This document shows positions 1 to 64,000 of a DNA stretch of 64,000 bases, piece after piece (within the stretch, counting starts at the first letter, position 1; each line of letters begins with the position of its first letter). The notes below the pieces were generated by a model. That model searched no databases and was not told where the DNA came from. It was given only the letters and a program-made list of their open reading frames with translations. Position numbers and translations under genes: made by a program. The stretch comes from Dyella choica (GTDB lineage: Bacteria > Pseudomonadota > Gammaproteobacteria > Xanthomonadales > Rhodanobacteraceae). The stretch spans positions 62,001 to 126,000 of the forward strand of contig NZ_RYYV01000006.1 of NCBI RefSeq assembly GCF_003977665.1. Direction: 5' to 3'.

Positions 1-719
1 AAGCCAAGCTTCATGCCTTGCGCGCGAATGGCCTTGGCAAGCTCGCCGATCACGTCGCGATGAGGCCCCATTTTCACGGCGGTCCAGTCGGACAGCTTGG
101 AGTCGTACATGGCGAAGCCGTCATGGTGCTCGGCAACGGGAACCACATAACGCGCGCCGGCTGCATGGAACAATGCCGCCCACGCTTGCGGATCGAATTG
201 CTCGGCCTTGAAGCGCGGAATCAGGTCCTTGTAGCCGACCTTCGGCATCGGCCCATACGTGCTCACCTGATGCTGATAATAGTTGGCGTACTCGCCCGTG
301 CGTTCATACGCATGGCGCGGATACCACTCGCCCTTGTACGCGGCGACGGAATACACGCCCCAGTGGATGAAGATGCCGAACTTGGCGTCCCGATACCATT
401 CCGGCGTGCGGTAGGCGGTAAGGCTCTTCCAATCCGGGGACAGGGGGCCTTGCCAGGCCGCCTTATGCGTCTGCGCAAGGATGGTTTGACGCGCGGCATC
501 ATAGGGACGATTCGCATCCACCCACTGGTGCTCGATCGTAACTGCATCCGGCGGCACAAAAGTTTGCGGCGGATTGCTGGCGAAAACCGCCGTGCTGCAT
601 AGCGCACAAAGCATTCCAATCCAGCGGCGGCCACCGTACGTCGCGGGCGGGCGGGTGGCGGCGAACGGCGAGCCGACGACGCAGGCCCTTGGCTGACTGC
701 TCTTCTTCCAAATCGGCAT
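1..719 (-). CDS. Alpha-L-fucosidase (GH29), 5' part only; C-terminus lies beyond the left edge
   Basis: Retaining exo-glycosidase that removes terminal alpha-L-fucose from glycans; probably exported. The minus-strand frame reads LAQTHKAAWQGPLSPDW, then EWYRDAKFGIFIHWGVYSVA, GEWYPRHAY and AEHHDGFAMYDSKLSDW. The FGIFIHWGVYS and HHDGFAMYDS blocks are the typical GH29 N-terminal signature. The frame is open to base 1, so only about 240 residues are seen, and the catalytic nucleophile region is outside the window. The start is uncertain: ATG at 719 (AAGGGA upstream) or 728 gives an Arg-rich leader followed by the hydrophobic stretch WIGMLCALCSTAVFA, consistent with a signal peptide; ATG at 614 would leave that segment without positive charges. 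The gene is divergent from the serine hydrolase at 1175. Confidence 0.85.
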   Translation of the reverse strand, partial: MPIWKKSSQPRACVVGSPFAATRPPATYGGRRWIGMLCALCSTAVFASNPPQTFVPPDAVTIEHQWVDANRPYDAARQTILAQTHKAAWQGPLSPDWKSLTAYRTPEWYRDAKFGIFIHWGVYSVAAYKGEWYPRHAYERTGEYANYYQHQVSTYGPMPKVGYKDLIPRFKAEQFDPQAWAALFHAAGARYVVPVAEHHDGFAMYDSKLSDWTAVKMGPHRDVIGELAKAIRAQGMKLG

Positions 720-728
720 ACACCCCAT

Positions 729-1174
729 CCCTTATCCGGCCGTTGGCCGCCCCAGGCATGGCGGCGACTTCGCTATGTTCATTGGCGAAATTAAATTTCA
801 TATATGTTGCGCCCGGGCCGAGCACGATTGCAACGGTTTCGTGCCTGCTCGCCATTGGAGGGGTCTGGATAGCGAAATTTATTGCGACCCCGCACCATGC
901 TTAGGTTGGCACCCTCCTGGGCTGGCGATCGGGGCATATGTGAATTCAGATATGGCTGCCTGCCCGCAGCGGGTCAATCGCGAAGCGGAAGCGGCACGTC
1001 TGCTTTCTGCGTGTGGGCGCTTAGAGGCTGATCCGCCGCAGGTTCACCTCGGCAAGATCCCGAGAGCCTGCGCGGTTCGCTCTGCCACCAACTTGGCTGA
1101 ATCCGATCCGTGGAGTCGTTGCATCTAAGGGATCAATACCGCCATGTCCGCCGGTGACCCAGGGAGCATCCTCC
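729..1174. other. Intergenic region between divergent genes, no gene seen
   Basis: About 446 bases separate the fucosidase and the serine hydrolase, which point away from each other, so both promoters should lie here. I see no convincing coding frame, tRNA or strong terminator. Short open frames are present but have no recognisable protein features. Confidence 0.5.
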
Positions 1175-2695
1175 ATGATCGACCGTACCTTCATCGTCAG
1201 GGCCACGACCCGCGCGCTTCGATTCGTTCCCCTGTGCGCATCCCTCTCAATGTTCTGCGTCGCGGCTCCGTCCATGGCCACTACGTCCAAGCAAACGCAG
1301 CTGCCCGATACGCCGGTGGGCCATCTCGCCGGCGAGCTGATCCGTCAAGCCAATGACGACGGCCCTGCACGGATCACGCAATGGGCGCCCAGTGTCCTGT
1401 CCGCGTCCATGGCCTCCGACGATAAGGCCGCGTTTGTCACGGACCTGGCCTCTGCGGCGCGCGACAGCGGCGGCCTGGACGTGTTCGATGTGCGTACCGA
1501 TCCGCACCAGCCGGGGCTGCTCGAAGTTGCCGTCAAGGGACGTCGCCACGGGCAGGCCGCCCTGTTCTGGCTGACCGCCGACTCGGCCCACCCGAACCGG
1601 CTTGCGCAGGCGATGCTGGTTCCGATGGACAATCCGCTTTTTGACAGCTGGCCCAAGGGGCCGGTGTCGCATGCAGAGCTGGGAAAACAAATACACACCG
1701 TACTGGACAAACTGGTACGCGCGTCCGATTTCTCCGGCTGTGTAACGGTTTTGGATGGTGGCGAGACCGTGTTCGATGAATGCCGTGGCTTGGCGGAACG
1801 AAATTTCCATGTGCCGATCGATCACCAGACGAAGTTCCACATCGGCTCGATGGACAAGATGTTCACCGCAGTCGCTATCGCGCAGCTGGTCGAGTCCGGC
1901 AAACTGTCGTGGAACGACACACTGGCAAAGCTAATTCCGGAATATCCCGGCCAAGCGGCGACGAAGAAGATCACGGTGTGGGAACTTCTGCATCACACTT
2001 CGGGCCTGGGCGATTTCCTCGTGCCCGAATATTTCGAGCACTCCGAACGCTACGTCAATCCGGTGGACTACCTGAGCCTCATTGCCCGCCAGCCGCTGCT
2101 AAGCGATCCGGGCAAGCAGATGAATTACAGCAACGCCGGTTTCATGCTGCTCGGCCGCATCATCGAAAACGTGTCCGGCGAAAGTTACTTCGACTATATC
2201 CAGCACCACGTCTTTGAGCCCGCACAGATGGCGTCCAGCGGCTTTGACAGCGAGGACGAGATAGTTCCTGGGCTGGCCGTGGGCTACTACCACGACGATG
2301 GGGTGTTCTCCCGCACGTGGAAAGCCGACTGGCTGAAGATCGGTTACAAGAGCGGCCCCGCCGGCGGCGGTTATTCCACCACCGCGGATCTGCTGCGGTT
2401 CGCCAAGGCTCTGCAGGGAGGCAAGCTGGTCAAGCCTGCGACGCTGACGAAAATGTTCGACGACGAAGTGCCGGCTGGCCCCGGCGGCTATGCGACGGGA
2501 TTCGGCGATCGCCTCTCGCATGGCCGCCACGTCCGTGGCCACCAAGGGGGCATCGCGGGCACCACGGCAAACCTGGAAATGATCTGGGAAACCGGCGCGG
2601 CCGTGGCCCTGGCGAGCAACGAAGGGGAGTCGCAACACTGGTTGCTCGCCGAGCAAATTGCCGATCTGCTTGCCGTCGAAGGCGCGAAAAACTGA
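1175..2695 (+). CDS. Secreted beta-lactamase-family (S12) serine hydrolase
   Basis: Penicillin-binding-protein-like/class C beta-lactamase fold hydrolase; the natural substrate cannot be told from sequence (candidates are D-Ala peptides, esters and beta-lactams). The N-terminus has a signal peptide (RFVPLCASLSMFCVAAPSMA). About 150 residues of poorly conserved sequence follow, then the catalytic domain from about residue 170: SMDK (SxxK nucleophile and lysine, about 226), YSN (YxN, about 317) and HQGG (the HxG/KTG-equivalent, about 455). The start is ATG 1175 because AGGGAG sits 8 nt upstream; the longer GTG 1154 frame only adds seven polar residues. At 506 aa it is longer than a simple AmpC because of the N-terminal extension. 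It is followed by the sigma-factor operon. Confidence 0.85.
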   Translation: MIDRTFIVRATTRALRFVPLCASLSMFCVAAPSMATTSKQTQLPDTPVGHLAGELIRQANDDGPARITQWAPSVLSASMASDDKAAFVTDLASAARDSGGLDVFDVRTDPHQPGLLEVAVKGRRHGQAALFWLTADSAHPNRLAQAMLVPMDNPLFDSWPKGPVSHAELGKQIHTVLDKLVRASDFSGCVTVLDGGETVFDECRGLAERNFHVPIDHQTKFHIGSMDKMFTAVAIAQLVESGKLSWNDTLAKLIPEYPGQAATKKITVWELLHHTSGLGDFLVPEYFEHSERYVNPVDYLSLIARQPLLSDPGKQMNYSNAGFMLLGRIIENVSGESYFDYIQHHVFEPAQMASSGFDSEDEIVPGLAVGYYHDDGVFSRTWKADWLKIGYKSGPAGGGYSTTADLLRFAKALQGGKLVKPATLTKMFDDEVPAGPGGYATGFGDRLSHGRHVRGHQGGIAGTTANLEMIWETGAAVALASNEGESQHWLLAEQIADLLAVEGAKN

Positions 2696-2768
2696 GCAGC
2701 GCAAAGCGCGCTGTCTCATCATCTGTCACCAAAGCCCGTTGGCTCGAAACACGATCTGGAGCACGACC

Positions 2769-3137
2769 ATGGAATTTGTTCTCATCCCTCTTGTTGTGAT
2801 GTCGGCGCCCGTCCTCATCGTCCTGACCGTGCTGCGCTACCGCTACGTGCAGACGCAGGCGCGGTACCGCACCCTGTTGCAACTGGCCGACAAGGGCGTA
2901 GACCTGCCGTCCCAGCTGCTGCTGGAGCCGCAGGTGGCTTATTGTGAACGCCGACGGGCGATGGTGCTGATTGGTGTCGGTCTGGGACTGATGGCCATGT
3001 TCCTGACCCTGCCCGGTCAACTCGACAACGGCCTGGGCGTCGCGCGTCTGTGGGGCATCGGTTTGTTGCCGTTGATGACTGGCTTGGGTTACCTCGCCAG
3101 TTGGTGGTTGAACCGGCGGGAGGACGTGCGTGGCTGA
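2769..3137 (+). CDS. Small inner-membrane protein, DUF6249-like
   Basis: 122-residue membrane protein of unknown function, first gene of a three-gene coupled operon with an ECF sigma factor. An N-terminal membrane segment (VLIPLVVMSAPVLIVLTVL) is followed by a soluble stretch with RYRTLLQLADKGVDLP, then two further hydrophobic segments (MVLIGVGLGLMAMFLTLP and LLPLMTGLGYLASWWL). The ADKGVDLP block after a short hydrophilic helix is characteristic of DUF6249 proteins, as far as I can judge from memory. The start is ATG 2769 with GGAG 8 nt upstream; the longer upstream frame lacks a ribosome site. Its last 8 nt overlap the GTG start of the sigma factor. By context it may sense or anchor the system in the membrane (inference). 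Confidence 0.7.
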   Translation: MEFVLIPLVVMSAPVLIVLTVLRYRYVQTQARYRTLLQLADKGVDLPSQLLLEPQVAYCERRRAMVLIGVGLGLMAMFLTLPGQLDNGLGVARLWGIGLLPLMTGLGYLASWWLNRREDVRG

Positions 3138-3699
3138 CAGCGCCGCCGAGGCGCGCATCGACCAGGCCCTGGTAACACGCATACGACTGGACGGCGACCG
3201 CCGAGCATTCGAGCAGTTGGTTCGCCGGCACCAAGGCATGGTGCGTGCGCAATTGCGCCGGCTGTTGCACGGTGACGCGGCCGCGGCGGACGACCTGGCG
3301 CAGGAAACCTTCATGCTGGCCTGGCGGAACCTGGACCAGTTCCGTGGCGAGGCGCAGTTTTCCAGTTGGTTGTACCGAATTGCCTATACCTGCTTCCTGC
3401 AGGCGCGCCGAACTCCCGTGCGACACGTTGGTGTCGACGACGAGGCGATGGAGCAGTTGCAGGCGCCAAGGCGCGCGATTGATCTACAGCTCGATCTGCA
3501 GCGTGCCATGCAGAGGTTGTCCACGGCTGAGCAGGTGGTGCTGCTACATTGCGTGCAACTGGGACTCAGCCACGAAGAGGCTTCCTATGTATTGGCGATG
3601 CCGCTCGGCACCGTGAAGACCCATGCGACGCGCGGCAAGGCAAAATTGAAGACATGGCTGGCGGACTGGCGCGATGCCAGCGCGGAGGAAGCATCATGA
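3130..3699 (+). CDS. ECF-type sigma-70 family RNA polymerase sigma factor
   Basis: Alternative sigma factor that directs RNA polymerase to a small regulon. Region 2 spans about residues 20-90, with DDLAQETFMLAWRNLDQFRG (the DLxQExFLxxWR-type 2.2 block) and FSSWLYRIAYTCFLQARR (2.3/2.4). Region 4 spans about 115-175, with LSTAEQVVLLHCVQLGLSHE and the helix-turn-helix ending in LGTVKTHATRGKAKL. At 189 aa it is the usual ECF size. It starts at GTG 3130 inside the end of the DUF6249-like gene and stops at TGA overlapping the ATG of the next gene (ATGA), so all three are translationally coupled. The downstream membrane protein is the probable negative partner. No zinc-binding anti-sigma motif (HxxxCxxC) is visible in either neighbour. 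Confidence 0.9.
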   Translation: MADSAAEARIDQALVTRIRLDGDRRAFEQLVRRHQGMVRAQLRRLLHGDAAAADDLAQETFMLAWRNLDQFRGEAQFSSWLYRIAYTCFLQARRTPVRHVGVDDEAMEQLQAPRRAIDLQLDLQRAMQRLSTAEQVVLLHCVQLGLSHEEASYVLAMPLGTVKTHATRGKAKLKTWLADWRDASAEEAS

Positions 3700-4019
3700 A
3701 CGAATCGCACGACGACAGCATCGAAGCGCTGCTGCGCCGACAATTCGAGGGGTCGGTTGCCGACGACGGCTTCAGCGAGCGGGTGATGCAACATTTGCCG
3801 GCTCGTCGCCATCGCGCTTCATGGCCGCTATGGCTGGGCGTGCTGATAGGGGCCGCGGCGTGCTGGCTCTGCTTGGCTGGAGTGCCGCTGCTGCATATCG
3901 GCTGGCAGGACTGGCGGGCAGGAGAGCTAACGACGTCCGCCATCGGCATGTGGCTGGCGATAGCTGCGATGTCATTGCTGGCTTTGGGGTGGGGCTTGGT
4001 GGAGAGCAGGCATCGCTGA
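3696..4019 (+). CDS. Small membrane protein downstream of the sigma factor, DUF5056-like; possible anti-sigma factor
   Basis: 107 aa. The N-terminal 45 residues are soluble (SIEALLRRQFEGSVADDGFS, ERVMQHLPARRHR). Two membrane segments follow (WLGVLIGAAACWLCLAGV and SAIGMWLAIAAMSLLALGWGL). This topology, a short cytoplasmic helical domain anchored in the membrane directly after an ECF sigma, fits an anti-sigma or sigma-modulating protein, and it resembles DUF5056 proteins of Xanthomonadales. The start ATG overlaps the sigma TGA by four bases (ATGA), setting a coupled stoichiometry. No zinc motif is present, so a ZAS-type anti-sigma is excluded. The function is inference from position. Confidence 0.75.
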   Translation: MNESHDDSIEALLRRQFEGSVADDGFSERVMQHLPARRHRASWPLWLGVLIGAAACWLCLAGVPLLHIGWQDWRAGELTTSAIGMWLAIAAMSLLALGWGLVESRHR

Positions 4020-4469
4020 GGAGCGCCTTTGCGCCAAGGTGAGGGGCAGCATGAATAGCCCGTGCCATTGGGAATAAGGCAGGGCTGCATTCGACTTCAA
4101 GAGCCGACATTTGCATAAGCGTGATACATGAGCCGAAGTGATCTGTGGTCAATCACTAAGTAAAGAGCCAAAGAAGGCCAGAAACGTCGCCCCCGGCAGG
4201 TCAATTGGCTCTTAACTCTTGGGAGGCGGCGCTCTAAAAAGTGATCTCCATGGCAGCATGGAAAGCGAAGCGCCCTCGATAACGCAATGCAACGCCTCCG
4301 CGACGAAATCACCACACGGCAGGCGTTAGAACGCCCACTCCCCACAAACAACCAAGAACGTTTATGACATGTCCGCCTGCCCGACAGGACGGCTGGACAT
4401 CTTTTGCGCGGGACCCGAAGCAAAACCAAGCTCAGCAACACACGTGCAAATCAACCTAGGAGAATGGTT
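4020..4469. other. Intergenic region, no gene seen
   Basis: About 450 bases between the sigma operon and the GDSL lipoprotein gene. A leftward frame of about 114 codons exists, but it is Arg/Ser-rich with no domain signal and looks like chance. The 3' end carries the ribosome site of the next gene. Confidence 0.4.
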
Positions 4470-5753
4470 ATGAGCAAGCGTGTATCCCTGGGAGGCGTCC
4501 GCGCCTTTTGGTCATTCGGAAAAGTCATCGCCGGCGTGGCATTGGTCATGCTGCTGTCGGCGTCCTGTTATCAACCACCGTGGTTCGCAACCTGGTACGC
4601 CGCGCCGCAGAACTACAACATCCTCTTCCTCGGCATTCCCGTTCCACCGCTCACCATCTCGAACCAGTCGGTCCGCCAGATCGTCCATACATCGCTTGGC
4701 GGCAACCTGATCCGCGTCAAGCTGACCAACTTCTTCGGAACTACACCCGTCACCTTCGGGGAGGCGCACATTGCACGCAGCACGGGCAACGGCGGCGTCG
4801 ACCTCACCACCGATCACACGCTCCAATTCGGCGGCGCAAGCTCCGTAACGCTTGCGCCCGGCGAAGAACGATGGAGCGACCCGGTCAGTCTGCAGGTTCC
4901 GACGCATTCGGACCTGGCAATCAGCCTCTACATTCCGCTGAGCACACCCGTGGTTACGACCCACACGATCGGCATGCAGACCAATTATCTCTCGCCAGGT
5001 AACCAGGTAGGTGCCGCGACGATGAGTAACCCCACCACCAAGACCACGTACTTCTGGCTCAGTGAGGTCGATGCATCGACCGTCAACCCACAAGACACCG
5101 TTACCGACCTGGCGGCGCATCCCTACAAGGTGATCGTGGCATTCGGTGATTCGATCACTGACGGATATGGCTCAACCCCGGATGCCAACCACCGCTGGCC
5201 CAACGACCTCGACAATCGCATACAAACCGAGGCCGAGGACCTGGGCCGTGTAAGCGTGGTCAATGCTGCCATCGCCGGCAACCGCTGGATCTACGACGGC
5301 GTAGGCCCTGCCGGCGTGACGCGATTCGCCCATGATGTTGCCGGCGTTTCGGGTGCGACGCATGTCATGATACTGCTGGGTATCAACGATATCGGCATCG
5401 GCGAGCTCGATCCGACGCAAAGCGTTTCCGCCGATCAGATCATCGCGGCCATGCAGGCTACCATCGCCCAGGCGAAAGCCAAGCGGATCAAGATCTACCT
5501 GGCGACGATAACCCCCTACAACGGCGCCTCGTATTACGACGCCGCAGGGGAATTGAAACGTGAGGCCGTCAACGCCTTCGTGCGTTCGGACAATGGCGCC
5601 GACGGCGTGCTCGACTTCGACCAGGTCGTGCGCGACCCGTCCAATCCCACCGCCATCCTGCCCGCGTACGACTCCGGCGATCATCTGCACCCCAACGACG
5701 TGGGATACCAGGCGATCGCGAACTCCATCGATCTTGGCGTGCTGGAAGACTGA
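4470..5753 (+). CDS. SGNH/GDSL-type hydrolase, probable lipoprotein
   Basis: Esterase/lipase-type hydrolase of the SGNH fold, 427 aa. The start is ATG 4470, because AGGAGA ends 6 nt before it; the ATG at 4464 would leave no spacer. The N-terminus is basic, then hydrophobic (KVIAGVALVMLLSASC), with a Cys that may be a lipoprotein attachment site (a slightly atypical lipobox). Residues about 30-190 form a beta-rich N-terminal region common to secreted two-part GDSL proteins. Catalytic blocks are VIVAFGDSITDGYGS (block I, Ser about 226), LLGINDIGIG (block III, Asn) and DHLHPNDVGY (block V, Asp/His about 404-407). The likely substrates are acyl or acetyl esters on polysaccharides (inference). Confidence 0.88.
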   Translation: MSKRVSLGGVRAFWSFGKVIAGVALVMLLSASCYQPPWFATWYAAPQNYNILFLGIPVPPLTISNQSVRQIVHTSLGGNLIRVKLTNFFGTTPVTFGEAHIARSTGNGGVDLTTDHTLQFGGASSVTLAPGEERWSDPVSLQVPTHSDLAISLYIPLSTPVVTTHTIGMQTNYLSPGNQVGAATMSNPTTKTTYFWLSEVDASTVNPQDTVTDLAAHPYKVIVAFGDSITDGYGSTPDANHRWPNDLDNRIQTEAEDLGRVSVVNAAIAGNRWIYDGVGPAGVTRFAHDVAGVSGATHVMILLGINDIGIGELDPTQSVSADQIIAAMQATIAQAKAKRIKIYLATITPYNGASYYDAAGELKREAVNAFVRSDNGADGVLDFDQVVRDPSNPTAILPAYDSGDHLHPNDVGYQAIANSIDLGVLED

Positions 5754-5795
5754 CACAGGGTCGCATCGCCAGTCTCGCTTTGATGCAAGCAACCC

Positions 5796-5822
5796 GGCCG
5801 CCCCGCATCTAGGGGGGCGGCC
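5796..5822. terminator. Perfect 9-bp GC-rich hairpin after the GDSL gene
   Basis: GGCCGCCCC (5796-5804) pairs with GGGGCGGCC (5814-5822) around a 9-nt loop, 43 bases after the GDSL stop codon and facing the convergent permease gene. There is no clear T-run, so it may be a weak terminator or mRNA-stabilising hairpin. Confidence 0.5.
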
Positions 5823-5960
5823 ATCTATCATTTCAAGAAACGGAGCCAGGTTACCTTATCGGCTAATCAAATCTAACGTTCGATCTCGATCAAAGCAGAG
5901 ACTATAGTTCGAGTCTCGAAAGCTTCCGGGCAAATGACGGCATAGTTGGATGAAGATAGG

Positions 5961-7286
5961 TCAAGGGCTTTTGGTCGCGTGCTGCAGCGACCAAACGTGC
6001 GCGAAATAGATGACCAACCCAACCACTGCTGCTACAACCAGATCGCGAAGCTCGCTAGCACTGCTGCTCGCTATCAGTCCAATGCAGAATGCGAGCGCCA
6101 CGCACGCGACCACCACGCCGCCAGGCCCCACTGTAAACGTCGCAGGATCCACGTCCTTACTATGTCGCATGATTAGCATGCTAAGCACCGTGGCGATGTG
6201 TGCGGTCAGGTAGGCCATCGAGGCAAACGTCAGCGCGGAAACGAACGACGAATTTAGGGTAAACGCACCGGACGCCAGCGCAGTGCACAGGATGGCGACA
6301 TGTGGTGTGCGAAGACGCGAATGCGTCGCAGCGAACATCGACGGCAGCTGCTTTTGCTCCGCCATCGCATAGAGTACACGCGGAGCGACGAGCAATGCGC
6401 CGTTGAGGTTACCTGCTATCGATACGATTGCACCAAGCACGACGATTGCGGCGCCGGTACCGCCCAGTACCAAACTACTCGCCTCGGCCAGCGGGCGCGT
6501 CGATTGCGCCAGGTGCGGAAGCGTGCCGATGCAGACGAAAAGAATCAAGATATAGACAACAGCAACTATGCCAACGCTGGCGAGCAAAGCGAACGGCACG
6601 TCTCGCCGCGGATCGCGTGCTTCGCCAGCGATGATCGACACTCGCTCGAAGCCACTGAACGAGAAAAATAGCAACAGTATTGCTTTCCCGAATGAGGTGG
6701 GTTCGACGTGGGAGGGCACGGCGAACCGATCGAAGTCGAGAAAGAAAAGCCCCACCAACGCGAACAGCAGCAACGGGACCAACTTCCCCACTGTAAAAAC
6801 GTTCGTCACCGTCGTCGAGGTTCGCACACCGGCAAGATTGGTCAGTGTCATGATGGCAATCGCGGCGCAGACGATGACAGCGCGTGGCAGGCCGGTCGCC
6901 GCGCCAGGCACGAAGTAGCCAAGGTAATCGGCGAGGAGGTTGCAGACCGAAGCAATGGTCAGCACTCGCGCAAGCCAGTAGAGCCATCCCGCTTCGAGGC
7001 CGAGAAACGGGCCAAGTCCCCGCTTCGCATACAGATACGGCCCGCCGGTTTGTTTGAATCGGCTGCTCACCTCTGCATAGCAAAGTGCGAGCAGCCAGGT
7101 CAGCACGGCGCTGAGCGCCAAGGCGAGCAGGCTGTAGACACCGATCAATGCATAGGCCGTCGAGGGCAGGCCGAAGATCCCCGCGCCGATCATGCCGTTA
7201 ACTGCCACGGCGACCGCGTCCCAACGCCGCACGTCACGGACCAGGCCCGTTGATTTGGGTTGCGCAATGGGTTCGATCCTCGCCAC
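5961..7286 (-). CDS. APC-superfamily amino acid permease
   Basis: Inner-membrane amino acid/polyamine transporter with about 12 membrane segments over 441 residues. The first helix carries AVAVNGMIGAGIFGLPS, the classic APC substrate-binding GxGIFG-type motif. Further recognisable parts are YLYAKRGLGPFLGLEAGWLYW (TM3 region) and LFFSFSGFERVSIIAGEARD (TM6 region with an FxGFE motif). The start chosen is GTG 7286, with GAGGG 9 nt upstream. The longer TTG 7340 start has its purine box only 2 nt away, so it is less likely. The substrate is not predictable. The gene stands alone between convergent and divergent neighbours. Confidence 0.85.
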   Translation of the reverse strand: MARIEPIAQPKSTGLVRDVRRWDAVAVAVNGMIGAGIFGLPSTAYALIGVYSLLALALSAVLTWLLALCYAEVSSRFKQTGGPYLYAKRGLGPFLGLEAGWLYWLARVLTIASVCNLLADYLGYFVPGAATGLPRAVIVCAAIAIMTLTNLAGVRTSTTVTNVFTVGKLVPLLLFALVGLFFLDFDRFAVPSHVEPTSFGKAILLLFFSFSGFERVSIIAGEARDPRRDVPFALLASVGIVAVVYILILFVCIGTLPHLAQSTRPLAEASSLVLGGTGAAIVVLGAIVSIAGNLNGALLVAPRVLYAMAEQKQLPSMFAATHSRLRTPHVAILCTALASGAFTLNSSFVSALTFASMAYLTAHIATVLSMLIMRHSKDVDPATFTVGPGGVVVACVALAFCIGLIASSSASELRDLVVAAVVGLVIYFAHVWSLQHATKSP

Positions 7287-7463
7287 GGCTGCCGACCCTC
7301 GTATTGCGAGTTGTTCCGGCGAACAGCAGTGTCCGTCCAATTCCTCGGATTGCGCAAGTGAGGCCCAGTTGCCGGCGTTGTGTCGGTAGTCGGGCGGATG
7401 CTGCCGGTCTCAGCCAAAATTAGGTGCACCGAGGAATGGTGCCGATCAAATAGGCTGGCAATC

Positions 7464-7625
7464 TTATGAAGCGACCCACTCCGCTGCCAACGTTTTCACA
7501 TCAATGCCCCCTGGGAATCGCTGTAATAGATCTTTGATCGTCGGGACATCTTGCAACACCCCCGCTACTCGCGCAGTCTTTAGTGTGTTATATCGACTGG
7601 CTGAATCCGCAACCCAAAGCTGACA
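7464..7625 (-). pseudogene. Possible C-terminal gene remnant without start
   Basis: A minus-strand frame that begins just after an in-frame stop reads ADSASRYNTLKTARVAGVL, then QDVPTIKDLLQRFPGGIDV and KTLAAEWVAS followed by TAA. The composition looks protein-like rather than random, but there is no start codon or ribosome site and I do not recognise the family. It may be the tail of a decayed gene left in this accessory region. The rest of 7287-7647 shows nothing else clear. Confidence 0.25.
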
Positions 7626-7647
7626 TCAGACAGAAGAGAGAATCTGC

Positions 7648-8028
7648 ATGAAAGGCGCGGCGGTTTTTTTTATTTTCCCGTTTCTCTGTTGTGCAGCGTG
7701 CACTCAAAAGTTGGATGCCGTAAGTTGCACGCAAGCAAGTGATCTTCTGGCAATGCGAGCGATGAAATTGCAGCGGGCGGAATTTGATGCTGTTCGCGAC
7801 AGCGATAAAGGCGATCATCGGCTTCTTGGCATCCATAGTGGCGTAGGATTGATAGTCCCTGGTCTGGCGACAAAGCCAGACACGTCAGGCTATGGTCTTA
7901 GGATCATTGAAGGCACTGATATCCCTTGCCATCCAGACGAGGATGAGCTAAACGCAAACGCGTTGCGGTACGCAAAAATATATAACAAGAAGAAGATGCA
8001 GCTTTGGCAATCGCAAGCCCCTAAGTAG
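7648..8028 (+). CDS. Hypothetical small lipoprotein
   Basis: 126 aa with a lipoprotein-type signal: MKGAAVFFIFPFLCCAAC, where CAAC (or the Cys before it) can serve as the lipobox. The mature part is soluble, with Cys residues at VSCTQASDLL and DIPCHPDEDE that could form a disulfide in the periplasm. An AGAGAG-type purine run precedes the ATG. I recognise no domain. It lies in a lower-GC stretch of small orphan genes, and its codon use (many A/T-ending codons) differs from the core genes to the right, suggesting acquired DNA. Confidence 0.6.
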   Translation: MKGAAVFFIFPFLCCAACTQKLDAVSCTQASDLLAMRAMKLQRAEFDAVRDSDKGDHRLLGIHSGVGLIVPGLATKPDTSGYGLRIIEGTDIPCHPDEDELNANALRYAKIYNKKKMQLWQSQAPK

Positions 8029-8122
8029 CGGCTTGTGCTGGTGAGGTGAAATGTCCGCTTCCCATTCCGAAGTGGAACCAATCGGGTTCAGGGATCAATA
8101 GGCGTTATTGCAAGGAGAATCA

Positions 8123-8483
8123 ACGACCACGAGCCGACCCCAAAGAAATCCAGATGCCGAGGTGCTGCTTGCCCTTACGTCGCCCTCGTTGTCAGGGGGC
8201 ATCAATCATGTGCTATCGGGATATCGACTAACCTACGACGTTCAGCCAGGCTACTGGACATCGGTACATCACGAATTCATAGGTGTCGAAGGTGTCGCTA
8301 CGGGCGAGAAGGCTTCGCGCCGAAGTCTGGCTTCTTACTCCATTGAGTTATCCGCATTCGCTCTGGGTGGGGCGCACTCCTACCATCGCGGAAGGCTCAA
8401 GGCATGTAGGTATGGCTACGGTGTCAAAAATTCTTAAGCCTGTCCTATTGCAAGATAGGGGCGAAATTGAGGAGGGGGTGTAA
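8123..8483 (+). pseudogene. Frameshifted EF-Tu-like beta-barrel protein gene with an ACG at the start position
   Basis: Frame 1 reads RPQRNPDAEVLLALTSPSL, SGGINHVLSGYRLTYDVQPG and EFIGVEGVATGEKA. The continuation is then found in the next frame: AEVWLLTPLSYPHSLWVGRT, PTIAEGSRHVGMATVSKILK. The two halves together resemble small standalone proteins related to the EF-Tu beta-barrel domains (AEVxLLTPxxYPHxLWVGxxxxIxEGxRxVGxA). The shift lies near 8313, where one base appears lost. An AAGGAG box (8112-8117) sits 5 nt before ACG at 8123, exactly where an ATG would be expected (ACG ACC ACG AGC would become MTTS). The gene therefore looks broken twice. It stops 3 nt before the DUF4279 gene start, so the two were probably an operon. 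Confidence 0.6.
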
Positions 8484-8486
8484 AGC

Positions 8487-8903
8487 GTGGCGCTATTCAA
8501 AAATTCTCGAGCAACGATCCGCGTCATGGGTAATTCCCTGCGTCCCGAGGAAGTGACACGCCTTCTTGGCTACGAGCCGACAGTGTCTCAACGTATGGGG
8601 GAGCATATTGTTGACCCGAAGACTGGGGTTGTGCGTATTGCGAAGACCGGCATGTGGCGCCTCCAAGCAGAGCAGCGGGAACCGGAAGATCTACCGGGAC
8701 AAATCGATGAACTGCTGGGAAAGTTGACTGGTGATATGCGCGCCTGGGCAACGGTCAGAGAAACGTGCCAAATTGACCTCTTTGTTGGCTTATTCATGAG
8801 CTCTGGAAACAATGGGCTATCCATTTCACCCGAACAGTTACTTGCTTTAGGTGAACGTGGGATCGAGCTCGGCCTCGACATCTACGATCATTCGGAAGAC
8901 TAA
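8487..8903 (+). CDS. DUF4279 domain-containing protein
   Basis: 138 aa, cytoplasmic, function unknown. The opening ATIRVMGNSLRPEEVTRLLG, followed by YEPTVSQRMGE, a Trp-containing GMWRLQAEQREPEDLPGQID and a second half with IDLFVGLFMSSGNNGLSI and LLALGERGIELGLDIY, is the standard DUF4279 layout. The GTG start at 8487 has a strong GGAGGGGG box 8 nt upstream, located inside the end of the broken EF-Tu-like gene. DUF4279 proteins often occur near polymorphic-toxin immunity genes, but no toxin is visible here, so an immunity role is only a possibility. Confidence 0.8.
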   Translation: MALFKNSRATIRVMGNSLRPEEVTRLLGYEPTVSQRMGEHIVDPKTGVVRIAKTGMWRLQAEQREPEDLPGQIDELLGKLTGDMRAWATVRETCQIDLFVGLFMSSGNNGLSISPEQLLALGERGIELGLDIYDHSED

Positions 8904-8982
8904 TCAGCGAATTGACTGCGAAGTGCTCGCTTTCAAAGCTGACAATGCCATATTGCAGGATGAGTGATGAATCAGGTGCCAA

Positions 8983-9237
8983 ATGATCGATAGGAATCTT
9001 CAACCGGTTGAGTGGGCCGCGTTCATGTACGAACTCGGAGACGCCCTGGAGCATCTGGAAAACCTGATTAAGGACATCGAACAGACCCCGGACTATGACG
9101 AGGACGCCTTTCGTATAGATCTTGGTCATGTGTACGCGCATTTAAACAGGGCTTGGCGACGCAGCGCCAAAGCGGTGGCCGACGACGATTGGGAGTTGGC
9201 TTCGCAATTTCCGGATGATCTGTCACCCATTGGCTAA
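8983..9237 (+). CDS. Hypothetical small acidic protein
   Basis: 84 aa, predicted soluble and mostly helical (FMYELGDALEHLENLIKDIE, then DLGHVYAHLNRAWRRSAKAV). There is no signal, membrane segment or known motif that I recognise. An AGGTG box lies upstream of ATG 8983. The pattern of paired helices and acidic character is common among small immunity or antitoxin-like proteins, but nothing here proves that. It follows the DUF4279 gene by 79 nt on the same strand. Confidence 0.55.
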   Translation: MIDRNLQPVEWAAFMYELGDALEHLENLIKDIEQTPDYDEDAFRIDLGHVYAHLNRAWRRSAKAVADDDWELASQFPDDLSPIG

Positions 9238-9565
9238 TGTTCGCAGCGTGGACTTCCGCAACCCGGAGTGGACTTTCTGTCGCTGCGTGCGGCCAGGTAA
9301 GGCGAGATGTTTGCGGCTTACTGCGTAGCGAGCATGTATCAGGAAAGCCGTGGTATCGCCCATAGCGAAAAAGCAGACTATGCTGTGGCTGGAGAAAGCG
9401 GCGCCCTTGCAGATCGGTGATTTGGTGGACTGTCGCGCGGAGTTGCAACAAAGGGCAAAGCGTTCCGGTGCATAAGTTGGAAGAGCCGGAAACAAAGGGG
9501 AGCTGGATCAGGATGAGAAGGAAAAGGCATCAGGTTCCGGGTTGGATTGACTGGAAGGACGCGGA
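9238..9565. other. Intergenic region, no gene seen
   Basis: About 330 bases without a convincing frame. The longest open frames are on the opposite strand, overlap real genes and have no recognisable content. Confidence 0.4.
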
Positions 9566-9946
9566 ATGAATCCAAAGACCGTGGTGATTTGGCTATTGGC
9601 TTTAATCACGTTCCTAAGCGGGGCGATCGTGCAGTACTTCCACCAGAGGCATGCTCTACCCCCTCCCATTGCCTTGGCATCGGTTCCGATAAGCGCGTTT
9701 CTTACCTTTCTTTGGTACCGGTTGGACGCCGACCAGCGATCCTACAGACGTACGTACCTGCTAAACGTGTGCGTCGCCGGCATAGTCCTGATCGCGCTTC
9801 CGTATTATTTCTTCCGTTCTCGCGGAGCCAAAGGTGGTTTCGTGGCAACGTCGGTGTTCATCTTGTTACTCCTTGGGTCGTTCCCGGTTTCCTTGGCGGG
9901 CCAAATTTGTGCCTTCCTTGCGACGCGAAGCTGGCACCTCATTTAA
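9566..9946 (+). CDS. Hypothetical four-helix membrane protein
   Basis: 126 aa with four hydrophobic segments: VVIWLLALITFLSGAIV, PIALASVPISAFLTFLWYRL, YLLNVCVAGIVLIALPYYFF and VATSVFILLLLGSFPVSLAG. A loop rich in basic residues (DADQRSYRRTY) separates helices 2 and 3. GGAAGG precedes the ATG with good spacing. There is no recognisable family. It belongs to the string of small orphan genes between 7.6 and 10.5 kb. Confidence 0.6.
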   Translation: MNPKTVVIWLLALITFLSGAIVQYFHQRHALPPPIALASVPISAFLTFLWYRLDADQRSYRRTYLLNVCVAGIVLIALPYYFFRSRGAKGGFVATSVFILLLLGSFPVSLAGQICAFLATRSWHLI

Positions 9947-10075
9947 GCCGGCGCCATGGGGATCCGAAGGCCAAGCAGGGTAAACGGCCCGATTGCTTCC
10001 CTCTCAGCTCTTCGCGTTTGACACCCTATAGTTGAGTCAAACGTATTCGTTTCGGACAGTGGAGGATGGGTCGTC

Positions 10076-10471
10076 ATGCAAGCCATCATGCGAATCGTCA
10101 TTGTTGCTGCTCTAGTGCTTGGCCTAGCTGGCTGCTACCACATCATAAAAATGCCGGACATTGCGACTGCCTCAATCTACGGCCCTGAAATTTCCGGTGG
10201 AACATTGAGCCCGCAAGAAGTGGCGAGTCTGTCGAGCTGGATGAAAGCGCACAACGCCGGTTGGAGAGGATTGATGGCATCACTTCCCGCGCCAGTAGCC
10301 ATGGCCGTCGTTATGCGAACCCAGGATGGCCGACAGACCACTTTGAATCTGTTCGAGGCTAAGGATGGAGCTGCTACGGCGTACCTCTTCCAGCCAAGCC
10401 CAACGCTGCCACGGGAGCGCGACTTGTCCAAAGCAGACGTGATCGCCCTGAGGGCTGCGGTGGGGAAGTAA
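10076..10471 (+). CDS. Hypothetical lipoprotein
   Basis: 131 aa with a clear lipobox: MRIVIVAALVLGLAGC (cleavage before Cys about 20 if started at 10076). The mature protein (about 110 aa) contains GGTLSPQEVASLSSWMKAHN and a beta-hairpin-like QDGRQTTLNLFEAKDGAATA, and ends shortly after. ATG 10076 is preceded by GGAGGA about 10 nt upstream; a second ATG at 10088 also fits the signal peptide. The function is unknown; probably anchored to an inner- or outer-membrane leaflet facing the periplasm. Confidence 0.7.
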   Translation: MQAIMRIVIVAALVLGLAGCYHIIKMPDIATASIYGPEISGGTLSPQEVASLSSWMKAHNAGWRGLMASLPAPVAMAVVMRTQDGRQTTLNLFEAKDGAATAYLFQPSPTLPRERDLSKADVIALRAAVGK

Positions 10472-10768
10472 ACGCGTAGCATCGCCATGGTTCGACAATG
10501 TCGCTTCCGGCTCGGGGAGGGAGCATTGCTTGCACATGAAACAATAGGTCGTTGACGACCAGGCTTCCGTTAGCCGGGCGCAGGTCGTTCAAGGGCGACA
10601 TCTGTCTCCTGAGTTGGATTGCCCCGAAAAGATCGGCTACGGAATCCGGACAAGCTCATCGTGGCCGTTGCACAGATGACGCGAAGCAGCGCCGCGCTCC
10701 TAGCCCGAAGTTCGGTATGGCATCATCGGGATGAGCCTCAACGGTGTATGCGTGAGACGGAGATGGTC

Positions 10769-12268
10769 ATGCGTTACGTGGTGCAGACCGCAGTGCTGGT
10801 GTGCCTGGGTGCGATGTTGAGTCAGGGCGCGGAGGCGTTTGACGAGCCACCGGTTTCATTGACCGGGATATTCGAATCGGCCAGTGCGGGCGCTAACGGG
10901 CAAGCCGCGCCTGCACCCGAGAAGAGCGGCGATTGCTCCCGAAACATTTTCCATCGACTCGGTGCCGCATACGTTGAAGACGCGCAACCGCCTGATCCGA
11001 ATGCCCCGACGCCTGCGCGAAGGGGGCTAGGTACACCGTTGGATTCACCTGCGTTCCCATCCGCCGAATGGCAGCTTGGGGGAGTCAGCTATCCCATCGG
11101 CGCGCCCGATGAAAACTCGCAGTACCCGCTTGAAAAAGCCCTGGGCTGTACCGTGTTTGGCCTATGGATGAAACGGCATCGTATCGAGATGTTTGGCTGG
11201 CTCAATGCCGCGGCCAATCTAAGTACATCCCATTTCACCAATTATCCTCTTGCGTACCAGGTTCGCCCCAACCGCGTCGAGTTGAATCAGGCGGTCTTGA
11301 ATATTCAGCGGATTGTCGACACGGTGCAAACCGATCACCTTGATTGGGGATTCGACATCTCGGCGCTGTATGGCTACGACTACCACTTCACCACGATGAA
11401 AGGCGTGTTCAGCAACCAATTGCTGAATAATTCGTCTGCCTACGCAGCGCTTCCAGGGCGCACCTATGGCGCCGACCCCATGTTGTTTTATGCGGACATC
11501 TATGTGCCATGGGTGGCCGAAGGCATGGTGGTGAGGGTGGGGCGTTGGCTTTCATTGCCGGATATCGAAGCGCAGTTCTCCCCGAACAATTATCTGGTCA
11601 CGCATTCGATCCTCTACACGGCCGACCCGTACACGCAAATGGGCGTGTTGACGACGACGCGCCTTAATGCGCAGTGGACGGTGCAACTGGGTGTCCACGG
11701 CAGCGACGATACGGCTGTATGGAATCGCAGTGCGCGGCCTACGCTCCAGGCCTGCGTTCGCTGGGTATCGGTCAGTGACGACGACATGCTCTACCCGTGC
11801 ATCAACAGCTTCAACCGGGACGACTACCATTACGACAACCTCCAGATGTATGCGGCGACGTGGGGGCATCGTTTCAGCCCGCACTTTCACATCCTTACCG
11901 AGGCGTACTGGATGTATGCACGTGGCATTCCCGGCTATGGTCCCGGCGGAACGCCGGGCGTGGCCGGTTCGTCGCCTTACTCTGGTAAAGCCGGCGAGTT
12001 CGGCATCGTCAACTACATGAACTTCGAGCTGAGCGGGGCGGACATGGTGTCGTTCCGCAACGAGTTCTACAACGACGAAAAGGGTCAGCGTACAGGCTAT
12101 GCCACGCGATACAGCGAGCATACCGTTGGGCTGACGCATTGGGTGTCCCAAGACCTGGAGATTCGCCCCGAACTTCGTTACGACCATTCGTACGATTTGC
12201 CGGCCTATGACAAGGGCAGGCGCGACTATCAGCTCGTTGCGGTGATCGACGCCATTGTGCACTATTGA
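10769..12268 (+). CDS. Outer-membrane beta-barrel porin-like protein (BBP2/OmpL-like)
   Basis: 499 aa with a signal peptide (MRYVVQTAVLVCLGAMLSQG, then AEA). The mature sequence is rich in alternating aromatic/polar strands typical of a barrel, for example IEMFGWLNAAANLSTSHFTN, YADIYVPWVAEGMVVRVGRW, ISALYGYDYHFTTMKG and LEIRPELRYDHSY near the C-terminus. The pattern (a GWLNAxxxxS start, the VRVGRW turn and a strand repeat ending in an aromatic residue) fits the putative beta-barrel porin-2 family. The start is ATG 10769 with GGAG 6 nt upstream; earlier in-frame starts add 50 non-signal residues. Substrates are unknown. The ABC-2 transporter genes follow but are probably separate. Confidence 0.75.
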   Translation: MRYVVQTAVLVCLGAMLSQGAEAFDEPPVSLTGIFESASAGANGQAAPAPEKSGDCSRNIFHRLGAAYVEDAQPPDPNAPTPARRGLGTPLDSPAFPSAEWQLGGVSYPIGAPDENSQYPLEKALGCTVFGLWMKRHRIEMFGWLNAAANLSTSHFTNYPLAYQVRPNRVELNQAVLNIQRIVDTVQTDHLDWGFDISALYGYDYHFTTMKGVFSNQLLNNSSAYAALPGRTYGADPMLFYADIYVPWVAEGMVVRVGRWLSLPDIEAQFSPNNYLVTHSILYTADPYTQMGVLTTTRLNAQWTVQLGVHGSDDTAVWNRSARPTLQACVRWVSVSDDDMLYPCINSFNRDDYHYDNLQMYAATWGHRFSPHFHILTEAYWMYARGIPGYGPGGTPGVAGSSPYSGKAGEFGIVNYMNFELSGADMVSFRNEFYNDEKGQRTGYATRYSEHTVGLTHWVSQDLEIRPELRYDHSYDLPAYDKGRRDYQLVAVIDAIVHY

Positions 12269-12397
12269 AAAGAGCCGGCCAGATCAGTGTCTGCTGCTTC
12301 GAATTCGGCTGTACAGAGTCAGCGACGCCAAGGCAGGCGCTTTATGGTCGAGTCTGGGCGTAAACTGGAGCGCCTTGAATCGGGAACCCGCGATGCC

Positions 12398-13345
12398 ATG
12401 AACGAGCAGGCCACACCGACACCGCACGCCGTCTCCGTTCGCGGTGTCAGCAAGACCTACAAGGGCGGCTTCCAGGCTCTGAAGTCGATCGATCTGGATA
12501 TCCGACGTGGCGAAATCTTTGCGTTGCTTGGGCCCAACGGCGCGGGCAAGACCACGCTGATCAGCATCATCTGCGGCATCGTCAAACCCAGCGGTGGCAC
12601 GGTAACGGCGGATGGCCACGATGTCTTGCGGGGTTATCGGATCACGCGCTCGAAGATCGGCCTGGTCCCGCAGGAACTGTCCACCGATGCGTTCGAAACC
12701 GTCTGGGCATCGGTGAGATTCAGTCGAGGCTTGTACGGGCGCCCCCGCAACGACAAGCACATCGAAAAAGTGCTGCGGGATTTGTCGCTGTGGGACAAGA
12801 AAGACGCCAAGATCATGACCTTGTCCGGCGGCATGAAGCGCCGCGTGCTGATCGCCAAGGCGCTGGCCCACGAGCCCAGCATCCTGTTCCTGGACGAACC
12901 CACGGCCGGCGTGGATGTGGAGCTTCGGCACGATATGTGGCGGATGGTGCGCCGGCTGCGTGAATCCGGCGTTACCGTGATCCTCACCACGCACTATATC
13001 GACGAAGCCGAAGAAATGGCCGATCGCGTGGGCGTCATCACGCGTGGCGAGTTGATCCTGGTGGAAGACAAGCATGTGCTGATGCGCAAGCTTGGCAAGA
13101 AACAGTTGGTGATCAGTCTGCAAAGGCCCATGCAGGTGCTGCCCGAAGGCTTGGACGGGCATGCCCTGGAGCTCGCCGGGGATGGCGCAACGCTGACTTA
13201 TACGTTCGATGCCCAAAGCGACGATACCGGCATTACGGTGTTGCTGCGCAAGCTGGGGGATCTAGGGGTCGACTTCAAAGACCTGCACACCCTGGAAAGT
13301 TCCCTCGAAGACATTTTCGTCAGCCTGGTACGGGAGGCGCCATGA
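12398..13345 (+). CDS. ABC-2 type transporter ATP-binding protein
   Basis: Cytoplasmic ATPase of a drug/polysaccharide-type exporter, 315 aa. Walker A is GPNGAGKT (residues about 46-53), the signature LSGGMKRR and Walker [13 protein letters not shown], followed by the D-loop and the H-loop ([17 protein letters not shown]). The C-terminal about 80 residues form the usual accessory domain. The start chosen is ATG 12398, giving the normal family length; ATG 12344 and a start near 12287 would add residues of low complexity. Its TGA overlaps the ATG of the permease gene (ATGA), so the two are coupled and form one transporter. The substrate is not predictable. Confidence 0.9.
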
Positions 13346-14103
13346 ACATTCCCGCGATCCGCGCCATTTACCGCTTCGAAATGGCCCGAACGTTCCGCAC
13401 GCTGACGCAGAGCATCATCTCGCCGGTGTTGTCGACCTCGCTGTACTTCATCGTGTTCGGCACGGCCATCGGGTCGCGCATGGGGCATATCGGCGGCACC
13501 AGCTATGGCGCCTTCATCATTCCAGGCCTGATCATGCTGTCACTGCTCAACGAGAGCATCTCCAACGCCTCGTTCGGCATTTACCTTCCCAAATGGTCGG
13601 GCACCATCTTCGAGCTGCTTTCCGCACCGGTTTCGCCGCTGGAGGCAGTGCTGGGCTATGTTGGGGCCGCGGCGACCAAATCGGTGATGCTGGGCTTGCT
13701 GATTCTTGTGACCGCGCGCTTCTTCGTGCCTTACAGCATCCTGCACCCGGTGTGGATGATCGCCTTTTTGCTTTTGACCGCCGTTACCTTCTGCTCGTTC
13801 GGTTTCATCATCGGGTTATGGGCGGACGACTTTCAAAAACTCCAGGTGATCCCGTTGATGATCGTCACGCCCCTGACCTTCCTCGGCGGCGCCTTCTATT
13901 CCATTGGGATGTTGCCACCGTTCTGGCAGAAGGTGGCGCTGTTCAATCCCGTGGTGTACCTGATCAGTGGATTTCGCTGGAGCTTCTACGGCCAGTCCGA
14001 TGTCAACGTCATGTTGAGCGCGGGCATGACCTTGGCGTTTCTTCTGCTATGTGGCGCGGCTATTGGCTGGATATTCCATAGCGGCTACAAGCTGCGCTCA
14101 TAG
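13342..14103 (+). CDS. ABC-2 type transporter permease
   Basis: 253-residue inner-membrane protein with six hydrophobic segments, including [56 protein letters not shown] and [20 protein letters not shown]. The motif [20 protein letters not shown] followed by [11 protein letters not shown] is the typical ABC-2 membrane-domain signature near the last two helices. It overlaps the ATPase gene by four bases. Together they should form a dimeric exporter. This type (YadGH-like) is commonly of unknown substrate. Confidence 0.9.
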
Positions 14104-14238
14104 AGAGACGGCAGCTGGGCCTGGAAACAACGAGCGGAGTGGCAGGCTCCCGCTTTCATATACCTCAATGAAACGGAGTCCGCCTTCGATTTATGCGACA
14201 ATTTGCGGCAGCATCAAACGGCGGATTGGGGAATCCAG

Positions 14239-14796
14239 GTGGAAAATCGGTTTTGGATCAGCGTCGGGGTGGTCATCGCCCTGATGCTAGGCATGGTTGT
14301 CATGCGACACCATCACAACAGAGTCATGGAAGATCAAAGTGCGCAGGCTGCAGTGCCTGAAGATGTTGCATCAAACCAGAGCACGGTCGACACACCCAGC
14401 AATACGCGGCGGCCGGTAGTGCATGGCTTACCTACCAGCACCGATGCCGGCAATCTCGCGATGCAGTGGATCGAGTGGAGCACCGCTGAGCGTAATGTGG
14501 GTTATCGATTTGGACCTGTCTCGGAAATCGAAAGGCGACTGCCCTATATGCAACAGGTACGGCAGAAGCTCGCGGACATGTCATTGCAAGACGATTGTGC
14601 CAAGTCAGCACAACGGGCCGAATTGGCATCCATGGACGCCGACATCAAGTACTTCCAAATGCAGGTGGACATCGCCCATACGCCTATCGGGGCCAATCCT
14701 GACCTGGTGCGGCAGGGCGAAGAGCGTGCTGCCGACGATGCCTATGCGCTAGGGGAGAATGCGTATCAAATGGCGAAGAACTGCACTACGCCTTGA
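14239..14796 (+). CDS. Hypothetical protein with N-terminal membrane anchor
   Basis: 185 aa. One N-terminal membrane helix (FWISVGVVIALMLGMVVM) is followed by a His-rich juxtamembrane RHHHNR and a periplasmic helical domain with two cysteines (QDDCAKSAQ and AKNCTTP) that may form a disulfide. The start taken is GTG 14239 with GGGGA upstream; ATG 14203 would add 12 polar residues in front of the helix. I do not recognise the family. It lies 135 nt downstream of the ABC permease gene on the same strand. Confidence 0.55.
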   Translation: MENRFWISVGVVIALMLGMVVMRHHHNRVMEDQSAQAAVPEDVASNQSTVDTPSNTRRPVVHGLPTSTDAGNLAMQWIEWSTAERNVGYRFGPVSEIERRLPYMQQVRQKLADMSLQDDCAKSAQRAELASMDADIKYFQMQVDIAHTPIGANPDLVRQGEERAADDAYALGENAYQMAKNCTTP

Positions 14797-14800
14797 GCGC

Positions 14801-14827
14801 GTAGGCTGGGATGGCAATCCCAGCATC
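14801..14827. repeat. REP-like palindrome, family B (short copy)
   Basis: GTAGGCTGGGATGGCAATCC continuing with CAGC contains the inverted pair CTGGGAT/ATCCCAG. The same core recurs at 42568, 44767 and, in diverged form, at 49030 and 63292, always between genes. It behaves like REP elements of Gammaproteobacteria. Confidence 0.65.
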
Positions 14828-14947
14828 CGATTGCCGCATGGAAAGTTGGGCCTAGCGTCCAAGCCCGCACGCTGACTGCTCCACCCGCCAGGAGGATTTT
14901 ACCCTGCCTTTCCCTCATCGGAGGGGGCACCTCCCAAACGCCAGCAC

Positions 14948-16921
14948 TCAAAGACCTTCGCAAACCGACACGATGCGCGAAAAGTTCTGCCGGGAGAGAT
15001 CATCCTCGTGGATCAGGAAATACAGCACTCCACTGTCCGTACCCCAAATGCATACGTCGTCAGAATCGAGTTGTAGCAGGAGCCGCCAGCGACTTGCCGC
15101 CGCTTTTTCCGCCGAGTCGCGTGGCGGGTAGTGCGCGTCGTCCGCGAAGCGTGCGGCTTGCGCTTCCAGGTCGTTGTTTTGCAGAATGGTCGGATAGCCG
15201 CCCAGGCGATGCCCGGCCGGCTGGTCGGCCAGGTTGCGCTGTTCCAGCCAATCTCGATATTCCTCCAGTTCTGCGTCGCTCAGCATGGCCGCATCGACGA
15301 TCACGGCGCTAATATCCGGCATGTCAGCCTTGTGAGCGGCAAGCTTGAGCGGCCGCTTCACGGCCAGCCGCTCGCCGGAATCCGCTGGCGTGATGAAGGG
15401 GCCGGGCGACCACAGCACCTGCGTCGCGTTCAAATTACGCAGGTCGTCTTCCAGCGGCGCACCTTCCGCATCGACCGCGGTGAAGAAATACAATGCGCCG
15501 TGCTTCGGCCAGGGGTTCTCCGGCCGCGCCGCTTTGACGTCTTCGAGGTCGACGCGCGCCAGTAGCTGCATCGGCCGGCCATCGCGCAAAGGCACTTCGG
15601 ATTCCGGCAAGTCGGGCGAGCCGTACAGCCACGAATTGCCTTTCTTCGCGGGCTTCAGTGTCAGTGCCGGCTTGCGCCACTGGTCGAGATGCCGCTGGTA
15701 GGTAGCGCCGGATTTTTTGCTTGCTCCCCGTCCAGGCTGGATGACTGGCTGCCAAGACAAATCCGAATGTGGAATCACCGACAGACCCGATTGGTCCATG
15801 AACGCGACGCCGTAACGGGTCGCGAGCATGTCCCCATCGTAGAGAACACGCTCCGGATCATCTTCCAGGTTCGGCGGTGGCGCAGGCAGTTCCGCCACCT
15901 CGCGCCTGGTCAAATCCACAGCGCGAAAAACATCCCAGCCATAGGCGCTCAGCCAATCCCCGTCATTGGCAAGCCGCACGCGAAGTGCTTCCGTACGTGG
16001 AACCTGCGAAAAGGGACGTATCGTGAAATGGCTGTCGCCAAAGCCATCGACAATGTCCACCGTGCCGCCGCGGTGCGAAATGGCGATGCGGCCACTCTCG
16101 GGCGCCGAGTAGAAGTTGGACGGTTTTTTTGAACGACTCGGCGCCGGAAAGCTCTTCGATGTCTTCCCGGTACGTGCGTCGAGGGCGGCGAAGACGTTTT
16201 GCGCGTAATCAATTCGCGCTATGAGGCTAGACTTCGAGCCCGCCTTGTCAGTGTAGTCGTCGCGCTTTTTTACAGACCACTCGGCTGGAACGAGTGATTC
16301 GCCGTCCAGCACAAACACGACCCGGGTCATTCCGAGCTGAACTACCAGATGGTCGGCGCCGGACGCCAGCGGCAACTGCACATCCGACAGCATCGATACT
16401 TGGCCGGGCTTGGTTCCGGCGATGCCGCACGCCGAACGGATCTCGTCGGAATCGCTTTCCCAAACGACTCGTCGCTGCGCAACGTCGATCAGCCGCCAAA
16501 TTCGCGGTGTGATCGCGCCGACGAAGAAGAGCAACAATAAGTCGCCGCCCATCTGCCTTGCATAAGAGGGGAGTTCGCGATAGCGCTCCGACATATGCGC
16601 TTCGGCCCAGTCGAGCTGCTTGTGTACACGTTCCGCAGCGCGCATGAGCCTGCTGCGCAGTGCCGCCATCGCTTCTCTCTGCGCTGCCATTTCCACCGGG
16701 CGTGTGCAAAGCTCGAACAGGTCCACGCTCTTACCCTCCTTCCAAAGCATGGCCTGGCCGTAGTCCGCTGCAGGGACTGGCCCGTAGATCGAGTTGGACG
16801 TGGTCAGGGCGACGATACCCTTCTCGCCATAGTCAAACAGGTTCTGAAAGACTCTCATCAGGCGCTGCCGCGTAATGGGAAACGAGACTTCATCTTGCGC
16901 GCGCTCGCGAATGCCGTCCAC
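14948..16921 (-). CDS. Large protein with C-terminal DUF1963 (YwqG-like) domain
   Basis: 657 aa, function unknown. The C-terminal about 240 residues match the DUF1963 pattern: WLYGSPDLPESEVPLRDGRP, MQLLARVDLEDV, a GALYFFTAVD strand, then RLGGYPTILQ and WRLLLQLDSDD with CIWGTDSGVLYFLIHEDDL near the end. The first about 400 residues are unusual for this family: a helical start, a short hydrophobic stretch (GGDLLLLFFVGAITP), then repeated beta-strand units (for example ADHLVVQLGMTRVVFVLDGE and RIAISHRGGTVDIVDGFG) that look like propeller blades. The GTG start has AAGGAG about 14 nt upstream, a long spacer, so the true start may differ. There is no operon partner. Confidence 0.7.
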   Translation of the reverse strand: MDGIRERAQDEVSFPITRQRLMRVFQNLFDYGEKGIVALTTSNSIYGPVPAADYGQAMLWKEGKSVDLFELCTRPVEMAAQREAMAALRSRLMRAAERVHKQLDWAEAHMSERYRELPSYARQMGGDLLLLFFVGAITPRIWRLIDVAQRRVVWESDSDEIRSACGIAGTKPGQVSMLSDVQLPLASGADHLVVQLGMTRVVFVLDGESLVPAEWSVKKRDDYTDKAGSKSSLIARIDYAQNVFAALDARTGKTSKSFPAPSRSKKPSNFYSAPESGRIAISHRGGTVDIVDGFGDSHFTIRPFSQVPRTEALRVRLANDGDWLSAYGWDVFRAVDLTRREVAELPAPPPNLEDDPERVLYDGDMLATRYGVAFMDQSGLSVIPHSDLSWQPVIQPGRGASKKSGATYQRHLDQWRKPALTLKPAKKGNSWLYGSPDLPESEVPLRDGRPMQLLARVDLEDVKAARPENPWPKHGALYFFTAVDAEGAPLEDDLRNLNATQVLWSPGPFITPADSGERLAVKRPLKLAAHKADMPDISAVIVDAAMLSDAELEEYRDWLEQRNLADQPAGHRLGGYPTILQNNDLEAQAARFADDAHYPPRDSAEKAAASRWRLLLQLDSDDVCIWGTDSGVLYFLIHEDDLSRQNFSRIVSVCEGL

Positions 16922-17115
16922 CCGGCTTCGCCAGTCTCCTTATGAGATTGCGACCTCAATCCTCGCCGCAGCAGCCATAAGTGCCCGATCGTTTTGTAAA
17001 TGCCATATCCCTTGAACGGGCGGAGCGATGGTCGGCTCCTCCAGCAAAGAGCGGGCCCGCTGCCACTTAGTAGAAATTGGGTCGGAAGCAGGTAAGTACG
17101 CTTAACCGTCTCCGG

Positions 17116-17473
17116 CCCCGAGGTAGCCCCGCGTTTTTTGGCTGTCGTTGCCGCAAGAAAACCAGTGCCATGTTTGGGTCGTTTCAAGGTGAGTCGTCAC
17201 TCCGGCGCAGGCCCACTGCTGTCCGGGGGAAATCACGCAGCTCATTCCGTGCCTGAAGCAAGCTCCTCCCCCTGCTTGCAGGGGGAGGCTGGGAGGGGGT
17301 CAGGCAACCTCGCGGTGCACCTCAAACACGGCGGCAAGCTCGTGCAACCCTCCCCTGCAAACAGGGGAGGGAGCCATATCCGGTTGGCTCATCCATCTCG
17401 CCTTGAACTCACTATGGAGTCGCTAGTGTCGATCTTTGCTGGATACAGTCTAAAAAACGTGGAGATACCTCAG
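17116..17473. repeat. Composite element bounded by imperfect inverted repeats
   Basis: The left boundary GAGGTAGCCCCGCGTTTTTT (within 17116-17142) mirrors the right boundary AAAAAACGTGGAGATACCTC (17452-17471). The same boundaries, better conserved, enclose the repeat at 35102-35384. Inside here are family A palindromes (17264-17375). It looks like a non-coding, REPIN- or MITE-like unit. Confidence 0.5.
17264..17375. repeat. REP-like palindrome, family A
   Basis: CTCCCCCTGCTTGCAGGGGG forms one hairpin and CCCTCCCCTGCAAACAGGGG a second, separated by a spacer with GGCGGCAAGCTCGTGCAACC. The same hairpin plus the GCAAGCTCGTAC spacer recurs at 37510-37586 (split by an IS) and 61062-61178; a hairpin-only relative lies at 53013-53104. 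Confidence 0.65.
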
Positions 17474-17738
17474 TCTCCGGCCCGTTTAGATGCTGGCACT
17501 GAAAGCCCTAGTCTCGAACGACTCGACTTTAAAAATGAGCACTCTGACGCTGAGGTCAGGTCATGACGTCCAGCACTGGTTCGAAGCTAAATGTCGACCT
17601 AAGTTGCCGTGTCAATCTGACTCATCACCCGGCACCGAAGGTTTCGCTCCTATCGAGCGACGCTAGCCATTTGCGCCGCTCCTCATCAGCAGGCGTTGCG
17701 ACTCAACTTCAATTTGCCAAGCGCACTTGGAGGGTTAA

Positions 17739-19451
17739 ATGCAGTCTACCAAGGTCGTCAGATCGCTACCGTCAGGCTTAACGTTAGCGAGTTGGATCGC
17801 GTCATGGTTCTTCGTTCTTGCGCCGTCGTGGGCCTTGGCAGACATCCCTAGTGCCCAGGCGCTGCCGATGAAGGCGGTGGGCCATAAAATGGCCATGGCT
17901 CCCCTCAGCTCGGTGCCGGCGGCCACGGCTCTTTTGAACGGCTATGGCACGGGCGGTTTCACGGTGAAAACATCGAGCCCGGAAGCCCAGGCCTACTTCA
18001 ACAATGGTATGCAGCTCGCGCATGCCTTCGCTCACAAGGCGGCAATCGCGGCTTTTCGACGAGCTGAGCAACTCGATCCCGATTGCGCCATGTGCGTATG
18101 GGGAGAGGCGTGGTCCCGTGGGCCCACGATCAACTATACGATCAACGAATCGGTGCAAGCGCAACTAGCCAGCCTCGCCGATCATGCTGCTGCGCTTGCG
18201 AAAGACAATCCGCCCAAGGAGCGGGCTTTGATTGCCGCTTTGCAAAAGCGCTATCACCAAGGTGGCGGCAAAGGTCCCGGCGACACGGCGTATGCGCAAG
18301 CCATGGATGCCGTGTACGACGCCTATCCTTCCGACGACGAGGTCGCGGTCCTGACGGCTGACGCCTGGATGATACCTGCTGCGCAGGAGAATGGCCGCGA
18401 CCATCTGGATCGGTCCGTGCAGATTCTCGAACAAGTGCTGCAGCGGTCGCCCGACAACAGCGCCGCCATCCATTTTTATATTCATGCCACGGAGATGGAC
18501 GGGGTAGCGGCGGAAGCGCTTCCTTATGCAGGCAAATTGTCCGCACTGGCACCGGCGGCGAGCCATCTCATCCATATGCCGTCGCATACCTATTTCTGGG
18601 TGGGACAGTACCGCGACGCGGAAAACGCGAACCTCAAAGCCGTGAAAATCGATGGTGAAAATGTAGCGCGACTGAAGCCGAAAGACGGTGTCTTTGGGCT
18701 GCCTTATCACGGCCACAATGTGCAGTATGGCGAGGCCGCAACACTGATTGATGGCGACGCGAAAGAAGGGCTCGCACTGGCGGCACCGCAGCTGCAGCAA
18801 TTGGCGGCACCTAACGCTTCGAGCTTCCTCCATCAATTTGAATTCGTGACCGCCTATTTCGTGTTCGGGCGATTTGCTTCGCCGCAAATGATGGCTTCCT
18901 TGCCGCAGCCGGACAAGGCGCTCCCGTACGCATTAGCCATGTGGCATTACGCGAGGGGAGAAGCCGATGCGCGAAACGGCGATGCCCGCGGCGCTCAACG
19001 GGAGGCAAAAAACCTTGCGATCGGTCACGATGATCTAGCCAAATTCGGCGACTCCGCCGAGCAAGTCCAGACGATGGTCGACATTGCCCGGCTGGTTCTT
19101 GAGGGCCGCGTAGCCATGATCGAAAAACGGTGGAGCGACGCGGAAGCCGACTATCGCAAAGCTGCCGATATCCAGGATACGAAGCTGGGGTCGTTCACCG
19201 ATCCGCCGACCTGGTGGTATCCCGTACGCCGAAGTGTTGCCGCCGCTTTGCTGGCGAAAGGAAATCCGATGGCTGCGAAGGTGGAGGTGGATGAGGCGCT
19301 CTCGCACTGGCCGCGCGATCCCCAGAGTCTGAGAATCCTGGCGGACTGCCAGCAAGCCTTGGGGCATTCGGAAGAAGCAAGGCAGCAGAACGCACTAGCT
19401 CGCAGCAACTGGCTAGGAGATACCGCCGCCTTGCCGATGGCGCAGCTTTAG
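17739..19451 (+). CDS. Exported tetratricopeptide-repeat protein
   Basis: 570 aa, starting with a signal peptide (LASWIASWFFVLAPSWALA). TPR-like helix pairs follow: AYFNNGMQLAHAFAHKAAIA with AFRRAEQLDPDCAMCVWGEA, then further units near residues 230-300 and 460-560 (VEVDEALSHWPRDPQSLRIL with ADCQQALGHSEEA). The family-typical motifs CAMCVWGEAW, IHFYIHATEM and HMPSHTYFWVGQY place it in a group of periplasmic TPR proteins of unknown activity; the conserved His/Cys clusters suggest a possible metal or redox site (inference). ATG 17739 follows TTGGAGGG. A strong hairpin terminator lies just downstream. Confidence 0.8.
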   Translation: MQSTKVVRSLPSGLTLASWIASWFFVLAPSWALADIPSAQALPMKAVGHKMAMAPLSSVPAATALLNGYGTGGFTVKTSSPEAQAYFNNGMQLAHAFAHKAAIAAFRRAEQLDPDCAMCVWGEAWSRGPTINYTINESVQAQLASLADHAAALAKDNPPKERALIAALQKRYHQGGGKGPGDTAYAQAMDAVYDAYPSDDEVAVLTADAWMIPAAQENGRDHLDRSVQILEQVLQRSPDNSAAIHFYIHATEMDGVAAEALPYAGKLSALAPAASHLIHMPSHTYFWVGQYRDAENANLKAVKIDGENVARLKPKDGVFGLPYHGHNVQYGEAATLIDGDAKEGLALAAPQLQQLAAPNASSFLHQFEFVTAYFVFGRFASPQMMASLPQPDKALPYALAMWHYARGEADARNGDARGAQREAKNLAIGHDDLAKFGDSAEQVQTMVDIARLVLEGRVAMIEKRWSDAEADYRKAADIQDTKLGSFTDPPTWWYPVRRSVAAALLAKGNPMAAKVEVDEALSHWPRDPQSLRILADCQQALGHSEEARQQNALARSNWLGDTAALPMAQL

Positions 19452-19468
19452 CCTGGAGAAAAGTTGCC

Positions 19469-19522
19469 GAAAAATCGAGCCGGAGGTGGTTAAGTACGCT
19501 CACCTACCTCCGGCCCCTTTTT
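19469..19522. terminator. Bidirectional intrinsic terminator between convergent genes
   Basis: GCCGGAGGT (19479-19487) pairs with ACCTCCGGC (19506-19514), with an inner GGT/ACC extension and the loop TTAAGTACGCT. CCCTTTTT follows on the plus strand, and an A-run (GAAAAATC) before the stem provides a T-run for the minus strand. It serves the TPR gene and the receiver-Hpt gene, which converge here. Confidence 0.75.
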
Positions 19523-19537
19523 GCTCTCCCATTGTGC

Positions 19538-20332
19538 TCATACGAAGTGATGGGTGATGGCTGCTTTCAAAGCAGCAAGGGTTTTCCGTATCCCGTCCGG
19601 CTTCAGGGGCTTGTGGCCTCTTGCCGACTGCTCCAGTCGGTCAGCCAGCTTGGCCGCCCGGTCTATACCCAGCACGAGCGCAACGCCGTGCGTGCGATGC
19701 GCATAGTGCACCATCAGAATGTTGTCGTGCTCTGCCAGGGCCTGCTCATACGCCTGGATTTCCACGGCGAGGCAGGCTTGGTACCACTGAGGCGTGTCTT
19801 CGAAGGGTGGCAGCGATTCACCCGGCTCGTGGCTGACGGAAGGCGGCAAGTCCAGCCACAACCCCAGCGAGACTTGCAGTTTCTCGGCGCGCACCGGTTT
19901 TTGCAGGACATCGACTATGTCGTCGTCCAGGCACAATTGCCAAAAAAACACATCCCGCTCCGAAGCCAGGATGATGATGGGGATGCAGGCCTGCCTTGCA
20001 TGGCTTACCACCACCAAGCGCATCACGGTTTTGTAAGCCGCTGTGTCTGGTCCATCGCAAGCTATCAGGATCAGGTCGGGCGCCTGGTAGGTGATGACGT
20101 TCAAGGCCGCCAGGCTGTCAGGTACGGCTAGCGGCTCCAGGTCCAGTGCCTTGAGCTGGCTGACGAGGACGCTGCGGCTTTGGGCGTCCTCATCGATCAC
20201 CAGGATGCGTGCTGGCGATGGGGTGGGTGTTGCTTTTACATGGTAGATCGCAGCGCGCTCTTTCACTGCCCAGCGGGAAGACGGCTCTGCCGTTTGGGAT
20301 GCGTAAGCGACGAGTTGGGAAGGTGCATTCAT
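19538..20332 (-). CDS. Degenerate receiver domain fused to Hpt-like domain
   Basis: 264 aa signalling protein. Receiver domain, about residues 45-165: RILVIDEDAQSRSVLVSQLK has the acidic pocket and VDVLQKPVRAEKL the conserved Lys. The phosphoacceptor strand, however, reads PDLILIACDGPD, so the usual Asp is an Ala, with Asp two residues on. The C-terminal helical part holds VHYAHRTHGVALVLGI, which fits the Hpt pattern (AHxxxGxxxxLG) with a phosphorylatable His. It thus resembles a pseudo-receiver controlling a phosphotransfer domain, with no kinase nearby. The start is ATG 20332, with AAGGAGAG 6-7 nt upstream. A perfect short palindrome (20387-20403) and a 37-codon ORF precede it. Confidence 0.75.
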   Translation of the reverse strand: MNAPSQLVAYASQTAEPSSRWAVKERAAIYHVKATPTPSPARILVIDEDAQSRSVLVSQLKALDLEPLAVPDSLAALNVITYQAPDLILIACDGPDTAAYKTVMRLVVVSHARQACIPIIILASERDVFFWQLCLDDDIVDVLQKPVRAEKLQVSLGLWLDLPPSVSHEPGESLPPFEDTPQWYQACLAVEIQAYEQALAEHDNILMVHYAHRTHGVALVLGIDRAAKLADRLEQSARGHKPLKPDGIRKTLAALKAAITHHFV

Positions 20333-20386
20333 CACGGACTCTCCTTGGTGGTCACGCCGTACCTTGCGCACGGCGTGATGGGCGCA

Positions 20387-20403
20387 GGGCCTGGCCCTGC
20401 TTC
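20387..20403. repeat. 17-bp perfect palindrome upstream of the receiver-Hpt gene
   Basis: GCAGGGCC and GGCCCTGC flank a single T. It sits between the 37-codon ORF and the receiver-Hpt gene, so it could be an operator or an mRNA hairpin in a shared transcript. Confidence 0.45.
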
Positions 20404-20434
20404 GAAGTCGGAAAACGCTGACAGCAGAATTCGA

Positions 20435-20548
20435 CTAAGAGCCCTTGACCACCGGACGCCACGCTAGCTGCGTGGGTGTAAAGCGCGTGATTGGCACGAT
20501 TGCGTGCGCGCCGGGGCGCACAAATGCCGTAAGATCGGTGATAGCCAT
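20435..20548 (-). CDS. Candidate 37-residue peptide upstream of the receiver-Hpt gene
   Basis: The minus-strand frame reads MAITDLTAFVRPGAHAIVPI then TRFTPTQLAWRPVVKGS and a TAG stop. A TTGGAGTG box lies 6 nt before the ATG. It is on the same strand as the receiver-Hpt gene, 102 nt upstream. The peptide is basic and moderately hydrophobic with no clear membrane helix. I know no family. It may be a real small protein, a leader peptide or chance; the ribosome site and position favour expression. Confidence 0.4.
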   Translation of the reverse strand: MAITDLTAFVRPGAHAIVPITRFTPTQLAWRPVVKGS

Positions 20549-20876
20549 GATCAACACTCCAATGTTGTTTGTGGTCAGCGAACCGTGTGAGTCTTCACCT
20601 CATGCGGTTCGCGCTTTACCTCTTACGTCGGGTGTGGGTTTCCCTTGGCGCTGGGCGCACCCGACGTTCTCAACTTTGCATGGATATGCCTTGTGTGTCT
20701 ATCAGACTATGCCGAAAAGTGGGTAGGGCAGGGTGAAAATTCCAATGCCGCGTGATGCCCGCTTGGCGGCATTTAGGAAAACAACGATTGAAGTGGGCTT
20801 TCATCGAGGCTGACTTTGAAAGCACTTTCTGGCCTTGGTTCCGGCATCTTGAGTCGCTTCTGAAAGAGGAAAGCTA
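20549..20876. other. Intergenic region with two hairpins
   Basis: About 330 bases between divergent transcription units. Inverted pairs CGAACCG/CGGTTCG (around 20579-20610) and TCGGGTG/CACCCGA (around 20629-20664) could form hairpins in the leader of the leftward transcript. No gene is seen. Confidence 0.4.
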
Positions 20877-21245
20877 ATGAGCTCATGGCCTGCCTTAGTG
20901 ATCGGACTTTCCATTCCATTTCTCGCAGCTGCACAAGAACTGCCTGAGCAGCCGAGCGATATTGGATACCCCAGCCCAGCCGCAGCACTCAGTGCGCTTC
21001 GGTCCAAGCCCGGCGTTATGGTTTCAGAGAAAGATGGATGGATCATCCTTCAGGACAAGAACGAAAACGCCCTGTGGACCATTGCCAAACCGGGAAATCC
21101 CGCGTATCCCGCTGCGGTCAAGCGATTGGTAGTCAACAGAGAATTGGAAATGAAGGTGCTCTGCGGTGCCTCAAAGCAGGCTTGCGACATCATGGTCAGG
21201 CAATTTCAGGCGCTGAACGATCGAGTGATCAAATCTGCTGAGTAA
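20877..21245 (+). CDS. Hypothetical exported protein
   Basis: 122 aa with a short signal peptide (WPALVIGLSIPFLAAAQ). The mature part has PSPAAALSALRSKPGVMVSE, KDGWIILQDKNENALWTIAK and VLCGASKQACDIMVRQF; the two Cys may form a disulfide. The pattern (a repeated L/V-rich helix, then GWIILxDxxxxALWTIxxxxHPAYP-like) recurs in Xanthomonadaceae periplasmic proteins of unknown function. GAGGAAAG lies upstream of ATG 20877. Confidence 0.65.
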   Translation: MSSWPALVIGLSIPFLAAAQELPEQPSDIGYPSPAAALSALRSKPGVMVSEKDGWIILQDKNENALWTIAKPGNPAYPAAVKRLVVNRELEMKVLCGASKQACDIMVRQFQALNDRVIKSAE

Positions 21246-21391
21246 AGCAAGCAAGCGGGGGAGGAACACTTTTCTACGCCGACGGTCGTTGTTGAAGCGG
21301 TACTCTGACTCTCTGATCTATCCCCACGACTTTCGTCTCGCCATGCCACCCCATTGGCGGGGTTTCCGAGTGAGCCGAGATATTTCAACTC

Positions 21392-21426
21392 ATCCCACCG
21401 TCATCCCAGCTTTCGCTGGGATGACG
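21392..21426. repeat. REP-like palindrome, family C
   Basis: CGTCATCCCAGC and GCTGGGATGACG flank TTTC. It is the same CGTCATtCC...GGaATGACG type as the REPIN at 35178-35298 and the degenerate copies at about 24728 and 37050. The surrounding 21257-21445 shares GGAACACTTTTCTAC and GGGATACCTCAG blocks with the composite element at 35.1-35.4 kb. Confidence 0.6.
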
Positions 21427-21518
21427 AGCCCAGAAAGGTGGGATACCTCAGACGCTGTCCTCTATTTCGATGCGGGCAAGGATGAGGCATATTGGATGAT
21501 CAGCCTATAGGAGGAAGA

Positions 21519-22028
21519 ATGCTCGATTTGGACAATCCTCGGTGGAACGAGTTGAAGCACGCCTACGGTACTGCTTCGGATATCCCGCCTCTTCTTAGAC
21601 AGCTAGCTACTTTGCCGGCAGCGGATGGTCAGGTCGAGCCATGGTCATCCCTTTGGAGTGCACTTGCTCATCAAGGGGACGTATATTCAGCGTCGTTTGC
21701 AGCCGTCCCTCACGTGATCGCTGCACTGGCGACCGACCCTGCAAAGGCCGACTCGAGCTACTTTCATTTTCCAGCATGGATCGAGTGCTGCCGCGTGCGC
21801 CGAAACGTTCCCGTTCCTGACGATCTCGTTGATGATTACACGCGTGCCTTGTCGCGGCTTCCCATGCTTGTTGCCGATGCAAGCAAGCGCCCTTGGGATG
21901 ATGGCTTCATGCAATGCGCTTTGGCCGCCATTGCTGTAGCTAAAGGGCAGCCCGCTGTCGCAGAGGCGGTGATGGAACTCGATCCGGAGACGGCTGAGAA
22001 ATTCCTGGAATGGGTTCACGAGCAATAA
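21519..22028 (+). CDS. Hypothetical protein
   Basis: 169 aa, soluble, probably all-helical (PPLLRQLATLPAADGQVEPW, SLWSALAHQGDVYSASFAAV, FMQCALAAIAVAKGQPAVAE). The tryptophan-rich WSSLWSALAHQGDVYSASFA and a helix-rich fold resemble HEAT-like or immunity-type small proteins seen in accessory regions, but I cannot name a family. ATG 21519 has GGAGGAA just upstream; starting at 21492 would lose this. Cytoplasmic by composition. Confidence 0.65.
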   Translation: MLDLDNPRWNELKHAYGTASDIPPLLRQLATLPAADGQVEPWSSLWSALAHQGDVYSASFAAVPHVIAALATDPAKADSSYFHFPAWIECCRVRRNVPVPDDLVDDYTRALSRLPMLVADASKRPWDDGFMQCALAAIAVAKGQPAVAEAVMELDPETAEKFLEWVHEQ

Positions 22029-22166
22029 GCGAGTGTCTGCTTCCAACCCGATGGGAATATGAAAAATGCGCGATTCCATGGCAGACAATCCTTTCGGGGA
22101 CGGAGACAATGAACGCAAATCACGATGCGGCAATTGGTGAAATGCCCAAAGGTTGCAGGGGTTTTC

Positions 22167-22361
22167 ATGGGCAACAATAAGAAGCGCTACCTCCCGCATT
22201 TCGGCAGCGCCCTCTGGTTGATCGCATTCGTTCCATGGGCCAAGGCCTATGGTGTCATCGCGGTGACCGCCCTCGTGCTCGCACTTGGATTCTTCATCAT
22301 CTCTGGTTTCATCAAGCCAGAGGCCAAAGAACCAAGGGATCCGTATGAAATCTCAATGTAG
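22167..22361 (+). CDS. Hypothetical small membrane protein
   Basis: 64 aa. A basic start (MGNNKKRYLPHFG) is followed by two hydrophobic stretches (SALWLIAFVPWAKAY and GVIAVTALVLALGFFIISGF) and an acidic tail (KPEAKEPRDPYE). ATG 22167 is preceded by AGGGG; an upstream ATG at 22125 adds 14 residues. No family is recognised. Confidence 0.5.
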   Translation: MGNNKKRYLPHFGSALWLIAFVPWAKAYGVIAVTALVLALGFFIISGFIKPEAKEPRDPYEISM

Positions 22362-22481
22362 TTCAATTCGACGAGGTGGAAGTTCGAGTGCTTTTCAAAA
22401 GAGAGTTCCAGCAGGAAATGGCATGGTCGGACATTGATACCCTGGGCGTGAAAATCGACGAAAGTCACGATTGTGGAAAGA

Positions 22482-22715
22482 CTACTGCAGGACCTCGATC
22501 TCCGAATCGAGCACATCTCCAGCCCAACGAATGCTCCCATCCGCGTTGAAACAAACAACCATCCCCATGGGTTCCCCGTTGGGGCCGATATATCCTTGAT
22601 CAAGTGCGACGATATCGCCAGCTTCGGGCTGACTGCCATCTCCAGCCGTGTACTCCACTCTTTCCGAAGGAATATTTGCAAGCAAGCGAGCTTTTGGAGG
22701 ACTGCGGCGTTCCAT
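22482..22715 (-). CDS. Hypothetical small soluble protein
   Basis: 77 aa: MERRSPPKARLLANIPSERV, then a compact, probably beta-rich core (DIVALDQGYIGPNGEPMGMV followed by VCFNADGSIRWAGDVLDSEI). ATG 22715 follows AAGGGAAA at normal distance; the longer frame upstream overlaps the neighbouring membrane-protein region and lacks support. The core resembles small orphan proteins of Xanthomonadales that occur singly. The function is unknown. Confidence 0.55.
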   Translation of the reverse strand: MERRSPPKARLLANIPSERVEYTAGDGSQPEAGDIVALDQGYIGPNGEPMGMVVCFNADGSIRWAGDVLDSEIEVLQ

Positions 22716-22810
22716 GATTTTCCCTTGTTGCCCAATTGACGACGGGCACATCCGCCTATATACCGCTACTTCAATAGCCTTGGTCGGAAGCGGACTTGCC
22801 GGCCCAACGA

Positions 22811-23065
22811 CTACTTCGACAAATGAAGAACGTCGATCACTATATCCGTTAGCACCGGCACTGTAAGCGAAGCACAAATGGCGATCCAAGTTCGCGTGTG
22901 CTTGGGAATAAGCGCCAAAGTGATGAGTGCCGCCGAGCAAGTGTACGCACCCACCGCTTTTGACTCATTGAACTCACGCCATGGCGCGGCCCAGACCAGG
23001 TACCCCAGGGCGAAACACGTGATTGCGAGCCGCAATCGCCCATTCAGATTCCACTCTAGCGCCAT
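22811..23065 (-). CDS. Hypothetical small membrane protein
   Basis: 84 aa with three hydrophobic segments (LRLAITCFALGYLVWAAPW, YTCSAALITLALIPKHTRTW, IAICASLTVPVLTDIVIDVL). No family is recognised. It lies upstream of, and on the same strand as, the 77-residue protein, about 95 nt apart, so they may be co-transcribed. The ribosome site is weak. Confidence 0.5.
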   Translation of the reverse strand: MALEWNLNGRLRLAITCFALGYLVWAAPWREFNESKAVGAYTCSAALITLALIPKHTRTWIAICASLTVPVLTDIVIDVLHLSK

Positions 23066-23123
23066 CTTATATGTCCGCCCTGTCGAAAACGCACGTTACG
23101 ATCACGTTGAATATTCGCTCACA

Positions 23124-24512
23124 TCAACGCCGGTATGCCTCAGGATGGTGCGCCAGCCACTTCGCAACGTGCGGCATCTTTCGGAGTGCCGTTTGCTGAG
23201 CCAATGTCATTCCGTCGTAATAGTGCCCTGCAGGACTTGCCCCGGCCTGCAACAAACGCAGAACGATCGCATCGGTCCAGCTACCGAAAACCACGCTTTC
23301 ACCAGTGTTGGATTTAATGGTGGCGTCCGCTCCGTTGGCCAGCAACAAATTGAGTAGTCCTAGATCCTCGACTTGGTATAGCGGAGTATGGCCCTCGCTG
23401 TCACGATGGTTTGGGTTCGCGCCGTGCGCCAGCAGACGTAGCGCGGTCTGCACCCGAGCGTCTTTGTTCGGGCCGCACGCATAGCTGTCGCCAAGTACAT
23501 TGAGCGCTGTGCGTCCTTGTACGTCCTGCCAATCTGACCCGGGAGCGCGGTGCTCCACTGTATCTATGTCGATACCTGCGGCAGCTACCGCATCGACCAG
23601 CTTAGGCGAGCAGCCTGCGGCCTGCTCAGCAAACGCTTCAGCCGCTTTGGCCTTACCCCAGCGAGCAAGCCACCCGTGCGCGGCCAAACGTTGAAACACC
23701 TGGGCATGCCCTCGGCGGATCGTTGCCTGGATCAGCAGGACGCCTGCTGGCTCTGGGGCACCCGCGACCTTGCGTGGTACCGGACTATCGTCGACGGGTA
23801 GGTTCAAGCTCGCGCCGCGGTCAAGCAGCGCTAGCACCATCGCTTCGTCAGCGCCGTGCCTTTCGCCAGCGACCGCAAGTTCGCTCGCTTGCACCGAATG
23901 AAAATCGAAGCCTTGGCGGGCCAGCCATGGAATGAGTGCGGCATTGCCTTCTACCCAACGTGCCGTTCCGGCCACGCGATCGATGGCATCTTCCAGGTCT
24001 AGCACCGCCTGCGGCATGCCGACTTCAGTGCCCAGGTAGTCGATCACCTGCTTATGCCGGCCACCAACCGCGAGCGTGATGATTTGCGTGGGGTTATCCA
24101 TGGCCCTTGCCGCATAGCGATCCTTCAGTTGCCAAAAGCCTCCTCGCTGAAATTGTGCAAGCAGTTCCGCCACATTTTGGGGAGGGACGCTATCCTCATG
24201 TGTGCCTGGCAAGAGCACACCCTGTGATCGAGCGTATTGCCGAAATACAACATCAGCGCCGCTGACCGCCGCCACCTCCGTGCTGAAATGCACCCGTCCG
24301 TCGCCATGAATCACCACGGTGTAATCAGGACATTCGCCGTAGCAAGCCGAACGGGTCAGGCTGATCGTCGCGTCGTCTGGCGTGGTGAGTTCCGGAGCGG
24401 CACTATGGGCAACGGTCGAGAGCGCCGCGATGAAAGCAAACACAACCGTCAGGAATGGCTTGTGGAAACTCTGGCCAGAGCTCTTCTTCAGTAATCGCTC
24501 GTCGCTATCCAT
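23124..24512 (-). CDS. Exported DUF6438 and ankyrin-repeat protein
   Basis: 462 aa. The signal peptide (FLTVVFAFIAALSTVAHSA) is followed by a DUF6438 domain, about residues 45-150: ISLTRSACYGECPDYTVVIH, with the conserved CYGxCPxYxxxIxxDGxVxF pattern. From about 190 onward it carries ankyrin-type repeats, for example DEAMVLALLDRGASLNLPVD, AQVFQRLAAHGWLARWG, VQTALRLLAHGANPNHRDSE and LGLLNLLLANGADATIKSNT. This gives a periplasmic protein-binding platform of unknown partner. The start is ATG 24512, with GGGGATGGGAA just upstream; a longer frame to 24587 would put 25 residues before the signal. Confidence 0.8.
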   Translation of the reverse strand: MDSDERLLKKSSGQSFHKPFLTVVFAFIAALSTVAHSAAPELTTPDDATISLTRSACYGECPDYTVVIHGDGRVHFSTEVAAVSGADVVFRQYARSQGVLLPGTHEDSVPPQNVAELLAQFQRGGFWQLKDRYAARAMDNPTQIITLAVGGRHKQVIDYLGTEVGMPQAVLDLEDAIDRVAGTARWVEGNAALIPWLARQGFDFHSVQASELAVAGERHGADEAMVLALLDRGASLNLPVDDSPVPRKVAGAPEPAGVLLIQATIRRGHAQVFQRLAAHGWLARWGKAKAAEAFAEQAAGCSPKLVDAVAAAGIDIDTVEHRAPGSDWQDVQGRTALNVLGDSYACGPNKDARVQTALRLLAHGANPNHRDSEGHTPLYQVEDLGLLNLLLANGADATIKSNTGESVVFGSWTDAIVLRLLQAGASPAGHYYDGMTLAQQTALRKMPHVAKWLAHHPEAYRR

Positions 24513-24922
24513 TTCCCATCCCCTAGTCTGATCCGCGAAGATTGGCGACTGCATTCGTAGGTGAAAGCGGACATTGCGCCTGCTCATCTAATCAGTGAAT
24601 CAGCCCCATTTCTGCGCTGGGTCACATTAAGCGGTAGTCGCGGGCTACGCAAGAATGAGGCCGAAGGCTGAAGCATCTTCACGTTTTTCGCCTAGGACCA
24701 GCCGGCTAGTAAAAAAGATAGTTGTAGTAGCGCCTATGCTATTGCTCGTGATTCCGGCTTTTGCCGAAATCGCGAGCAAACAACACGCATCGCATCAATA
24801 CGCTAGCTTCTGATCTGGCGAGGGTTCGAAGCCGAAATGCGTGGAGAGCCTCGGACGCTGACCCTGAAGTTGCCGTGCCTGCCGAGGTGCTCGACCTCAC
24901 GTTCGCCATAGTCATGGCGCTT
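24513..24922. other. Intergenic region with a degenerate REP-like palindrome
   Basis: About 410 bases between the leftward DUF6438-ankyrin gene and the leftward oxidoreductase gene, so it should contain the ankyrin gene's promoter. Around 24728-24778, TGCTCGTGATTCCGGCTTTT followed by GCCGAAATCGCGAGC is a degenerate family C palindrome. Overlapping frames on both strands look like chance. Confidence 0.4.
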
Positions 24923-25957
24923 CTACAGTTCGACCAGGACCACCCCTTTGAGCCGGCCGGCACAGGCTTCCTGCAAGGCGAGGGGAGCTTGCTCGATGCC
25001 TTTGAAGATGGTGCAGGGAAGCTGGATGACTCCCTCACGCTGCCAGGCTTCCTGCTGATGAATCCATGCGTCAAACATGTCTGACGCGTCCTCGCTGGCG
25101 CTGAAGCCACGTAGGGTCATGCCCTTGAGAATGATCTGAAAGCCATCCAGTTCAACCGGAGCTTGCAGTGTGGCGCGTTTCGAATCCAGCTCGGCAGTCA
25201 GCGCCCCAAGTAAAACGCAACGAGCCCCCTCGTTGGCGACGGCGATGGAGGCGGAGAGTTGTTCTCCCCCGACCATGTCGACGATGACGTCGATGCCGTC
25301 TGGAGCAGCCCGCTTCAACTGATCGATGAGTGGCCCATTGCCGCGCGTAACAACGGCATCGTAGCCCAGCTCAGTCGCCATCCAATGAGCTTTGTCCGGG
25401 GTGCTGGTGCTTCCGATCACGCGCCCTGCGCCCAATTGCCGAGCGATCTGTCCGGCCATGGAGCCAATGGCGCCCGCACCGCTGGATACGAATACGGTAT
25501 CGCCCTGGTGGATCTGAACGCCTTGGGTCAATGCAGCGTAGGCTGTCCAACCATGGCCGAGGAATGCTGCAGGATCGGTATTTCTACTTTCGAGAACGGT
25601 GCATTCGCTTCCTCTGACGACGGCGAATTCCCGCCACCCAAGGGAATGCATGACTAGGCTACCAACGGCCACGCCACTGGTAGATCCACTATGAATGACT
25701 TCGCCGATGGCGGCGTCTGCCAAGGTGTCGCCGGGTCGAAGTGGGGGGAAGGGAATGCCCTCGATGGCCTCGGCTCCCTCACGTGCCATGAGGCGCGTTG
25801 AGACAGAAACGCGGAACCAGCGATTGCGGACTACGACATCGTCTTGGCAAGGCGTTGGCACATCGCATTCCTTGACTGCGAAATGCTCGGCAAGCAGCTC
25901 CGCCGTCGAGTGCCTGGCGAGTTTTACTTCCCTGTTGATCGTCGAACGTGCGGCCAT
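24923..25957 (-). CDS. Medium-chain dehydrogenase/reductase, quinone-oxidoreductase or CurA-like
   Basis: NAD(P)H-dependent oxidoreductase of the zinc-free MDR group, 344 aa, cytoplasmic. It has a GroES-like N-terminal domain (VVVRNRWFRVSVSTRLMARE). The Rossmann domain includes VFVSSGAGAIGSMAGQIARQ (GxGxxG-type AGAIGS loop), VIGSTSTPDKAHWMATELGY and DVIVDMVGGEQL. No structural or catalytic zinc Cys/His set is visible. The pattern PTPCQDDVVVRNRWFRVSVS at the start matches CurA/leukotriene-B4-dehydrogenase-like enzymes that reduce alkenals. It is divergent from a TetR regulator gene 88 nt away, which most likely controls it. Confidence 0.85.
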   Translation of the reverse strand: MAARSTINREVKLARHSTAELLAEHFAVKECDVPTPCQDDVVVRNRWFRVSVSTRLMAREGAEAIEGIPFPPLRPGDTLADAAIGEVIHSGSTSGVAVGSLVMHSLGWREFAVVRGSECTVLESRNTDPAAFLGHGWTAYAALTQGVQIHQGDTVFVSSGAGAIGSMAGQIARQLGAGRVIGSTSTPDKAHWMATELGYDAVVTRGNGPLIDQLKRAAPDGIDVIVDMVGGEQLSASIAVANEGARCVLLGALTAELDSKRATLQAPVELDGFQIILKGMTLRGFSASEDASDMFDAWIHQQEAWQREGVIQLPCTIFKGIEQAPLALQEACAGRLKGVVLVEL

Positions 25958-26010
25958 GATGAAAATTCCGTGGCTGGTGAATCGCGCTTGAGTCTGGCAA
26001 ATTCAAGATG

Positions 26011-26024
26011 TGAGCTGATGCTCA
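26011..26024. promoter_or_regulatory. Candidate TetR operator in the divergent promoter region
   Basis: TGAGC and GCTCA flank TGAT, 21 nt before the TetR start and 53 nt before the oxidoreductase start. It is the best dyad in the short divergent spacer (25958-26045). The binding role is inference from position. Confidence 0.35.
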
Positions 26025-26045
26025 TATTATGGGCGGAGACCGGAC

Positions 26046-26669
26046 ATGACTACTCGCATTCCAGCGAAGCATCGCGCGATGCGAAAAGCGCCAAAACAGC
26101 TACGTTCCCAAAGCACGGTGGAGGGCATTGTCGAAGCGGGAGCTCGCGTTCTAGCGCAACGAGGCTGGGCCAAGTTCACCACCAATGAGGTGGCCCGTGT
26201 TGCAGGTGCCAGCATCGGCTCGCTGTATCAATACTTTCCGAACAAGCTGGCCATCGCCGAGGCTATCCGCCAAAGGCATTTGAGCCAATTGCTTGCGGTC
26301 CTGCCCGATCCCGGGAAGCAGGGGAAAGCCCTAAGCCTGAATCGCCACGTTGACCAATTGATCGACGGCGTCGTCGCCGCTCACTCGATCAATCAGAAAT
26401 TGCACCGAATTCTTCTTGATGAAGTGCCTCTCGCCGCACGTTCCTTCGATACGGATTTCGAACGCGAATACCTTCATCGCTACGAGATATTGACCCGGGT
26501 GGCGCTCGATGACGGCGCACGCAACCTTATGGCAGCCAGGATTCTTGCTGATGCCGTGGAGGGCATTGTCCACGCGGCAGCGAGCCGTGAGGAACTGGGA
26601 TCTTCAGCCGTCAGGATAGAGGTCAAGCGTATGGTGTCGGCCTATCTTCTTGCGCTGCAACGAGCGTAA
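26046..26669 (+). CDS. TetR/AcrR-family transcriptional regulator
   Basis: 207 aa dimeric repressor. The DNA-binding domain covers residues about 20-65: TVEGIVEAGARVLAQRGWAK, then FTTNEVARVAGASIGSLYQY and FPNKLAIAEAI, the canonical TetR helix-turn-helix. The C-terminal about 130 residues form the ligand-binding helical domain. ATG 26046 follows GGCGGAGA. It is divergent from the MDR reductase, so it probably represses that gene and itself in response to an electrophilic or xenobiotic ligand (inference). Confidence 0.9.
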   Translation: MTTRIPAKHRAMRKAPKQLRSQSTVEGIVEAGARVLAQRGWAKFTTNEVARVAGASIGSLYQYFPNKLAIAEAIRQRHLSQLLAVLPDPGKQGKALSLNRHVDQLIDGVVAAHSINQKLHRILLDEVPLAARSFDTDFEREYLHRYEILTRVALDDGARNLMAARILADAVEGIVHAAASREELGSSAVRIEVKRMVSAYLLALQRA

Positions 26670-27140
26670 CGACGAAATTGTTGCCGCTCTTCTCGATGGC
26701 TATAGGAGTCACGCGACGAGATGGTTTTACCGATGGCTATAAGCAACAGTTATGGAGCGTCGGAGGGTTCGCTTAGCTATGTCGTGCGGTGGAACTTCAA
26801 CAGGGCTGGCTGAATCATTCATGGGGCTATCTCGATCGAATTCATAGGCATGCCCTGTGAGCATGCATCGTCTTGGCGTGGCAAAGCAGGTAAGTGCCGC
26901 CTTCCCGTCACGGGTCGGAAACGAGCATTGTCTGGTGATGCTACACAGCCTTGTGGCGATGAACTACCGCGATGCCCATGCAAATCAGCATGAGGCTCAT
27001 GCATTTTTTTCTATCAACATGCGGAAATATTTGGCGTAGTGTGCGCTGCCTTCCCCAGCCGGAGCGGTCGCGTACCCGCTGGGTGGCGTTGGTCGCGCGC
27101 TTCTGCGCCCGTGCTATCAGGCTGGAACGATAGGTCCCAA
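26670..27140. other. Intergenic region, decayed sequence
   Basis: About 470 bases without a convincing gene. It leads into the carboxymuconolactone decarboxylase remnant at 27141, so it may contain unrecognisable remains of that gene's 5' part. Confidence 0.35.
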
Positions 27141-27350
27141 ATGAGGAAAACACTCATGATGAATTGGCCTGAATGCCGCACGGGAGGGGTGCACCGTTCC
27201 TTCCGCATCAACGAAGCCGCCACGCAGGGCGTCACCCGCGAAGAAATCGCCGAAGCGCTCGGCGTAGCTATCGCGCTCAACGCAGGTGCCGCTCTGGTGT
27301 ATTACGCGCATGTCATGGATGCCATCAGACACTACTGCGCATCGGCCTGA
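27141..27350 (+). pseudogene. Remnant of a carboxymuconolactone decarboxylase / AhpD-like gene
   Basis: The frame reads INEAATQGVTREEIAEALGV then AIALNAGAALVYYAHVMDAI. This matches the C-terminal half of CMD-family proteins (the ALxxGATREEIxEALxVAxxxNAGxAxVYxxxVxxA block). The upstream half, with the catalytic CxxCxxxH motif, is missing or degraded to CRTGGVHRS. A start can be drawn at 27141 only arbitrarily. I regard it as a 5'-truncated pseudogene. Confidence 0.6.
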
Positions 27351-27558
27351 TCCGCCAGGTGGCTTCGCCTTTTCCTTCAAGCGCAACAACAGCCTTCCCT
27401 GTCTCGCGTCACCGGGCCGCAAGCGCCTGTCGAAGAAAAGCCGTTGAGATCCCCTCTGTCGGGTACCTGAATCCTCCGCATTGGGTCCAAAGCGGAAGCT
27501 TGCCGACGACGACCGCGACGGTGGAGGGCACTTTCTACCCCAACCCCAAGGAAACGTA

Positions 27559-29082
27559 ATGAAAGCCCTGACACACAAGATGCTTCCTCTTTGTCTGATG
27601 CTCTCGTTGATGGTTTCGCATGGCAGTGCGGCGGCTGACGCTGTTCACGCACCGCGCAGCAATTTGCTGCAAGACTCGAAGACAAGTGCCAGCTTGACCC
27701 CGAAAGTGGCTACCGCGGCCTCGCTGGCCACTGCCACGCTACCCTTGGGGGTCACGTTGCGTGATATCGACGGCGGTCCCCAGTACTTCGCCAACAAGGA
27801 TTCCCGCAGCGCCTGGATGGACGGCCACATCTTGCTGGGCGCGTGGCTTGAGCAGCCGGTCGATGCCACACAGGTGGGGTATGCAGTGGCCATGGGCGAA
27901 AACATCTACTGGAATCTCGCCGGCGTTGCAGGCGACCCGACCCAGATGCGCGCGGACTATGACGTGATCCGCGCGGCCGGCATGCACGTTTCCGCGCCAG
28001 ACACCACGTCCAATAGCGGATCGGAAACGGTGTCGTACGACGGCTGGGACGAGGCAGATATGCAATACGGCGCGGGCGCCAATGGATGGAATCCCGCTGC
28101 CCCCAATAACAACCTCAACGACTGCATTCCGGCCGGCAGCGAGTGTGGCTATACCGTCTCCAAGTGGTCCTATACAGGCCTGCCCACCAGCTACGGTTCG
28201 CCCGGCTACCCCATCGACAGCATGGCCAAGCATCAAGGCTATGGCAAAGGCGTGTTGTTCTGGATGTGGGACTCCGAGGCCGCGGTATTTCTGGGCTACT
28301 CGGACATCCTTTCGGCCGACAGCTATTGGATGACCGACTCCGATCTGGAGGCGAACTCCCAAGGCGGTTGTGCCTTCTTCCCCAGCAGCGAAAGTATCTG
28401 CTATGGAGCGAACCCCACCGGGCTGACGCACGACCAGCGTGCCCTGCCTGCCAACTACGCGTTCAACGTGACGCGGCTGCAGACGCTATCCAACACCCTG
28501 AACCATCAATCGAAACCGGTGGTGGTTGACGTAGAAACCGGTTGTCCCGTCAGTGGCGGAACCGAGTGCATCACGCCGCCGGCGATGCAGGCGGCTGCCA
28601 TGCACGGCCTGATCGCCGGTGCGCGCGGCATCCTTTGGTTCCAGCACAACTTCGGCGGCCCCTGCACCGACAACACCACCCTCATCGACGGCTCGGATCC
28701 GACTACCTCCGATTACAGCTGCCAGCAGACCCCAGGCGTCACGATCCACAATGTGGTGCAGAGCGTCACGGCGTTCAATCAGCTGGTGAACAGTCTGAAC
28801 AACGTATTGTTGTCACCGTTCGCGGATGGCTACGTCAGCCAGACTGGCAACGTCAGCGCCATGGCCAAATTCGACGGCAGCCATTTCTATGTCTTCGCTG
28901 CCTCCGGCACGCCGGCCACTCCGCCCTTGGCTAACCAGTCGGTCACGTTCACGGTGAAGAGCTCTGGTGCAACCACGGTCACTGTCGTCAACGAGGGGCG
29001 CACGATCCCATTGGTCAACGGCACGACTTTCACTGACACCTTCGCCGATGCCAACGCGTATCACATTTATCGCTTGGATTAA
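27559..29082 (+). CDS. Exported protein, possibly glycoside-hydrolase-like
   Basis: 507 aa with a signal peptide (MLPLCLMLSLMVSHGSAAA). The middle part has features of a TIM-barrel glycosidase-like protein: YDVIRAAGMHVSAPDTTSNS, GKGVLFWMWDSEAAVFLGYS, KPVVVDVETGCPVSGG and MHGLIAGARGILWFQHNFGG, where the last segment resembles the terminal barrel strands of GH42/beta-galactosidase-type folds. The C-terminus (VTFTVKSSGATTVTVVNEGR onward) looks like a small beta-sandwich. I cannot assign a GH family; possible acidic catalytic residues are in DVETG and WMWDSE. The start is ATG 27559 after AAGGAAA; the longer frame lacks a signal. Confidence 0.65.
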   Translation: MKALTHKMLPLCLMLSLMVSHGSAAADAVHAPRSNLLQDSKTSASLTPKVATAASLATATLPLGVTLRDIDGGPQYFANKDSRSAWMDGHILLGAWLEQPVDATQVGYAVAMGENIYWNLAGVAGDPTQMRADYDVIRAAGMHVSAPDTTSNSGSETVSYDGWDEADMQYGAGANGWNPAAPNNNLNDCIPAGSECGYTVSKWSYTGLPTSYGSPGYPIDSMAKHQGYGKGVLFWMWDSEAAVFLGYSDILSADSYWMTDSDLEANSQGGCAFFPSSESICYGANPTGLTHDQRALPANYAFNVTRLQTLSNTLNHQSKPVVVDVETGCPVSGGTECITPPAMQAAAMHGLIAGARGILWFQHNFGGPCTDNTTLIDGSDPTTSDYSCQQTPGVTIHNVVQSVTAFNQLVNSLNNVLLSPFADGYVSQTGNVSAMAKFDGSHFYVFAASGTPATPPLANQSVTFTVKSSGATTVTVVNEGRTIPLVNGTTFTDTFADANAYHIYRLD

Positions 29083-29125
29083 GCCTTTGTCTTAGAAGTA
29101 CGTGGCGATGCCACCAGGCAACAAA

Positions 29126-29163
29126 TGCCCAAGACTGGGAATAGTTCTGTCCAGTCTTGGGCA
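29126..29163. terminator. Perfect 13-bp inverted repeat after the exported-protein gene
   Basis: TGCCCAAGACTGG (29126-29138) and CCAGTCTTGGGCA (29151-29163) with a 12-nt loop. It lies 44 nt after the stop codon and upstream of the converging LysR gene end. There is no T-run, so it may be a factor-assisted terminator or mRNA-protecting hairpin. Confidence 0.5.
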
Positions 29164-29270
29164 GGCGGCGCGCCGGGCAAGGGGCTTGCCCTACCATTCG
29201 ACCTATGTGACGCCTGGCTACCGGACTAGCGCAAGGCATCGACTTCCAACCTGGGTAGGGTGGGGCAACC

Positions 29271-29290
29271 GCCACGGTAACTACCGTGGC
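29271..29290. repeat. Perfect 9-bp hairpin near the LysR gene end
   Basis: GCCACGGTA and TACCGTGGC separated by AC; it lies 33 nt past the stop of the leftward LysR gene. Possibly a terminator stem or REP-like unit. Confidence 0.4.
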
Positions 29291-29322
29291 CATTAGTACC
29301 GGAAAGGCCAGTGCGGTCATCT

Positions 29323-30174
29323 TTATTTGGCCAACTGGCCGACCGCCATATCCAGCAACGCCCGGAGCCTTGCGAGCTGGCGCATGTCGCGATGATAGCC
29401 CACCCAGATATCACGCACAGGCGGCTCCTCCCCCAGATCGATGCGGTGAAGTTGCTCGATGGCATCACCCAGCGGTCGCGGCAACACGGCGATGCCCCTG
29501 CCGCTCGCGCACATGCGCGCCTGTACGGCGCGCGAGTTGCTGCGGAAGACGATGTGTGCGTTTGGCAGTATGCGCTGCAACCATGCGACTTCGGGCATGC
29601 CGCAAAAGGCGAAATTCATCACCAGCAGCGACGCACCCTTACCGTCTCCCGCTACTGGGTGCGGGTGGTCCGCCGCCACATAGACGCCGTAGGGCATGCG
29701 TAGGAGCCTGCGTGAAACGACATCCGGCTCGTCGAATGGCTGGATGCGAAAGGCCAGGTCTGCTTCCCGCCGTGACATGCTGAACATCCGCGAATCGGTC
29801 AACAGTTCGATGGACACACCGGGATACCGTGCGGAGAACTGGGCAATGACGGGTGCCAGCACATACTCGGCAAACCAGTCGGCCGAAGTGATGCGTAGCA
29901 TGCCATCCAGTTGCTGCCCCTTGCCCGCTAGCTGACGCTGGAAAGCGAGCACCTCTTCCTCCACGCGTTCCGCATGGCCAAGCACCAGCGCACCCTCGTT
30001 GGTCAGAACGAACTCGCCCTTGACGCGATGTAGCAGCCGGTGTCCCAGCGCCTGCTCAAGCGCTTGCAAGCGTCGCCCCATGGTGGGTTGCGTCTGCCCC
30101 AGTTTGCGGGCGGCGGCGCCAAGCGTTCCCTCGCGGGCAATGGCAAGGAAAATGCGCAGATCACTCCAATCCAC
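29323..30174 (-). CDS. LysR-family transcriptional regulator
   Basis: 283 aa. The N-terminal winged helix-turn-helix, residues about 1-60: MDWSDLRIFLAIAREGTLGA, then AARKLGQTQPTMGRRLQALE, the classic LysR pattern. The C-terminal effector-binding domain spans about 90-280 (MLRITSADWFAEYVLAPVIA, GVSIELLTDSRMFSMSRREA, DLAFRIQPFDEPD). Proteins of this subgroup (short, starting MDWxDLRxFLAIAR) are frequent in Proteobacteria and usually control an adjacent gene. Here no divergent target gene is evident, since about 700 bases upstream appear empty. Confidence 0.9.
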   Translation of the reverse strand: MDWSDLRIFLAIAREGTLGAAARKLGQTQPTMGRRLQALEQALGHRLLHRVKGEFVLTNEGALVLGHAERVEEEVLAFQRQLAGKGQQLDGMLRITSADWFAEYVLAPVIAQFSARYPGVSIELLTDSRMFSMSRREADLAFRIQPFDEPDVVSRRLLRMPYGVYVAADHPHPVAGDGKGASLLVMNFAFCGMPEVAWLQRILPNAHIVFRSNSRAVQARMCASGRGIAVLPRPLGDAIEQLHRIDLGEEPPVRDIWVGYHRDMRQLARLRALLDMAVGQLAK

Positions 30175-30879
30175 CTACAGACCTCCGATCGAACTCCAAG
30201 CTACGAACTCGTTACAGGAACCACAACCATGCCTTCGCGCATGGCTACTACCGTTCGGCAGGGTCACCGCCTCGTAGTGATCTGAAATGTTGCCCGGCTT
30301 GTTCGAAAGCTCCGCGGCCAACGTCAAGGGGACGGCATCAGGAAGAGGCAGGTTTCCGCATGGGCAAGCCATGCGCGACCACCTCAGATCGGGCGCGCTG
30401 CCTTCGTGCCATCAAGGGGCGCCGCGTGAGTTTCGCAATTGAATGAAACAAGCACCGGGGTCACGTGCGCGTGACCGGATTCGCGAGAGAAGTTGAAATC
30501 AGGCAAGCGATTCCGCGATGTGCGGCTTTTGCGGTCCAAGGAAAGTATGCAAGAGCGCTCGCTATTACGACGCCAGGGAGCAACCGATTCCACGACACTA
30601 CGACCTTCGTTTCACGAAGACTTGGAGAGACTTTAAGAAAAAACGCGAAGACTGGAAATGAGCCAATCGGAGGAATTTTTTGGGGTCCACTTCGAAATAT
30701 TGACTTCATCAAAGCTGTCGGTCACGACCAGTTCCTGAGGTGACAAGACGGCATTCAGCTCGCTTGCAACGGCAAGCAGAGGCCGATCTGCAGCGATCAC
30801 AGCTGACCCGGCGGCGTCGTGCCATCCTTCCCCCTTCGAACACGCCCCCTCTCCGAGCCGTCTACTTCGCATAGCGGAC
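30175..30879. other. 705-base region without a recognised gene
   Basis: Overlapping frames occur on both strands (about 83-93 codons around 30461-30743), but neither has a family signal, so coding strand and reality are undecided. The region is AT-richer than its flanks and contains a perfect palindrome GGTCACG-TGCG-CGTGACC at 30459-30476. It may hold decayed genes. The LysR promoter should lie next to 30175. Confidence 0.4.
30459..30476. repeat. Perfect 7-bp palindrome with 4-base loop
   Basis: GGTCACG TGCG CGTGACC; no neighbouring promoter is certain. It could be a regulator site or hairpin. Confidence 0.35.
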
Positions 30880-31473
30880 CTACTGCTTAGCGCACCCGGG
30901 CGTCGTGCGCTCCTCGGTTGCTCGTTGAATCATGAAGTCCCGGCGAAGAAGTGCAACCTGTTGCAAGTCATGATGGCTTCCGTGCCAGAACCCTGCCTCA
31001 CGCATGCAGCCTTCCCGTACGAAACCGAGCCTCGAAAGTAGCCTCAAGGATGCGTCGTTTTCCGGATGAATCTGCGCTTCAACTCGGTTGAGCCCCATGT
31101 TTTCGAAACCCCAGTTCAAAATGGCAGATAGCGCCTCGAACATAAAACCCTCCCCCTGGGCGAAGGAGGCAAGTTCGTAGCCGATGACGCAACTTTTCCA
31201 TGCGCGGTTCCACTTGAAGAGGCCGCACGAGCCAAGGAATCGACGATCGGCCTTTCGTTGAATACCCCAGCGCGTTCCGGGACTTGGCAGTTGTCGCCAT
31301 CGCGCGAATGCTTCAATCAGCTTCTGCGCTTCTTCCATCGAGGTAAGCGGGTCCGAGCCAAACCAGCGCATCGCCAAGCTGTCACTGTAGATGGCAAATA
31401 CATCTGGTGCGTCCGAGGCCACGATCTCACGCAAAAGAAGGCGTTCGGTTCCGAGGATTGGAAAGTTGCTCAT
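30880..31473 (-). CDS. GNAT-family N-acetyltransferase (RimJ/RimL-like)
   Basis: 197 aa acetyl-CoA-dependent acetyltransferase of the Acetyltransf_3 group. The start FPILGTERLLLREIVASDAP is the typical TxRLxLRxxxxxDA opening. The acetyl-CoA-binding region includes IGYELASFAQGEGFMFEALS (an altered Q/RxxGxG/A loop, here AQGEGF) and NWGFENMGLNRVEAQIHPEN followed by DASLRLLSRLGFVREGCMRE, the standard NxxSxxllekxGFxxEG motif. The acceptor may be a ribosomal-protein N-terminus or a small molecule. It is a single gene with no operon partner. Confidence 0.9.
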   Translation of the reverse strand: MSNFPILGTERLLLREIVASDAPDVFAIYSDSLAMRWFGSDPLTSMEEAQKLIEAFARWRQLPSPGTRWGIQRKADRRFLGSCGLFKWNRAWKSCVIGYELASFAQGEGFMFEALSAILNWGFENMGLNRVEAQIHPENDASLRLLSRLGFVREGCMREAGFWHGSHHDLQQVALLRRDFMIQRATEERTTPGCAKQ

Positions 31474-31605
31474 CGAATATCAGTCAACTGAACGGGAACA
31501 TCGATATCAGACTACGACCTTGCTCTCTTTGAAAAGAAACGTGCCAGAAAGACCTCTTTGCGAAAGCTGACGTTCTAGTTCGCGAATCCTATCCAGCCCA
31601 ATTCC

Positions 31606-32229
31606 TCACGGCTGATTGTTAAAGACTAGAGCGCACCATTGCCGTCGCAACCTTATTTCCTTGGTCAACACAAAGCATTGGCTCGAAGATCGCTCAATAA
31701 ACGTGTGTCTCAATCTTGGCCGCACCATAACATCGAACAGAAGATCCCCTCGGGTCGTCCAACGAAAGTTATCAGGGGCGCCTCGTAGCGGATGGAGAAG
31801 TGAAGCATGCAAAGAGCCGTTGGATTTTTGGTCGATCTTATAAATGGCACCGGAGCTCATGCCAAGATGATCTAGTCCGGTGAGCACGGCTACGCCCGAA
31901 GGAAATTGAACAATGGCCCTTACGTCACGGTCCAAGAGCAAGTCAGTGCTGCCATCAGGGTGGAGAAACGTCAGATGCCCACCAAATTCGCCGCCATCCG
32001 AACCTTCCAGTTCGCCACCGAATGCCTGCAAAAAGTGTCGTGGCGCAAGAAACGAGGAGTGCGGCGCGTCTGTGGTGCCTCCCGATCTCGACGCATTGGC
32101 CGCATCGTTTAAGGGCTCGCTTGCCGTGATGATCCAACCATCCACCCAGGCTACAGCGGCGGCTGTCAGGGAGGTCAAAAGCAGTACGGGGAACCACCAA
32201 CGAACGTATCTTGAAGCCGCCCCTGTCAT
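31606..32229 (-). CDS. Hypothetical membrane-anchored protein
   Basis: 207 aa. One N-terminal membrane helix (WWFPVLLLTSLTAAAVAWVD) anchors a periplasmic domain rich in short beta-strands: GHLTFLHPDGSTDLLLDRDV, RAIVQFPSGVAVLTGLDHLG, DLLFDVMVRPRLRHTFIE. The strand pattern suggests a partial propeller-like or beta-sandwich fold. AGGGAA lies 7 nt before ATG 32229. No family is recognised. Confidence 0.6.
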   Translation of the reverse strand: MTGAASRYVRWWFPVLLLTSLTAAAVAWVDGWIITASEPLNDAANASRSGGTTDAPHSSFLAPRHFLQAFGGELEGSDGGEFGGHLTFLHPDGSTDLLLDRDVRAIVQFPSGVAVLTGLDHLGMSSGAIYKIDQKSNGSLHASLLHPLRGAPDNFRWTTRGDLLFDVMVRPRLRHTFIERSSSQCFVLTKEIRLRRQWCALVFNNQP

Positions 32230-32377
32230 GACTAATTCCCTGCGTTTGATTGTTTAGTGAGGCGAGGACAGGGGGCGCTCCGACCTCTTTTTGCTCAAAG
32301 CGGCCAATCGATGGAATCGCCCATTGAGAACTGGAACTCCGAGTGATCGAAGCTCTTTCACGCATAGCGATCAGGTG

Positions 32378-33994
32378 CTAATTAGCTAGTCGGTCGAATG
32401 GCAGGTTCCAGACCCGATCATCCGAGATGCGAATGCCTGTAACATTTCCATCGGGGCCACGCACGAGCCGCAACATCATGTCGTCCGATATAAAGGCGTT
32501 TGAATAAGCGGGAACGAACAAACGACTCTGGCCCGGGCGGCCTTCAGCAATTACGTTCAAACCATCTGCCACGGCAGTTATCTGGTACGTCACGGGCACC
32601 TCATCGTTGTGATAACGGCCTGAGATGCGTACGAGGTCGGCAGATGTCGGCGCATACAATGCGGCTCGCACGTAAACGGTGCCGTCTCCTCCAGAGTGAT
32701 GGCTACTACCGCCGTCAGAAAGCTCGACACCGGATTTAGCGATCGAGCCATCCTCTCGCTCGAACGCAAATGTTCCGTCCGCTGCCTCCATCACGGTGAG
32801 GCCAGCGTCCGTTTGTAAACGCTTATCCCGCAATGTCAGGCGTAGCGGGGAGCCATCGCGCTCGCTCTCATATATTCCGGCGAGAGTCGAGGGCGGCGTT
32901 ACCGTATACGGTGTGCTCTCTGACTTCATTCCAGGCAGGTAACGATCAGCCACAGAGTGCGCCAAATCGGAAGTATGCATGTTATCGGCGTTGCACAAGA
33001 TAGCGATAGACAAATGTTGATCAGGATAACGGCCAAGCCAAGCGCGATAACCTGCTGTGGAGCCGTCATGGGACATTTCGCGCACTCCATGATAGCTGCG
33101 CTCAAATATACCTCGTGCGTAAATGGTAGGATGCCCGTCAGCCAGCAGTGTGCGCGTCTGCAATGCTCGGCTGACGAACGCGGCCACGCGCCCATCGTCA
33201 AGCGCCCTGTTCCAGATCAACAAGTCGCCGACGGTGGTGAGTAGGCCGCCATGACCGTAGGTGTTTTCAAACGGCATCATCTGTTCGTAGATGCCATCGG
33301 ACACGCGGTGATAAGCGATCGCCCGATCGCGCACAACGCGGCGGAAGTCGTCACGCCATTGCGTATGCGTCATGCCTAGCGGAACAAACAAGTGATCTCG
33401 CGTAAAATCGGCGAACGTAGAGCCGCTCACTCGCTGGACGATGATTGCGAGCAAGTTATAGCCTGTGTTGGTGTATGACCACGCCGTGCCGGGATTGAAA
33501 TTCAGTGCGCGCTGACGCCCCACGACATGCAGTACATCTGCCATGTCGTAAATACGTTCGCTTCTCGGCCAGCCGGCGATCGCCTCGATATCGCCCCAGT
33601 CGCGAAGTCCGCTGGTGTGCCCTAGAAGTTCGTCGACAGTGATCCGATGTCCGTAATCCGGTATTTCGGGAATGTATTTGCGAACATCGTCGTCAAGCGA
33701 AAGTTGCCCTTCGCTCACGAGTATCAGTGTGGCGGCAGCTGTGAACTGCTTACTTACGGATCCTGCCTCGAACACAGTGTCGACCCTGATCGGCACCGCA
33801 TGCTCCAAATCGGCCATGCCGAAGGCGTGTCGTATTGGAGCACTGTCGCCAGATTGCACGCCTATCGCACAGCCAGGTATATCGGCTGTGCTCGCGCGCG
33901 GAAGCGCTGCATCGATCTTTGCAGAAGACGAGCCTTCTGCGCTTGCAGCCGCCATGCTCAGGGTCAACACGAATGTCAGCAACAAGGTCTTCAT
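32378..33994 (-). CDS. Exported beta-lactamase-family (S12) serine hydrolase
   Basis: 538 aa. The signal peptide (MKTLLLTFVLTLSMAAASAE) is followed by the S12 catalytic domain: GSVSKQFTAAATLILV (SxxK at about 78-81), SYTNTGYNLLAIIVQRVSGS (YxN at about 173) and MSHDGSTAGYRAWLG (HxG-type third motif). After about residue 360 there is a C-terminal beta-rich domain (YTVTPPSTLAGIYESERDGS onward), as in D-aminopeptidase/esterase-like S12 proteins. The start is ATG 33994 with GGGGAA upstream; the longer frame has no signal. It is clearly distinct from the S12 protein at 1175. Confidence 0.85.
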   Translation of the reverse strand: MKTLLLTFVLTLSMAAASAEGSSSAKIDAALPRASTADIPGCAIGVQSGDSAPIRHAFGMADLEHAVPIRVDTVFEAGSVSKQFTAAATLILVSEGQLSLDDDVRKYIPEIPDYGHRITVDELLGHTSGLRDWGDIEAIAGWPRSERIYDMADVLHVVGRQRALNFNPGTAWSYTNTGYNLLAIIVQRVSGSTFADFTRDHLFVPLGMTHTQWRDDFRRVVRDRAIAYHRVSDGIYEQMMPFENTYGHGGLLTTVGDLLIWNRALDDGRVAAFVSRALQTRTLLADGHPTIYARGIFERSYHGVREMSHDGSTAGYRAWLGRYPDQHLSIAILCNADNMHTSDLAHSVADRYLPGMKSESTPYTVTPPSTLAGIYESERDGSPLRLTLRDKRLQTDAGLTVMEAADGTFAFEREDGSIAKSGVELSDGGSSHHSGGDGTVYVRAALYAPTSADLVRISGRYHNDEVPVTYQITAVADGLNVIAEGRPGQSRLFVPAYSNAFISDDMMLRLVRGPDGNVTGIRISDDRVWNLPFDRLAN

Positions 33995-34520
33995 AGATTC
34001 CCCACGCCACCGTAGGAGGCTCGTCGATGCAACTGCTGAAGGTATGTAAATCCATCGGACTTGCAAGTGACTTTATTCATGGGGTCGGCTCTATCTGGGA
34101 GTTGGCGTATGCGGACCAATCAGCGCCGATGGCGGCTACCTGGACGATTCGAAAGCGTCCGCGTCGGGTCAGAAGCAATCATTGGCGTCTGCCTTAAACG
34201 GTCACTTTATGGGTGGCAGGTGACCCTAAGTTGGCCAAAACGGCTAACTTATGGGCAAGTGCCCTAGCGAAGCTACGCGATCTCGCATGGTTTGGCCGTT
34301 CAAGGCAAATGCAGCTGCAAGGTCGTGATCAAGGTCGGCGGGTAACCGCTTGCTAAGGCGTGCCGCTGTGAAGCGAGCCTTCACTTCAAAGAAGAATCCG
34401 TTGGTCGCTTTCTTGCGACGGATGGTCGAAGAGCGGTACTGTGTCGATCTCGCGCACGCTCATTCATCGCATGCATGAAGGCGACCATGTCGGCCGCCTC
34501 TTCCCGCTGAGGAAACTGCC
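33995..34520. other. Intergenic region, no gene seen
   Basis: About 526 bases between the leftward hydrolase and rightward DUF1428 genes. It contains a GGTCAC...GTGACC inverted pair near 34198-34226 but no recognised gene or known repeat family. Confidence 0.4.
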
Positions 34521-34877
34521 ATGTCCTACATCGATGGTTTCGTGATCGCCGTACCGAACGCCAACCGCGAGAAATTCATCGGATTCGCCCGTACCTTTGA
34601 CGCCATTTTCCTGGAGTTTGGCGCCATTCGTGTGATGGAGTGCTGGGGTGACAACGTGCCCGATGGCAAACTTACCGATTTCCGCCGCGCCGTACAGGCG
34701 AAGGAGGACGAATCCGTGGTGTTCTCCTGGATCGAATGGCCCGACAAGGCCACCCGCGATGCTGGCATGGATAAAGTCATGAAGGATCCGCGTATGGATG
34801 CCGCCAGCGACATGCCCTTCGACGGCAAGCGCATGATCTTCGGCGGCTTCGCACCGGTGGTCAGCCTGCCGGGCTAG
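34521..34877 (+). CDS. DUF1428 family protein
   Basis: 118 aa cytoplasmic protein with a dimeric alpha/beta-barrel fold. The opening MSYIDGFVIAVPNANREKFI, then ECWGDNVPDGKLTDFRRAVQ, DESVVFSWIEWPDKATRDAG and MPFDGKRMIFGGFAP cover the full DUF1428 length (about 117 aa) with the family-typical SYVDGFVxxVP and FDGKRMIxGGF motifs. The function is unknown (YbaA-like). ATG 34521 lies shortly after a GAGGAA-type purine run. It is a single gene with no partner. Confidence 0.9.
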   Translation: MSYIDGFVIAVPNANREKFIGFARTFDAIFLEFGAIRVMECWGDNVPDGKLTDFRRAVQAKEDESVVFSWIEWPDKATRDAGMDKVMKDPRMDAASDMPFDGKRMIFGGFAPVVSLPG

Positions 34878-35454
34878 GGAAACCCTGATTTTGCCCGACA
34901 AGGCAAAACGTCCACTGGCCAAACGTTGCTTCCGGAATCTCATAGTTTGGCCGCAGCCATCCAACGTAGATGGGCCACTGCTACCAGATTGATTTGGATC
35001 CGAAGAGCCTGATCCGACCACGGACCCGATGCGGGACTTCATTCGCCAAATGGTCGCAAGCGCCGCGGCAAATAAGGGGTCCGGAAAATAAAGGGGCGGA
35101 ACCTGAGGTATCCCCACGTGTTTTTGGCTTGCATCCCCCAAAAATCGGCGTTACAGGCATGCCATTTCAGAGCGAATCGTCATTCCGGCGAAGGCCGGAA
35201 TCCAGTTCAAATACGCCGTGCGAAGCACTCAACTTAAAAAAAGAATGTGTCCTTCGGACGCGTATCTAAACTGGATTTCGGCCTTCGCCGGAATGACGAG
35301 CAAAAAACGTCAGGCATCGCCGCAATAAGCTATCTCTCTGATGTGTCGACGGTTCTTGATCGAAAAACGTGGGGACACCTCAGGGGCGGAACACTTTTCT
35401 ACAACGATAACAGCTGGCGGGAAAAATACTCCGCCCCTAGTCTCGGTCCGCCTG
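34878..35454. other. Intergenic region dominated by a composite repeat
   Basis: The 577 bases contain no gene. They carry the nested inverted-repeat element at 35102-35384 and flanking AGGGGCGGAAC copies (around 35091 and 35383). Confidence 0.5.
35102..35384. repeat. Nested composite repeat: outer 24-bp inverted ends enclosing a REPIN
   Basis: Outer ends CCTGAGGTATCCCCACGTG... (35102-35125) and its near-complement (35361-35384). Inside, CGTCATTCCGGCGAAGGCCG... (35178-35205) faces its mirror at 35271-35298, a classic REPIN-like pair of palindromic REPs in opposite orientation. The outer boundary also occurs at 17116-17473. No coding capacity. Confidence 0.6.
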
Positions 35455-36456
35455 TTACATCACTTCCCAATGCCCGCTTCTTTTCGGGCCGTGATAGCGC
35501 AATTTGTTTTCCTGCTGCAGTTTGACGGCAGCGCGCTCCACCGCGCGCGGGGAGCGTCCAATGGCCTGCGCGACCTCCGCCAGGGTCAGTTCCGGCTGTT
35601 GGCGAAGTAGGGCCAAAATCTGCTGTGGCGTCTTGGCCGCTTTTTCTACCGGCGTTTTTACCGTCGTTTCTACCGGCGTTTTTACCGTCGTCTTGGAGCT
35701 AGCCTTGCTGACTGCGTCGTGGATGCAGACCAGCATGAAGCGGATAAAGGGCGCGGCATTTGACGCTGCCGTGCTTGCGTTGATGGCCCGGTAATACGCG
35801 GCTTGCTGCTGGTGAACAAGGCTCTCCACCGGTAGCCAGCCGAACGCAGGCTGCCAGCGCGAGAGCAGCAGGGTTTGCCACAGTCGACCCATGCGGCCGT
35901 TGCCATCGGCAAAGGGATGGATGAACTCGAATTCGTAGTGGAACACGGAGCTGGCAATGAGCGGATGCTCTTTGCTGACACGCAGCCAGTTGAACAGTCG
36001 AGACATCAAAAGCGGCACGCGGCCGGCTGGCGGAGCCATATGCAGCACCTTTTTCCCAGCCATCACGCCAACGCCGCCGGTGCGATATACCCCGGGACGA
36101 TCCAGCAGGCCGTACATCAGCTTTTTATGTGCGGCCAGCAGGTGCTGCTCTTTGAGTCCGTTCCACTTCGGCAATTGCTCATATACGGTCAGCGCGTTGC
36201 GTGCTTCCTGTAATTCGCGGGGCGGGGCCAATACCATCTTGCCTTCGAGAATCGCGGTGATTTGTTCCTCGGTGAGCGTATTGCCTTCGATCGCGAGCGA
36301 GCCTGTAATGGCGCGGATGCGATTGATGCGGCGCAGGCGCAAGTCCATGTCGAACTCGTGGGTCGCGCTCATTCGCCCCACTTGTTCGGCAATGTAAGCC
36401 ACCAGCGAAACGATTTCGCTGGTCAGTGTGTAGGGCGGCCGATATTTGGGTGGCAT
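35455..36456 (-). CDS. Fic family protein (class II, with N-terminal inhibitory motif)
   Basis: 333 aa AMP-transferase-type protein. The Fic core shows FEFIHPFADGNGRMGRLWQT, the complete HPFx(D/E)GNGRxxR active-site motif with catalytic His, at about residues 195-210. Near the N-terminus, TGSLAIEGNTLTEEQI contains the (S/T)xxxE(G/N) inhibitory helix whose Glu blocks ATP, so it is self-inhibited (class II). The C-terminus carries a winged-helix (ILALLRQQPELTLAEVAQAI then GRSPRAVERAAVKLQQENKL). Between them is a short tandem repeat KTPVETTVKTPVEKAAKTP. The start is ATG 36456 (MPPKYRPPYTLT); seven extra residues are possible from 36477. Confidence 0.9.
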   Translation of the reverse strand: MPPKYRPPYTLTSEIVSLVAYIAEQVGRMSATHEFDMDLRLRRINRIRAITGSLAIEGNTLTEEQITAILEGKMVLAPPRELQEARNALTVYEQLPKWNGLKEQHLLAAHKKLMYGLLDRPGVYRTGGVGVMAGKKVLHMAPPAGRVPLLMSRLFNWLRVSKEHPLIASSVFHYEFEFIHPFADGNGRMGRLWQTLLLSRWQPAFGWLPVESLVHQQQAAYYRAINASTAASNAAPFIRFMLVCIHDAVSKASSKTTVKTPVETTVKTPVEKAAKTPQQILALLRQQPELTLAEVAQAIGRSPRAVERAAVKLQQENKLRYHGPKRSGHWEVM

Positions 36457-36591
36457 GCTGTGGTGTCCGCTCTCCAACCAATCAGTGTCATGTCAGCAAG
36501 GCCTCAGTGGGCGGGTGCCGGTTTGACTGGTTCTCTCGAACTCTACTCACTTTTTGCCGGGAGCAGTGGCACGTCGTTGTGCTTGCTGCGT

Positions 36592-36613
36592 AAGAAAACC
36601 TCGCATCGGCGAG
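36592..36613 (-). terminator. Candidate terminator of the tRNA-Ile gene
   Basis: On the minus strand CTCGC CGAT GCGAG is followed by GTTTTCTT, about 20 nt past the encoded CCA end. It is a short stem with a T-rich tail, reasonable for a tRNA operon terminator. Confidence 0.5.
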
Positions 36614-36633
36614 ACATTCCTTGAACGGCTGGA

Positions 36634-36955
36634 TGGTGGGCCCACCAGGATTCGAACCTGGAACCAAGGGATTCGCGTAGTCCAAAGGTTTCCCTCTGGC
36701 GCGGACTATCTCTTCACCCTCCGCGCTTGCGTGCGGGTGGGGTGCGGGACGCTCGAGCCTGTTATCAAGGACGCTGAAGTCCTCAGGTAGTCTCTGCACC
36801 TTCCGGCGGTGTACCGCCGGCTTGGCTCAGGGTTGCCGCCGATCCGCGTTGGCGTCGCTGCGGGTTCCCTGAATTCATCCCGTTCCCGTTCGCGCATTAC
36901 TGCGCGACGGCACCTTTCGATGAGTCCCCTGCTCTAACCGTTGAGCTATAGGCCC
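36634..36955 (-). tRNA. ileX: tRNA-Ile(CAU) gene interrupted by a group I intron
   Basis: Exon 1 is 36955-36920 (36 nt) and exon 2 is 36673-36634 (40 nt, with CCA encoded). Joined, they make a 76-nt tRNA: acceptor GGGCCTA/TGGGCCC, D-stem GCTC/GAGC, anticodon stem GGGGA/TCCCT with loop CTCATAA (anticodon CAT), T-arm CCAGG TTCGAAT CCTGG, discriminator A. The overall sequence, including ATA before GCTC and GACTCATAATC around the anticodon, matches bacterial tRNA-Ile2 whose C34 is modified to lysidine by TilS, so it reads AUA codons. Elongator Met is less likely. The intron interrupts the loop directly 3' of anticodon base U36. Simple tRNA scanners can miss it. It is essential in most bacteria, so splicing must work if this is the only copy. 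Confidence 0.9.
36674..36919 (-). ncRNA. Group I self-splicing intron in the tRNA-Ile anticodon loop
   Basis: 246 nt, minus strand. P1 is visible at the 5' splice site: exon CAT, then C-GAAA-G, then GTG, giving CAUC/GGUG with a U.G wobble exactly at the splice site and a GAAA tetraloop. Core elements: CCCTGAGCCAAGC (Q-type), a strong P6/P5-like hairpin CCGGCGG TACA CCGCCGG nearby, AAGGTGCAGAGACTA (R-type, guanosine-binding P7 strand) and GAAGAGATAGTCC (S-type, the other P7 strand, GACTA/TAGTC). The last intron base is G (36674), the expected omega-G. No endonuclease ORF is present. Site, internal guide (GUG) and size resemble the about 205-nt Azoarcus tRNA-Ile intron (subgroup IC3), an established ribozyme. 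Confidence 0.88.
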
Positions 36956-36968
36956 TATCTCCGCGGGG

Positions 36969-36974
36969 ATGATA
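36969..36974 (-). promoter_or_regulatory. Candidate extended -10 box of the tRNA-Ile gene
   Basis: On the minus strand TGG TATCAT lies 13 nt before the mature tRNA 5' end, followed by the GC-rich CCCCGCGG, which resembles a stringent-control discriminator. No good -35 is seen, in keeping with an extended -10. Prediction only. Confidence 0.35.
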
Positions 36975-37131
36975 CCAGTATGGAGGTGGGGGCGGTGTAG
37001 GGGTGTGGTGCGGTTTCGTGTCTCGTAATAGGCGCTAGATCCCGGCGTGCGCCGGAATGATGAGCAAATCGGCGATTCTTTAACGTCGCCCGGCATAGAT
37101 TAGGTGCCCCTTTCGACGCGGAGGTGGAACC

Positions 37132-37503
37132 ATGAGCACTGAAAAGGTGGCGAAGCGGTTGGTGGAGCTGTGCCGCGAGGGTAAATACGAGCAGGCGCAG
37201 CAAGAGCTTTACGCGAAGGATGCGATCAGCATCGAGCCGCAGGAGATGGCGAATGGCCCCATGGGCAATGCCAAGGGATTGAAGGCGATCCTGGAGAAGG
37301 GACACCAGTTCATGGAAGCGGTGGAAGCGATCCACCAGAACGAAGTGAGCGAGCCGGTGGTGGCGGATGGCTGGTTCAGTGTGGCGATGCATCTGGATGC
37401 CACGATGAAGGGCCGCGGCCGGACGGATATGCGCGAGATCTGCGTGTATCACGTCAAGAACGACAAGATTGTGCAGGAGCAGTTTTTCTACGACATGCAT
37501 TGA
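37132..37503 (+). CDS. SnoaL-like / NTF2-fold protein
   Basis: 123 aa, cytoplasmic. The opening KVAKRLVELCREGKYEQAQQ with ELYAKDAISIEPQ (helix, then the Y-x-x-D-A strand) and the C-terminal ICVYHVKNDKIVQEQFFYD are typical of the SnoaL/NTF2 cone fold. The protein probably binds a small molecule, but a catalytic role is not evident. GGAGGTGGA precedes ATG 37132. It lies between the tRNA-Ile gene (opposite strand) and the IS481 element. Confidence 0.8.
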   Translation: MSTEKVAKRLVELCREGKYEQAQQELYAKDAISIEPQEMANGPMGNAKGLKAILEKGHQFMEAVEAIHQNEVSEPVVADGWFSVAMHLDATMKGRGRTDMREICVYHVKNDKIVQEQFFYDMH

Positions 37504-37509
37504 GGTGGT

Positions 37510-37586
37510 TGGGTGGGGTGAAGCCAACCCGCGATGAACATGAGCATTGCGGCAAGCTCGTACAACCCCACCACAACCCTCCCCTG
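37510..37586. repeat. REP-like palindrome, family A, left half cut by IS481
   Basis: GAAGCCAACCCGCGATGAAC..., GCGGCAAGCTCGTACAACCC and CCCTCCCCTG match the intact copy at 61078-61170. The complementary right half (CGAGCAGGGGAGGGG) is found after the IS at 38851. The insertion occurred in the hairpin loop. Confidence 0.7.
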
Positions 37587-38845
37587 TGTATGGACCGGGG
37601 ACATGGGTAACAGGTGTTCGGGGACATGGGTAACAACTTACTCCATGGTGGTGGGCTGGGTCAGATCGACTCGGCCCACCACGTGGTGACAGAAATACAC
37701 CACATGTTGCCCGTCACACTGAGCATCGGGTTCCAGTGCGACAGGCAGTCCACGCAAGGCATGGGAGATGTGAAAACGTCGCCCCTGAAACTGAATGCGT
37801 CCACTGACATCGACCTGGCGCACGGCTAGTTCGGGCGCGTACTCGATGGGTGGTAAATGCTCTGGGTAGGGCCGCTCGCTGGGGCGATAACGTGAAGCGG
37901 GCACGTTCATCTGTAAGGCTTGATGCGGACGGTGCTGGTTGTAGAGATCACGATAGGTATCGAACGCCTGCTGGGCATCGACCAAGTCGCGCAGCCCTCG
38001 CCGTTGCAGCAGCCCCCGATTGAGCGTGCGATGAAAGCGTTCGTCTTTGCCGTTGGTCTGCGGATGATCAGGCCGTGCGTGCGTCAGGCTAACGCCCAGT
38101 TGGATCAGCCACACGCCCAGACGCGTGAGGCGATCCTCGCGATGCATCGTGCCCCAGGGGGAGCCGTTATCGCAGCTGATGCGCCAGGGTAGGCCATAAC
38201 GCCGAAAGCACTGGATCAGTGGGGCTTGCACATCGTGCAGCGTTTCGCCGGCACACGCGTGCAGCAGCACATTGAAGCGCGAATGGTCATCCAGCAAGGT
38301 CAAGGGATGACAGCGCCCGTGGGTCATCGGCACATGCCCTTTGAAGTCCATTTGCCACAGCGCATTGGGTTGAGGATGCTCGAAACGCTGCCAGGGTGTG
38401 GCGGCGATCGAGGCCTGCGCCTGAATGCGGCCGTGACGCTGCAAGATCGTGGTGATCGTGCTTACCGCCGGTAGCGTCGCATGCCCGTGATCCTGCAGAT
38501 ACCGCTTGAGCTTGCGGGCACCCCAATCAGGAAATTGGTCGCGCGTGGTCAGCAGCAGTGTTTCGATAGCCTCCTGAGTACGACTGGGTGAAGCGTGGGG
38601 ACGACGCGACTGATCCTCCAACGGTGCCGGTCGGCCCAGCCACTTATAACCTGTCTTGCGACTGATGCCGTAACGGCGACATAGATCGCTGACGTTCGAA
38701 CCTGGCTGACGCGCCAAGGCGACAAACTCGTTTCGTAGAGACATGGCACTCCTCGTGTTCCAGGGCATAGGCCACCTCGCTGGGACTCCAGCCAGGTGTA
38801 ACCCATGTCCCCGAACACTTGTTACCTATGTCCCCGGTCCATACA
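37587..38845. mobile_element. Complete IS481-family insertion sequence
   Basis: 1259 bp bounded by about 48-bp near-perfect inverted repeats starting TGTATGGACCGGGGACAT and ending with its complement ATGTCCCCGGTCCATACA. Each end carries an internal repetition of GGGGACATgGGTAACA. A 5-bp direct repeat CCCTG flanks it (37582-37586 and 38846-38850), the likely target duplication. It encodes one intact DDE transposase. The clean ends and intact gene suggest recent, possibly active, transposition. Confidence 0.9.
37638..38744 (-). CDS. IS481-family DDE transposase
   Basis: 368 aa. An N-terminal helix-turn-helix (SLRNEFVALARQPGSNVSDL then CRRYGISRKTGYKWLGR) binds the ends. The rve-type catalytic core has LWQMDFKGHVPM (first Asp), RISCDNGSPWG (second Asp) and HPQTNGKDERFHRTL (catalytic Glu), in that order and spacing. 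A C-terminal beta-domain follows (VRQVDVSGRIQFQGRRFHIS). ATG 38744 fits the family start MSLRxEFV; eight extra residues are possible. No frameshift is seen, so the enzyme should be functional. Confidence 0.93.
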   Translation of the reverse strand: MSLRNEFVALARQPGSNVSDLCRRYGISRKTGYKWLGRPAPLEDQSRRPHASPSRTQEAIETLLLTTRDQFPDWGARKLKRYLQDHGHATLPAVSTITTILQRHGRIQAQASIAATPWQRFEHPQPNALWQMDFKGHVPMTHGRCHPLTLLDDHSRFNVLLHACAGETLHDVQAPLIQCFRRYGLPWRISCDNGSPWGTMHREDRLTRLGVWLIQLGVSLTHARPDHPQTNGKDERFHRTLNRGLLQRRGLRDLVDAQQAFDTYRDLYNQHRPHQALQMNVPASRYRPSERPYPEHLPPIEYAPELAVRQVDVSGRIQFQGRRFHISHALRGLPVALEPDAQCDGQHVVYFCHHVVGRVDLTQPTTME

Positions 38846-38893
38846 CCCTGCGAGCAGGGGAGGGGCCGATTCGCAGTGAACTAGCGCCAAAAG

Positions 38894-38919
38894 AAAAGCC
38901 CCGCGAGAGCGGGGCTTTT
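38894..38919. terminator. Intrinsic terminator of rpoD
   Basis: AAAAGCCCCGC GAGA GCGGGGCTTTT; on the minus strand the stem is followed by CTTTTCTTTT, 24 nt beyond the rpoD stop. A strong hairpin with T-run. Confidence 0.9.
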
Positions 38920-38942
38920 GTTCTGGCAGCGGTTGCCTGGGC

Positions 38943-40802
<1,860 letters not shown>

Positions 40803-40892
40803 ACCGTCCGCCGCGGGATAGGAACCAATCAGTATAGCGATGTGATGCTTTTTTGACCAGTTTTCAAGAGAAAAATTCGTTTCCATTGGCAC

Positions 40893-40925
40893 GCAAAAAT
40901 CGCGCCAAATCGCGGATTTGGGCGC
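40893..40925 (-). terminator. Intrinsic terminator of dtd
   Basis: GCGCCAAATC (40902-40911) pairs with GATTTGGGCGC (40915-40925, one bulge); on the minus strand GATTTTTGCG follows. An outer pair TTCCATTGGC (40881-40890)/GCCAATGGAA (40924-40933) extends the structure. It separates dtd from rpoD. Confidence 0.75.
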
Positions 40926-40965
40926 CAATGGAAGCGTTCTTTAGAGCAACGTGTTCACCTGGCAG

Positions 40966-41406
40966 CTAACGCACCTCGAGCCAAAAGGTGACAGGGCCAT
41001 CGTTGACCAGATGTACCTGCATATGGGCACCGAAGCGCCCAATTTCCACCCTCGGATGCGCTGCGCGTGCCAAGTCCACCAGCCGTTCGAACCAGGTTCG
41101 CCCATGCTCAGGCGTAGCGGCGCTGGTGAAGCTGGGGCGCATGCCGGAGCGGGTATCGGCGGCCAGGGTGAACTGGCTGACCAGCAGCAGGCCGCCGCCG
41201 GTATCGGTCAGCGAGCGATTCATCTTGCCGGCTTCGTCGGCGAACACGCGATAGCCGAGCAGCCGCTCGACCATCCGCTTCGCCTGCGCCTCGCCGTCGT
41301 CCGGCTGCACGGCCACCAGCGCCAGCAGGCCAGGGCCGATGGCGCCTACGGTTTCGTTGTCGACGTCGACGCGGGCGGAGAGCGCGCGCTGGATAAGGGC
41401 GATCAT
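40966..41406 (-). CDS. dtd: D-aminoacyl-tRNA deacylase
   Basis: Hydrolyses D-amino acids (and Gly-tRNA-Ala) from mischarged tRNA, protecting translation; homodimer, cytoplasmic. 146 aa, the standard size. [20 protein letters not shown] is the family opening. The conserved [20 protein letters not shown] contains the SQxTL active-site motif, and [14 protein letters not shown] near the C-terminus contains the NxGPxT motif that rejects L-amino acids. Upstream of rpoD, with a terminator between. Confidence 0.96.
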
Positions 41407-41645
41407 GGATGGCTGACGGGCTGGGAATGAAGCGGTAACTCTGCAGGGCGATGCGGGTTGGGTAAAGAGATGGACAGCGATTGACCCATCGCTTGATGAA
41501 GCAACGGCAGAAAGCGTCGATGCTTGAGGCGCTCCCTCCCCTACTACACGTAGGGCAGGGGACCGAGCACGCAGGCTTGGAGTATTCGCAATCGCCTCTT
41601 CCCTTTACCCTTACGCGTTCGCCCGCCCTGTACGGCACTCTTCGA

Positions 41646-42524
41646 ATGCGTCTCGACATCTACCTGGTCTACCTGCTGCTGCGCCTGTTCGGTCTATTGC
41701 CGTTGCGCTGGCTGCAGGGATTCGGCGCACTGCTGGGGCGGCTGGCGTTGCGGCGTGGTGGAAAGATGGCGCGCTATACGGCGGTGAACTTGCAGATCGT
41801 GCAGCCGCAGCTGGACGAAAAAGCGCGGAGCGGGCTGGTGCGCGAGGCGCTAGTCGAGGGCGGCAAGTCGATCACCGAGATCGTGAAGATCTGGGGCGCC
41901 GGCGCAGAATCGGCGCTCGGGCTGGTGCGGGAAGTGCGCGGCGAGGCGCTGTTCGAGCAGGCGCTGGCTTCCGGCAAGGGCGTGATCATCGCCGCTCCGC
42001 ACCTGGGTTGCTGGGAGCTGCTCAATTACTGGCTTTGCTACAAGACGCCGATGGCGATTCTCTATCGTCCACCCCGCATTGCCGCGGTGGAGGCGTTGCT
42101 GCGCAAAGTGCGCGGCGCACTGGCGCCGGAGCAGGTGCGGGCGGAAGGGGCCGGCGTGCGTGCGTTGTACAAGCGGTTGGCCGCCGGCGGCACGGTGGGC
42201 ATCCTGCCGGATCAGAAGCCGCGCCAAGGGGAGGGCGAGTTCGCGCCGTTCTTCGGGCGCGAGGCGATGACGATGGTGTTGTTGCCGCGTCTTGCGGCGC
42301 GTACCGGCGCAACCGTGTTGTTTGCGTTTGCCGAGCGCCTGCCGCGTGGCGAGGGCTATCGCATCCATTTTTTGCCGGCGCCGGAAGGCCTGGATGATGC
42401 GGACCTGCCGCGTGCGTGCGCAGCGCTCAATCGCGGGGTGGAGAGCTGCGTGAAGCTCGCCTTTGCGCAGTATCAATGGCATTACAAGCGGTATTCGGCG
42501 GATGACCGGCCGAGTCCGTATTGA
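41646..42524 (+). CDS. Lipid A biosynthesis acyltransferase (LpxL/HtrB-like)
   Basis: Inner-membrane-associated enzyme that adds a secondary acyl chain to lipid A (or a similar lipid). 292 aa. The N-terminal hydrophobic helix (DIYLVYLLLRLFGLLPLRWL) is followed by the catalytic HX4E motif in IIAAPHLGCWELLNYW (His about 122), then a GVRALYKRLAAGGTVGILPD with QKPRQGEGEFAPFFGREAMT block, a typical LpxL/LpxM feature. The start is ATG 41646, as in the family; the earlier ATG at 41481 adds 55 residues of no similarity. It stands next to the LPS-core cluster but on the opposite strand. Confidence 0.88.
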   Translation: MRLDIYLVYLLLRLFGLLPLRWLQGFGALLGRLALRRGGKMARYTAVNLQIVQPQLDEKARSGLVREALVEGGKSITEIVKIWGAGAESALGLVREVRGEALFEQALASGKGVIIAAPHLGCWELLNYWLCYKTPMAILYRPPRIAAVEALLRKVRGALAPEQVRAEGAGVRALYKRLAAGGTVGILPDQKPRQGEGEFAPFFGREAMTMVLLPRLAARTGATVLFAFAERLPRGEGYRIHFLPAPEGLDDADLPRACAALNRGVESCVKLAFAQYQWHYKRYSADDRPSPY

Positions 42525-42567
42525 GGCTCCGGCAAGGGTGACGTTGGCGCTCGCGTGCGAAGGCTTC

Positions 42568-42642
42568 GTAGGCTGGGATGGCAATCCCAGCATGGCGCAG
42601 CTGCATGCACGGCAATGCTGGGTTTTGCAACGTAAGCCTACG
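42568..42642. repeat. REP-like palindrome pair, family B
   Basis: GTAGGCTGGGATGGCAATCC...AGCATG and the mirrored CATGC...GCAATGCTGGGTTTTGCAAC...CCTACG form a long imperfect hairpin. It lies between the convergent acyltransferase and TPR genes and slightly overlaps the end of the TPR gene. Confidence 0.65.
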
Positions 42643-42958
42643 TGCCCTCAATGCGGCGCAGAAATACCGTCATTTCCTTTTCCGCCTGCTTGTCACCACG
42701 CTGCTGCGCCACAGCAATGCCTTGCCGCCAGGCCTCGGCTGCGCCAGCTTCGTCGTGCACGGCCAGGCAGGCTTTGCCGAGCAGCTTCCAGGCCGCGGAA
42801 TAGTGAGGGTCAAACGAAACCGCGTGCCGAAATTCTTCGATCGCTGCCGCGTGATCGCCGGCACCGAGCAGCGCATTGCCCAACGAAAACCGCAGCAGTG
42901 CGCCATCACGCGGACCTCCGCATTGCTTGCGCAGGCTGTCGATCAACGTGCTGCTCAC
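42638..42958 (-). CDS. Small tetratricopeptide-repeat protein
   Basis: 106 aa, soluble. Two to three TPR helices pairs: ALLRFSLGNALLGAGDHAAA with IEEFRHAVSFDPHYSAAWKL, then GKACLAVHDEAGAAEAWRQG. It starts at GTG 42958, overlapping the stop of the GT39 gene by four bases (GTGA), so translation is coupled; the longer frame upstream is a shadow of that gene. It resembles the small TPR proteins often found after ArnT-like genes in Xanthomonadales. The partner is unknown. Confidence 0.8.
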   Translation of the reverse strand: MSSTLIDSLRKQCGGPRDGALLRFSLGNALLGAGDHAAAIEEFRHAVSFDPHYSAAWKLLGKACLAVHDEAGAAEAWRQGIAVAQQRGDKQAEKEMTVFLRRIEGT

Positions 42959-44688
42959 GACTGCGGCACGTTTAGCGAAGGGATGGCAGCAGGAAAAACA
43001 CGCGGCGGCTCCGCCGGCTCCGGCGGGGTGAGGCCCGCCTGCAACATCGCCAACGTCGGCGCCGGCCACACCACCACCCAGGCCGAGCGGAACGGCTGCG
43101 CCAGCAAGGCATAGCGCAAGGCCGTGGCATCGAGCTGGTCGGGGTGGGTGATGACCAGGCCGTCCGGATGCTCCAGGGCGAACGTCTGCACCGCCATGCC
43201 GTCGCGCAATTCCCCAATCGGCCGGCTCAGCCTGCCGGCGAAATGAAACTGGCCCTCGTAGTTGCCGGCGTAGGCGACAGGGTGACCTGCGCCTTGCGCG
43301 TCGGAAATCAGTGCGGTGGCGGGAGCCAGGTCGTACTTGTGCCACAGCGTCAGCGTGAACAGGGTGTTGAGCGCCAGGGCGCCGAGCAGACCGGCGATGG
43401 CCACGCGGCGCATTTCACCGCGTCCGCGCAGCAGCAGCAGGCAGCCGAGCAGTAGGAAGCCCACGCTGAAAGTGCGGCTGTACGGCGCGGCGCCTTCCAC
43501 CCATGCGTTATGGAACGCCTGGCCGGCAGTGACGTACGGCAAGGCAAACAGCAATCCCGCGAAGACGATGCTGGCTACGCCCAGCGGCCAGCTGCCCAGC
43601 CAGTATCCCTCGGCGAGTTTGGCGTTTCGTTCGCGCAGCACCGCCATGGCGCCGGCCAGCAGCAGCATCCAGCCACCGAATTCCGGCAGCAGGTAGTACC
43701 ACTGTTTGCCGCTGATCACCGAAAACAGCAGCAACGTCGGCAACAACCAGCACAGTGCGAAACGGATGCCGCTTTCGAATGGCTTGCGCAACGCGCCGAT
43801 CGCCACCCATGCGCGTGGCCACGCCGTGAAAGGGAACAGCAGCATCGGCAGCCACACCAGGTACCAGCCGAACCAGTGCGGATGGCTTTGCACGGATTGC
43901 GACTGCTGGGCGTTGTTCACGACGCGTCCGGCGGTCTGGGTGAAGAACAGGCGATGCTGATAAGCCTCGCCGCCGGCAAAGCCGGCCGGAATCGCCCACG
44001 CCAACAGCATGGCGAAGCCAAGCAGCAAGGCCAGCACGCCACGCCCATACCAGCGTGCGCGATGCTCGCGCGCCCAGTCGCTCCACAGCGGGCCCAACAG
44101 CCACGGGAACAGTAAGTGCAGCATCATCACCGGCCCCTTGGTGAGCAGGCCCGCACCGGTCAGCACGCCGAACAGCAGCCAGCGCGGTTCGGTGCGGCGC
44201 AGCGTCGGCGTGAGGCACAGCAAGGCGCCCAGCACGCAATCGGCCAGCAGCACTTCGTACATGACCTGCAGGCCGAACAGGAAGGCATAGGACAAGGCCA
44301 GCAGCATCCACGGCGCGGCTTTTTGCACCCATGGACGAGCCGGAAACAAGCGACCTGCAAGCACCGACAACTGCACCAGCTGGACGCCGCCAAAGATCAC
44401 TTCCAGCACGCGCGGCCACACGTCGTTCACGCCGGACACGAGCCAGCCGGCATGGATCAGCCAGAACAGCAGCGGCACCTTTTCGCTGTAGGGCTCGCCG
44501 TTGATGTGCGGCACCAGCCAGTTGTGGTCGCGCCACATCTCCCACGCCACGGCGAGGGTGCGGGTGGAGTACAGCGGCATCGGACCGTGCGAGAAGATCG
44601 CCACTAGCGCCACCACGGTCCACAGCGGCAGCCAGGGCCACAGGCTGCGCAGGACTTCGGAGCGGCGGTAGGTGTTGGATGTGGCCAC
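42955..44688 (-). CDS. GT39-type glycosyltransferase (ArnT/PMT-like), catalytic Asp not conserved
   Basis: 577 aa integral membrane glycosyltransferase that would use a polyprenyl-phosphate sugar on the periplasmic side; about 12 hydrophobic segments (for example LWPWLPLWTVVALVAIFSHG, APWMLLALSYAFLFGLQV). The first periplasmic loop, where GT39 enzymes carry a DE pair, reads GPMPLYSTRTLAVAWEM, whereas the paralogue at 51284 has HPWPSDEPRYTLAARQM; the acidic pair seems lost. The following WLVPHINGEPYSEKVPLLFW block is otherwise family-like. It is followed by a GTGA-coupled small TPR gene. Activity is therefore uncertain. Confidence 0.8.
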   Translation of the reverse strand: MATSNTYRRSEVLRSLWPWLPLWTVVALVAIFSHGPMPLYSTRTLAVAWEMWRDHNWLVPHINGEPYSEKVPLLFWLIHAGWLVSGVNDVWPRVLEVIFGGVQLVQLSVLAGRLFPARPWVQKAAPWMLLALSYAFLFGLQVMYEVLLADCVLGALLCLTPTLRRTEPRWLLFGVLTGAGLLTKGPVMMLHLLFPWLLGPLWSDWAREHRARWYGRGVLALLLGFAMLLAWAIPAGFAGGEAYQHRLFFTQTAGRVVNNAQQSQSVQSHPHWFGWYLVWLPMLLFPFTAWPRAWVAIGALRKPFESGIRFALCWLLPTLLLFSVISGKQWYYLLPEFGGWMLLLAGAMAVLRERNAKLAEGYWLGSWPLGVASIVFAGLLFALPYVTAGQAFHNAWVEGAAPYSRTFSVGFLLLGCLLLLRGRGEMRRVAIAGLLGALALNTLFTLTLWHKYDLAPATALISDAQGAGHPVAYAGNYEGQFHFAGRLSRPIGELRDGMAVQTFALEHPDGLVITHPDQLDATALRYALLAQPFRSAWVVVWPAPTLAMLQAGLTPPEPAEPPRVFPAAIPSLNVPQS

Positions 44689-44766
44689 GGCGGGCGCCTT
44701 GGGGTGACGGTGGGCGGATTCTAGCCGGTTGGTCTTCGCTGGCCCTTACCAGCAGTGCCAAAATCG

Positions 44767-44840
44767 GTAGGCTGGGTTGCGAAACCCAGCATTGCCATGC
44801 AGGTGGCATCGCGATGCTGGGATGGTCATCCCAGCCTACG
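44767..44840. repeat. REP-like palindrome pair, family B
   Basis: GTAGGCTGGGTTGCGAAACC...AGCATTGCCATG and mirrored GCGATGCTGGGATGGTCATC...CAGCCTACG form a long hairpin between two leftward genes of the LPS block. Confidence 0.65.
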
Positions 44841-44852
44841 CAGGCTAGGAGA

Positions 44853-45878
44853 TTAGGCCGGGCCCCAATAGCCGATACGCTTGCGCAGCCTGAATTTCCG
44901 CCACCAGTTGCGCGGCTTGCGCTTGCGGTTGCGCCCGCCCGCGGCGATGAAAGCATCGATCGCCGCCAGCACGCGTTCGCTGGAGCGCCCATCGCGATAC
45001 GGATGGATCGCTTCGCCGAAGTCCTTGATCGCCTGCATCAAGTCCGGCGGACGCGACAGGGCGCGCTCGATCGCCGGTTCGAATTGGGCCGCTTCGTGGA
45101 TATCGATCAGCTGCGGTCCCGGCGCACGGTTCTTGAACGTCACCACCGGCTTGCCGGTGAGCAGGAACTCGCTCAGCGCGGAGGAGGTGTCCGAGCACAT
45201 CATGTCGACCTGCGGGAACAGCTCCAGGATGTTGTCGTTTTCGGCGAAGCTCAGGTACTCGTTCTGAAGCGCCTTGTACTTGGCCACCGTCGCCGGCTCC
45301 ATCTTGGGATGGAAGGAGACGATCCAACGCCAGCGGCCGTCGCGCGAAAGACGCTTCACTTCTTCGTACAAGGTCTCCGCCGCGCTCCATGAGGGCGAGA
45401 ACGTGGAGTGGTAGAGAATCACCGGCGGTGTGCGCACGGGCGGCAGCGCACCGGCGATCTCATGCATGAAGGGGTCGAGCTTGGGCCAGCCGGTTTCGGT
45501 GACGGCGAAATGGCCGAGCTTCTGCGCGAGCGCACCGAAGGGCCGCGTGTCGCGCGGGCCGGTGGTGCAATACAGGTCGAAGAAGCCACGGATATAGATG
45601 TGTTTGGGCTTGCCCGCATTGAAGCCGTGGAACACTTCCACCTTTATGCCCGGAAAGAAATGCGGCAGGTGGTTGCCCGGCGTGACCACCGCGATCGGCT
45701 TCCACTGGCGCACTTCCTGCACGCTGAGCAGGCGCTCGCCTTCGACCAGATCCTCCGCGCCGGGGCCGTCGAAGAACCAGGCGGTTTCGTCGCCGCGCGC
45801 GCGGATCGCTTGCTGCAGCGGGCGCAGGATGGCCAGCGCGTAGCGTTCGGATCCGTACAGAAGATAGTGTTTGGGCAT
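44853..45878 (-). CDS. CDP-glycerol glycerophosphotransferase-like protein
   Basis: 341 aa, cytoplasmic or membrane-peripheral. It opens MPKHYLLYGSERYALAILRP. The middle IAVVTPGNHLPHFFPGIKVE with VFHGFNAGKPKHIYIRGFFD is the HGxxxGK-like element of TagB/TagF-type glycerophosphotransferases, and the second half VILYHSTFSPSWSAAETLYE, WIVSFHPKMEPATVAKYK and VDMMCSDTSSALSEFLLTGK, PVVTFKNRAPG follows the same GT-B-like fold (SDxSSxxxEFLxxxKPVV). It may transfer a glycerol-phosphate or related group to LPS core. The start is ATG 45878, sharing one base with the TGA of the preceding GT2 gene (TGATG). Confidence 0.8.
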   Translation of the reverse strand: MPKHYLLYGSERYALAILRPLQQAIRARGDETAWFFDGPGAEDLVEGERLLSVQEVRQWKPIAVVTPGNHLPHFFPGIKVEVFHGFNAGKPKHIYIRGFFDLYCTTGPRDTRPFGALAQKLGHFAVTETGWPKLDPFMHEIAGALPPVRTPPVILYHSTFSPSWSAAETLYEEVKRLSRDGRWRWIVSFHPKMEPATVAKYKALQNEYLSFAENDNILELFPQVDMMCSDTSSALSEFLLTGKPVVTFKNRAPGPQLIDIHEAAQFEPAIERALSRPPDLMQAIKDFGEAIHPYRDGRSSERVLAAIDAFIAAGGRNRKRKPRNWWRKFRLRKRIGYWGPA

Positions 45879-46693
45879 CAATGATCCAGGCCACTACGGG
45901 TCAGGGCCGCCGCCGCGGTTTCGCGGGAAGCGGGATTCACGCGCATTTCGTAATAGCGCATGCGTTTGTAGGCGGCGTAGCTGGCGGCGGTTTGCGCGAT
46001 CACATAGCCGCGCCAGCCGTCCAGGAACCCCAGGCGCAGCACATAGTCCTTGAGAAACGACAGCGCAAACACGAACGGCAGCTGCCACATGCGGGCGGAC
46101 TTGTCCTTGTCCAGCCAGTCGCGGCACTTCAGTTCGGAATACAGCAGCACCTTGAGCTGCTTCTCCACCAGGCTGGGGTTGTTGTCGTGCAGGAACGGCG
46201 CGTGGAAGGTAGGTGACGCCCCCTTGAACTGCAGCGATTCGTGCACGCGCACGTCGCTCCAGCGGGCACGCTCGCGATGGTAGAAGCGCGCCATCTTTTC
46301 GCCGACGGCCGGGCGATACCAGCTCATCGGCCGGCCCATGTAGATCAGATGCCGGCGCAGGATCGCCGCCGCAGCGTCGCTTTCCATCAAGGCGGGCAGC
46401 CGTCGCTGCAGTTCGTCTGCCAGTTCCGGCGTCAGGTACTCATCCGCATCCAGCACCAGCATCCAAGGATGGCTGCACTGGGTGGCGGCAAAGTTGCGCT
46501 GCGGTCCGAAGCCCAGCCAATCCTGGTGGACCACGCGTGCGCCGTGGGCTCGGGCAATGGCCACCGTGTCGTCGGTGCTGCCGCTGTCCACCACCAGTTT
46601 TTCCGCGGCGAAGGGCACGCTTTCCAGGCAGCGCGCGATTTTTTGCGCCTCGTTGCGGGTGATCACAACGAGCGTGAAGGGTAGGGTCGGCAT
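45878..46693 (-). CDS. Family 2 glycosyltransferase (WaaE/KdtX-like)
   Basis: 271 aa cytoplasmic GT-A enzyme for LPS core sugars. The N-terminal nucleotide-sugar region reads LPFTLVVITRNEAQKIARCL, then KLVVDSGSTDDTVAIARAHG. The catalytic aspartates lie in WMLVLDADEYLTPELADEL (DxD-type DADE), and RHLIYMGRPMSWYRPAVGEK follows. The pattern VITRNEAxKIxRCLES, GFGPQRNFA and LDADE is standard for WaaE-like beta-1,4-glucosyltransferases, but the sugar cannot be read from sequence. It ends in a 1-nt overlap with the next gene and starts 10 nt after the preceding one. Confidence 0.9.
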   Translation of the reverse strand: MPTLPFTLVVITRNEAQKIARCLESVPFAAEKLVVDSGSTDDTVAIARAHGARVVHQDWLGFGPQRNFAATQCSHPWMLVLDADEYLTPELADELQRRLPALMESDAAAAILRRHLIYMGRPMSWYRPAVGEKMARFYHRERARWSDVRVHESLQFKGASPTFHAPFLHDNNPSLVEKQLKVLLYSELKCRDWLDKDKSARMWQLPFVFALSFLKDYVLRLGFLDGWRGYVIAQTAASYAAYKRMRYYEMRVNPASRETAAAALTRSGLDH

Positions 46694-46702
46694 GCCGCGA
46701 TC

Positions 46703-47704
46703 TTACAGCAGCGGCTGCAGCGCATCCGCCAGACGGGACTGGAAGCCTTGGTTGTTGGCAAGAAACCAGCTGCGTGCCCGCTGTTGCATGGCGGAGCGCT
46801 CGGCGTCCGGCATGGCGATGATTCGCTCGATCGCCGCCTCCAGCGAGGCTTCATCGAACAGGTAGCGACGTGCCGCATTTTGCGGGCCGGCATCCTGCGC
46901 CTGCACCAGCAAGCCGCGGTCGGGCCGCACCAGTTCGTTCATGGGTTGGCCGTCGCAAGTCAAGACCACGGCGCCGCAACCCATCGCTTCGACGATGTAA
47001 TGCCCCCAGCCTTCCGCTTCGGACAGGCACAGGTGATAGATGCAGCGGTTCTGTAGCTGGGCGATTTCAGCGATGTCACGCGGATAGCCGACACGGTGAT
47101 CCAGGTTCTGCGCGGAGTGGCCTTCGACCACGACGGCGGTGTCCGGCGATTGCTGCACGATCAGGCGAGGCCATTCCGGGTGGCGGCGCCATACGGCCAG
47201 CAGGCGCTCGGTGCCTTTCATGCGACTGGCGCCGGCCAGATGCAGAAACATCGGTTCGCGTTGTGCCTCAGGATCATGGCGATCCACGCTCAGGAAGCCG
47301 ATATAGGTCGCCGGATGGCCCCAGGCCTGGATGGTGGTGGTGGCCGAATGGGTCTTGGTGAAGACGGCATCGAAATGGTCAAGCCAGCGACGATCGCGCT
47401 GGGAAAGCCACTCGGGATTGGGTATCAGCACATTGCGACGCGCCAGCTTGAGGAAGGCCGGCCGTACGTGTTCGAGAAAGATGTTGACGTCGAGCCGGCG
47501 TGGTTTGCGTCCGGCGCTCAGCAGCCAGCGCAGCAGCATCTTGAGGCGCAACGAGCGAGCTTTCCACGCGCCGTGCTTGCGTTTGGGGCCGGCGTCGGCC
47601 AGCGTCACTTGGTGTCCCAGCGCCTCCAGCGCCTGCCGCAGCAGGCGCAAGTCATGCGTCATGCCCCGGTTGTTGTCCCAAGCAATGAGGTTGATGTGCG
47701 CCAT
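46703..47704 (-). CDS. Glycosyltransferase (GT-B type)
   Basis: 333 aa. The N-terminal half has INLIAWDNNRGMTHDLRLLR and ARRNVLIPNPEWLSQRDRRW, then FDAVFTKTHSATTTIQAWGH. The C-terminal sugar-nucleotide domain has LHLAGASRMKGTERLLAVWR and LCLSEAEGWGHYIVEAMGCG followed by AVVLTCDGQPMNELV, with the EGWGHxxVEAxxCG acceptor/donor motif of GT4-like enzymes. It is clearly paralogous to the protein at 49064 (shared RRNVLIPNPE, GxSEAEGxGHYIVEAM). Two nt separate it from the O-antigen ligase gene upstream, so they are co-transcribed. Confidence 0.88.
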   Translation of the reverse strand: MAHINLIAWDNNRGMTHDLRLLRQALEALGHQVTLADAGPKRKHGAWKARSLRLKMLLRWLLSAGRKPRRLDVNIFLEHVRPAFLKLARRNVLIPNPEWLSQRDRRWLDHFDAVFTKTHSATTTIQAWGHPATYIGFLSVDRHDPEAQREPMFLHLAGASRMKGTERLLAVWRRHPEWPRLIVQQSPDTAVVVEGHSAQNLDHRVGYPRDIAEIAQLQNRCIYHLCLSEAEGWGHYIVEAMGCGAVVLTCDGQPMNELVRPDRGLLVQAQDAGPQNAARRYLFDEASLEAAIERIIAMPDAERSAMQQRARSWFLANNQGFQSRLADALQPLL

Positions 47705-47706
47705 GG

Positions 47707-48960
47707 TCAGGACTGCGCGGCTGCGTTTCGTTGCCTTGCCACCAGCACGGCAAGCCCGGTGATCAGCAGGAAATACAGCGAGTGCGGCATGGCGCGATAA
47801 AATACGTTATCGGTCAAGGCGCACAAGGCGTAAATCCCGCTTGCCGCGAATCCGCACATGGCCGCCGCCGCCGTGTCTTCCCTGGCTGCCAGCACGTTGA
47901 AAAGGAAATAAACCAACGGTACGTACAGCACCAGCAAGATGACGATCAGCCCCGGCAGCCCGCCGGTGGCGGCAGCTTCCAGGTATTCGTTGTGAGCGTG
48001 CTCGTATTGCACGATGGCATCATCGCTGTGGTGCGACTTCACCTGCTCACGCACGTATTGCCCGAATCGCCCGGAGCCGACGCCGGCAACGGGATGCTCC
48101 ACGAAAGCCTGCTTGGCGGTGCGCCACAGCTCCAGCCGCTCGCCCACCGACCCCACGGTTTCATGCGCATGGTCGTAGCTGCTCGCCTCGGTATGCCCCT
48201 GGACGAACCGTTCCAGGATTTGCGGTTGCACGAAGGTCGCCACCAGGGTCACACCGGCAAGCAGCAGGCTGATCACGGTGACGGTGCGCCGCCATTGGCC
48301 AACACGCTTGCCGTGTATCAGCATCAACACGACGAATACCGCGAGAAAGGCCAGCAGAGGGCCCCGGCTCTGACTCAGCAACGCCCCATACACGGCCAGG
48401 CCTGCGCCCAATGCGTGCACCGCTTTTTCCGGCCAGGAAGTCTGCTTGCGCAGCAGCTGGACAATGGCGAGCAAGGCCAGCACCAGCAGGAACATGGCAA
48501 ATTCAATCGCGCCCCATTCGCCATTGTTGAGCCCGTAGGGGCGTTCGATGCCGGTCACGTAATGCTGCATGACGCTGGTGCCGCCCAACAGGCAGGCGGT
48601 GAGGCTGAAGCCCAGCCACACCAGGTTCCAACGCAACGGCAGCGCAAACACGGCGGCCATGCCCAGGAACAGCAGCTCCTGGCCCTCAAGGTCGAACGCC
48701 GCCCAGCCGGAGCGATGGCTGAGGATGTTGAGTGCCGAGTAAAGAATGTTGAGCACGCAAACCAGCATGACGATGCCGGCCCCGCGGTAGACGCGCCGGA
48801 GGTCCTGGCGCATCGCCAGCAGCACCAACCCGCTTACCCATAGTGCGGCGATCAGGAGCACCTTCGCCTTGTAGGGCACGGCAAAACATAGCGGCATGCT
48901 GGCCAGCAGGATGGACAGCGTCCAATAGCGCTTCTGGCTGTAGGGGGACTGTTCGTGCAC
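47707..48960 (-). CDS. O-antigen ligase family protein (WaaL-like)
   Basis: 417 aa inner-membrane protein, about 10-12 helices, that transfers polyprenyl-linked O-antigen to lipid A-core in the periplasm. Recognisable features are GALLSQSRGPLLAFLAVFVV with the SQSRG segment, and the large periplasmic loop ending HPVAGVGSGRFGQYVREQVK followed by VQYEHAHNEYLEAAATGGLP, the Wzy_C domain with conserved HAHNxxLE (catalytic His of WaaL). It is upstream of, and 2 nt from, the GT gene. Substrate specificity is unknown. Confidence 0.9.
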   Translation of the reverse strand: MHEQSPYSQKRYWTLSILLASMPLCFAVPYKAKVLLIAALWVSGLVLLAMRQDLRRVYRGAGIVMLVCVLNILYSALNILSHRSGWAAFDLEGQELLFLGMAAVFALPLRWNLVWLGFSLTACLLGGTSVMQHYVTGIERPYGLNNGEWGAIEFAMFLLVLALLAIVQLLRKQTSWPEKAVHALGAGLAVYGALLSQSRGPLLAFLAVFVVLMLIHGKRVGQWRRTVTVISLLLAGVTLVATFVQPQILERFVQGHTEASSYDHAHETVGSVGERLELWRTAKQAFVEHPVAGVGSGRFGQYVREQVKSHHSDDAIVQYEHAHNEYLEAAATGGLPGLIVILLVLYVPLVYFLFNVLAAREDTAAAAMCGFAASGIYALCALTDNVFYRAMPHSLYFLLITGLAVLVARQRNAAAQS

Positions 48961-49029
48961 GCGTGGGCTCTGGATGAGGAGGCGTTAAGCTAGATGAAGA
49001 AGGCTGACTGGAGCATGGCTGTAACGTCT

Positions 49030-49069
49030 GGCTGTGCGGAAAGCCGGGATGGTCATCCTAAGCCTACGC
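49030..49069. repeat. Diverged REP-like palindrome, family B
   Basis: GGCTGTGCGGAAAGCCGGGA and TGGTCATCCTAAGCCTACG resemble the right arm of the copy at 44767. It lies between the two LPS sub-operons (gap 48961-49063) and reaches into the end of the glycosyltransferase gene. Confidence 0.4.
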
Positions 49070-50035
49070 AATCAGAGCCTCGCTCAGCCGTTTCGGAAAC
49101 GCGCCGACCTCGTTCTCGTACCAGTTGCGGGCGGCTTTGCCCAGCATTTGGGCCTGCGCGTCTGTCATGGCAATGCAGCGCTCGATCGCCGCCGCCATTT
49201 CTTGCGCCTCGAAGCCATACCGGTCAGCAAGATCCTGCTGACCGCACTTTCGTGCCGGCACCAGGATACCGCGTCCAGGGGCGATGAGTTCGTGCATGGG
49301 TTCCGCATCCAGGGTGATCACCACCGCCGCGCAGCTCATCGCTTCCACGATGTAGTGCCCGTAACCTTCGGTTTGCGACGGGCATAGATGAAAGCGATGC
49401 GCGTTCTGCAGGCGACGATAGGCGTCGTCATCGAGGTGATGATTGATCAACTTGACGTTGGCCGGTATCTCGATCGCTTCGGTGCGCTTGCGCCGCCATA
49501 CCACCGTCAGGACCGGCCACTTGGGGTGTTGAGCCCATAGTTCCAGCAGCGCCTGCGTACCCTTGTTGTTGCTGCGTCCCGGTCCATGGAAAAAACTGTT
49601 TTGGCGCGGAATATCGCTGCGCAGGCAATCCATGCTGGCAAATCCGATGTAGCGCACCGGCATGCCGAGCGCCTGGAACAGCCGCTCGGCATGGCGAGTC
49701 TTCACCCACACCGTGTCGATGGTCTTGAGGGCTGCGCGATCGCGCGGGCGAAAGTATTCCGGATTGGGAATCAACACATTGCGTCGCGCTGCGCGCGCGA
49801 ACTCCGGCCGAATGCGTTCGAGCATGATGTTGAGATCGAAAGCGGGAGGGCGGCCCATGAGGCGCAAGCGGGTCCCCCATTCGGCCAGGCGGCCTCGATG
49901 TGGCAGGGCGGATGCGGTCACGTCTGCTTCGGCGCGAGCCAGGTTGCGGGTGAGCAAAGCCAGATCGCGGCTGAGGCCCGCGCCATTGTCGCGACCGATC
50001 ACCTGGCAGCGGATCGCTTGGGAACGATTCGGCAC
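49064..50035 (-). CDS. Glycosyltransferase (GT-B type), paralogue of the one at 46703
   Basis: 323 aa. It begins at GTG 50035 (MPNRSQAIRCQVIGRDNGAG). Shared with the paralogue are ARRNVLIPNPEYFRPRDRAA, DTVWVKTRHAERLFQALGMP and FHLCPSQTEGYGHYIVEAMS with CAAVVITLDAEPMHELIAPG. The C-terminal EGYGHYIVEAMSCA motif marks the donor domain. Probably adds one LPS-core sugar. It lies 5 nt after the small membrane peptide gene, so it belongs to the same leftward transcript. Confidence 0.88.
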   Translation of the reverse strand: MPNRSQAIRCQVIGRDNGAGLSRDLALLTRNLARAEADVTASALPHRGRLAEWGTRLRLMGRPPAFDLNIMLERIRPEFARAARRNVLIPNPEYFRPRDRAALKTIDTVWVKTRHAERLFQALGMPVRYIGFASMDCLRSDIPRQNSFFHGPGRSNNKGTQALLELWAQHPKWPVLTVVWRRKRTEAIEIPANVKLINHHLDDDAYRRLQNAHRFHLCPSQTEGYGHYIVEAMSCAAVVITLDAEPMHELIAPGRGILVPARKCGQQDLADRYGFEAQEMAAAIERCIAMTDAQAQMLGKAARNWYENEVGAFPKRLSEALIA

Positions 50036-50040
50036 TTAAG

Positions 50041-50160
50041 TTACGACTCCAGGTAGATCTGCCGGTAAGGGTCACCGACGGCAGGATGGAAGGCATACCA
50101 GGCCAGCACCGCGTAAAACGCGAGCAGCGCCAGAATGAGCAGGGGATAGAGTCGCTTCAT
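50041..50160 (-). CDS. 39-residue membrane peptide coupled to the mannosyltransferase-like gene
   Basis: It reads MKRLYPLLILALLAFYAVLA then WYAFHPAVGDPYRQIYLES. There is one membrane helix with a positive N-terminus and a short C-terminal periplasmic tail. The ATG overlaps the TGA of the upstream gene by four bases (ATGA), and the next gene starts 5 nt after its stop, so it sits tightly inside the operon. This arrangement strongly suggests translation. No known family is apparent; it may assist the adjacent GT-C membrane enzyme (inference). Confidence 0.7.
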   Translation of the reverse strand: MKRLYPLLILALLAFYAVLAWYAFHPAVGDPYRQIYLES

Positions 50161-51287
50161 GTGGTCCAGGATTTCCCCATCATCCAGGCGATGTACATGT
50201 ACACCATCCCGGCGGCGAACAAAGGGATCAGCGCCAGGCGCGCGGCACGCCACTTCATTGCTTGCGCCAGCAGCAACAGCAGGGGCGCCTGCCACCAGAT
50301 GTAACGAGGCATCGACTGCAGTCCGGACGATAGCGGAATCAGCAGGCTGACCAGCGAGAACACGCCCAGTGCCGCATCCTGCATGGCGATCAACAGCAAC
50401 GCGGCGACTACCGCCGTAAGCGACATCAGCGCCCAGTCCAGGTGGATGGTGCCCTGGCGGATGCCAGCCGCAATCACCGTCAGTGGGTTGCCGAAGTTGC
50501 GCCCCCACGCCTTTTGCACATGGAGAAAAGCGAGCGCGTCACCCATGCGGTGGTAAAGATGAAACATGAACAGGCCCAGCCCCAAGGGGATCAACAAGCC
50601 GCCAAGCACGATTTCCTTGCGCTGTTCCCAATTGGCTGTGCGCAGGCTTTGCAGGGCAACCAGCGCATAAGGCAGGGTGGCCAGGATTCCCGGGGCGCGT
50701 GAGGCCGATAGCAGCATGCCGACCAGGCCGCAGGCCAGGAAGCGCCGATCCTTGAGAAGCAGGAAGAAGACCGAGGTCAGCAGCAGGAACAGCGGTTCGG
50801 TATAGCCGCTGTTGCCGTACACGGCATAAGGGCTCAGCGTAACGATCAGCGCCGGGTACAGGGCCGGCAACGTGTTGCTGTATTTCCTGGCAAACAGGAT
50901 GAAAGCGTAGATCGAGCCGAGGAAGAGCAGTTTTCCCAACAGGACGGCCACGAGTGGCGCGGGGCTTGCCGTCAACGCAACCCCGGCGCGTATCAGCAGC
51001 GGAAACAAAGGAAAGAACGCCCAGTTCTCCATGTGGTCGCTGGTCGTCACCGCAGCCGGGTAACCCTGCTCGGCCAGTGCGACATAGCGCAGGCAGTCCC
51101 AGTGGCAGATATCCAGCACGCTGTGATGGTAGACGACTGCTATTCCCCACTCGATGAGCTGGTGAAGCAGGAACAAACCCAGGGCAAGCATCCCTGCTTC
51201 CCACTGGATTGCGGAGTTCGGACGCACGGTGCCTGGCTTGTTCCCGATGCGATACAACAGCTGCTGGATTCCGGGCATGTGCATCAT
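50157..51287 (-). CDS. GT-C membrane protein, PIG-V-like mannosyltransferase family
   Basis: 376 aa with 9-10 membrane helices. The early periplasmic loop reads HSVLDICHWDCLRYVALAEQ with GYP..., similar to the HWDxxxYxxIAxxGY motif of PIG-V/GT76-like mannosyltransferases, and ENWAFFPLFPLLIRAGVALT matches the FFPLYP block. It probably uses a polyprenyl-phosphate sugar. The start is ATG 51287, overlapping the TGA of the upstream GT39 gene by four bases; a longer frame from 51356 is a shadow. The next small gene overlaps its own stop. Confidence 0.82.
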   Translation of the reverse strand: MMHMPGIQQLLYRIGNKPGTVRPNSAIQWEAGMLALGLFLLHQLIEWGIAVVYHHSVLDICHWDCLRYVALAEQGYPAAVTTSDHMENWAFFPLFPLLIRAGVALTASPAPLVAVLLGKLLFLGSIYAFILFARKYSNTLPALYPALIVTLSPYAVYGNSGYTEPLFLLLTSVFFLLLKDRRFLACGLVGMLLSASRAPGILATLPYALVALQSLRTANWEQRKEIVLGGLLIPLGLGLFMFHLYHRMGDALAFLHVQKAWGRNFGNPLTVIAAGIRQGTIHLDWALMSLTAVVAALLLIAMQDAALGVFSLVSLLIPLSSGLQSMPRYIWWQAPLLLLLAQAMKWRAARLALIPLFAAGMVYMYIAWMMGKSWTT

Positions 51288-52993
51288 TCCGCTTCGTCGT
51301 TGTCGTTCGTCGGCACACAGCCGGCGATCACCGCATCGGCCTTGAACAGCCACCAATCACGCCGATTCGCGTGGCCAACGTCGATGGCCTTGCTGCGGTC
51401 CACGCAGCGGCCCATGGCCGGCTCCTGCACGAACAGCCAGCGCGTGGCAGGCGCAGCTGCCTGCCATTGCACCGCGAGCACGAACTGCCGGGCGGATGGC
51501 GCGCTGAAGCCGAAATCCACCGCGTGCCGGTCGAGCATCAGCATGTTCTGCTCTTTCCAGTCGACCAGGCCGATTTCATCTTGCGCAGCGAGGTGTGCGC
51601 CGACGCGATTCATCAAGCCGGCCGACGAACTGCTGTCGTCGAGCAAGGGGTAAGCCCACAGGCCCCATACCATCCACAACGCGAACAAGCCGCCGGCGAT
51701 GGCATAGTGCACGCGGCGCAAACGGAAAATCGCCAGCGCGAGCCATTGTGCGGCACCGATCACGATGCACATCCACCACAAGCTGTCGGCCGGACCGTCG
51801 AAACCGCGATCGTAAGCGAGCTTGGCAGCGAACGCCGGATGCGTAGCCAGTGCGTAAATACCCAGGCCCAGCATGCAGCCGCCGATCAACAGCAGGAAGC
51901 TGGCGCCGAGCGCGCGCAGCCATCGTTGCGCGAGCATTTCTTCGAGATAGGGTGCGGTGATCAGCGCCAGCATCGGCACGATCGGCAGGATGTACACGTC
52001 GCGCTTGCCGCCCGAGGCGCTGAAGAACAGCAGCGTGAGCACGATCCAGCCCAGCGGCAGCAGGATGCGTGCGTCCTTCGCCTTCAGCGCCTGCCACCAG
52101 CGCGGCAATGTGCCGGGATAGGTAAGCGACAGCGGCAACCAGTTGTAGACCATCAGCGGCAAATAGAACAACGGCCCGTGCAGGTGGTGCCAGGCATTCG
52201 CGTAGCGGTGCGCGGTCTGCTTGAGCAGGATGTTGCCCACATAGGCCGCATAGACGGGGTCCCCGGCATGGGCGCGGGCGGCCAGCAGCATCGGCATCAG
52301 CCACAGGTCGATGGCCGCCAGCAGAGCCACCAGGCCAAGCAGCCAGCGCCACCACTTGCCGTTGTCGATCGTCGCGATGCCATCCCAGCGGCGTAGCGCA
52401 GCCCATAGATAGGGCAGCAGCATCAGCAGCGCCAGAAAGCCCACGCCTTTGGTGATCACGCCCAGGCCCGCGCAGAAGCAGCCGAACCAATACAGTGGCC
52501 AGTTGGGACCGCACAACAGGTGTCGCAGCAGGCCCCAGTTCGCGGCGGTGATGAAGAACACCACCAGCGGATCGATCTGCGCACGCTTGGCCTGGAACAC
52601 GAACTGGATGCACATCAGCGCGGCCAGCGCCGCGTACCGGCCGACCTTGGGGTTCCACAAGCGCAGCCCTAAGTCGTAGATCAGCCACAGCGTGCCAAGT
52701 GCAGTGAGGAACGAGGGCAACATGAAGGCAACGCGCCAGCTGCGGGTCAGTTCGAAGCTGGCCGCCTCCAGCCACAACAGCATCGGCGGCTTGTCGGCAT
52801 ACAGCTCGACGCCGCGGTGTGGGAACAGCCAGTCGCTGCTTTCCACCATCTGCCTGGCCGCCAGCGTGTAGCGAGGTTCGTCGGAGGGCCAGGGATGGCG
52901 CAGGCCGATACCGATGCCCAGCAGCAGGATGGCGAACAACGCGAGCAGCCAGAATTGGCGGCGGTCCTGGGCGGTAACAGCGAGGTTCGACAT
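51284..52993 (-). CDS. GT39-family glycosyltransferase (ArnT/PMT-like)
   Basis: 569 aa polytopic membrane glycosyltransferase. The catalytic loop is HPWPSDEPRYTLAARQMVES, with the DE pair expected for the family, followed by DWLFPHRGVELYADKPPMLL, where the YADKPP block is diagnostic. About 12 helices follow. It probably modifies lipid A or core using a polyprenyl-phosphate sugar (for example undecaprenyl-phosphate-Ara4N or GlcN); no arn biosynthesis genes are in the window, so the sugar is open. The start is ATG 52993, since the longer frame to 53116 runs through a palindromic repeat. First gene of the leftward LPS block. Confidence 0.87.
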   Translation of the reverse strand: MSNLAVTAQDRRQFWLLALFAILLLGIGIGLRHPWPSDEPRYTLAARQMVESSDWLFPHRGVELYADKPPMLLWLEAASFELTRSWRVAFMLPSFLTALGTLWLIYDLGLRLWNPKVGRYAALAALMCIQFVFQAKRAQIDPLVVFFITAANWGLLRHLLCGPNWPLYWFGCFCAGLGVITKGVGFLALLMLLPYLWAALRRWDGIATIDNGKWWRWLLGLVALLAAIDLWLMPMLLAARAHAGDPVYAAYVGNILLKQTAHRYANAWHHLHGPLFYLPLMVYNWLPLSLTYPGTLPRWWQALKAKDARILLPLGWIVLTLLFFSASGGKRDVYILPIVPMLALITAPYLEEMLAQRWLRALGASFLLLIGGCMLGLGIYALATHPAFAAKLAYDRGFDGPADSLWWMCIVIGAAQWLALAIFRLRRVHYAIAGGLFALWMVWGLWAYPLLDDSSSSAGLMNRVGAHLAAQDEIGLVDWKEQNMLMLDRHAVDFGFSAPSARQFVLAVQWQAAAPATRWLFVQEPAMGRCVDRSKAIDVGHANRRDWWLFKADAVIAGCVPTNDNDEAE

Positions 52994-53012
52994 GCACGCG
53001 TCCGAATTCTTA

Positions 53013-53104
53013 CCCTCCCCCTGCCGGCAGGGGGAGGATGGGAGGAAGGTGTCCGAGCTTGCCGCAAGGCGTGAGAGCTCCGTCCCACCCCACCCCTGCA
53101 CGCA
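53013..53104. repeat. REP-like palindrome, family A (hairpin-only relative)
   Basis: CCTCCCCCTGC CG GCAGGGGGAGG hairpin followed by GTCCGAGCTTGCCGCAAGGC, partly resembling the GCAAGCTCGTAC spacer of other copies in inverse order. It lies between rsmB and the LPS block, just upstream of the GT39 start. Confidence 0.6.
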
Positions 53105-53136
53105 GAGGTGGGCCAAGTTTGCGGCGTGCGCCGGCG

Positions 53137-54432
53137 CTACCGACGTTCAAGCACGGCATAGTACATGCCGTCGAGATCGCCATCGCCTGGAAGGATCTGC
53201 CAGCCGACGGTAGCGGCTTGTCCGACCGGCAGCTGCACCGGCAGCACCTGCGCGTCCCCGTGGCTGGCGAGAAACTGTTCGACTACGGCTTCATTCTCGC
53301 CGCGCAGCAACGAGCAGGTGACATAAACCAGCCTTCCACCCGCAGCAAGCAGCGGCCACAGTGCAACAAGAATTCGTTGCTGTTGCATGACCAGCGCCTC
53401 GATGTCGCTGGCGCGCCGGTGCAGGCGCACGTCCGGGCGGCGGCGCAACACGCCGGTGGCGGAGCAGGGGGCGTCGATCAGAATGCGGTCGTAAGGCTGG
53501 GCATCCCACCACGAGGATGGCTCGGCCGCGTCGCCGATGCGCAAATTCGCCTGCAGGCCGAGCCGCTCCAGGTTCTGGCGAATTCGCGTAGCGCGGCTGC
53601 CGTCAAATTCCACTGCGGTCAGCACAATGTCCGCACGCTCCAGCAAATGACAGGCTTTGCCGCCCGGCGCGGCGCAGGCGTCCAGCACGCGCTGGCCGTC
53701 ACGCACGTCGAGCAGATCGGCAGCCACTTGCGCGGCGCCATCCTGCACGGCGAACTGTCCTTGCGTGAAACCAGGCATGCGCGTGACGTCGCTGCTGTGC
53801 GGCAGCACGATGCCATCGGCCAGCCACGGATGCGCTGCAGCGTTGTAACCGGCGCAAAGCAGTTGTTCGATCAGAGCCTCGCGCGAGGTCCGGCGGCGAT
53901 TGGCCCGCAGCATGAGCGGTGGCTCGCGGCCGCTGTCGGCGAACACGGCATCGGCCTGCTCGGGCCAATCGGTCGCCACGGCCCGCACCAGCCAGGGGGG
54001 CATTGCATGACGCGTTTGCGGCTGCGCGTCCAATTCGGCCAGTAAGCTGGCCCGCTCGCGCTGCCAGCGGCGCAACACGGCATTGGCCAGGCCGGCCAGG
54101 CGTGGGCGATTGAGCGCGCGGGTCGCTTCCACGGTGGCGGCGACGGCGGCGTAATCCTGCAGTTGAAGAATTTCCAGCTGCACCAGGCCCAGCACCAGCA
54201 GCGCATGGACCTCGGGCTCCTTGCGGCGCAGCGGCTTGTCCAGCAGACGATCGAGCGCGGCATCGAAGCGCAGCCACCAGCGGGCACCGTCGCTCAGCAA
54301 GGCGGTGAGCAACGCGCGATCGCGTGGATCGCGTAACTTCGGCGCGCGTTGCTCCATGGCGTCGCGTAGCGATACGCCACGCAATGCGATATCCGCCAGC
54401 GCCTGCGCGGCAAGGGCTCGCGTGTCGTTCAT
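53137..54432 (-). CDS. rsmB: 16S rRNA (cytosine-967 C5)-methyltransferase
   Basis: SAM-dependent enzyme of 431 aa that methylates C967 of 16S rRNA. The N-terminal NusB-like domain (about 1-140) starts [20 protein letters not shown]. The Rossmann domain includes [20 protein letters not shown] (SAM-binding motif I), [20 protein letters not shown] with the PCSxTG motif IV Cys, and [20 protein letters not shown], motif VI, whose TCS holds the catalytic Cys. ATG 54432 overlaps the fmt stop (ATGA). Third gene of def-fmt-rsmB. Confidence 0.96.
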
Positions 54433-55361
54433 CGTGCGCTGCGCAGTTCGGGGCGGGCGTTGAGGTAATCGGCTGAGGTGATGCGTTTGCCGCCGGCACG
54501 TTGCAGCGCTGTCACGCGCAGCAGGCCTTCACCGCAAACGATGTCGATCCCGTCGCGTTGAGCGGCGGCCACGCTGCCGGGCGCAGCATGGTGCGATTGA
54601 TCGATGCAATGCGCAGCCCATATGCGTACGTTCTCGCCCGCCACTTCAGCTTCGGCCACCGGCCATGGATCGAAGGCGCGTACTTGTCGCTCAAGCGCCA
54701 ACGCGGGGCGCGAGAAATCGAGCCGTGCCTCGGCTTTTTCCAGCTTGTGCGCATACATCACGCCGCTCTCGGATTGCGGCGTGGCCGGCAGCGTTTCGCC
54801 CGCGAGGGTGCGGCGCAAGCCTTCGGCGAGCACATCGGCGCCCAGCAGCGACAGCCGGTCATGCAGCGAGCCGCCAGTGTCCTCCTGGGTGATCGGCGTG
54901 AAGCGCTCGAGCAGCACCGGGCCGGTGTCGAGACCGGCTTCCATCTGCATCAGGCCGACGCCGGTTTCGCCGTCGCCGGCCAGGATCGCGCGTTGGATTG
55001 GCGCGGCGCCACGCCAGCGCGGCAGCCGGCTGGCGTGCACGTTCCAGCAACCGAGGCGCGGAATCGCCAGCACCTTGCGCGAGAGGATCAAGCCGTAGGC
55101 GACCACTACCATCAGGTCCGGTCGATAGGCTTCCAGTGTGGCTCGCGCCTCGGCAGTCTTCAGCGTTACCGGCTGGTCGACCGGGATGCCGGCGGCCAAT
55201 GCAGCCTGCTTCACGGGGCTGGGCGTGAGCTTGCGCCCACGACCAGCTGGGCGGTCCGGCTGGGTATAGACGGCCACGACCTCGGCACCACTGGCGCGGC
55301 AGGCTTCGAGGCAGGGGACGGAAAATTCCGGGGTGCCGGCAAAAACGATCCTGAGGCTCAC
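54429..55361 (-). CDS. fmt: Methionyl-tRNA formyltransferase
   Basis: Formylates initiator Met-tRNA with 10-formyl-THF for translation initiation; 310 aa, standard size. The N-terminal catalytic domain: [20 protein letters not shown] (first strand), [20 protein letters not shown] with catalytic Asn and the SLLPRYRGAAPI-like segment, [20 protein letters not shown] with the DTG catalytic Asp, and [20 protein letters not shown]. The C-terminal OB-like domain (about 205-310) binds the tRNA. The GTG start overlaps the def stop (GTGA). Confidence 0.97.
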
Positions 55362-55867
55362 GCGTTCGCGGCCTGCTTGCGCTGTTTCTCCAGGCGCTTG
55401 AGCAGGATCGAGCGCTTCAGCGGCGACAGGTAGTCGACGAACACCTTGCCGGCCAGGTGGTCCATCTCATGCTGGATGCACACGGCCAGCGGGCCTTCCA
55501 CTTCCAGTTCGAAGGTTTTGCCTTGCGCGTCCTGTGCGCGCACTTTCACCTTCAGCGCCCGGGTCACGTCGGCGAAGATGCCGGGGAAGGACAGGCAGCC
55601 TTCCTGGTACACCTGGGTGCCGTCTTTCTCGAGGATCTCCGGGTTGACCAGGGCCAGCGGCTGGTCGCGCTCCTCGCTCATGTCCGCCACCAGTACGCGC
55701 TTGTGCACGTTGACCTGGGTGGCGGCCAGACCTACGCCGTTGGCGGCGTACATCGTCTCGAACATGTCATCGATGAACTGCTTCAATGCAGCATCGAACT
55801 CGGTCACCGGGGCGGCCTTGGTGCGCAGGCGCGGGTCGGGAAATTCAAGGATGGTCAGGACGGACAT
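55358..55867 (-). CDS. def: Peptide deformylase
   Basis: Iron (metallo)enzyme that removes the N-formyl group from nascent proteins; 169 aa. All three signature motifs are present: [10 protein letters not shown] (motif 1, GxGLAAxQ), EGCLSFPG (motif 2, EGCLS, metal Cys) and [12 protein letters not shown] (motif 3, HExDH, two metal His and catalytic Glu). It is the first gene of def-fmt-rsmB and divergent from the LysM gene at 56062, so a promoter should lie in 55868-56061. Confidence 0.97.
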
Positions 55868-56061
55868 GGCAGAACTACCTTTCAGACGCCGGAAATGCGG
55901 GCGAATTGGTAAAAAGCCAGCCCGGCCGCAGTCTAGAATGTGGTTATTGTACGTGCTTCAACATGCTGTCGGCGCACGAATTTGCCAACTGACGCGTGTT
56001 GCTTGGATTAATGCTTCGGTTACACTCGCCCCAGCGTAGGGGGAGTGGGGGATTCCCGTTT

Positions 56062-57216
56062 ATGATCAGAAAGTCCATTGGGCTGCTGGCTGGCATGCTG
56101 GTTACCGTGGCCGTCTATGCGGCCGGTGCTCAGCTTCGCGCCGATCACCCCGACAACTACACCGTGCACCGCGGCGATACGCTGTGGAGCATTTCCGGGC
56201 GCTTCCTGTCCAAGCCCTGGCTGTGGCCGGAAATCTGGCAGGCCAACCCGCAGGTGCGCAATCCGCACCTGATCTATCCGGGCGACGTGCTGGACCTGTC
56301 CTTCGTCAACGGCGGGCCGGCGCTGCGCCTGGAGCCGTCGGCGCGCCATGAGGGCGAGGCCATCCCCGCCGTTCCGCTGGACAAGATCAAGCCGTCCCTG
56401 CGGGATTCGCGCGTGGTCGATCCGAACGAGGTGGACAATGCCCCCTACGTGATGGGCTTCGAAGAAGCCGACATCGCCGGTACCCCGGGGCGCAATATCT
56501 ACGTGCGCAAGCTCAATGCCCAGCCGGGCCAGCGCTGGGCGATCGTGCGCCCCACGCACATGTTCCGCACCCACGGCGGCGATCAGGCCCAGCAGAGCGA
56601 TGAAATGTCGGCCAACGTCACCGACTCCGACGTCGCCACCCAGGAAACGCCGTGGATCGAGGAATGGCCCACCGAGCTCAACAAGGAGGTCACTCCCGAG
56701 CACTACTACAAGCACGGCGATGTGCTGGGCATGGAAGTGGCGGTCATCGGTGATGCGGAGGTGCTGCGCGGCGGCGATCCGGCCACCCTGCTGGTGCTGA
56801 ACTCGACCATGGAAATCCGCGCCGGCGACCGCCTGATGCCGGTCGACGACAATCCTTACGACCCCTACTACTACCCGCATCCGCCCAAGAACCTGCCGGA
56901 AAACGGCCGCGTGATCGCCTTTGCGCAGGAGCGCACCAGCCAGGTCGGCCCCTACGATGTGGTGGTGCTGTCAGTGGGCTCGAAGGACGGTGTGGACAAC
57001 GGCACGACCTACGCGCTGTGGCAGCCGGGCGAAAAGGTGCCCGACGACGTCAACCACAGCAGCTGGCTTCGCAGCAGCCACAAGTGGGTGACCCTGCCCG
57101 ACGAGTACGTCGGCCATGTGATGGTCTTCCGCACCTTCGACCGGGTCAGCTACGCCCTGGTCATGGATGGACTCAAGCCGGTGCGTAAGGGCGCGCGCGT
57201 CAGGCTGCCAGAATAA
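56062..57216 (+). CDS. Exported LysM-domain peptidoglycan-binding protein
   Basis: 384 aa. The signal peptide region (SIGLLAGMLVTVAVYAAGAQ) is followed by a LysM domain at about residues 30-85: DNYTVHRGDTLWSISGRFLS, then KPWLWPEIWQANPQVRNPHL and IYPGDVLDL, a full YxVxxGDTLWxI...PxxIxPGDxL pattern. The remaining about 290 residues form a beta-rich region (RVIAFAQERTSQVGPYDVVV). It is like the LysM proteins that precede dprA/smf in many Gammaproteobacteria. The start is ATG 56062 to yield the signal; the longer frame from 55996 adds residues outside it. Confidence 0.9.
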   Translation: MIRKSIGLLAGMLVTVAVYAAGAQLRADHPDNYTVHRGDTLWSISGRFLSKPWLWPEIWQANPQVRNPHLIYPGDVLDLSFVNGGPALRLEPSARHEGEAIPAVPLDKIKPSLRDSRVVDPNEVDNAPYVMGFEEADIAGTPGRNIYVRKLNAQPGQRWAIVRPTHMFRTHGGDQAQQSDEMSANVTDSDVATQETPWIEEWPTELNKEVTPEHYYKHGDVLGMEVAVIGDAEVLRGGDPATLLVLNSTMEIRAGDRLMPVDDNPYDPYYYPHPPKNLPENGRVIAFAQERTSQVGPYDVVVLSVGSKDGVDNGTTYALWQPGEKVPDDVNHSSWLRSSHKWVTLPDEYVGHVMVFRTFDRVSYALVMDGLKPVRKGARVRLPE

Positions 57217-57291
57217 ATTCCCGACAAAGCTCACAGCACGGCGCGGTAATCCCGCGCCGTGCCAGTTTTCGCCCTCGCGTAGACTCGCCCC

Positions 57292-58437
57292 ATGAGCGAG
57301 CAAGGCCCATTGCGCGACTGGCTGGTGGCCCTGCGTACGCCGGGCATAGGGCCGACCGGCCTGCGTGAACGCCTGGCGGCCGCCAACGGACGGATCGGCG
57401 AAGTGGTGGCGCGCTTGCGACGCCACGCGGCGACGCTGGGGGTAGAGGCGCGGTCATGGCTGGAACAGCCCGACGAAGCCCGCCTTGCCGCCGACCTGGC
57501 TTGGCTGGGACAGCCGAACCATCGGCTGCTGTGCTGCATCGACCCGGACTTTCCACCTCAACTGGAAGCCATCCCACAGCCGCCTGTTGCGCTGTTCGTG
57601 GCGGGTGACGCCTGCCTGCTGCTGCGCCCGCAGGTGGCGATTGTAGGGGCGCGCAGCGCGAGTAGCGCGGGCAAGACCAATGCCCGGGCCTTCGCCCGCC
57701 AGCTGGCGCTGGCAGGCTTCGTGGTCACCAGCGGTCTGGCCGACGGGATCGACGGCGCCGCCCACGAGGCTACGCTGGAGGCCGGCCAGGCCACGGTCGC
57801 CGTGATCGGCACCGGGCCGGACCTGGTCTATCCGCGCAAGCACCGTGAACTGTCCGCCCGCGTGGTGGCGCAAGGCGCGCTGGTGAGCGAGTTTCCGCCC
57901 GGCACGGCGGCGCGGGCGGATCACTTCCCGCGCCGCAACCGCCTCATCGCGGGGCTGGCGCTGGGTACGCTCGTGATCGAGGCCGGACTGCAGTCGGGCT
58001 CCCTGATCACCGCCCGCCTGGCCGGCGAGCAGGGGCGGGAGGTATTCGCGCTGCCCGGTTCCATCCATAATCCGCTCGCCCGCGGCTGCCATCGCCTGAT
58101 CAGGGATGGTGCGCGGCTGGTCGAGAGTGCCTCGGAAGTGGTCGAAAGCCTGGTGCCCGCCGCCCGGGCGCTGGGCGCCGAACTGGCCCTGCGCCTGGAA
58201 CGGGCACCACCGGCCTCCGCCGGCAGCAGCGGGCCGGCGCTTGGCGGCTGGCATGACGATCCGGACTACCGGCGGCTGCTGGACGTGTTGAGCCACGATC
58301 CCCTGGCCCTGGACGAGCTGGCGGAGCGGACCGGGCAAACTGCCGCCGAGTTGTCATCCATGCTGCTCATGCTGGAGCTGGAGGGTTGGGTGGAGGGCTT
58401 GCCGGGTGGGCGCTACCAACGCTTGCCCAGGCTCTAG
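57292..58437 (+). CDS. dprA: DNA-processing protein A
   Basis: 381 aa. Loads RecA on incoming single-stranded DNA during natural transformation. The N-terminal SAM-like region (about 1-70) is followed by the Rossmann fold (about 90-290): VAIVGARSASSAGKTNARAF, SGLADGIDGAAHEATLEAGQ, TVAVIGTGPDLVYPRKHREL and FPRRNRLIAGLALGTLVIEA, all typical DprA/Smf blocks. A C-terminal winged-helix domain ends the protein (VLSHDPLALDELAERTGQTA). ATG 57292 lies 75 nt after the LysM gene stop. The usual smg gene between dprA and topA is absent here. Confidence 0.95.
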   Translation: MSEQGPLRDWLVALRTPGIGPTGLRERLAAANGRIGEVVARLRRHAATLGVEARSWLEQPDEARLAADLAWLGQPNHRLLCCIDPDFPPQLEAIPQPPVALFVAGDACLLLRPQVAIVGARSASSAGKTNARAFARQLALAGFVVTSGLADGIDGAAHEATLEAGQATVAVIGTGPDLVYPRKHRELSARVVAQGALVSEFPPGTAARADHFPRRNRLIAGLALGTLVIEAGLQSGSLITARLAGEQGREVFALPGSIHNPLARGCHRLIRDGARLVESASEVVESLVPAARALGAELALRLERAPPASAGSSGPALGGWHDDPDYRRLLDVLSHDPLALDELAERTGQTAAELSSMLLMLELEGWVEGLPGGRYQRLPRL

Positions 58438-58524
58438 CGCGGTGGCTTGAAAGGCGCACTGCGCCGCGATTTCACGTGCGCCAGCTTGACAGTCGTCAAG
58501 CCGGCGTGCCCCAACTATAAATAG

Positions 58525-58546
58525 GCGGCCGTTCAGGAACGGCCGC
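58525..58546. repeat. Perfect 10-bp palindrome between dprA and topA
   Basis: GCGGCCGTTC AG GAACGGCCGC; it lies in the topA leader, 27 nt before the ATG. Without a T-run it is not a standard terminator; it may influence topA translation. A shorter palindrome CTTGAC AGTC GTCAAG is at 58485-58500. Confidence 0.5.
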
Positions 58547-58573
58547 AGTAGGACTTCCGGAACCCCACGCCAC

Positions 58574-61042
58574 ATGGCAAAGAATCTGCTCATCGTCGAG
58601 TCGCCGGCCAAGGCCAAGACGATCAACAAATACCTCGGCAAGGACTTTCAGGTCCTGGCTTCCTATGGCCACGTGCGTGACCTGCTGCCGAAGGAGGGCG
58701 CGGTCGATACCGAGCACAATTTCGCCATGAAGTACGAGGTGATCGAGCGCAACGAAAAACACGTGGATGCGATCGCCAAGGCGGCCAAGGCGGCCGACGA
58801 CATCTACCTCGCCACCGACTTGGACCGCGAGGGCGAGGCGATCAGCTGGCACATCAGCGAGATCCTCAAGGAACGCGGCCTGGTCCAAGGCAAGAAGCTG
58901 CACCGGGTCGTGTTCTCCGAAATCACGCCGCGCGCGATCAAGGCCGCCGTGGCCGCGCCGCGCAAGCTCTCGCACGACATGGTGGATGCGCAACAAGCGC
59001 GCCGCGCGCTGGACTACCTGGTCGGCTTCAATCTTTCGCCGGTGCTGTGGCGCAAGGTGCAGCGTGGTTTGTCCGCCGGTCGTGTACAGAGCCCGGCGCT
59101 GCGCATGATCGCGGAGCGCGAGGAAGAAATCGAAGCCTTCGTGGCGCGCGAATACTGGACGGTGGAAGCGCAGCTCAAGCACGCCGACGGCGATTTCAGT
59201 GCGCGCCTGACCAAGCTCCACGGCAAGAAATTCGAGCAATTCGACCTCACCAACGAGGCCGATGCGATGGCCGCGCGTGCGGCGCTGAAGGAGGCCGCGC
59301 ACGGCCAGCTCACGGTCAGCGAAGTAGGCAGCAAGGAACGCAAGCGTCGCCCCGCGCCGCCATTCACCACCTCCACCTTGCAGCAGGAGGCGGCGCGCAA
59401 GCTCGGTTTCGGCACCACACGCACGATGAAGATCGCGCAAGGCCTGTACGAAGGCGTGAGCCTCGGCAGCGAGGGCAACGTCGGCCTGATCACCTACATG
59501 CGTACCGACTCCACTGCGCTGTCGGATGAAGCCTTGGGCGAGCTGCGCCAGCTGATTGCGCGCGACTTCGGCCCCAAGGCCGTGCCGGATCACCCGCAGT
59601 TGTACCGCACCAAGTCGAAGAACGCGCAGGAAGCGCACGAGGCGATCCGGCCGACTTCAGCGCTGCGCACGCCGCGCGAAGTGGCTGCGTTCCTCACCGA
59701 CGACCAGCGCAAGCTGTATGAGCTGATCTGGAAGCGCACCGTGGCTTGCCAGATGATCCACGCCACCTTGAACACGGTGTCGGTGGATTTCGATCTCAAG
59801 CACGTGAAGGGCGGCGACGCCGCGTTCCGCGCTACCGGCACCACCGTGGTCGATCCGGGCTTCCTGGCGGTGTACGAGGAAGGCCGCGACCAGAAGAGCG
59901 CTGAGGACGACGACGAAGGCCGCCGCCTGCCCCGGCTCGCCAAGGGCGAGCAAGTGCCGTTGCGCGACATCCTCGCCGACCAGCACTTCACCGAGCCGCC
60001 GCCGCGCTACTCCGAAGCCAGCCTGGTGAAGGCGCTGGAGGAGTACGGCATCGGCCGGCCGTCCACCTACGCCAGCATCATCCAGGTGCTGCAGAACCGC
60101 GAATACGTGTACCTGGACAACCGCCGCTTCCGCCCCACCGACGTGGGCCGTGCGGTGAGCAAGTTTCTCACTCAGCACTTCACCCAGTACGTCGACTACG
60201 ATTTCACCGCCCGACTGGAGGATGAGCTCGATGCAGTGAGCCGCGGCGAAGAAGCCTGGGTGCCGCTGATGCGCCGCTTCTGGGAGCCGTTCAAGCAGCA
60301 GGTGGAAGAAAAGACCGAATCGGTCGACCGCAGCGAAGCCACCGGCGCGCGTGAACTGGGTGGCGATCCGAAGAGCGGCAAGCCGGTCTCGGTGCGCCTG
60401 GGGCGCTATGGACCGTACGCGCAGATCGGCGACAAGGACACCGACGAAAAGCTGCAGTTCGCTTCGTTGCGTCCCGGCCAGAGCATGCACACCATCACGC
60501 TGGAAGAAGCACTGGAGCTGTTCAAGCTGCCGCGCAAGCTGGGGCAGGCGGAAAACGGCGACGAGGTAAGCGTGGGCGTCGGCCGCTTCGGCCCGTTCGT
60601 GAAGCAGGGCAGCACCTATGCCTCGCTGAAGGCCGAGGATGATCCCTACACCATCGAGCTGCCGCGCGCGCTGCAGATCGTGCAGGAAAAGCTCGAGCTG
60701 ATCGCCAACCGCATCATCAAGGATTTCGGCAACGGCGTGCAGGTGCTCAACGGCCGCTTTGGTCCGTACATCACCGATGGCGAAAAGAACGCGCGCATTC
60801 CCAAGGACCAGGAGCCGAAGGAACTGACCGAAACGCAGTGCCTGGAACTGCTGGCGGCCGCACCGGTGAAGAAGGGGCGCTTCGGCAAGAAGACGGCCTC
60901 GGCGAAAAAAGCGCCTGCGAAGAAGGCGGCGGTGAAGAAGGCCGCTCCCAAGAAAGCGGCGGCCAAGAAGACCGCCACCAAGAAAACGGCGAGCAAGAAG
61001 ACGACCTCCAAGAAAGCGGCGAGCAAGAAGGCTGGAGCTTAA
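58574..61042 (+). CDS. topA: DNA topoisomerase I
   Basis: 822 aa type IA topoisomerase that relaxes negative supercoils. The Toprim domain starts KNLLIVESPAKAKTINKYLG and holds the DREGEAISWHISEI acidic cluster. The active-site Tyr is in GLITYMRTDSTALS at about residue 312. The C-terminal part has glycine-rich repeat units (RLGRYGPYAQIGD, GVGRFGPFVKQGS, LNGRFGPYITDGE) instead of the Cys4 zinc fingers of E. coli, and ends in about 45 residues of Lys/Ala repeats (KKAAVKKAAPKKAAAKKTAT), a non-specific DNA-binding tail typical of this lineage. The low-complexity tail is coding, not a frameshift. Confidence 0.97.
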   Translation: MAKNLLIVESPAKAKTINKYLGKDFQVLASYGHVRDLLPKEGAVDTEHNFAMKYEVIERNEKHVDAIAKAAKAADDIYLATDLDREGEAISWHISEILKERGLVQGKKLHRVVFSEITPRAIKAAVAAPRKLSHDMVDAQQARRALDYLVGFNLSPVLWRKVQRGLSAGRVQSPALRMIAEREEEIEAFVAREYWTVEAQLKHADGDFSARLTKLHGKKFEQFDLTNEADAMAARAALKEAAHGQLTVSEVGSKERKRRPAPPFTTSTLQQEAARKLGFGTTRTMKIAQGLYEGVSLGSEGNVGLITYMRTDSTALSDEALGELRQLIARDFGPKAVPDHPQLYRTKSKNAQEAHEAIRPTSALRTPREVAAFLTDDQRKLYELIWKRTVACQMIHATLNTVSVDFDLKHVKGGDAAFRATGTTVVDPGFLAVYEEGRDQKSAEDDDEGRRLPRLAKGEQVPLRDILADQHFTEPPPRYSEASLVKALEEYGIGRPSTYASIIQVLQNREYVYLDNRRFRPTDVGRAVSKFLTQHFTQYVDYDFTARLEDELDAVSRGEEAWVPLMRRFWEPFKQQVEEKTESVDRSEATGARELGGDPKSGKPVSVRLGRYGPYAQIGDKDTDEKLQFASLRPGQSMHTITLEEALELFKLPRKLGQAENGDEVSVGVGRFGPFVKQGSTYASLKAEDDPYTIELPRALQIVQEKLELIANRIIKDFGNGVQVLNGRFGPYITDGEKNARIPKDQEPKELTETQCLELLAAAPVKKGRFGKKTASAKKAPAKKAAVKKAAPKKAAAKKTATKKTASKKTTSKKAASKKAGA

Positions 61043-61061
61043 TCCTGCGCAATTTGCCCCC

Positions 61062-61178
61062 TCCCCTACGTGGAGTAGGGGAGCGCTGGGGTGGAGTGAA
61101 GTAACCCCGCGATGAACTCAAGCATGGCCGCAAGCTCGTACGACCCCACCCTAGCCCTCCCCTGCAAGCAGGGGAGGG
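61062..61178. repeat. REP-like palindrome, family A (intact reference copy)
   Basis: CCCTCCCCTAC...GTAGGGGAG hairpin, then CCCCGCGATGAACTCAAGCA, GCCGCAAGCTCGTACGACCC and a second hairpin CCCTCCCCTGCAAGCAGGGG. It matches the split copy around the IS481 at 37510/38851. It lies between topA and tsaC. Confidence 0.65.
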
Positions 61179-61191
61179 AACTGGACATGAC

Positions 61192-61764
61192 ATGCCCAAG
61201 TTCTACGCCCTCGCCGAGCTTGCCGAAGTCGCCAACGTCCTGCGCACCGGCGGCGTCATCGCCTATCCCACCGAAGCCGTCTTCGGCCTCGGCTGCGACC
61301 CCCACGACCACGCCGCGTTCGAACGCATCTTCGCCCTCAAGCAGCGCCCCGCCACGCAGGGCGTGCTGTTGATCGCCGCCGATTTCGAGCAAGTCACCCG
61401 CTACGTGGACATGACGAAAGTGCCGCCGGGCGTGCTGGCCCAGGTGCGGGGGAGTTGGCCCGGGCCGTATACCTGGGTGTTCCCGCGTAGCGCGGAGGTT
61501 CCGGACTGGGTGGCAGGCGCGCACGAAGGGATTGCCTTGCGCGTCACTGCGCATGGGCCGGCCGCCGCGCTGTGCCGCAGCTTCGGTGGCGCCCTGGTCT
61601 CCACCAGTGCCAATCCGCACGGCCAGCCGCCGGCGCGTGACGTGGCTACGGTGGCGGCTTACTTCGGCGATGCGCTGGATGGCGTGGTGGATGCCCCTTT
61701 GGGCGGCTCATCCCAACCCACCACCATCCGCGACGCGCTGACCGGCGCTATCATTCGAAGCTGA
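61192..61764 (+). CDS. tsaC: L-threonylcarbamoyladenylate synthase (YrdC/Sua5 type)
   Basis: 190 aa. Makes threonylcarbamoyl-AMP for the universal t6A modification at position 37 of ANN-decoding tRNAs. The YrdC core is complete: LRTGGVIAYPTEAVFGLGCD, the KQRPATQGVLLIAADFEQVT block with the KxRP motif, SWPGPYTWVFPRSAEVPDW, IALRVTAHG and LVSTSANPHGQPPARD, the typical TSANxSG-like motif. The short form without a Sua5 C-terminal domain is TsaC. Between topA and an AMP-binding gene. Confidence 0.93.
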   Translation: MPKFYALAELAEVANVLRTGGVIAYPTEAVFGLGCDPHDHAAFERIFALKQRPATQGVLLIAADFEQVTRYVDMTKVPPGVLAQVRGSWPGPYTWVFPRSAEVPDWVAGAHEGIALRVTAHGPAAALCRSFGGALVSTSANPHGQPPARDVATVAAYFGDALDGVVDAPLGGSSQPTTIRDALTGAIIRS

Positions 61765-61905
61765 ATCCCGCAGAACCTCGGCAGGGCGCGGTAGGCGCCG
61801 ATTCAGCCGCCGGAGCGAGGATTAGGGGCAAATCCCGAACACCGCCAGCCACCGACCGACCTGGCCGGCACAGGGTTTGTATGGACATCTACCTGGAGTC
61901 TAAGT

Positions 61906-63276
61906 GTGGCGATCGTCTACGACACCTACCAACGCGATGAAGCGGCGCGACTGCTGCCTCTGTTGAAGGTGGACGATGCGCGCCGCGTGGTGGCGCTGCA
62001 TGACGGCCTTACGGTCACTGCCGCGCAATTCGTCGCGCATGTGCAGCGGGTTGCCGCGCAATTGCCGGAAGCGCCTGCCGCAGTGAACCTGTGCGAAGAC
62101 CGTTACGCCTTTCTGGTCGCGTTCTGCGCCATCGCGCTGCGCGGTCAGGCCAACCTATTGCCCCCATCGCGGGCACCGCAGGCGGTGGCTGAAGTGATGG
62201 CGGCGCATCCAGGCTGCCATGCGGTAGGCGACCGGCCCTTGCATCCGGCGCCACACCGGTACCACGTACTGCCGCCGTTGCCCGTGGATGAAGCCGTCTC
62301 CGGCGAAATGGCCTGGCCGGCGATTCCCGCGCTGCAAACGGTGGCGGTGGGCTATACCTCCGGCTCGACCGGCACGCCGCGCTCGAATGCCAAAAGCTGG
62401 CGCAGCTTGCATGCCAGCACAGCCGGCAACCTGGCGTTGCTGCAGCGGGTGGTGGGCGAGCAGTTTTCCGTGGTGGCCACGGTGCCGCCGCAACACATCT
62501 ACGGCGTGGAAATGTCGATCCTGTTGCCGTTGCTGGGCAGCGTGCAGGTCCATTCGGGCCGTCCGTTCTTTCCGTCCGACATCGCCAATGCCCTGGAGGA
62601 GATGCCGGTGCCACGCGTGCTGGTGACCACGCCAGTCCATCTGCGTGCGCTAATCGCTTCCGGCGTGAGCTTGCCGCCCTTGGCGGCGATGCTGTCCGCC
62701 ACGGCACCCCTGCCGCCGGAGCTGGCAGGGGAGGCCGAGCAGCGTTTCCATGCACCGCTGCTGGAGGTGTTCGGTTCCACCGAAACCTGTGCGTTCGCCT
62801 CTCGGCGCGTGACCGTTGAAAGCTGCTGGTCGCTGTATCACGGCGTGCATCTGCATCCGCAACCGGACGGCACTCAGATCGAAGCGCCGCAGTTGGACGC
62901 GCCCGCCGTGCTGGCGGACATCGTGAGCCTGCACGACGAGGGCCGCCGCTTCGAGCTGCGCGGACGCCATGCCGACCTGCTGGAAATCGCCGGCAAGCGC
63001 GCTTCATTGGGCGATCTCACCCGCCGGCTGTTGAACGTTCCCGGCGTGGAAGACGGGGTGGTGTTCCAACTGGACGAGGCCGATGCGATCGGCGTGCGGC
63101 GGATTGCGGCGCTGGCGGTGGCGCCTGCCCTGGACGAGCACGGCATTCTCGATGCGCTGCGCGCGTCGATCGATCCGGTGTTCCTGCCGCGCCCGCTACG
63201 ACGGGTGGAGAGTCTGCCGCGCAATGAAACCGGGAAGCTGCCGCGGGCGGCCTTGCTGGAGATGCTGCATGCCTGA
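61906..63276 (+). CDS. AMP-binding (acyl/aryl-CoA or acyl-ACP ligase-like) enzyme
   Basis: 456 aa member of the ANL superfamily. The P-loop is VAVGYTSGSTGTPRSNAKSW (A3 motif YTSGSTGxP), LLEVFGSTETCAFASR is the A5 GSTE, FELRGRHADLLEIAGKRASL the A7/A8 region and ESLPRNETGKLPRAALLEML the A10 with the catalytic Lys. It is shorter than typical acyl-CoA synthetases and lacks a well-formed N-terminal CoA region, like the ligases of aryl polyene/xanthomonadin gene sets, but no such genes are in the window. GTG 61906 with TGGAG upstream. It stands alone, so its acceptor is unknown. Confidence 0.82.
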   Translation: MAIVYDTYQRDEAARLLPLLKVDDARRVVALHDGLTVTAAQFVAHVQRVAAQLPEAPAAVNLCEDRYAFLVAFCAIALRGQANLLPPSRAPQAVAEVMAAHPGCHAVGDRPLHPAPHRYHVLPPLPVDEAVSGEMAWPAIPALQTVAVGYTSGSTGTPRSNAKSWRSLHASTAGNLALLQRVVGEQFSVVATVPPQHIYGVEMSILLPLLGSVQVHSGRPFFPSDIANALEEMPVPRVLVTTPVHLRALIASGVSLPPLAAMLSATAPLPPELAGEAEQRFHAPLLEVFGSTETCAFASRRVTVESCWSLYHGVHLHPQPDGTQIEAPQLDAPAVLADIVSLHDEGRRFELRGRHADLLEIAGKRASLGDLTRRLLNVPGVEDGVVFQLDEADAIGVRRIAALAVAPALDEHGILDALRASIDPVFLPRPLRRVESLPRNETGKLPRAALLEMLHA

Positions 63277-63291
63277 CTCTCGCGGGCTCCT

Positions 63292-63357
63292 GTAGGCGGG
63301 AATGACCATCCCAGCTGCTCAGGCTTTCTGATGCCGAGATCGTCATCCCAGCCTACA
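63292..63357. repeat. REP-like palindrome, family B (diverged copy before purD)
   Basis: GTAGGCGGGAATGACCATCC...AGCTGC and GCCGAGATCGTCATCCCAGC...CTACA; arms match loosely. It lies in the short gap before purD. Confidence 0.5.
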
Positions 63358-63395
63358 ATGCGCGTTCTTTTGTGGTTTTGGCAGTTGGAGTGGGC

Positions 63396-64000
63396 ATGAA
63401 GGTTCTGGTGATCGGCAACGGCGGCCGCGAGCACGCGCTGGCGTGGAAACTCAAGCAGTCGCGGCGCGTGGGCGAAGTGATCGTGGCCCCTGGCAACGCC
63501 GGCACGGCGCGCGAGCACGGGGTGCGCAACGCCGAGGTGGCTGTCACCGACATCGAAGGCCTGCTCCGGCTTGCCAAGGCCGAGAAGGTCGGGCTGACCG
63601 TGGTCGGCCCGGAAGTGCCGCTGGTGGCCGGCGTGGTCGACAAGTTCCGCGCGGCGGGATTGCGCATCTTCGGGCCGCGCGCGATCGCCGCGCAGCTGGA
63701 AGGCTCCAAGGCCTTCGCCAAGGATTTCCTGCTCCGCCACAACATTCCCACCGCGCGCTATGCGGTGTTCACCGAACTCAGCAAGGCGCTGGCTTATGTG
63801 CGCGAACACGGCGCGCCCATCGTCATCAAGGCCGATGGGTTGGCCGCCGGCAAGGGCGTCGTGGTGGCGCTCACCCTCGCCGATGCCGAACTGGCACTGC
63901 ACGAAATGCTTGGCGGCCACGCCTTCGGCGACGCCTCCGCTCGCGTGGTGATCGAAGAATTCCTGGACGGCGAGGAGGCCAGCTACATCGTCATGAGCGA
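63396..64000 (+). CDS. purD: Phosphoribosylamine-glycine ligase, N-terminal part
   Basis: Second step of purine biosynthesis (PRA + Gly + ATP to GAR). About 201 residues are seen; the gene continues beyond the window. MKVLVIGNGGREHALAWKLK is the N-terminal Rossmann/N-domain, and LTVVGPEVPLVAGVVDKFRA with FGPRAIAAQLEGSKAFAKDF (the PxxxxAxLEGSKxFxK ATP-grasp entry) and PIVIKADGLAAGKGVVVALT (the P-loop-like KADGLAAGKGV) follow. TTGGAG precedes ATG 63396. Confidence 0.95.
   Translation, partial: MKVLVIGNGGREHALAWKLKQSRRVGEVIVAPGNAGTAREHGVRNAEVAVTDIEGLLRLAKAEKVGLTVVGPEVPLVAGVVDKFRAAGLRIFGPRAIAAQLEGSKAFAKDFLLRHNIPTARYAVFTELSKALAYVREHGAPIVIKADGLAAGKGVVVALTLADAELALHEMLGGHAFGDASARVVIEEFLDGEEASYIVMS

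Follow-up and report, generated by a model that had tools for sequence, protein, structure and literature searches.

The window analysed here, a stretch of 64 kb from Dyella choica (contig NZ_RYYV01000006.1, positions 62,001 to 126,000), carries on its minus strand a gene for tRNA-Ile2(CAU) at 36634-36955 that consists of a 36-nt 5' exon, a 246-nt insert and a 40-nt 3' exon (Table 1). A first-pass annotation, made from the letters of the sequence, had described this stretch as a tRNA-Ile(CAU) gene split by a group I intron, and this description was exact to the base. The Rfam family RF00028 (Intron_gpI) matched with 58.9 bits (gathering score 50, E 2.2e-12, model positions 1-253) and was the sole Rfam family above the gathering threshold in the 64-kb window; the covariance-model search which the annotation had named as a check thus gave a significant match. 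As had been claimed, removal of the 246 nt yields a regular 76-nt cloverleaf with a CAT anticodon, an encoded CCA and the loop CUCAUAA (ARAGORN). The program labelled this joined tRNA as Met; its likely identity as Ile2 rather than Met was read by eye from the body sequence. In the unspliced window ARAGORN found no tRNA. The splice-site features listed in the annotation, namely P1 formed by CAUC and GGUG with a U.G pair at the splice site and a GAAA loop, the P7 strands GACUA and UAGUC and a terminal omega-G, were all located in the window. The RNA of the unspliced gene was 5 SD more stable than dinucleotide shuffles (0 of 100 equally stable), and the minimum-energy fold has an anticodon stem formed by the two exons, with the intron between them. 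A chance resemblance or an assembly artefact was ruled out by RF00028 matches in relatives and by core matches in GTDB-220 genomes.

An integrase-core (rve) transposase at 37638-38768 separates the SnoaL-like gene from rpoD. In the window these two genes are about 1.4 kb apart, versus about 70-600 nt in those 13 relatives from the genus that have both, and the transposase is therefore probably a recent IS insertion.

Table 1. Positions of the split tRNA gene, the elements of its intron and the adjoining genes in the window
Feature	Position	Strand	Remarks
3' exon of tRNA-Ile2	36634..36673	-	nt 37-76, CCA encoded
Group I intron, 246 nt	36674..36919	-	between tRNA nt 36 and 37; omega-G is the final base
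P9.0, 3' strand	36675..36677	-	adjoins omega-G at 36674
P9 hairpin, GAAA loop	36683..36698	-	6/6 pairs covary, 94.3% paired
P9.0, 5' strand	36700..36702	-	P9.0: 2/3 pairs covary, 98.8% paired
P7, 3' strand (S element) UAGUC	36704..36708	-	invariant
P8	36715..36744	-	3/5 pairs covary, 99.3% paired
P3, 3' strand	36745..36751	-	covariation analysis of 56 introns
P7.1/P7.1a extension CCUG...CAGG	36758..36787	-	between P7 and P3; P7.1a 3/5 pairs covary, 99.6% paired; P7.1 invariant
P7, 5' strand (R element) GACUA	36788..36792	-	invariant, P7 100% paired
P6-P6a	36799..36825	-	P6a 7/7 pairs covary, 99.7% paired; P6 invariant
P4-P5 domain	36827..36872	-	P4 100% paired; P5 74.6%
P3, 5' strand	36876..36882	-	99.5% paired; 5/7 pairs invariant
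P2 hairpin	36886..36910	-	8/8 tested pairs changed on both sides, 94.2% paired; GNRA-type loop, GUAA here
P1	36911..36922	-	exon CAU and intron C against guide GGUG, U.G at the cut, GAAA loop; 4/4 pairs invariant in 56 introns
5' exon of tRNA-Ile2(CAU)	36920..36955	-	nt 1-36, 3' end is the anticodon CAU; same as in the unsplit tRNA-Ile2 of four genus relatives
SnoaL-like gene adjoining the tRNA	37132..37503	+	Pfam PF20409; member of the conserved locus by synteny
rpoD	38943..40928	-	anchor of the orthologous locus in relatives

Secondary structure and distribution of the intron

The secondary structure was assessed on 56 diverse introns, each less than 80% identical to the others. Across this set 97.0% of 3692 cells were paired, and 31 of the 66 pairs had changed on both sides. 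Such both-side-changed cells numbered 423 versus 115 in shuffles, and none of 500 shuffles reached as high on any of five measures; in a control with slid partners, pairing amounted to 35-44%. Covariation was seen in the helices P2, P6a, P7.1a, P8, P9.0 and P9. P1, P6, P7, P7.1 and most of P3 and P4 are supported by conservation and not by covariation, since their pairs never vary. The pseudoknotted core formed by P3 and P7 was present, both helices being almost invariant. All 56 introns had the U.G pair at the 5' splice site, and GNRA loops were found at L2 and at L9 in 55 of 56 introns each. The pairing register of P2 is slightly shifted in the Dyella choica intron. The model of P5 is only partly right, with two of its four pairs failing in about half of the 56 sequences.

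In a set of 100 genomes of relatives, Dyella choica included, a group I match was obtained in 20, of which 17 lay in tRNA-Ile2 and three in tRNA-Leu. An unsplit tRNA-Ile2 was recognized, by a strict pattern that left 23 of the 100 genomes with neither form, in 60 relatives and in none of the 17 intron-bearing ones. ARAGORN found none of the 17 split tRNA-Ile2 genes; because tRNA finders miss the split gene, intron-bearing genomes seem to lack tRNA-Ile2, which is a warning for genome annotation. Within the genus (16 genomes), the intron was present in 11 members and the unsplit gene in four; one genome of 86% completeness had neither. The unsplit genes of all four (G001, G002, G007 and G008) are identical to the joined exons over all 76 bases. 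The tRNA stands beside the SnoaL-like gene and rpoD in the ten other intron-bearing genus members and in three members with the unsplit gene (G001, G007 and G008), while no neighbour match at the tRNA was obtained for G002, nor for G023 and G046, which carry the intron and belong to another genus. In an rpoD tree of 28 rows, from which G008 and G013 were omitted owing to incomplete rpoD genes, the unsplit species were interspersed with intron-bearing ones, and six changes were needed over the 27 scored rows. The linkage of rpoD to the tRNA makes it a tree of this locus, in which the number of changes does not discriminate between gain and loss. The interspersed unsplit genes within the genus suggest that the intron is dispensable, and the empty sites may represent losses.

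A core pattern that fits all 17 tRNA-Ile2 introns in a slightly longer form was used to scan GTDB-220 genomes and matched at least 120 stretches. Among the 120 matches listed, 111 were tRNA-Ile2 genes cut at the same bond, eight were truncated and one was a tRNA-Asn. In all, 137 loci with the core pattern were evaluated, eight of them cut by an end of the stretch; 128 of the 129 uncut loci were tRNA-Ile2 genes with both boundaries, as determined by a script that demanded CAT before the intron and G plus AATCC at its far end. Not demanded, yet found, were a C as first base of the intron in 128 of 128 cases and GTG or GCG as the last three bases. The sole uncut locus outside tRNA-Ile2, L131, lies in a tRNA-Asn. 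The record labels among the matches listed were mostly gammaproteobacterial or 'Proteobacteria' and included Rhodanobacter, Lysobacter, Luteimonas, Dokdonella, Steroidobacter, Woeseiaceae, Granulosicoccus and many MAGs; four labels deviated (Actinomycetes, Halobacteria, Nitrosomonadaceae and Chloroflexi). Two loci with the same tRNA-Ile2 intron, L120 and L052, are on contigs labelled as a Halobacteria archaeon and Actinomycetes, respectively, possibly through mislabelling or contamination.

Of 369 genomes sampled evenly from the class, 56 gave a group I match. The P7.1-bearing tRNA-Ile2 intron at the same bond was present in 24 of the 369, Dyella choica included; this count derives from 69 examined loci, in which the entry for L208 was a false join. 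The intron is thus widespread in Gammaproteobacteria. The annotation had supposed that such an intron is not well described in this lineage. Indeed, no description of a gammaproteobacterial P7.1-bearing tRNA-Ile2 intron family was found in the open-access literature searched; its occurrence is, on the counts above, wider than the one lineage addressed. Group I introns in bacterial tRNA-Ile2 as such are known from Azoarcus, Acidovorax and Burkholderia, and what is new, as far as the open-access literature searched goes, is the gammaproteobacterial P7.1 family.

A homing endonuclease inside the intron was considered and rejected, because the ribozyme core occupies most of the 226-334 nt of the 128 delimited introns. 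The 20 ATG-started frames of at least 60 aa in these introns, the first ten of which reach at most 76 aa, were taken as chance frames. A plasmid search by DNA similarity returned no match to the intron; the query for plasmids and phages was 36673-36918, one base off the intron.

Ribozyme class and introns in other hosts

The distance from P7 to P3 in the Dyella choica intron is 36 nt, 30 of which form the stem CCUG...CAGG with its covarying inner stem. IC3 ribozymes have no P7.1/P7.2 between P7 and P3, which sets the tRNA-Ile2 intron apart from them; the single stacked stem P7.1/P7.1a at this place is a trait of the IA type, to which the intron may belong, its scoring having been done with the general Rfam model. 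According to one study, the IA2 td ribozyme resembles the IC3 ribozymes of Azoarcus and Synechococcus save for the P7.1/7.2 extension between P7 and P3 (PMC4498298), and another states that over half of the viral group I introns are IA2 (PMC11835236).

By DNA similarity, partial core matches to the intron were obtained in 13 phage records, none of them covering 80% of the query. The psbA-linked intron of Synechococcus phage S-SRM01 has 23 of 30 P7.1 letters in common with the Dyella choica intron, and both this intron and the terL intron of Vibrio phage 11895-B1 carry a P7.1 with the same ends, CCUGA...CUUnAUAACAGG. The Rfam cut-off was passed by the introns of S-SRM01, Vibrio phage 11895-B1 and the crAss-like phage cr55_1, while S-CBWM1 was below it in the stretch examined. 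The phage introns differ in lying outside tRNA genes, some of the phage matches being located at annotated endonuclease genes. The P7.1 motif occurred in at least 120 stretches of viral contigs, and no tRNA-Ile2 exons were detected by pattern among the viral stretches listed.

A tree of the ribozyme core was calculated from 58 rows with the P7.1 stretch cut out. It contained 22 phage rows, three of them from named phages and 19 from viral contigs. Of the 120 viral loci listed, 23 had a usable core, and four of these were dropped; S-CBWM1 (L337) gave none. The viral rows were picked by the P7.1 motif, so that their number says nothing; the motif itself is absent from the tree alignment. We label as IC3-like 13 introns without P7.1, of which seven are in tRNA-Leu, one is in tRNA-Ile2 and five have no assigned host. 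With 100/99 support, the tree, which has no Azoarcus row, separated these 13 from the introns of tRNA-Ile2, tRNA-Thr, tRNA-Lys, tRNA-Asn and phages. The same split appeared in a phage-free tree, built with a looser core pattern that lost 11 of 47 loci, including both tRNA-Arg and several tRNA-Leu introns; the strict core pattern failed for 35 of the 47. Branching on the P7.1 side was mostly not resolved, with four of the 22 phage rows among tRNA introns and the tRNA-Lys intron L214 beside the main phage clade (99/95). The 17 tRNA-Ile2 introns formed no single resolved clade, their monophyly being neither rejected nor supported (p-AU 0.341). Inserts of Azoarcus length (184-214 nt) in tRNA-Ile2 numbered zero in the 369 class genomes, and the tree is therefore without an IC3 intron at this bond. 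Judged by P7.1 and by the core tree with no Azoarcus row, the tRNA-Ile2 intron is probably not of the IC3 type and groups with phage introns.

These results bear on the likeness to the Azoarcus tRNA-Ile intron that had been pointed out in the annotation. The likeness of site and guide stands: PMC6274277 gives the same tRNA and the same CAU triplet beside the cut, and the P3-P9 core is held in common. It probably does not extend to the type of ribozyme, given P7.1 and the grouping with phage introns; the Azoarcus intron itself is set apart by description only, its lack of P7.1 being taken from PMC4498298. Group I introns in tRNA-Ile2 are also reported for Acidovorax and Burkholderia in PMC8450103, and their likeness in host tRNA is likewise known from description only. 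Spread of an Azoarcus-type (IC3) tRNA-Ile intron into this lineage would account for the shared CAU triplet and would fit the Acidovorax and Burkholderia reports, but it is improbable in view of P7.1, which is absent from the IC3 ribozymes of Azoarcus and Synechococcus (PMC4498298) as well as from the IC3-like introns here, and of the 100/99 split. Two ribozyme lineages may instead have reached the same bond. If so, the model tRNA-Ile intron would not be the sole route to this site, and two lineages would share the CAU triplet and the bond. The family, with 120 distinct intron sequences and same-locus empty sites in one genus, offers material for studying intron gain, loss and guide re-targeting.

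Introns on the same side of the tree were also read in other tRNAs. Four in tRNA-Thr(UGU) (L203, L205, L208 and L211) and one in tRNA-Lys(CUU) (L214) are inserted after U36, as in tRNA-Ile2, and have a P7-P3 stem by eye; they differ in the sequence of this stem and in guide bases that, also by eye, fit the other anticodon. The naming of hosts by candidate splice joins was noisy and gives a hint only, and the sites in tRNA-Thr, in tRNA-Lys and of L280 were read by eye. L280 is an IC3-like intron in a tRNA-Ile2 (29.1 bits, below the Rfam cut-off) at another bond, placed between nt 33 and 34; it stems from G144, whose order holds one genome. Both ribozyme classes hence seem to visit tRNA-Ile2. 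We tentatively propose, at somewhat less than even odds, that a phage-type P7.1 lineage entered gammaproteobacterial tRNA genes, re-aimed its guide at the bond following U36 in three or more tRNAs (Ile2, Thr-UGU and Lys-CUU), reached the Azoarcus bond independently of IC3 and came, in many species, to control AUA decoding on its own.

Locus L131 (about 2306-2915 of contig CADDZL010000084.1, labelled Chloroflexi bacterium) has a related core in what was read as tRNA-Asn(GUU). Its intron of about 564 nt contains a Cys-rich ORF that appears HNH-like by eye and had no Pfam match at 0.001. IC3-like introns were seen in tRNA-Leu(UAA) at L017, L019, L020, L258, L259, L260, L263 and L268; those from the same order or class (L017, L019, L258 and others) are likewise group I introns in anticodon loops, but they are inserted at another bond and have no P7.1. 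L254 and L262 are likely tRNA-Arg(CCU) introns.

Predicted splicing and the decoding of AUA

The draft genome of Dyella choica (5.49 Mb, 68 contigs, 99.96% complete) contains one RF00028 match. Among its 47 tRNA hits the split gene is the only tRNA-Ile2(CAU). The annotation had asked whether the chromosome carries another tRNA-Ile(CAU); neither a second one nor a tRNA-Ile(UAU) was found among all 47 hits, the other tRNA-Ile being tRNA-Ile(GAT) only. Judged by eye from their bodies, the two remaining CAT genes encode the elongator and the initiator tRNA-Met. A tRNA-Phe was found neither among the 47 hits nor by an anticodon-arm pattern, which is probably a gap of the draft; in a 68-contig draft without a detectable tRNA-Phe, a second tRNA-Ile2 may have been overlooked. 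A TilS gene is present (170 bits), and the joined tRNA has C4-G69 and C5-G68, which we take to be TilS determinants. TilS requires an intact, joined anticodon loop. With no further tRNA for AUA detected, the tRNA-Ile2 precursor should have to be spliced for this codon to be decoded. AUA makes up 11 of the 142 Ile codons in nine genes of the window.

We consider it highly probable, at about nine in ten, that the insert is a self-splicing, P7.1-bearing group I ribozyme which separates nt 36 from nt 37 in the single tRNA-Ile2(CAU) gene detected. Catalysis and the need for splicing are what we infer from the sequence. In the proposed course, the precursor would fold and the guide GGUG would pair with the anticodon CAU; a guanosine bound in P7 would cut after U36, and U36 would then attack after the omega-G at 36674, joining the exons. 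Bridging the intron, the exons could also pair with each other in the anticodon stem. An intact anticodon loop would be available to TilS in the joined tRNA only. The intron itself would be a nearly neutral passenger: its size leaves no room for a homing endonuclease, it has been inherited at a single locus within the genus, and it is occasionally absent without a scar.

Two other readings concern the activity of the ribozyme. A decayed intron that has lost splicing, with AUA read in another way, might be suspected from the RF00028 score, which is the lowest of the 16 genomes above the cut-off (range 58.9-73.2), and from the draft state of the genome. This is very improbable, as the core elements and boundaries are intact, the intron of the nearest relative (L015) is 96% identical, has retained the boundaries and reaches 60.3 bits, and no other AUA tRNA was found among the 47 hits. 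Alternatively, splicing could be protein-assisted or regulated, for instance by GTP or Mg2+, so that the supply of tRNA-Ile2 would be a control point and the intron not a neutral passenger. The single detected host tRNA, the low use of AUA in the nine window genes and the broad conservation in at least 120 GTDB-220 stretches would be in line with such a role; the unsplit genes interspersed in the genus, which suggest a dispensable intron, speak against it. We regard this reading as unlikely, and it is compatible with a self-splicing ribozyme in tRNA-Ile2.

Apart from the split gene, two adjoining odd tRNA-like hits were noted in the draft genome of Dyella choica at G000:C2:74671-74818, which ARAGORN named His-ATG and Leu-TAA.
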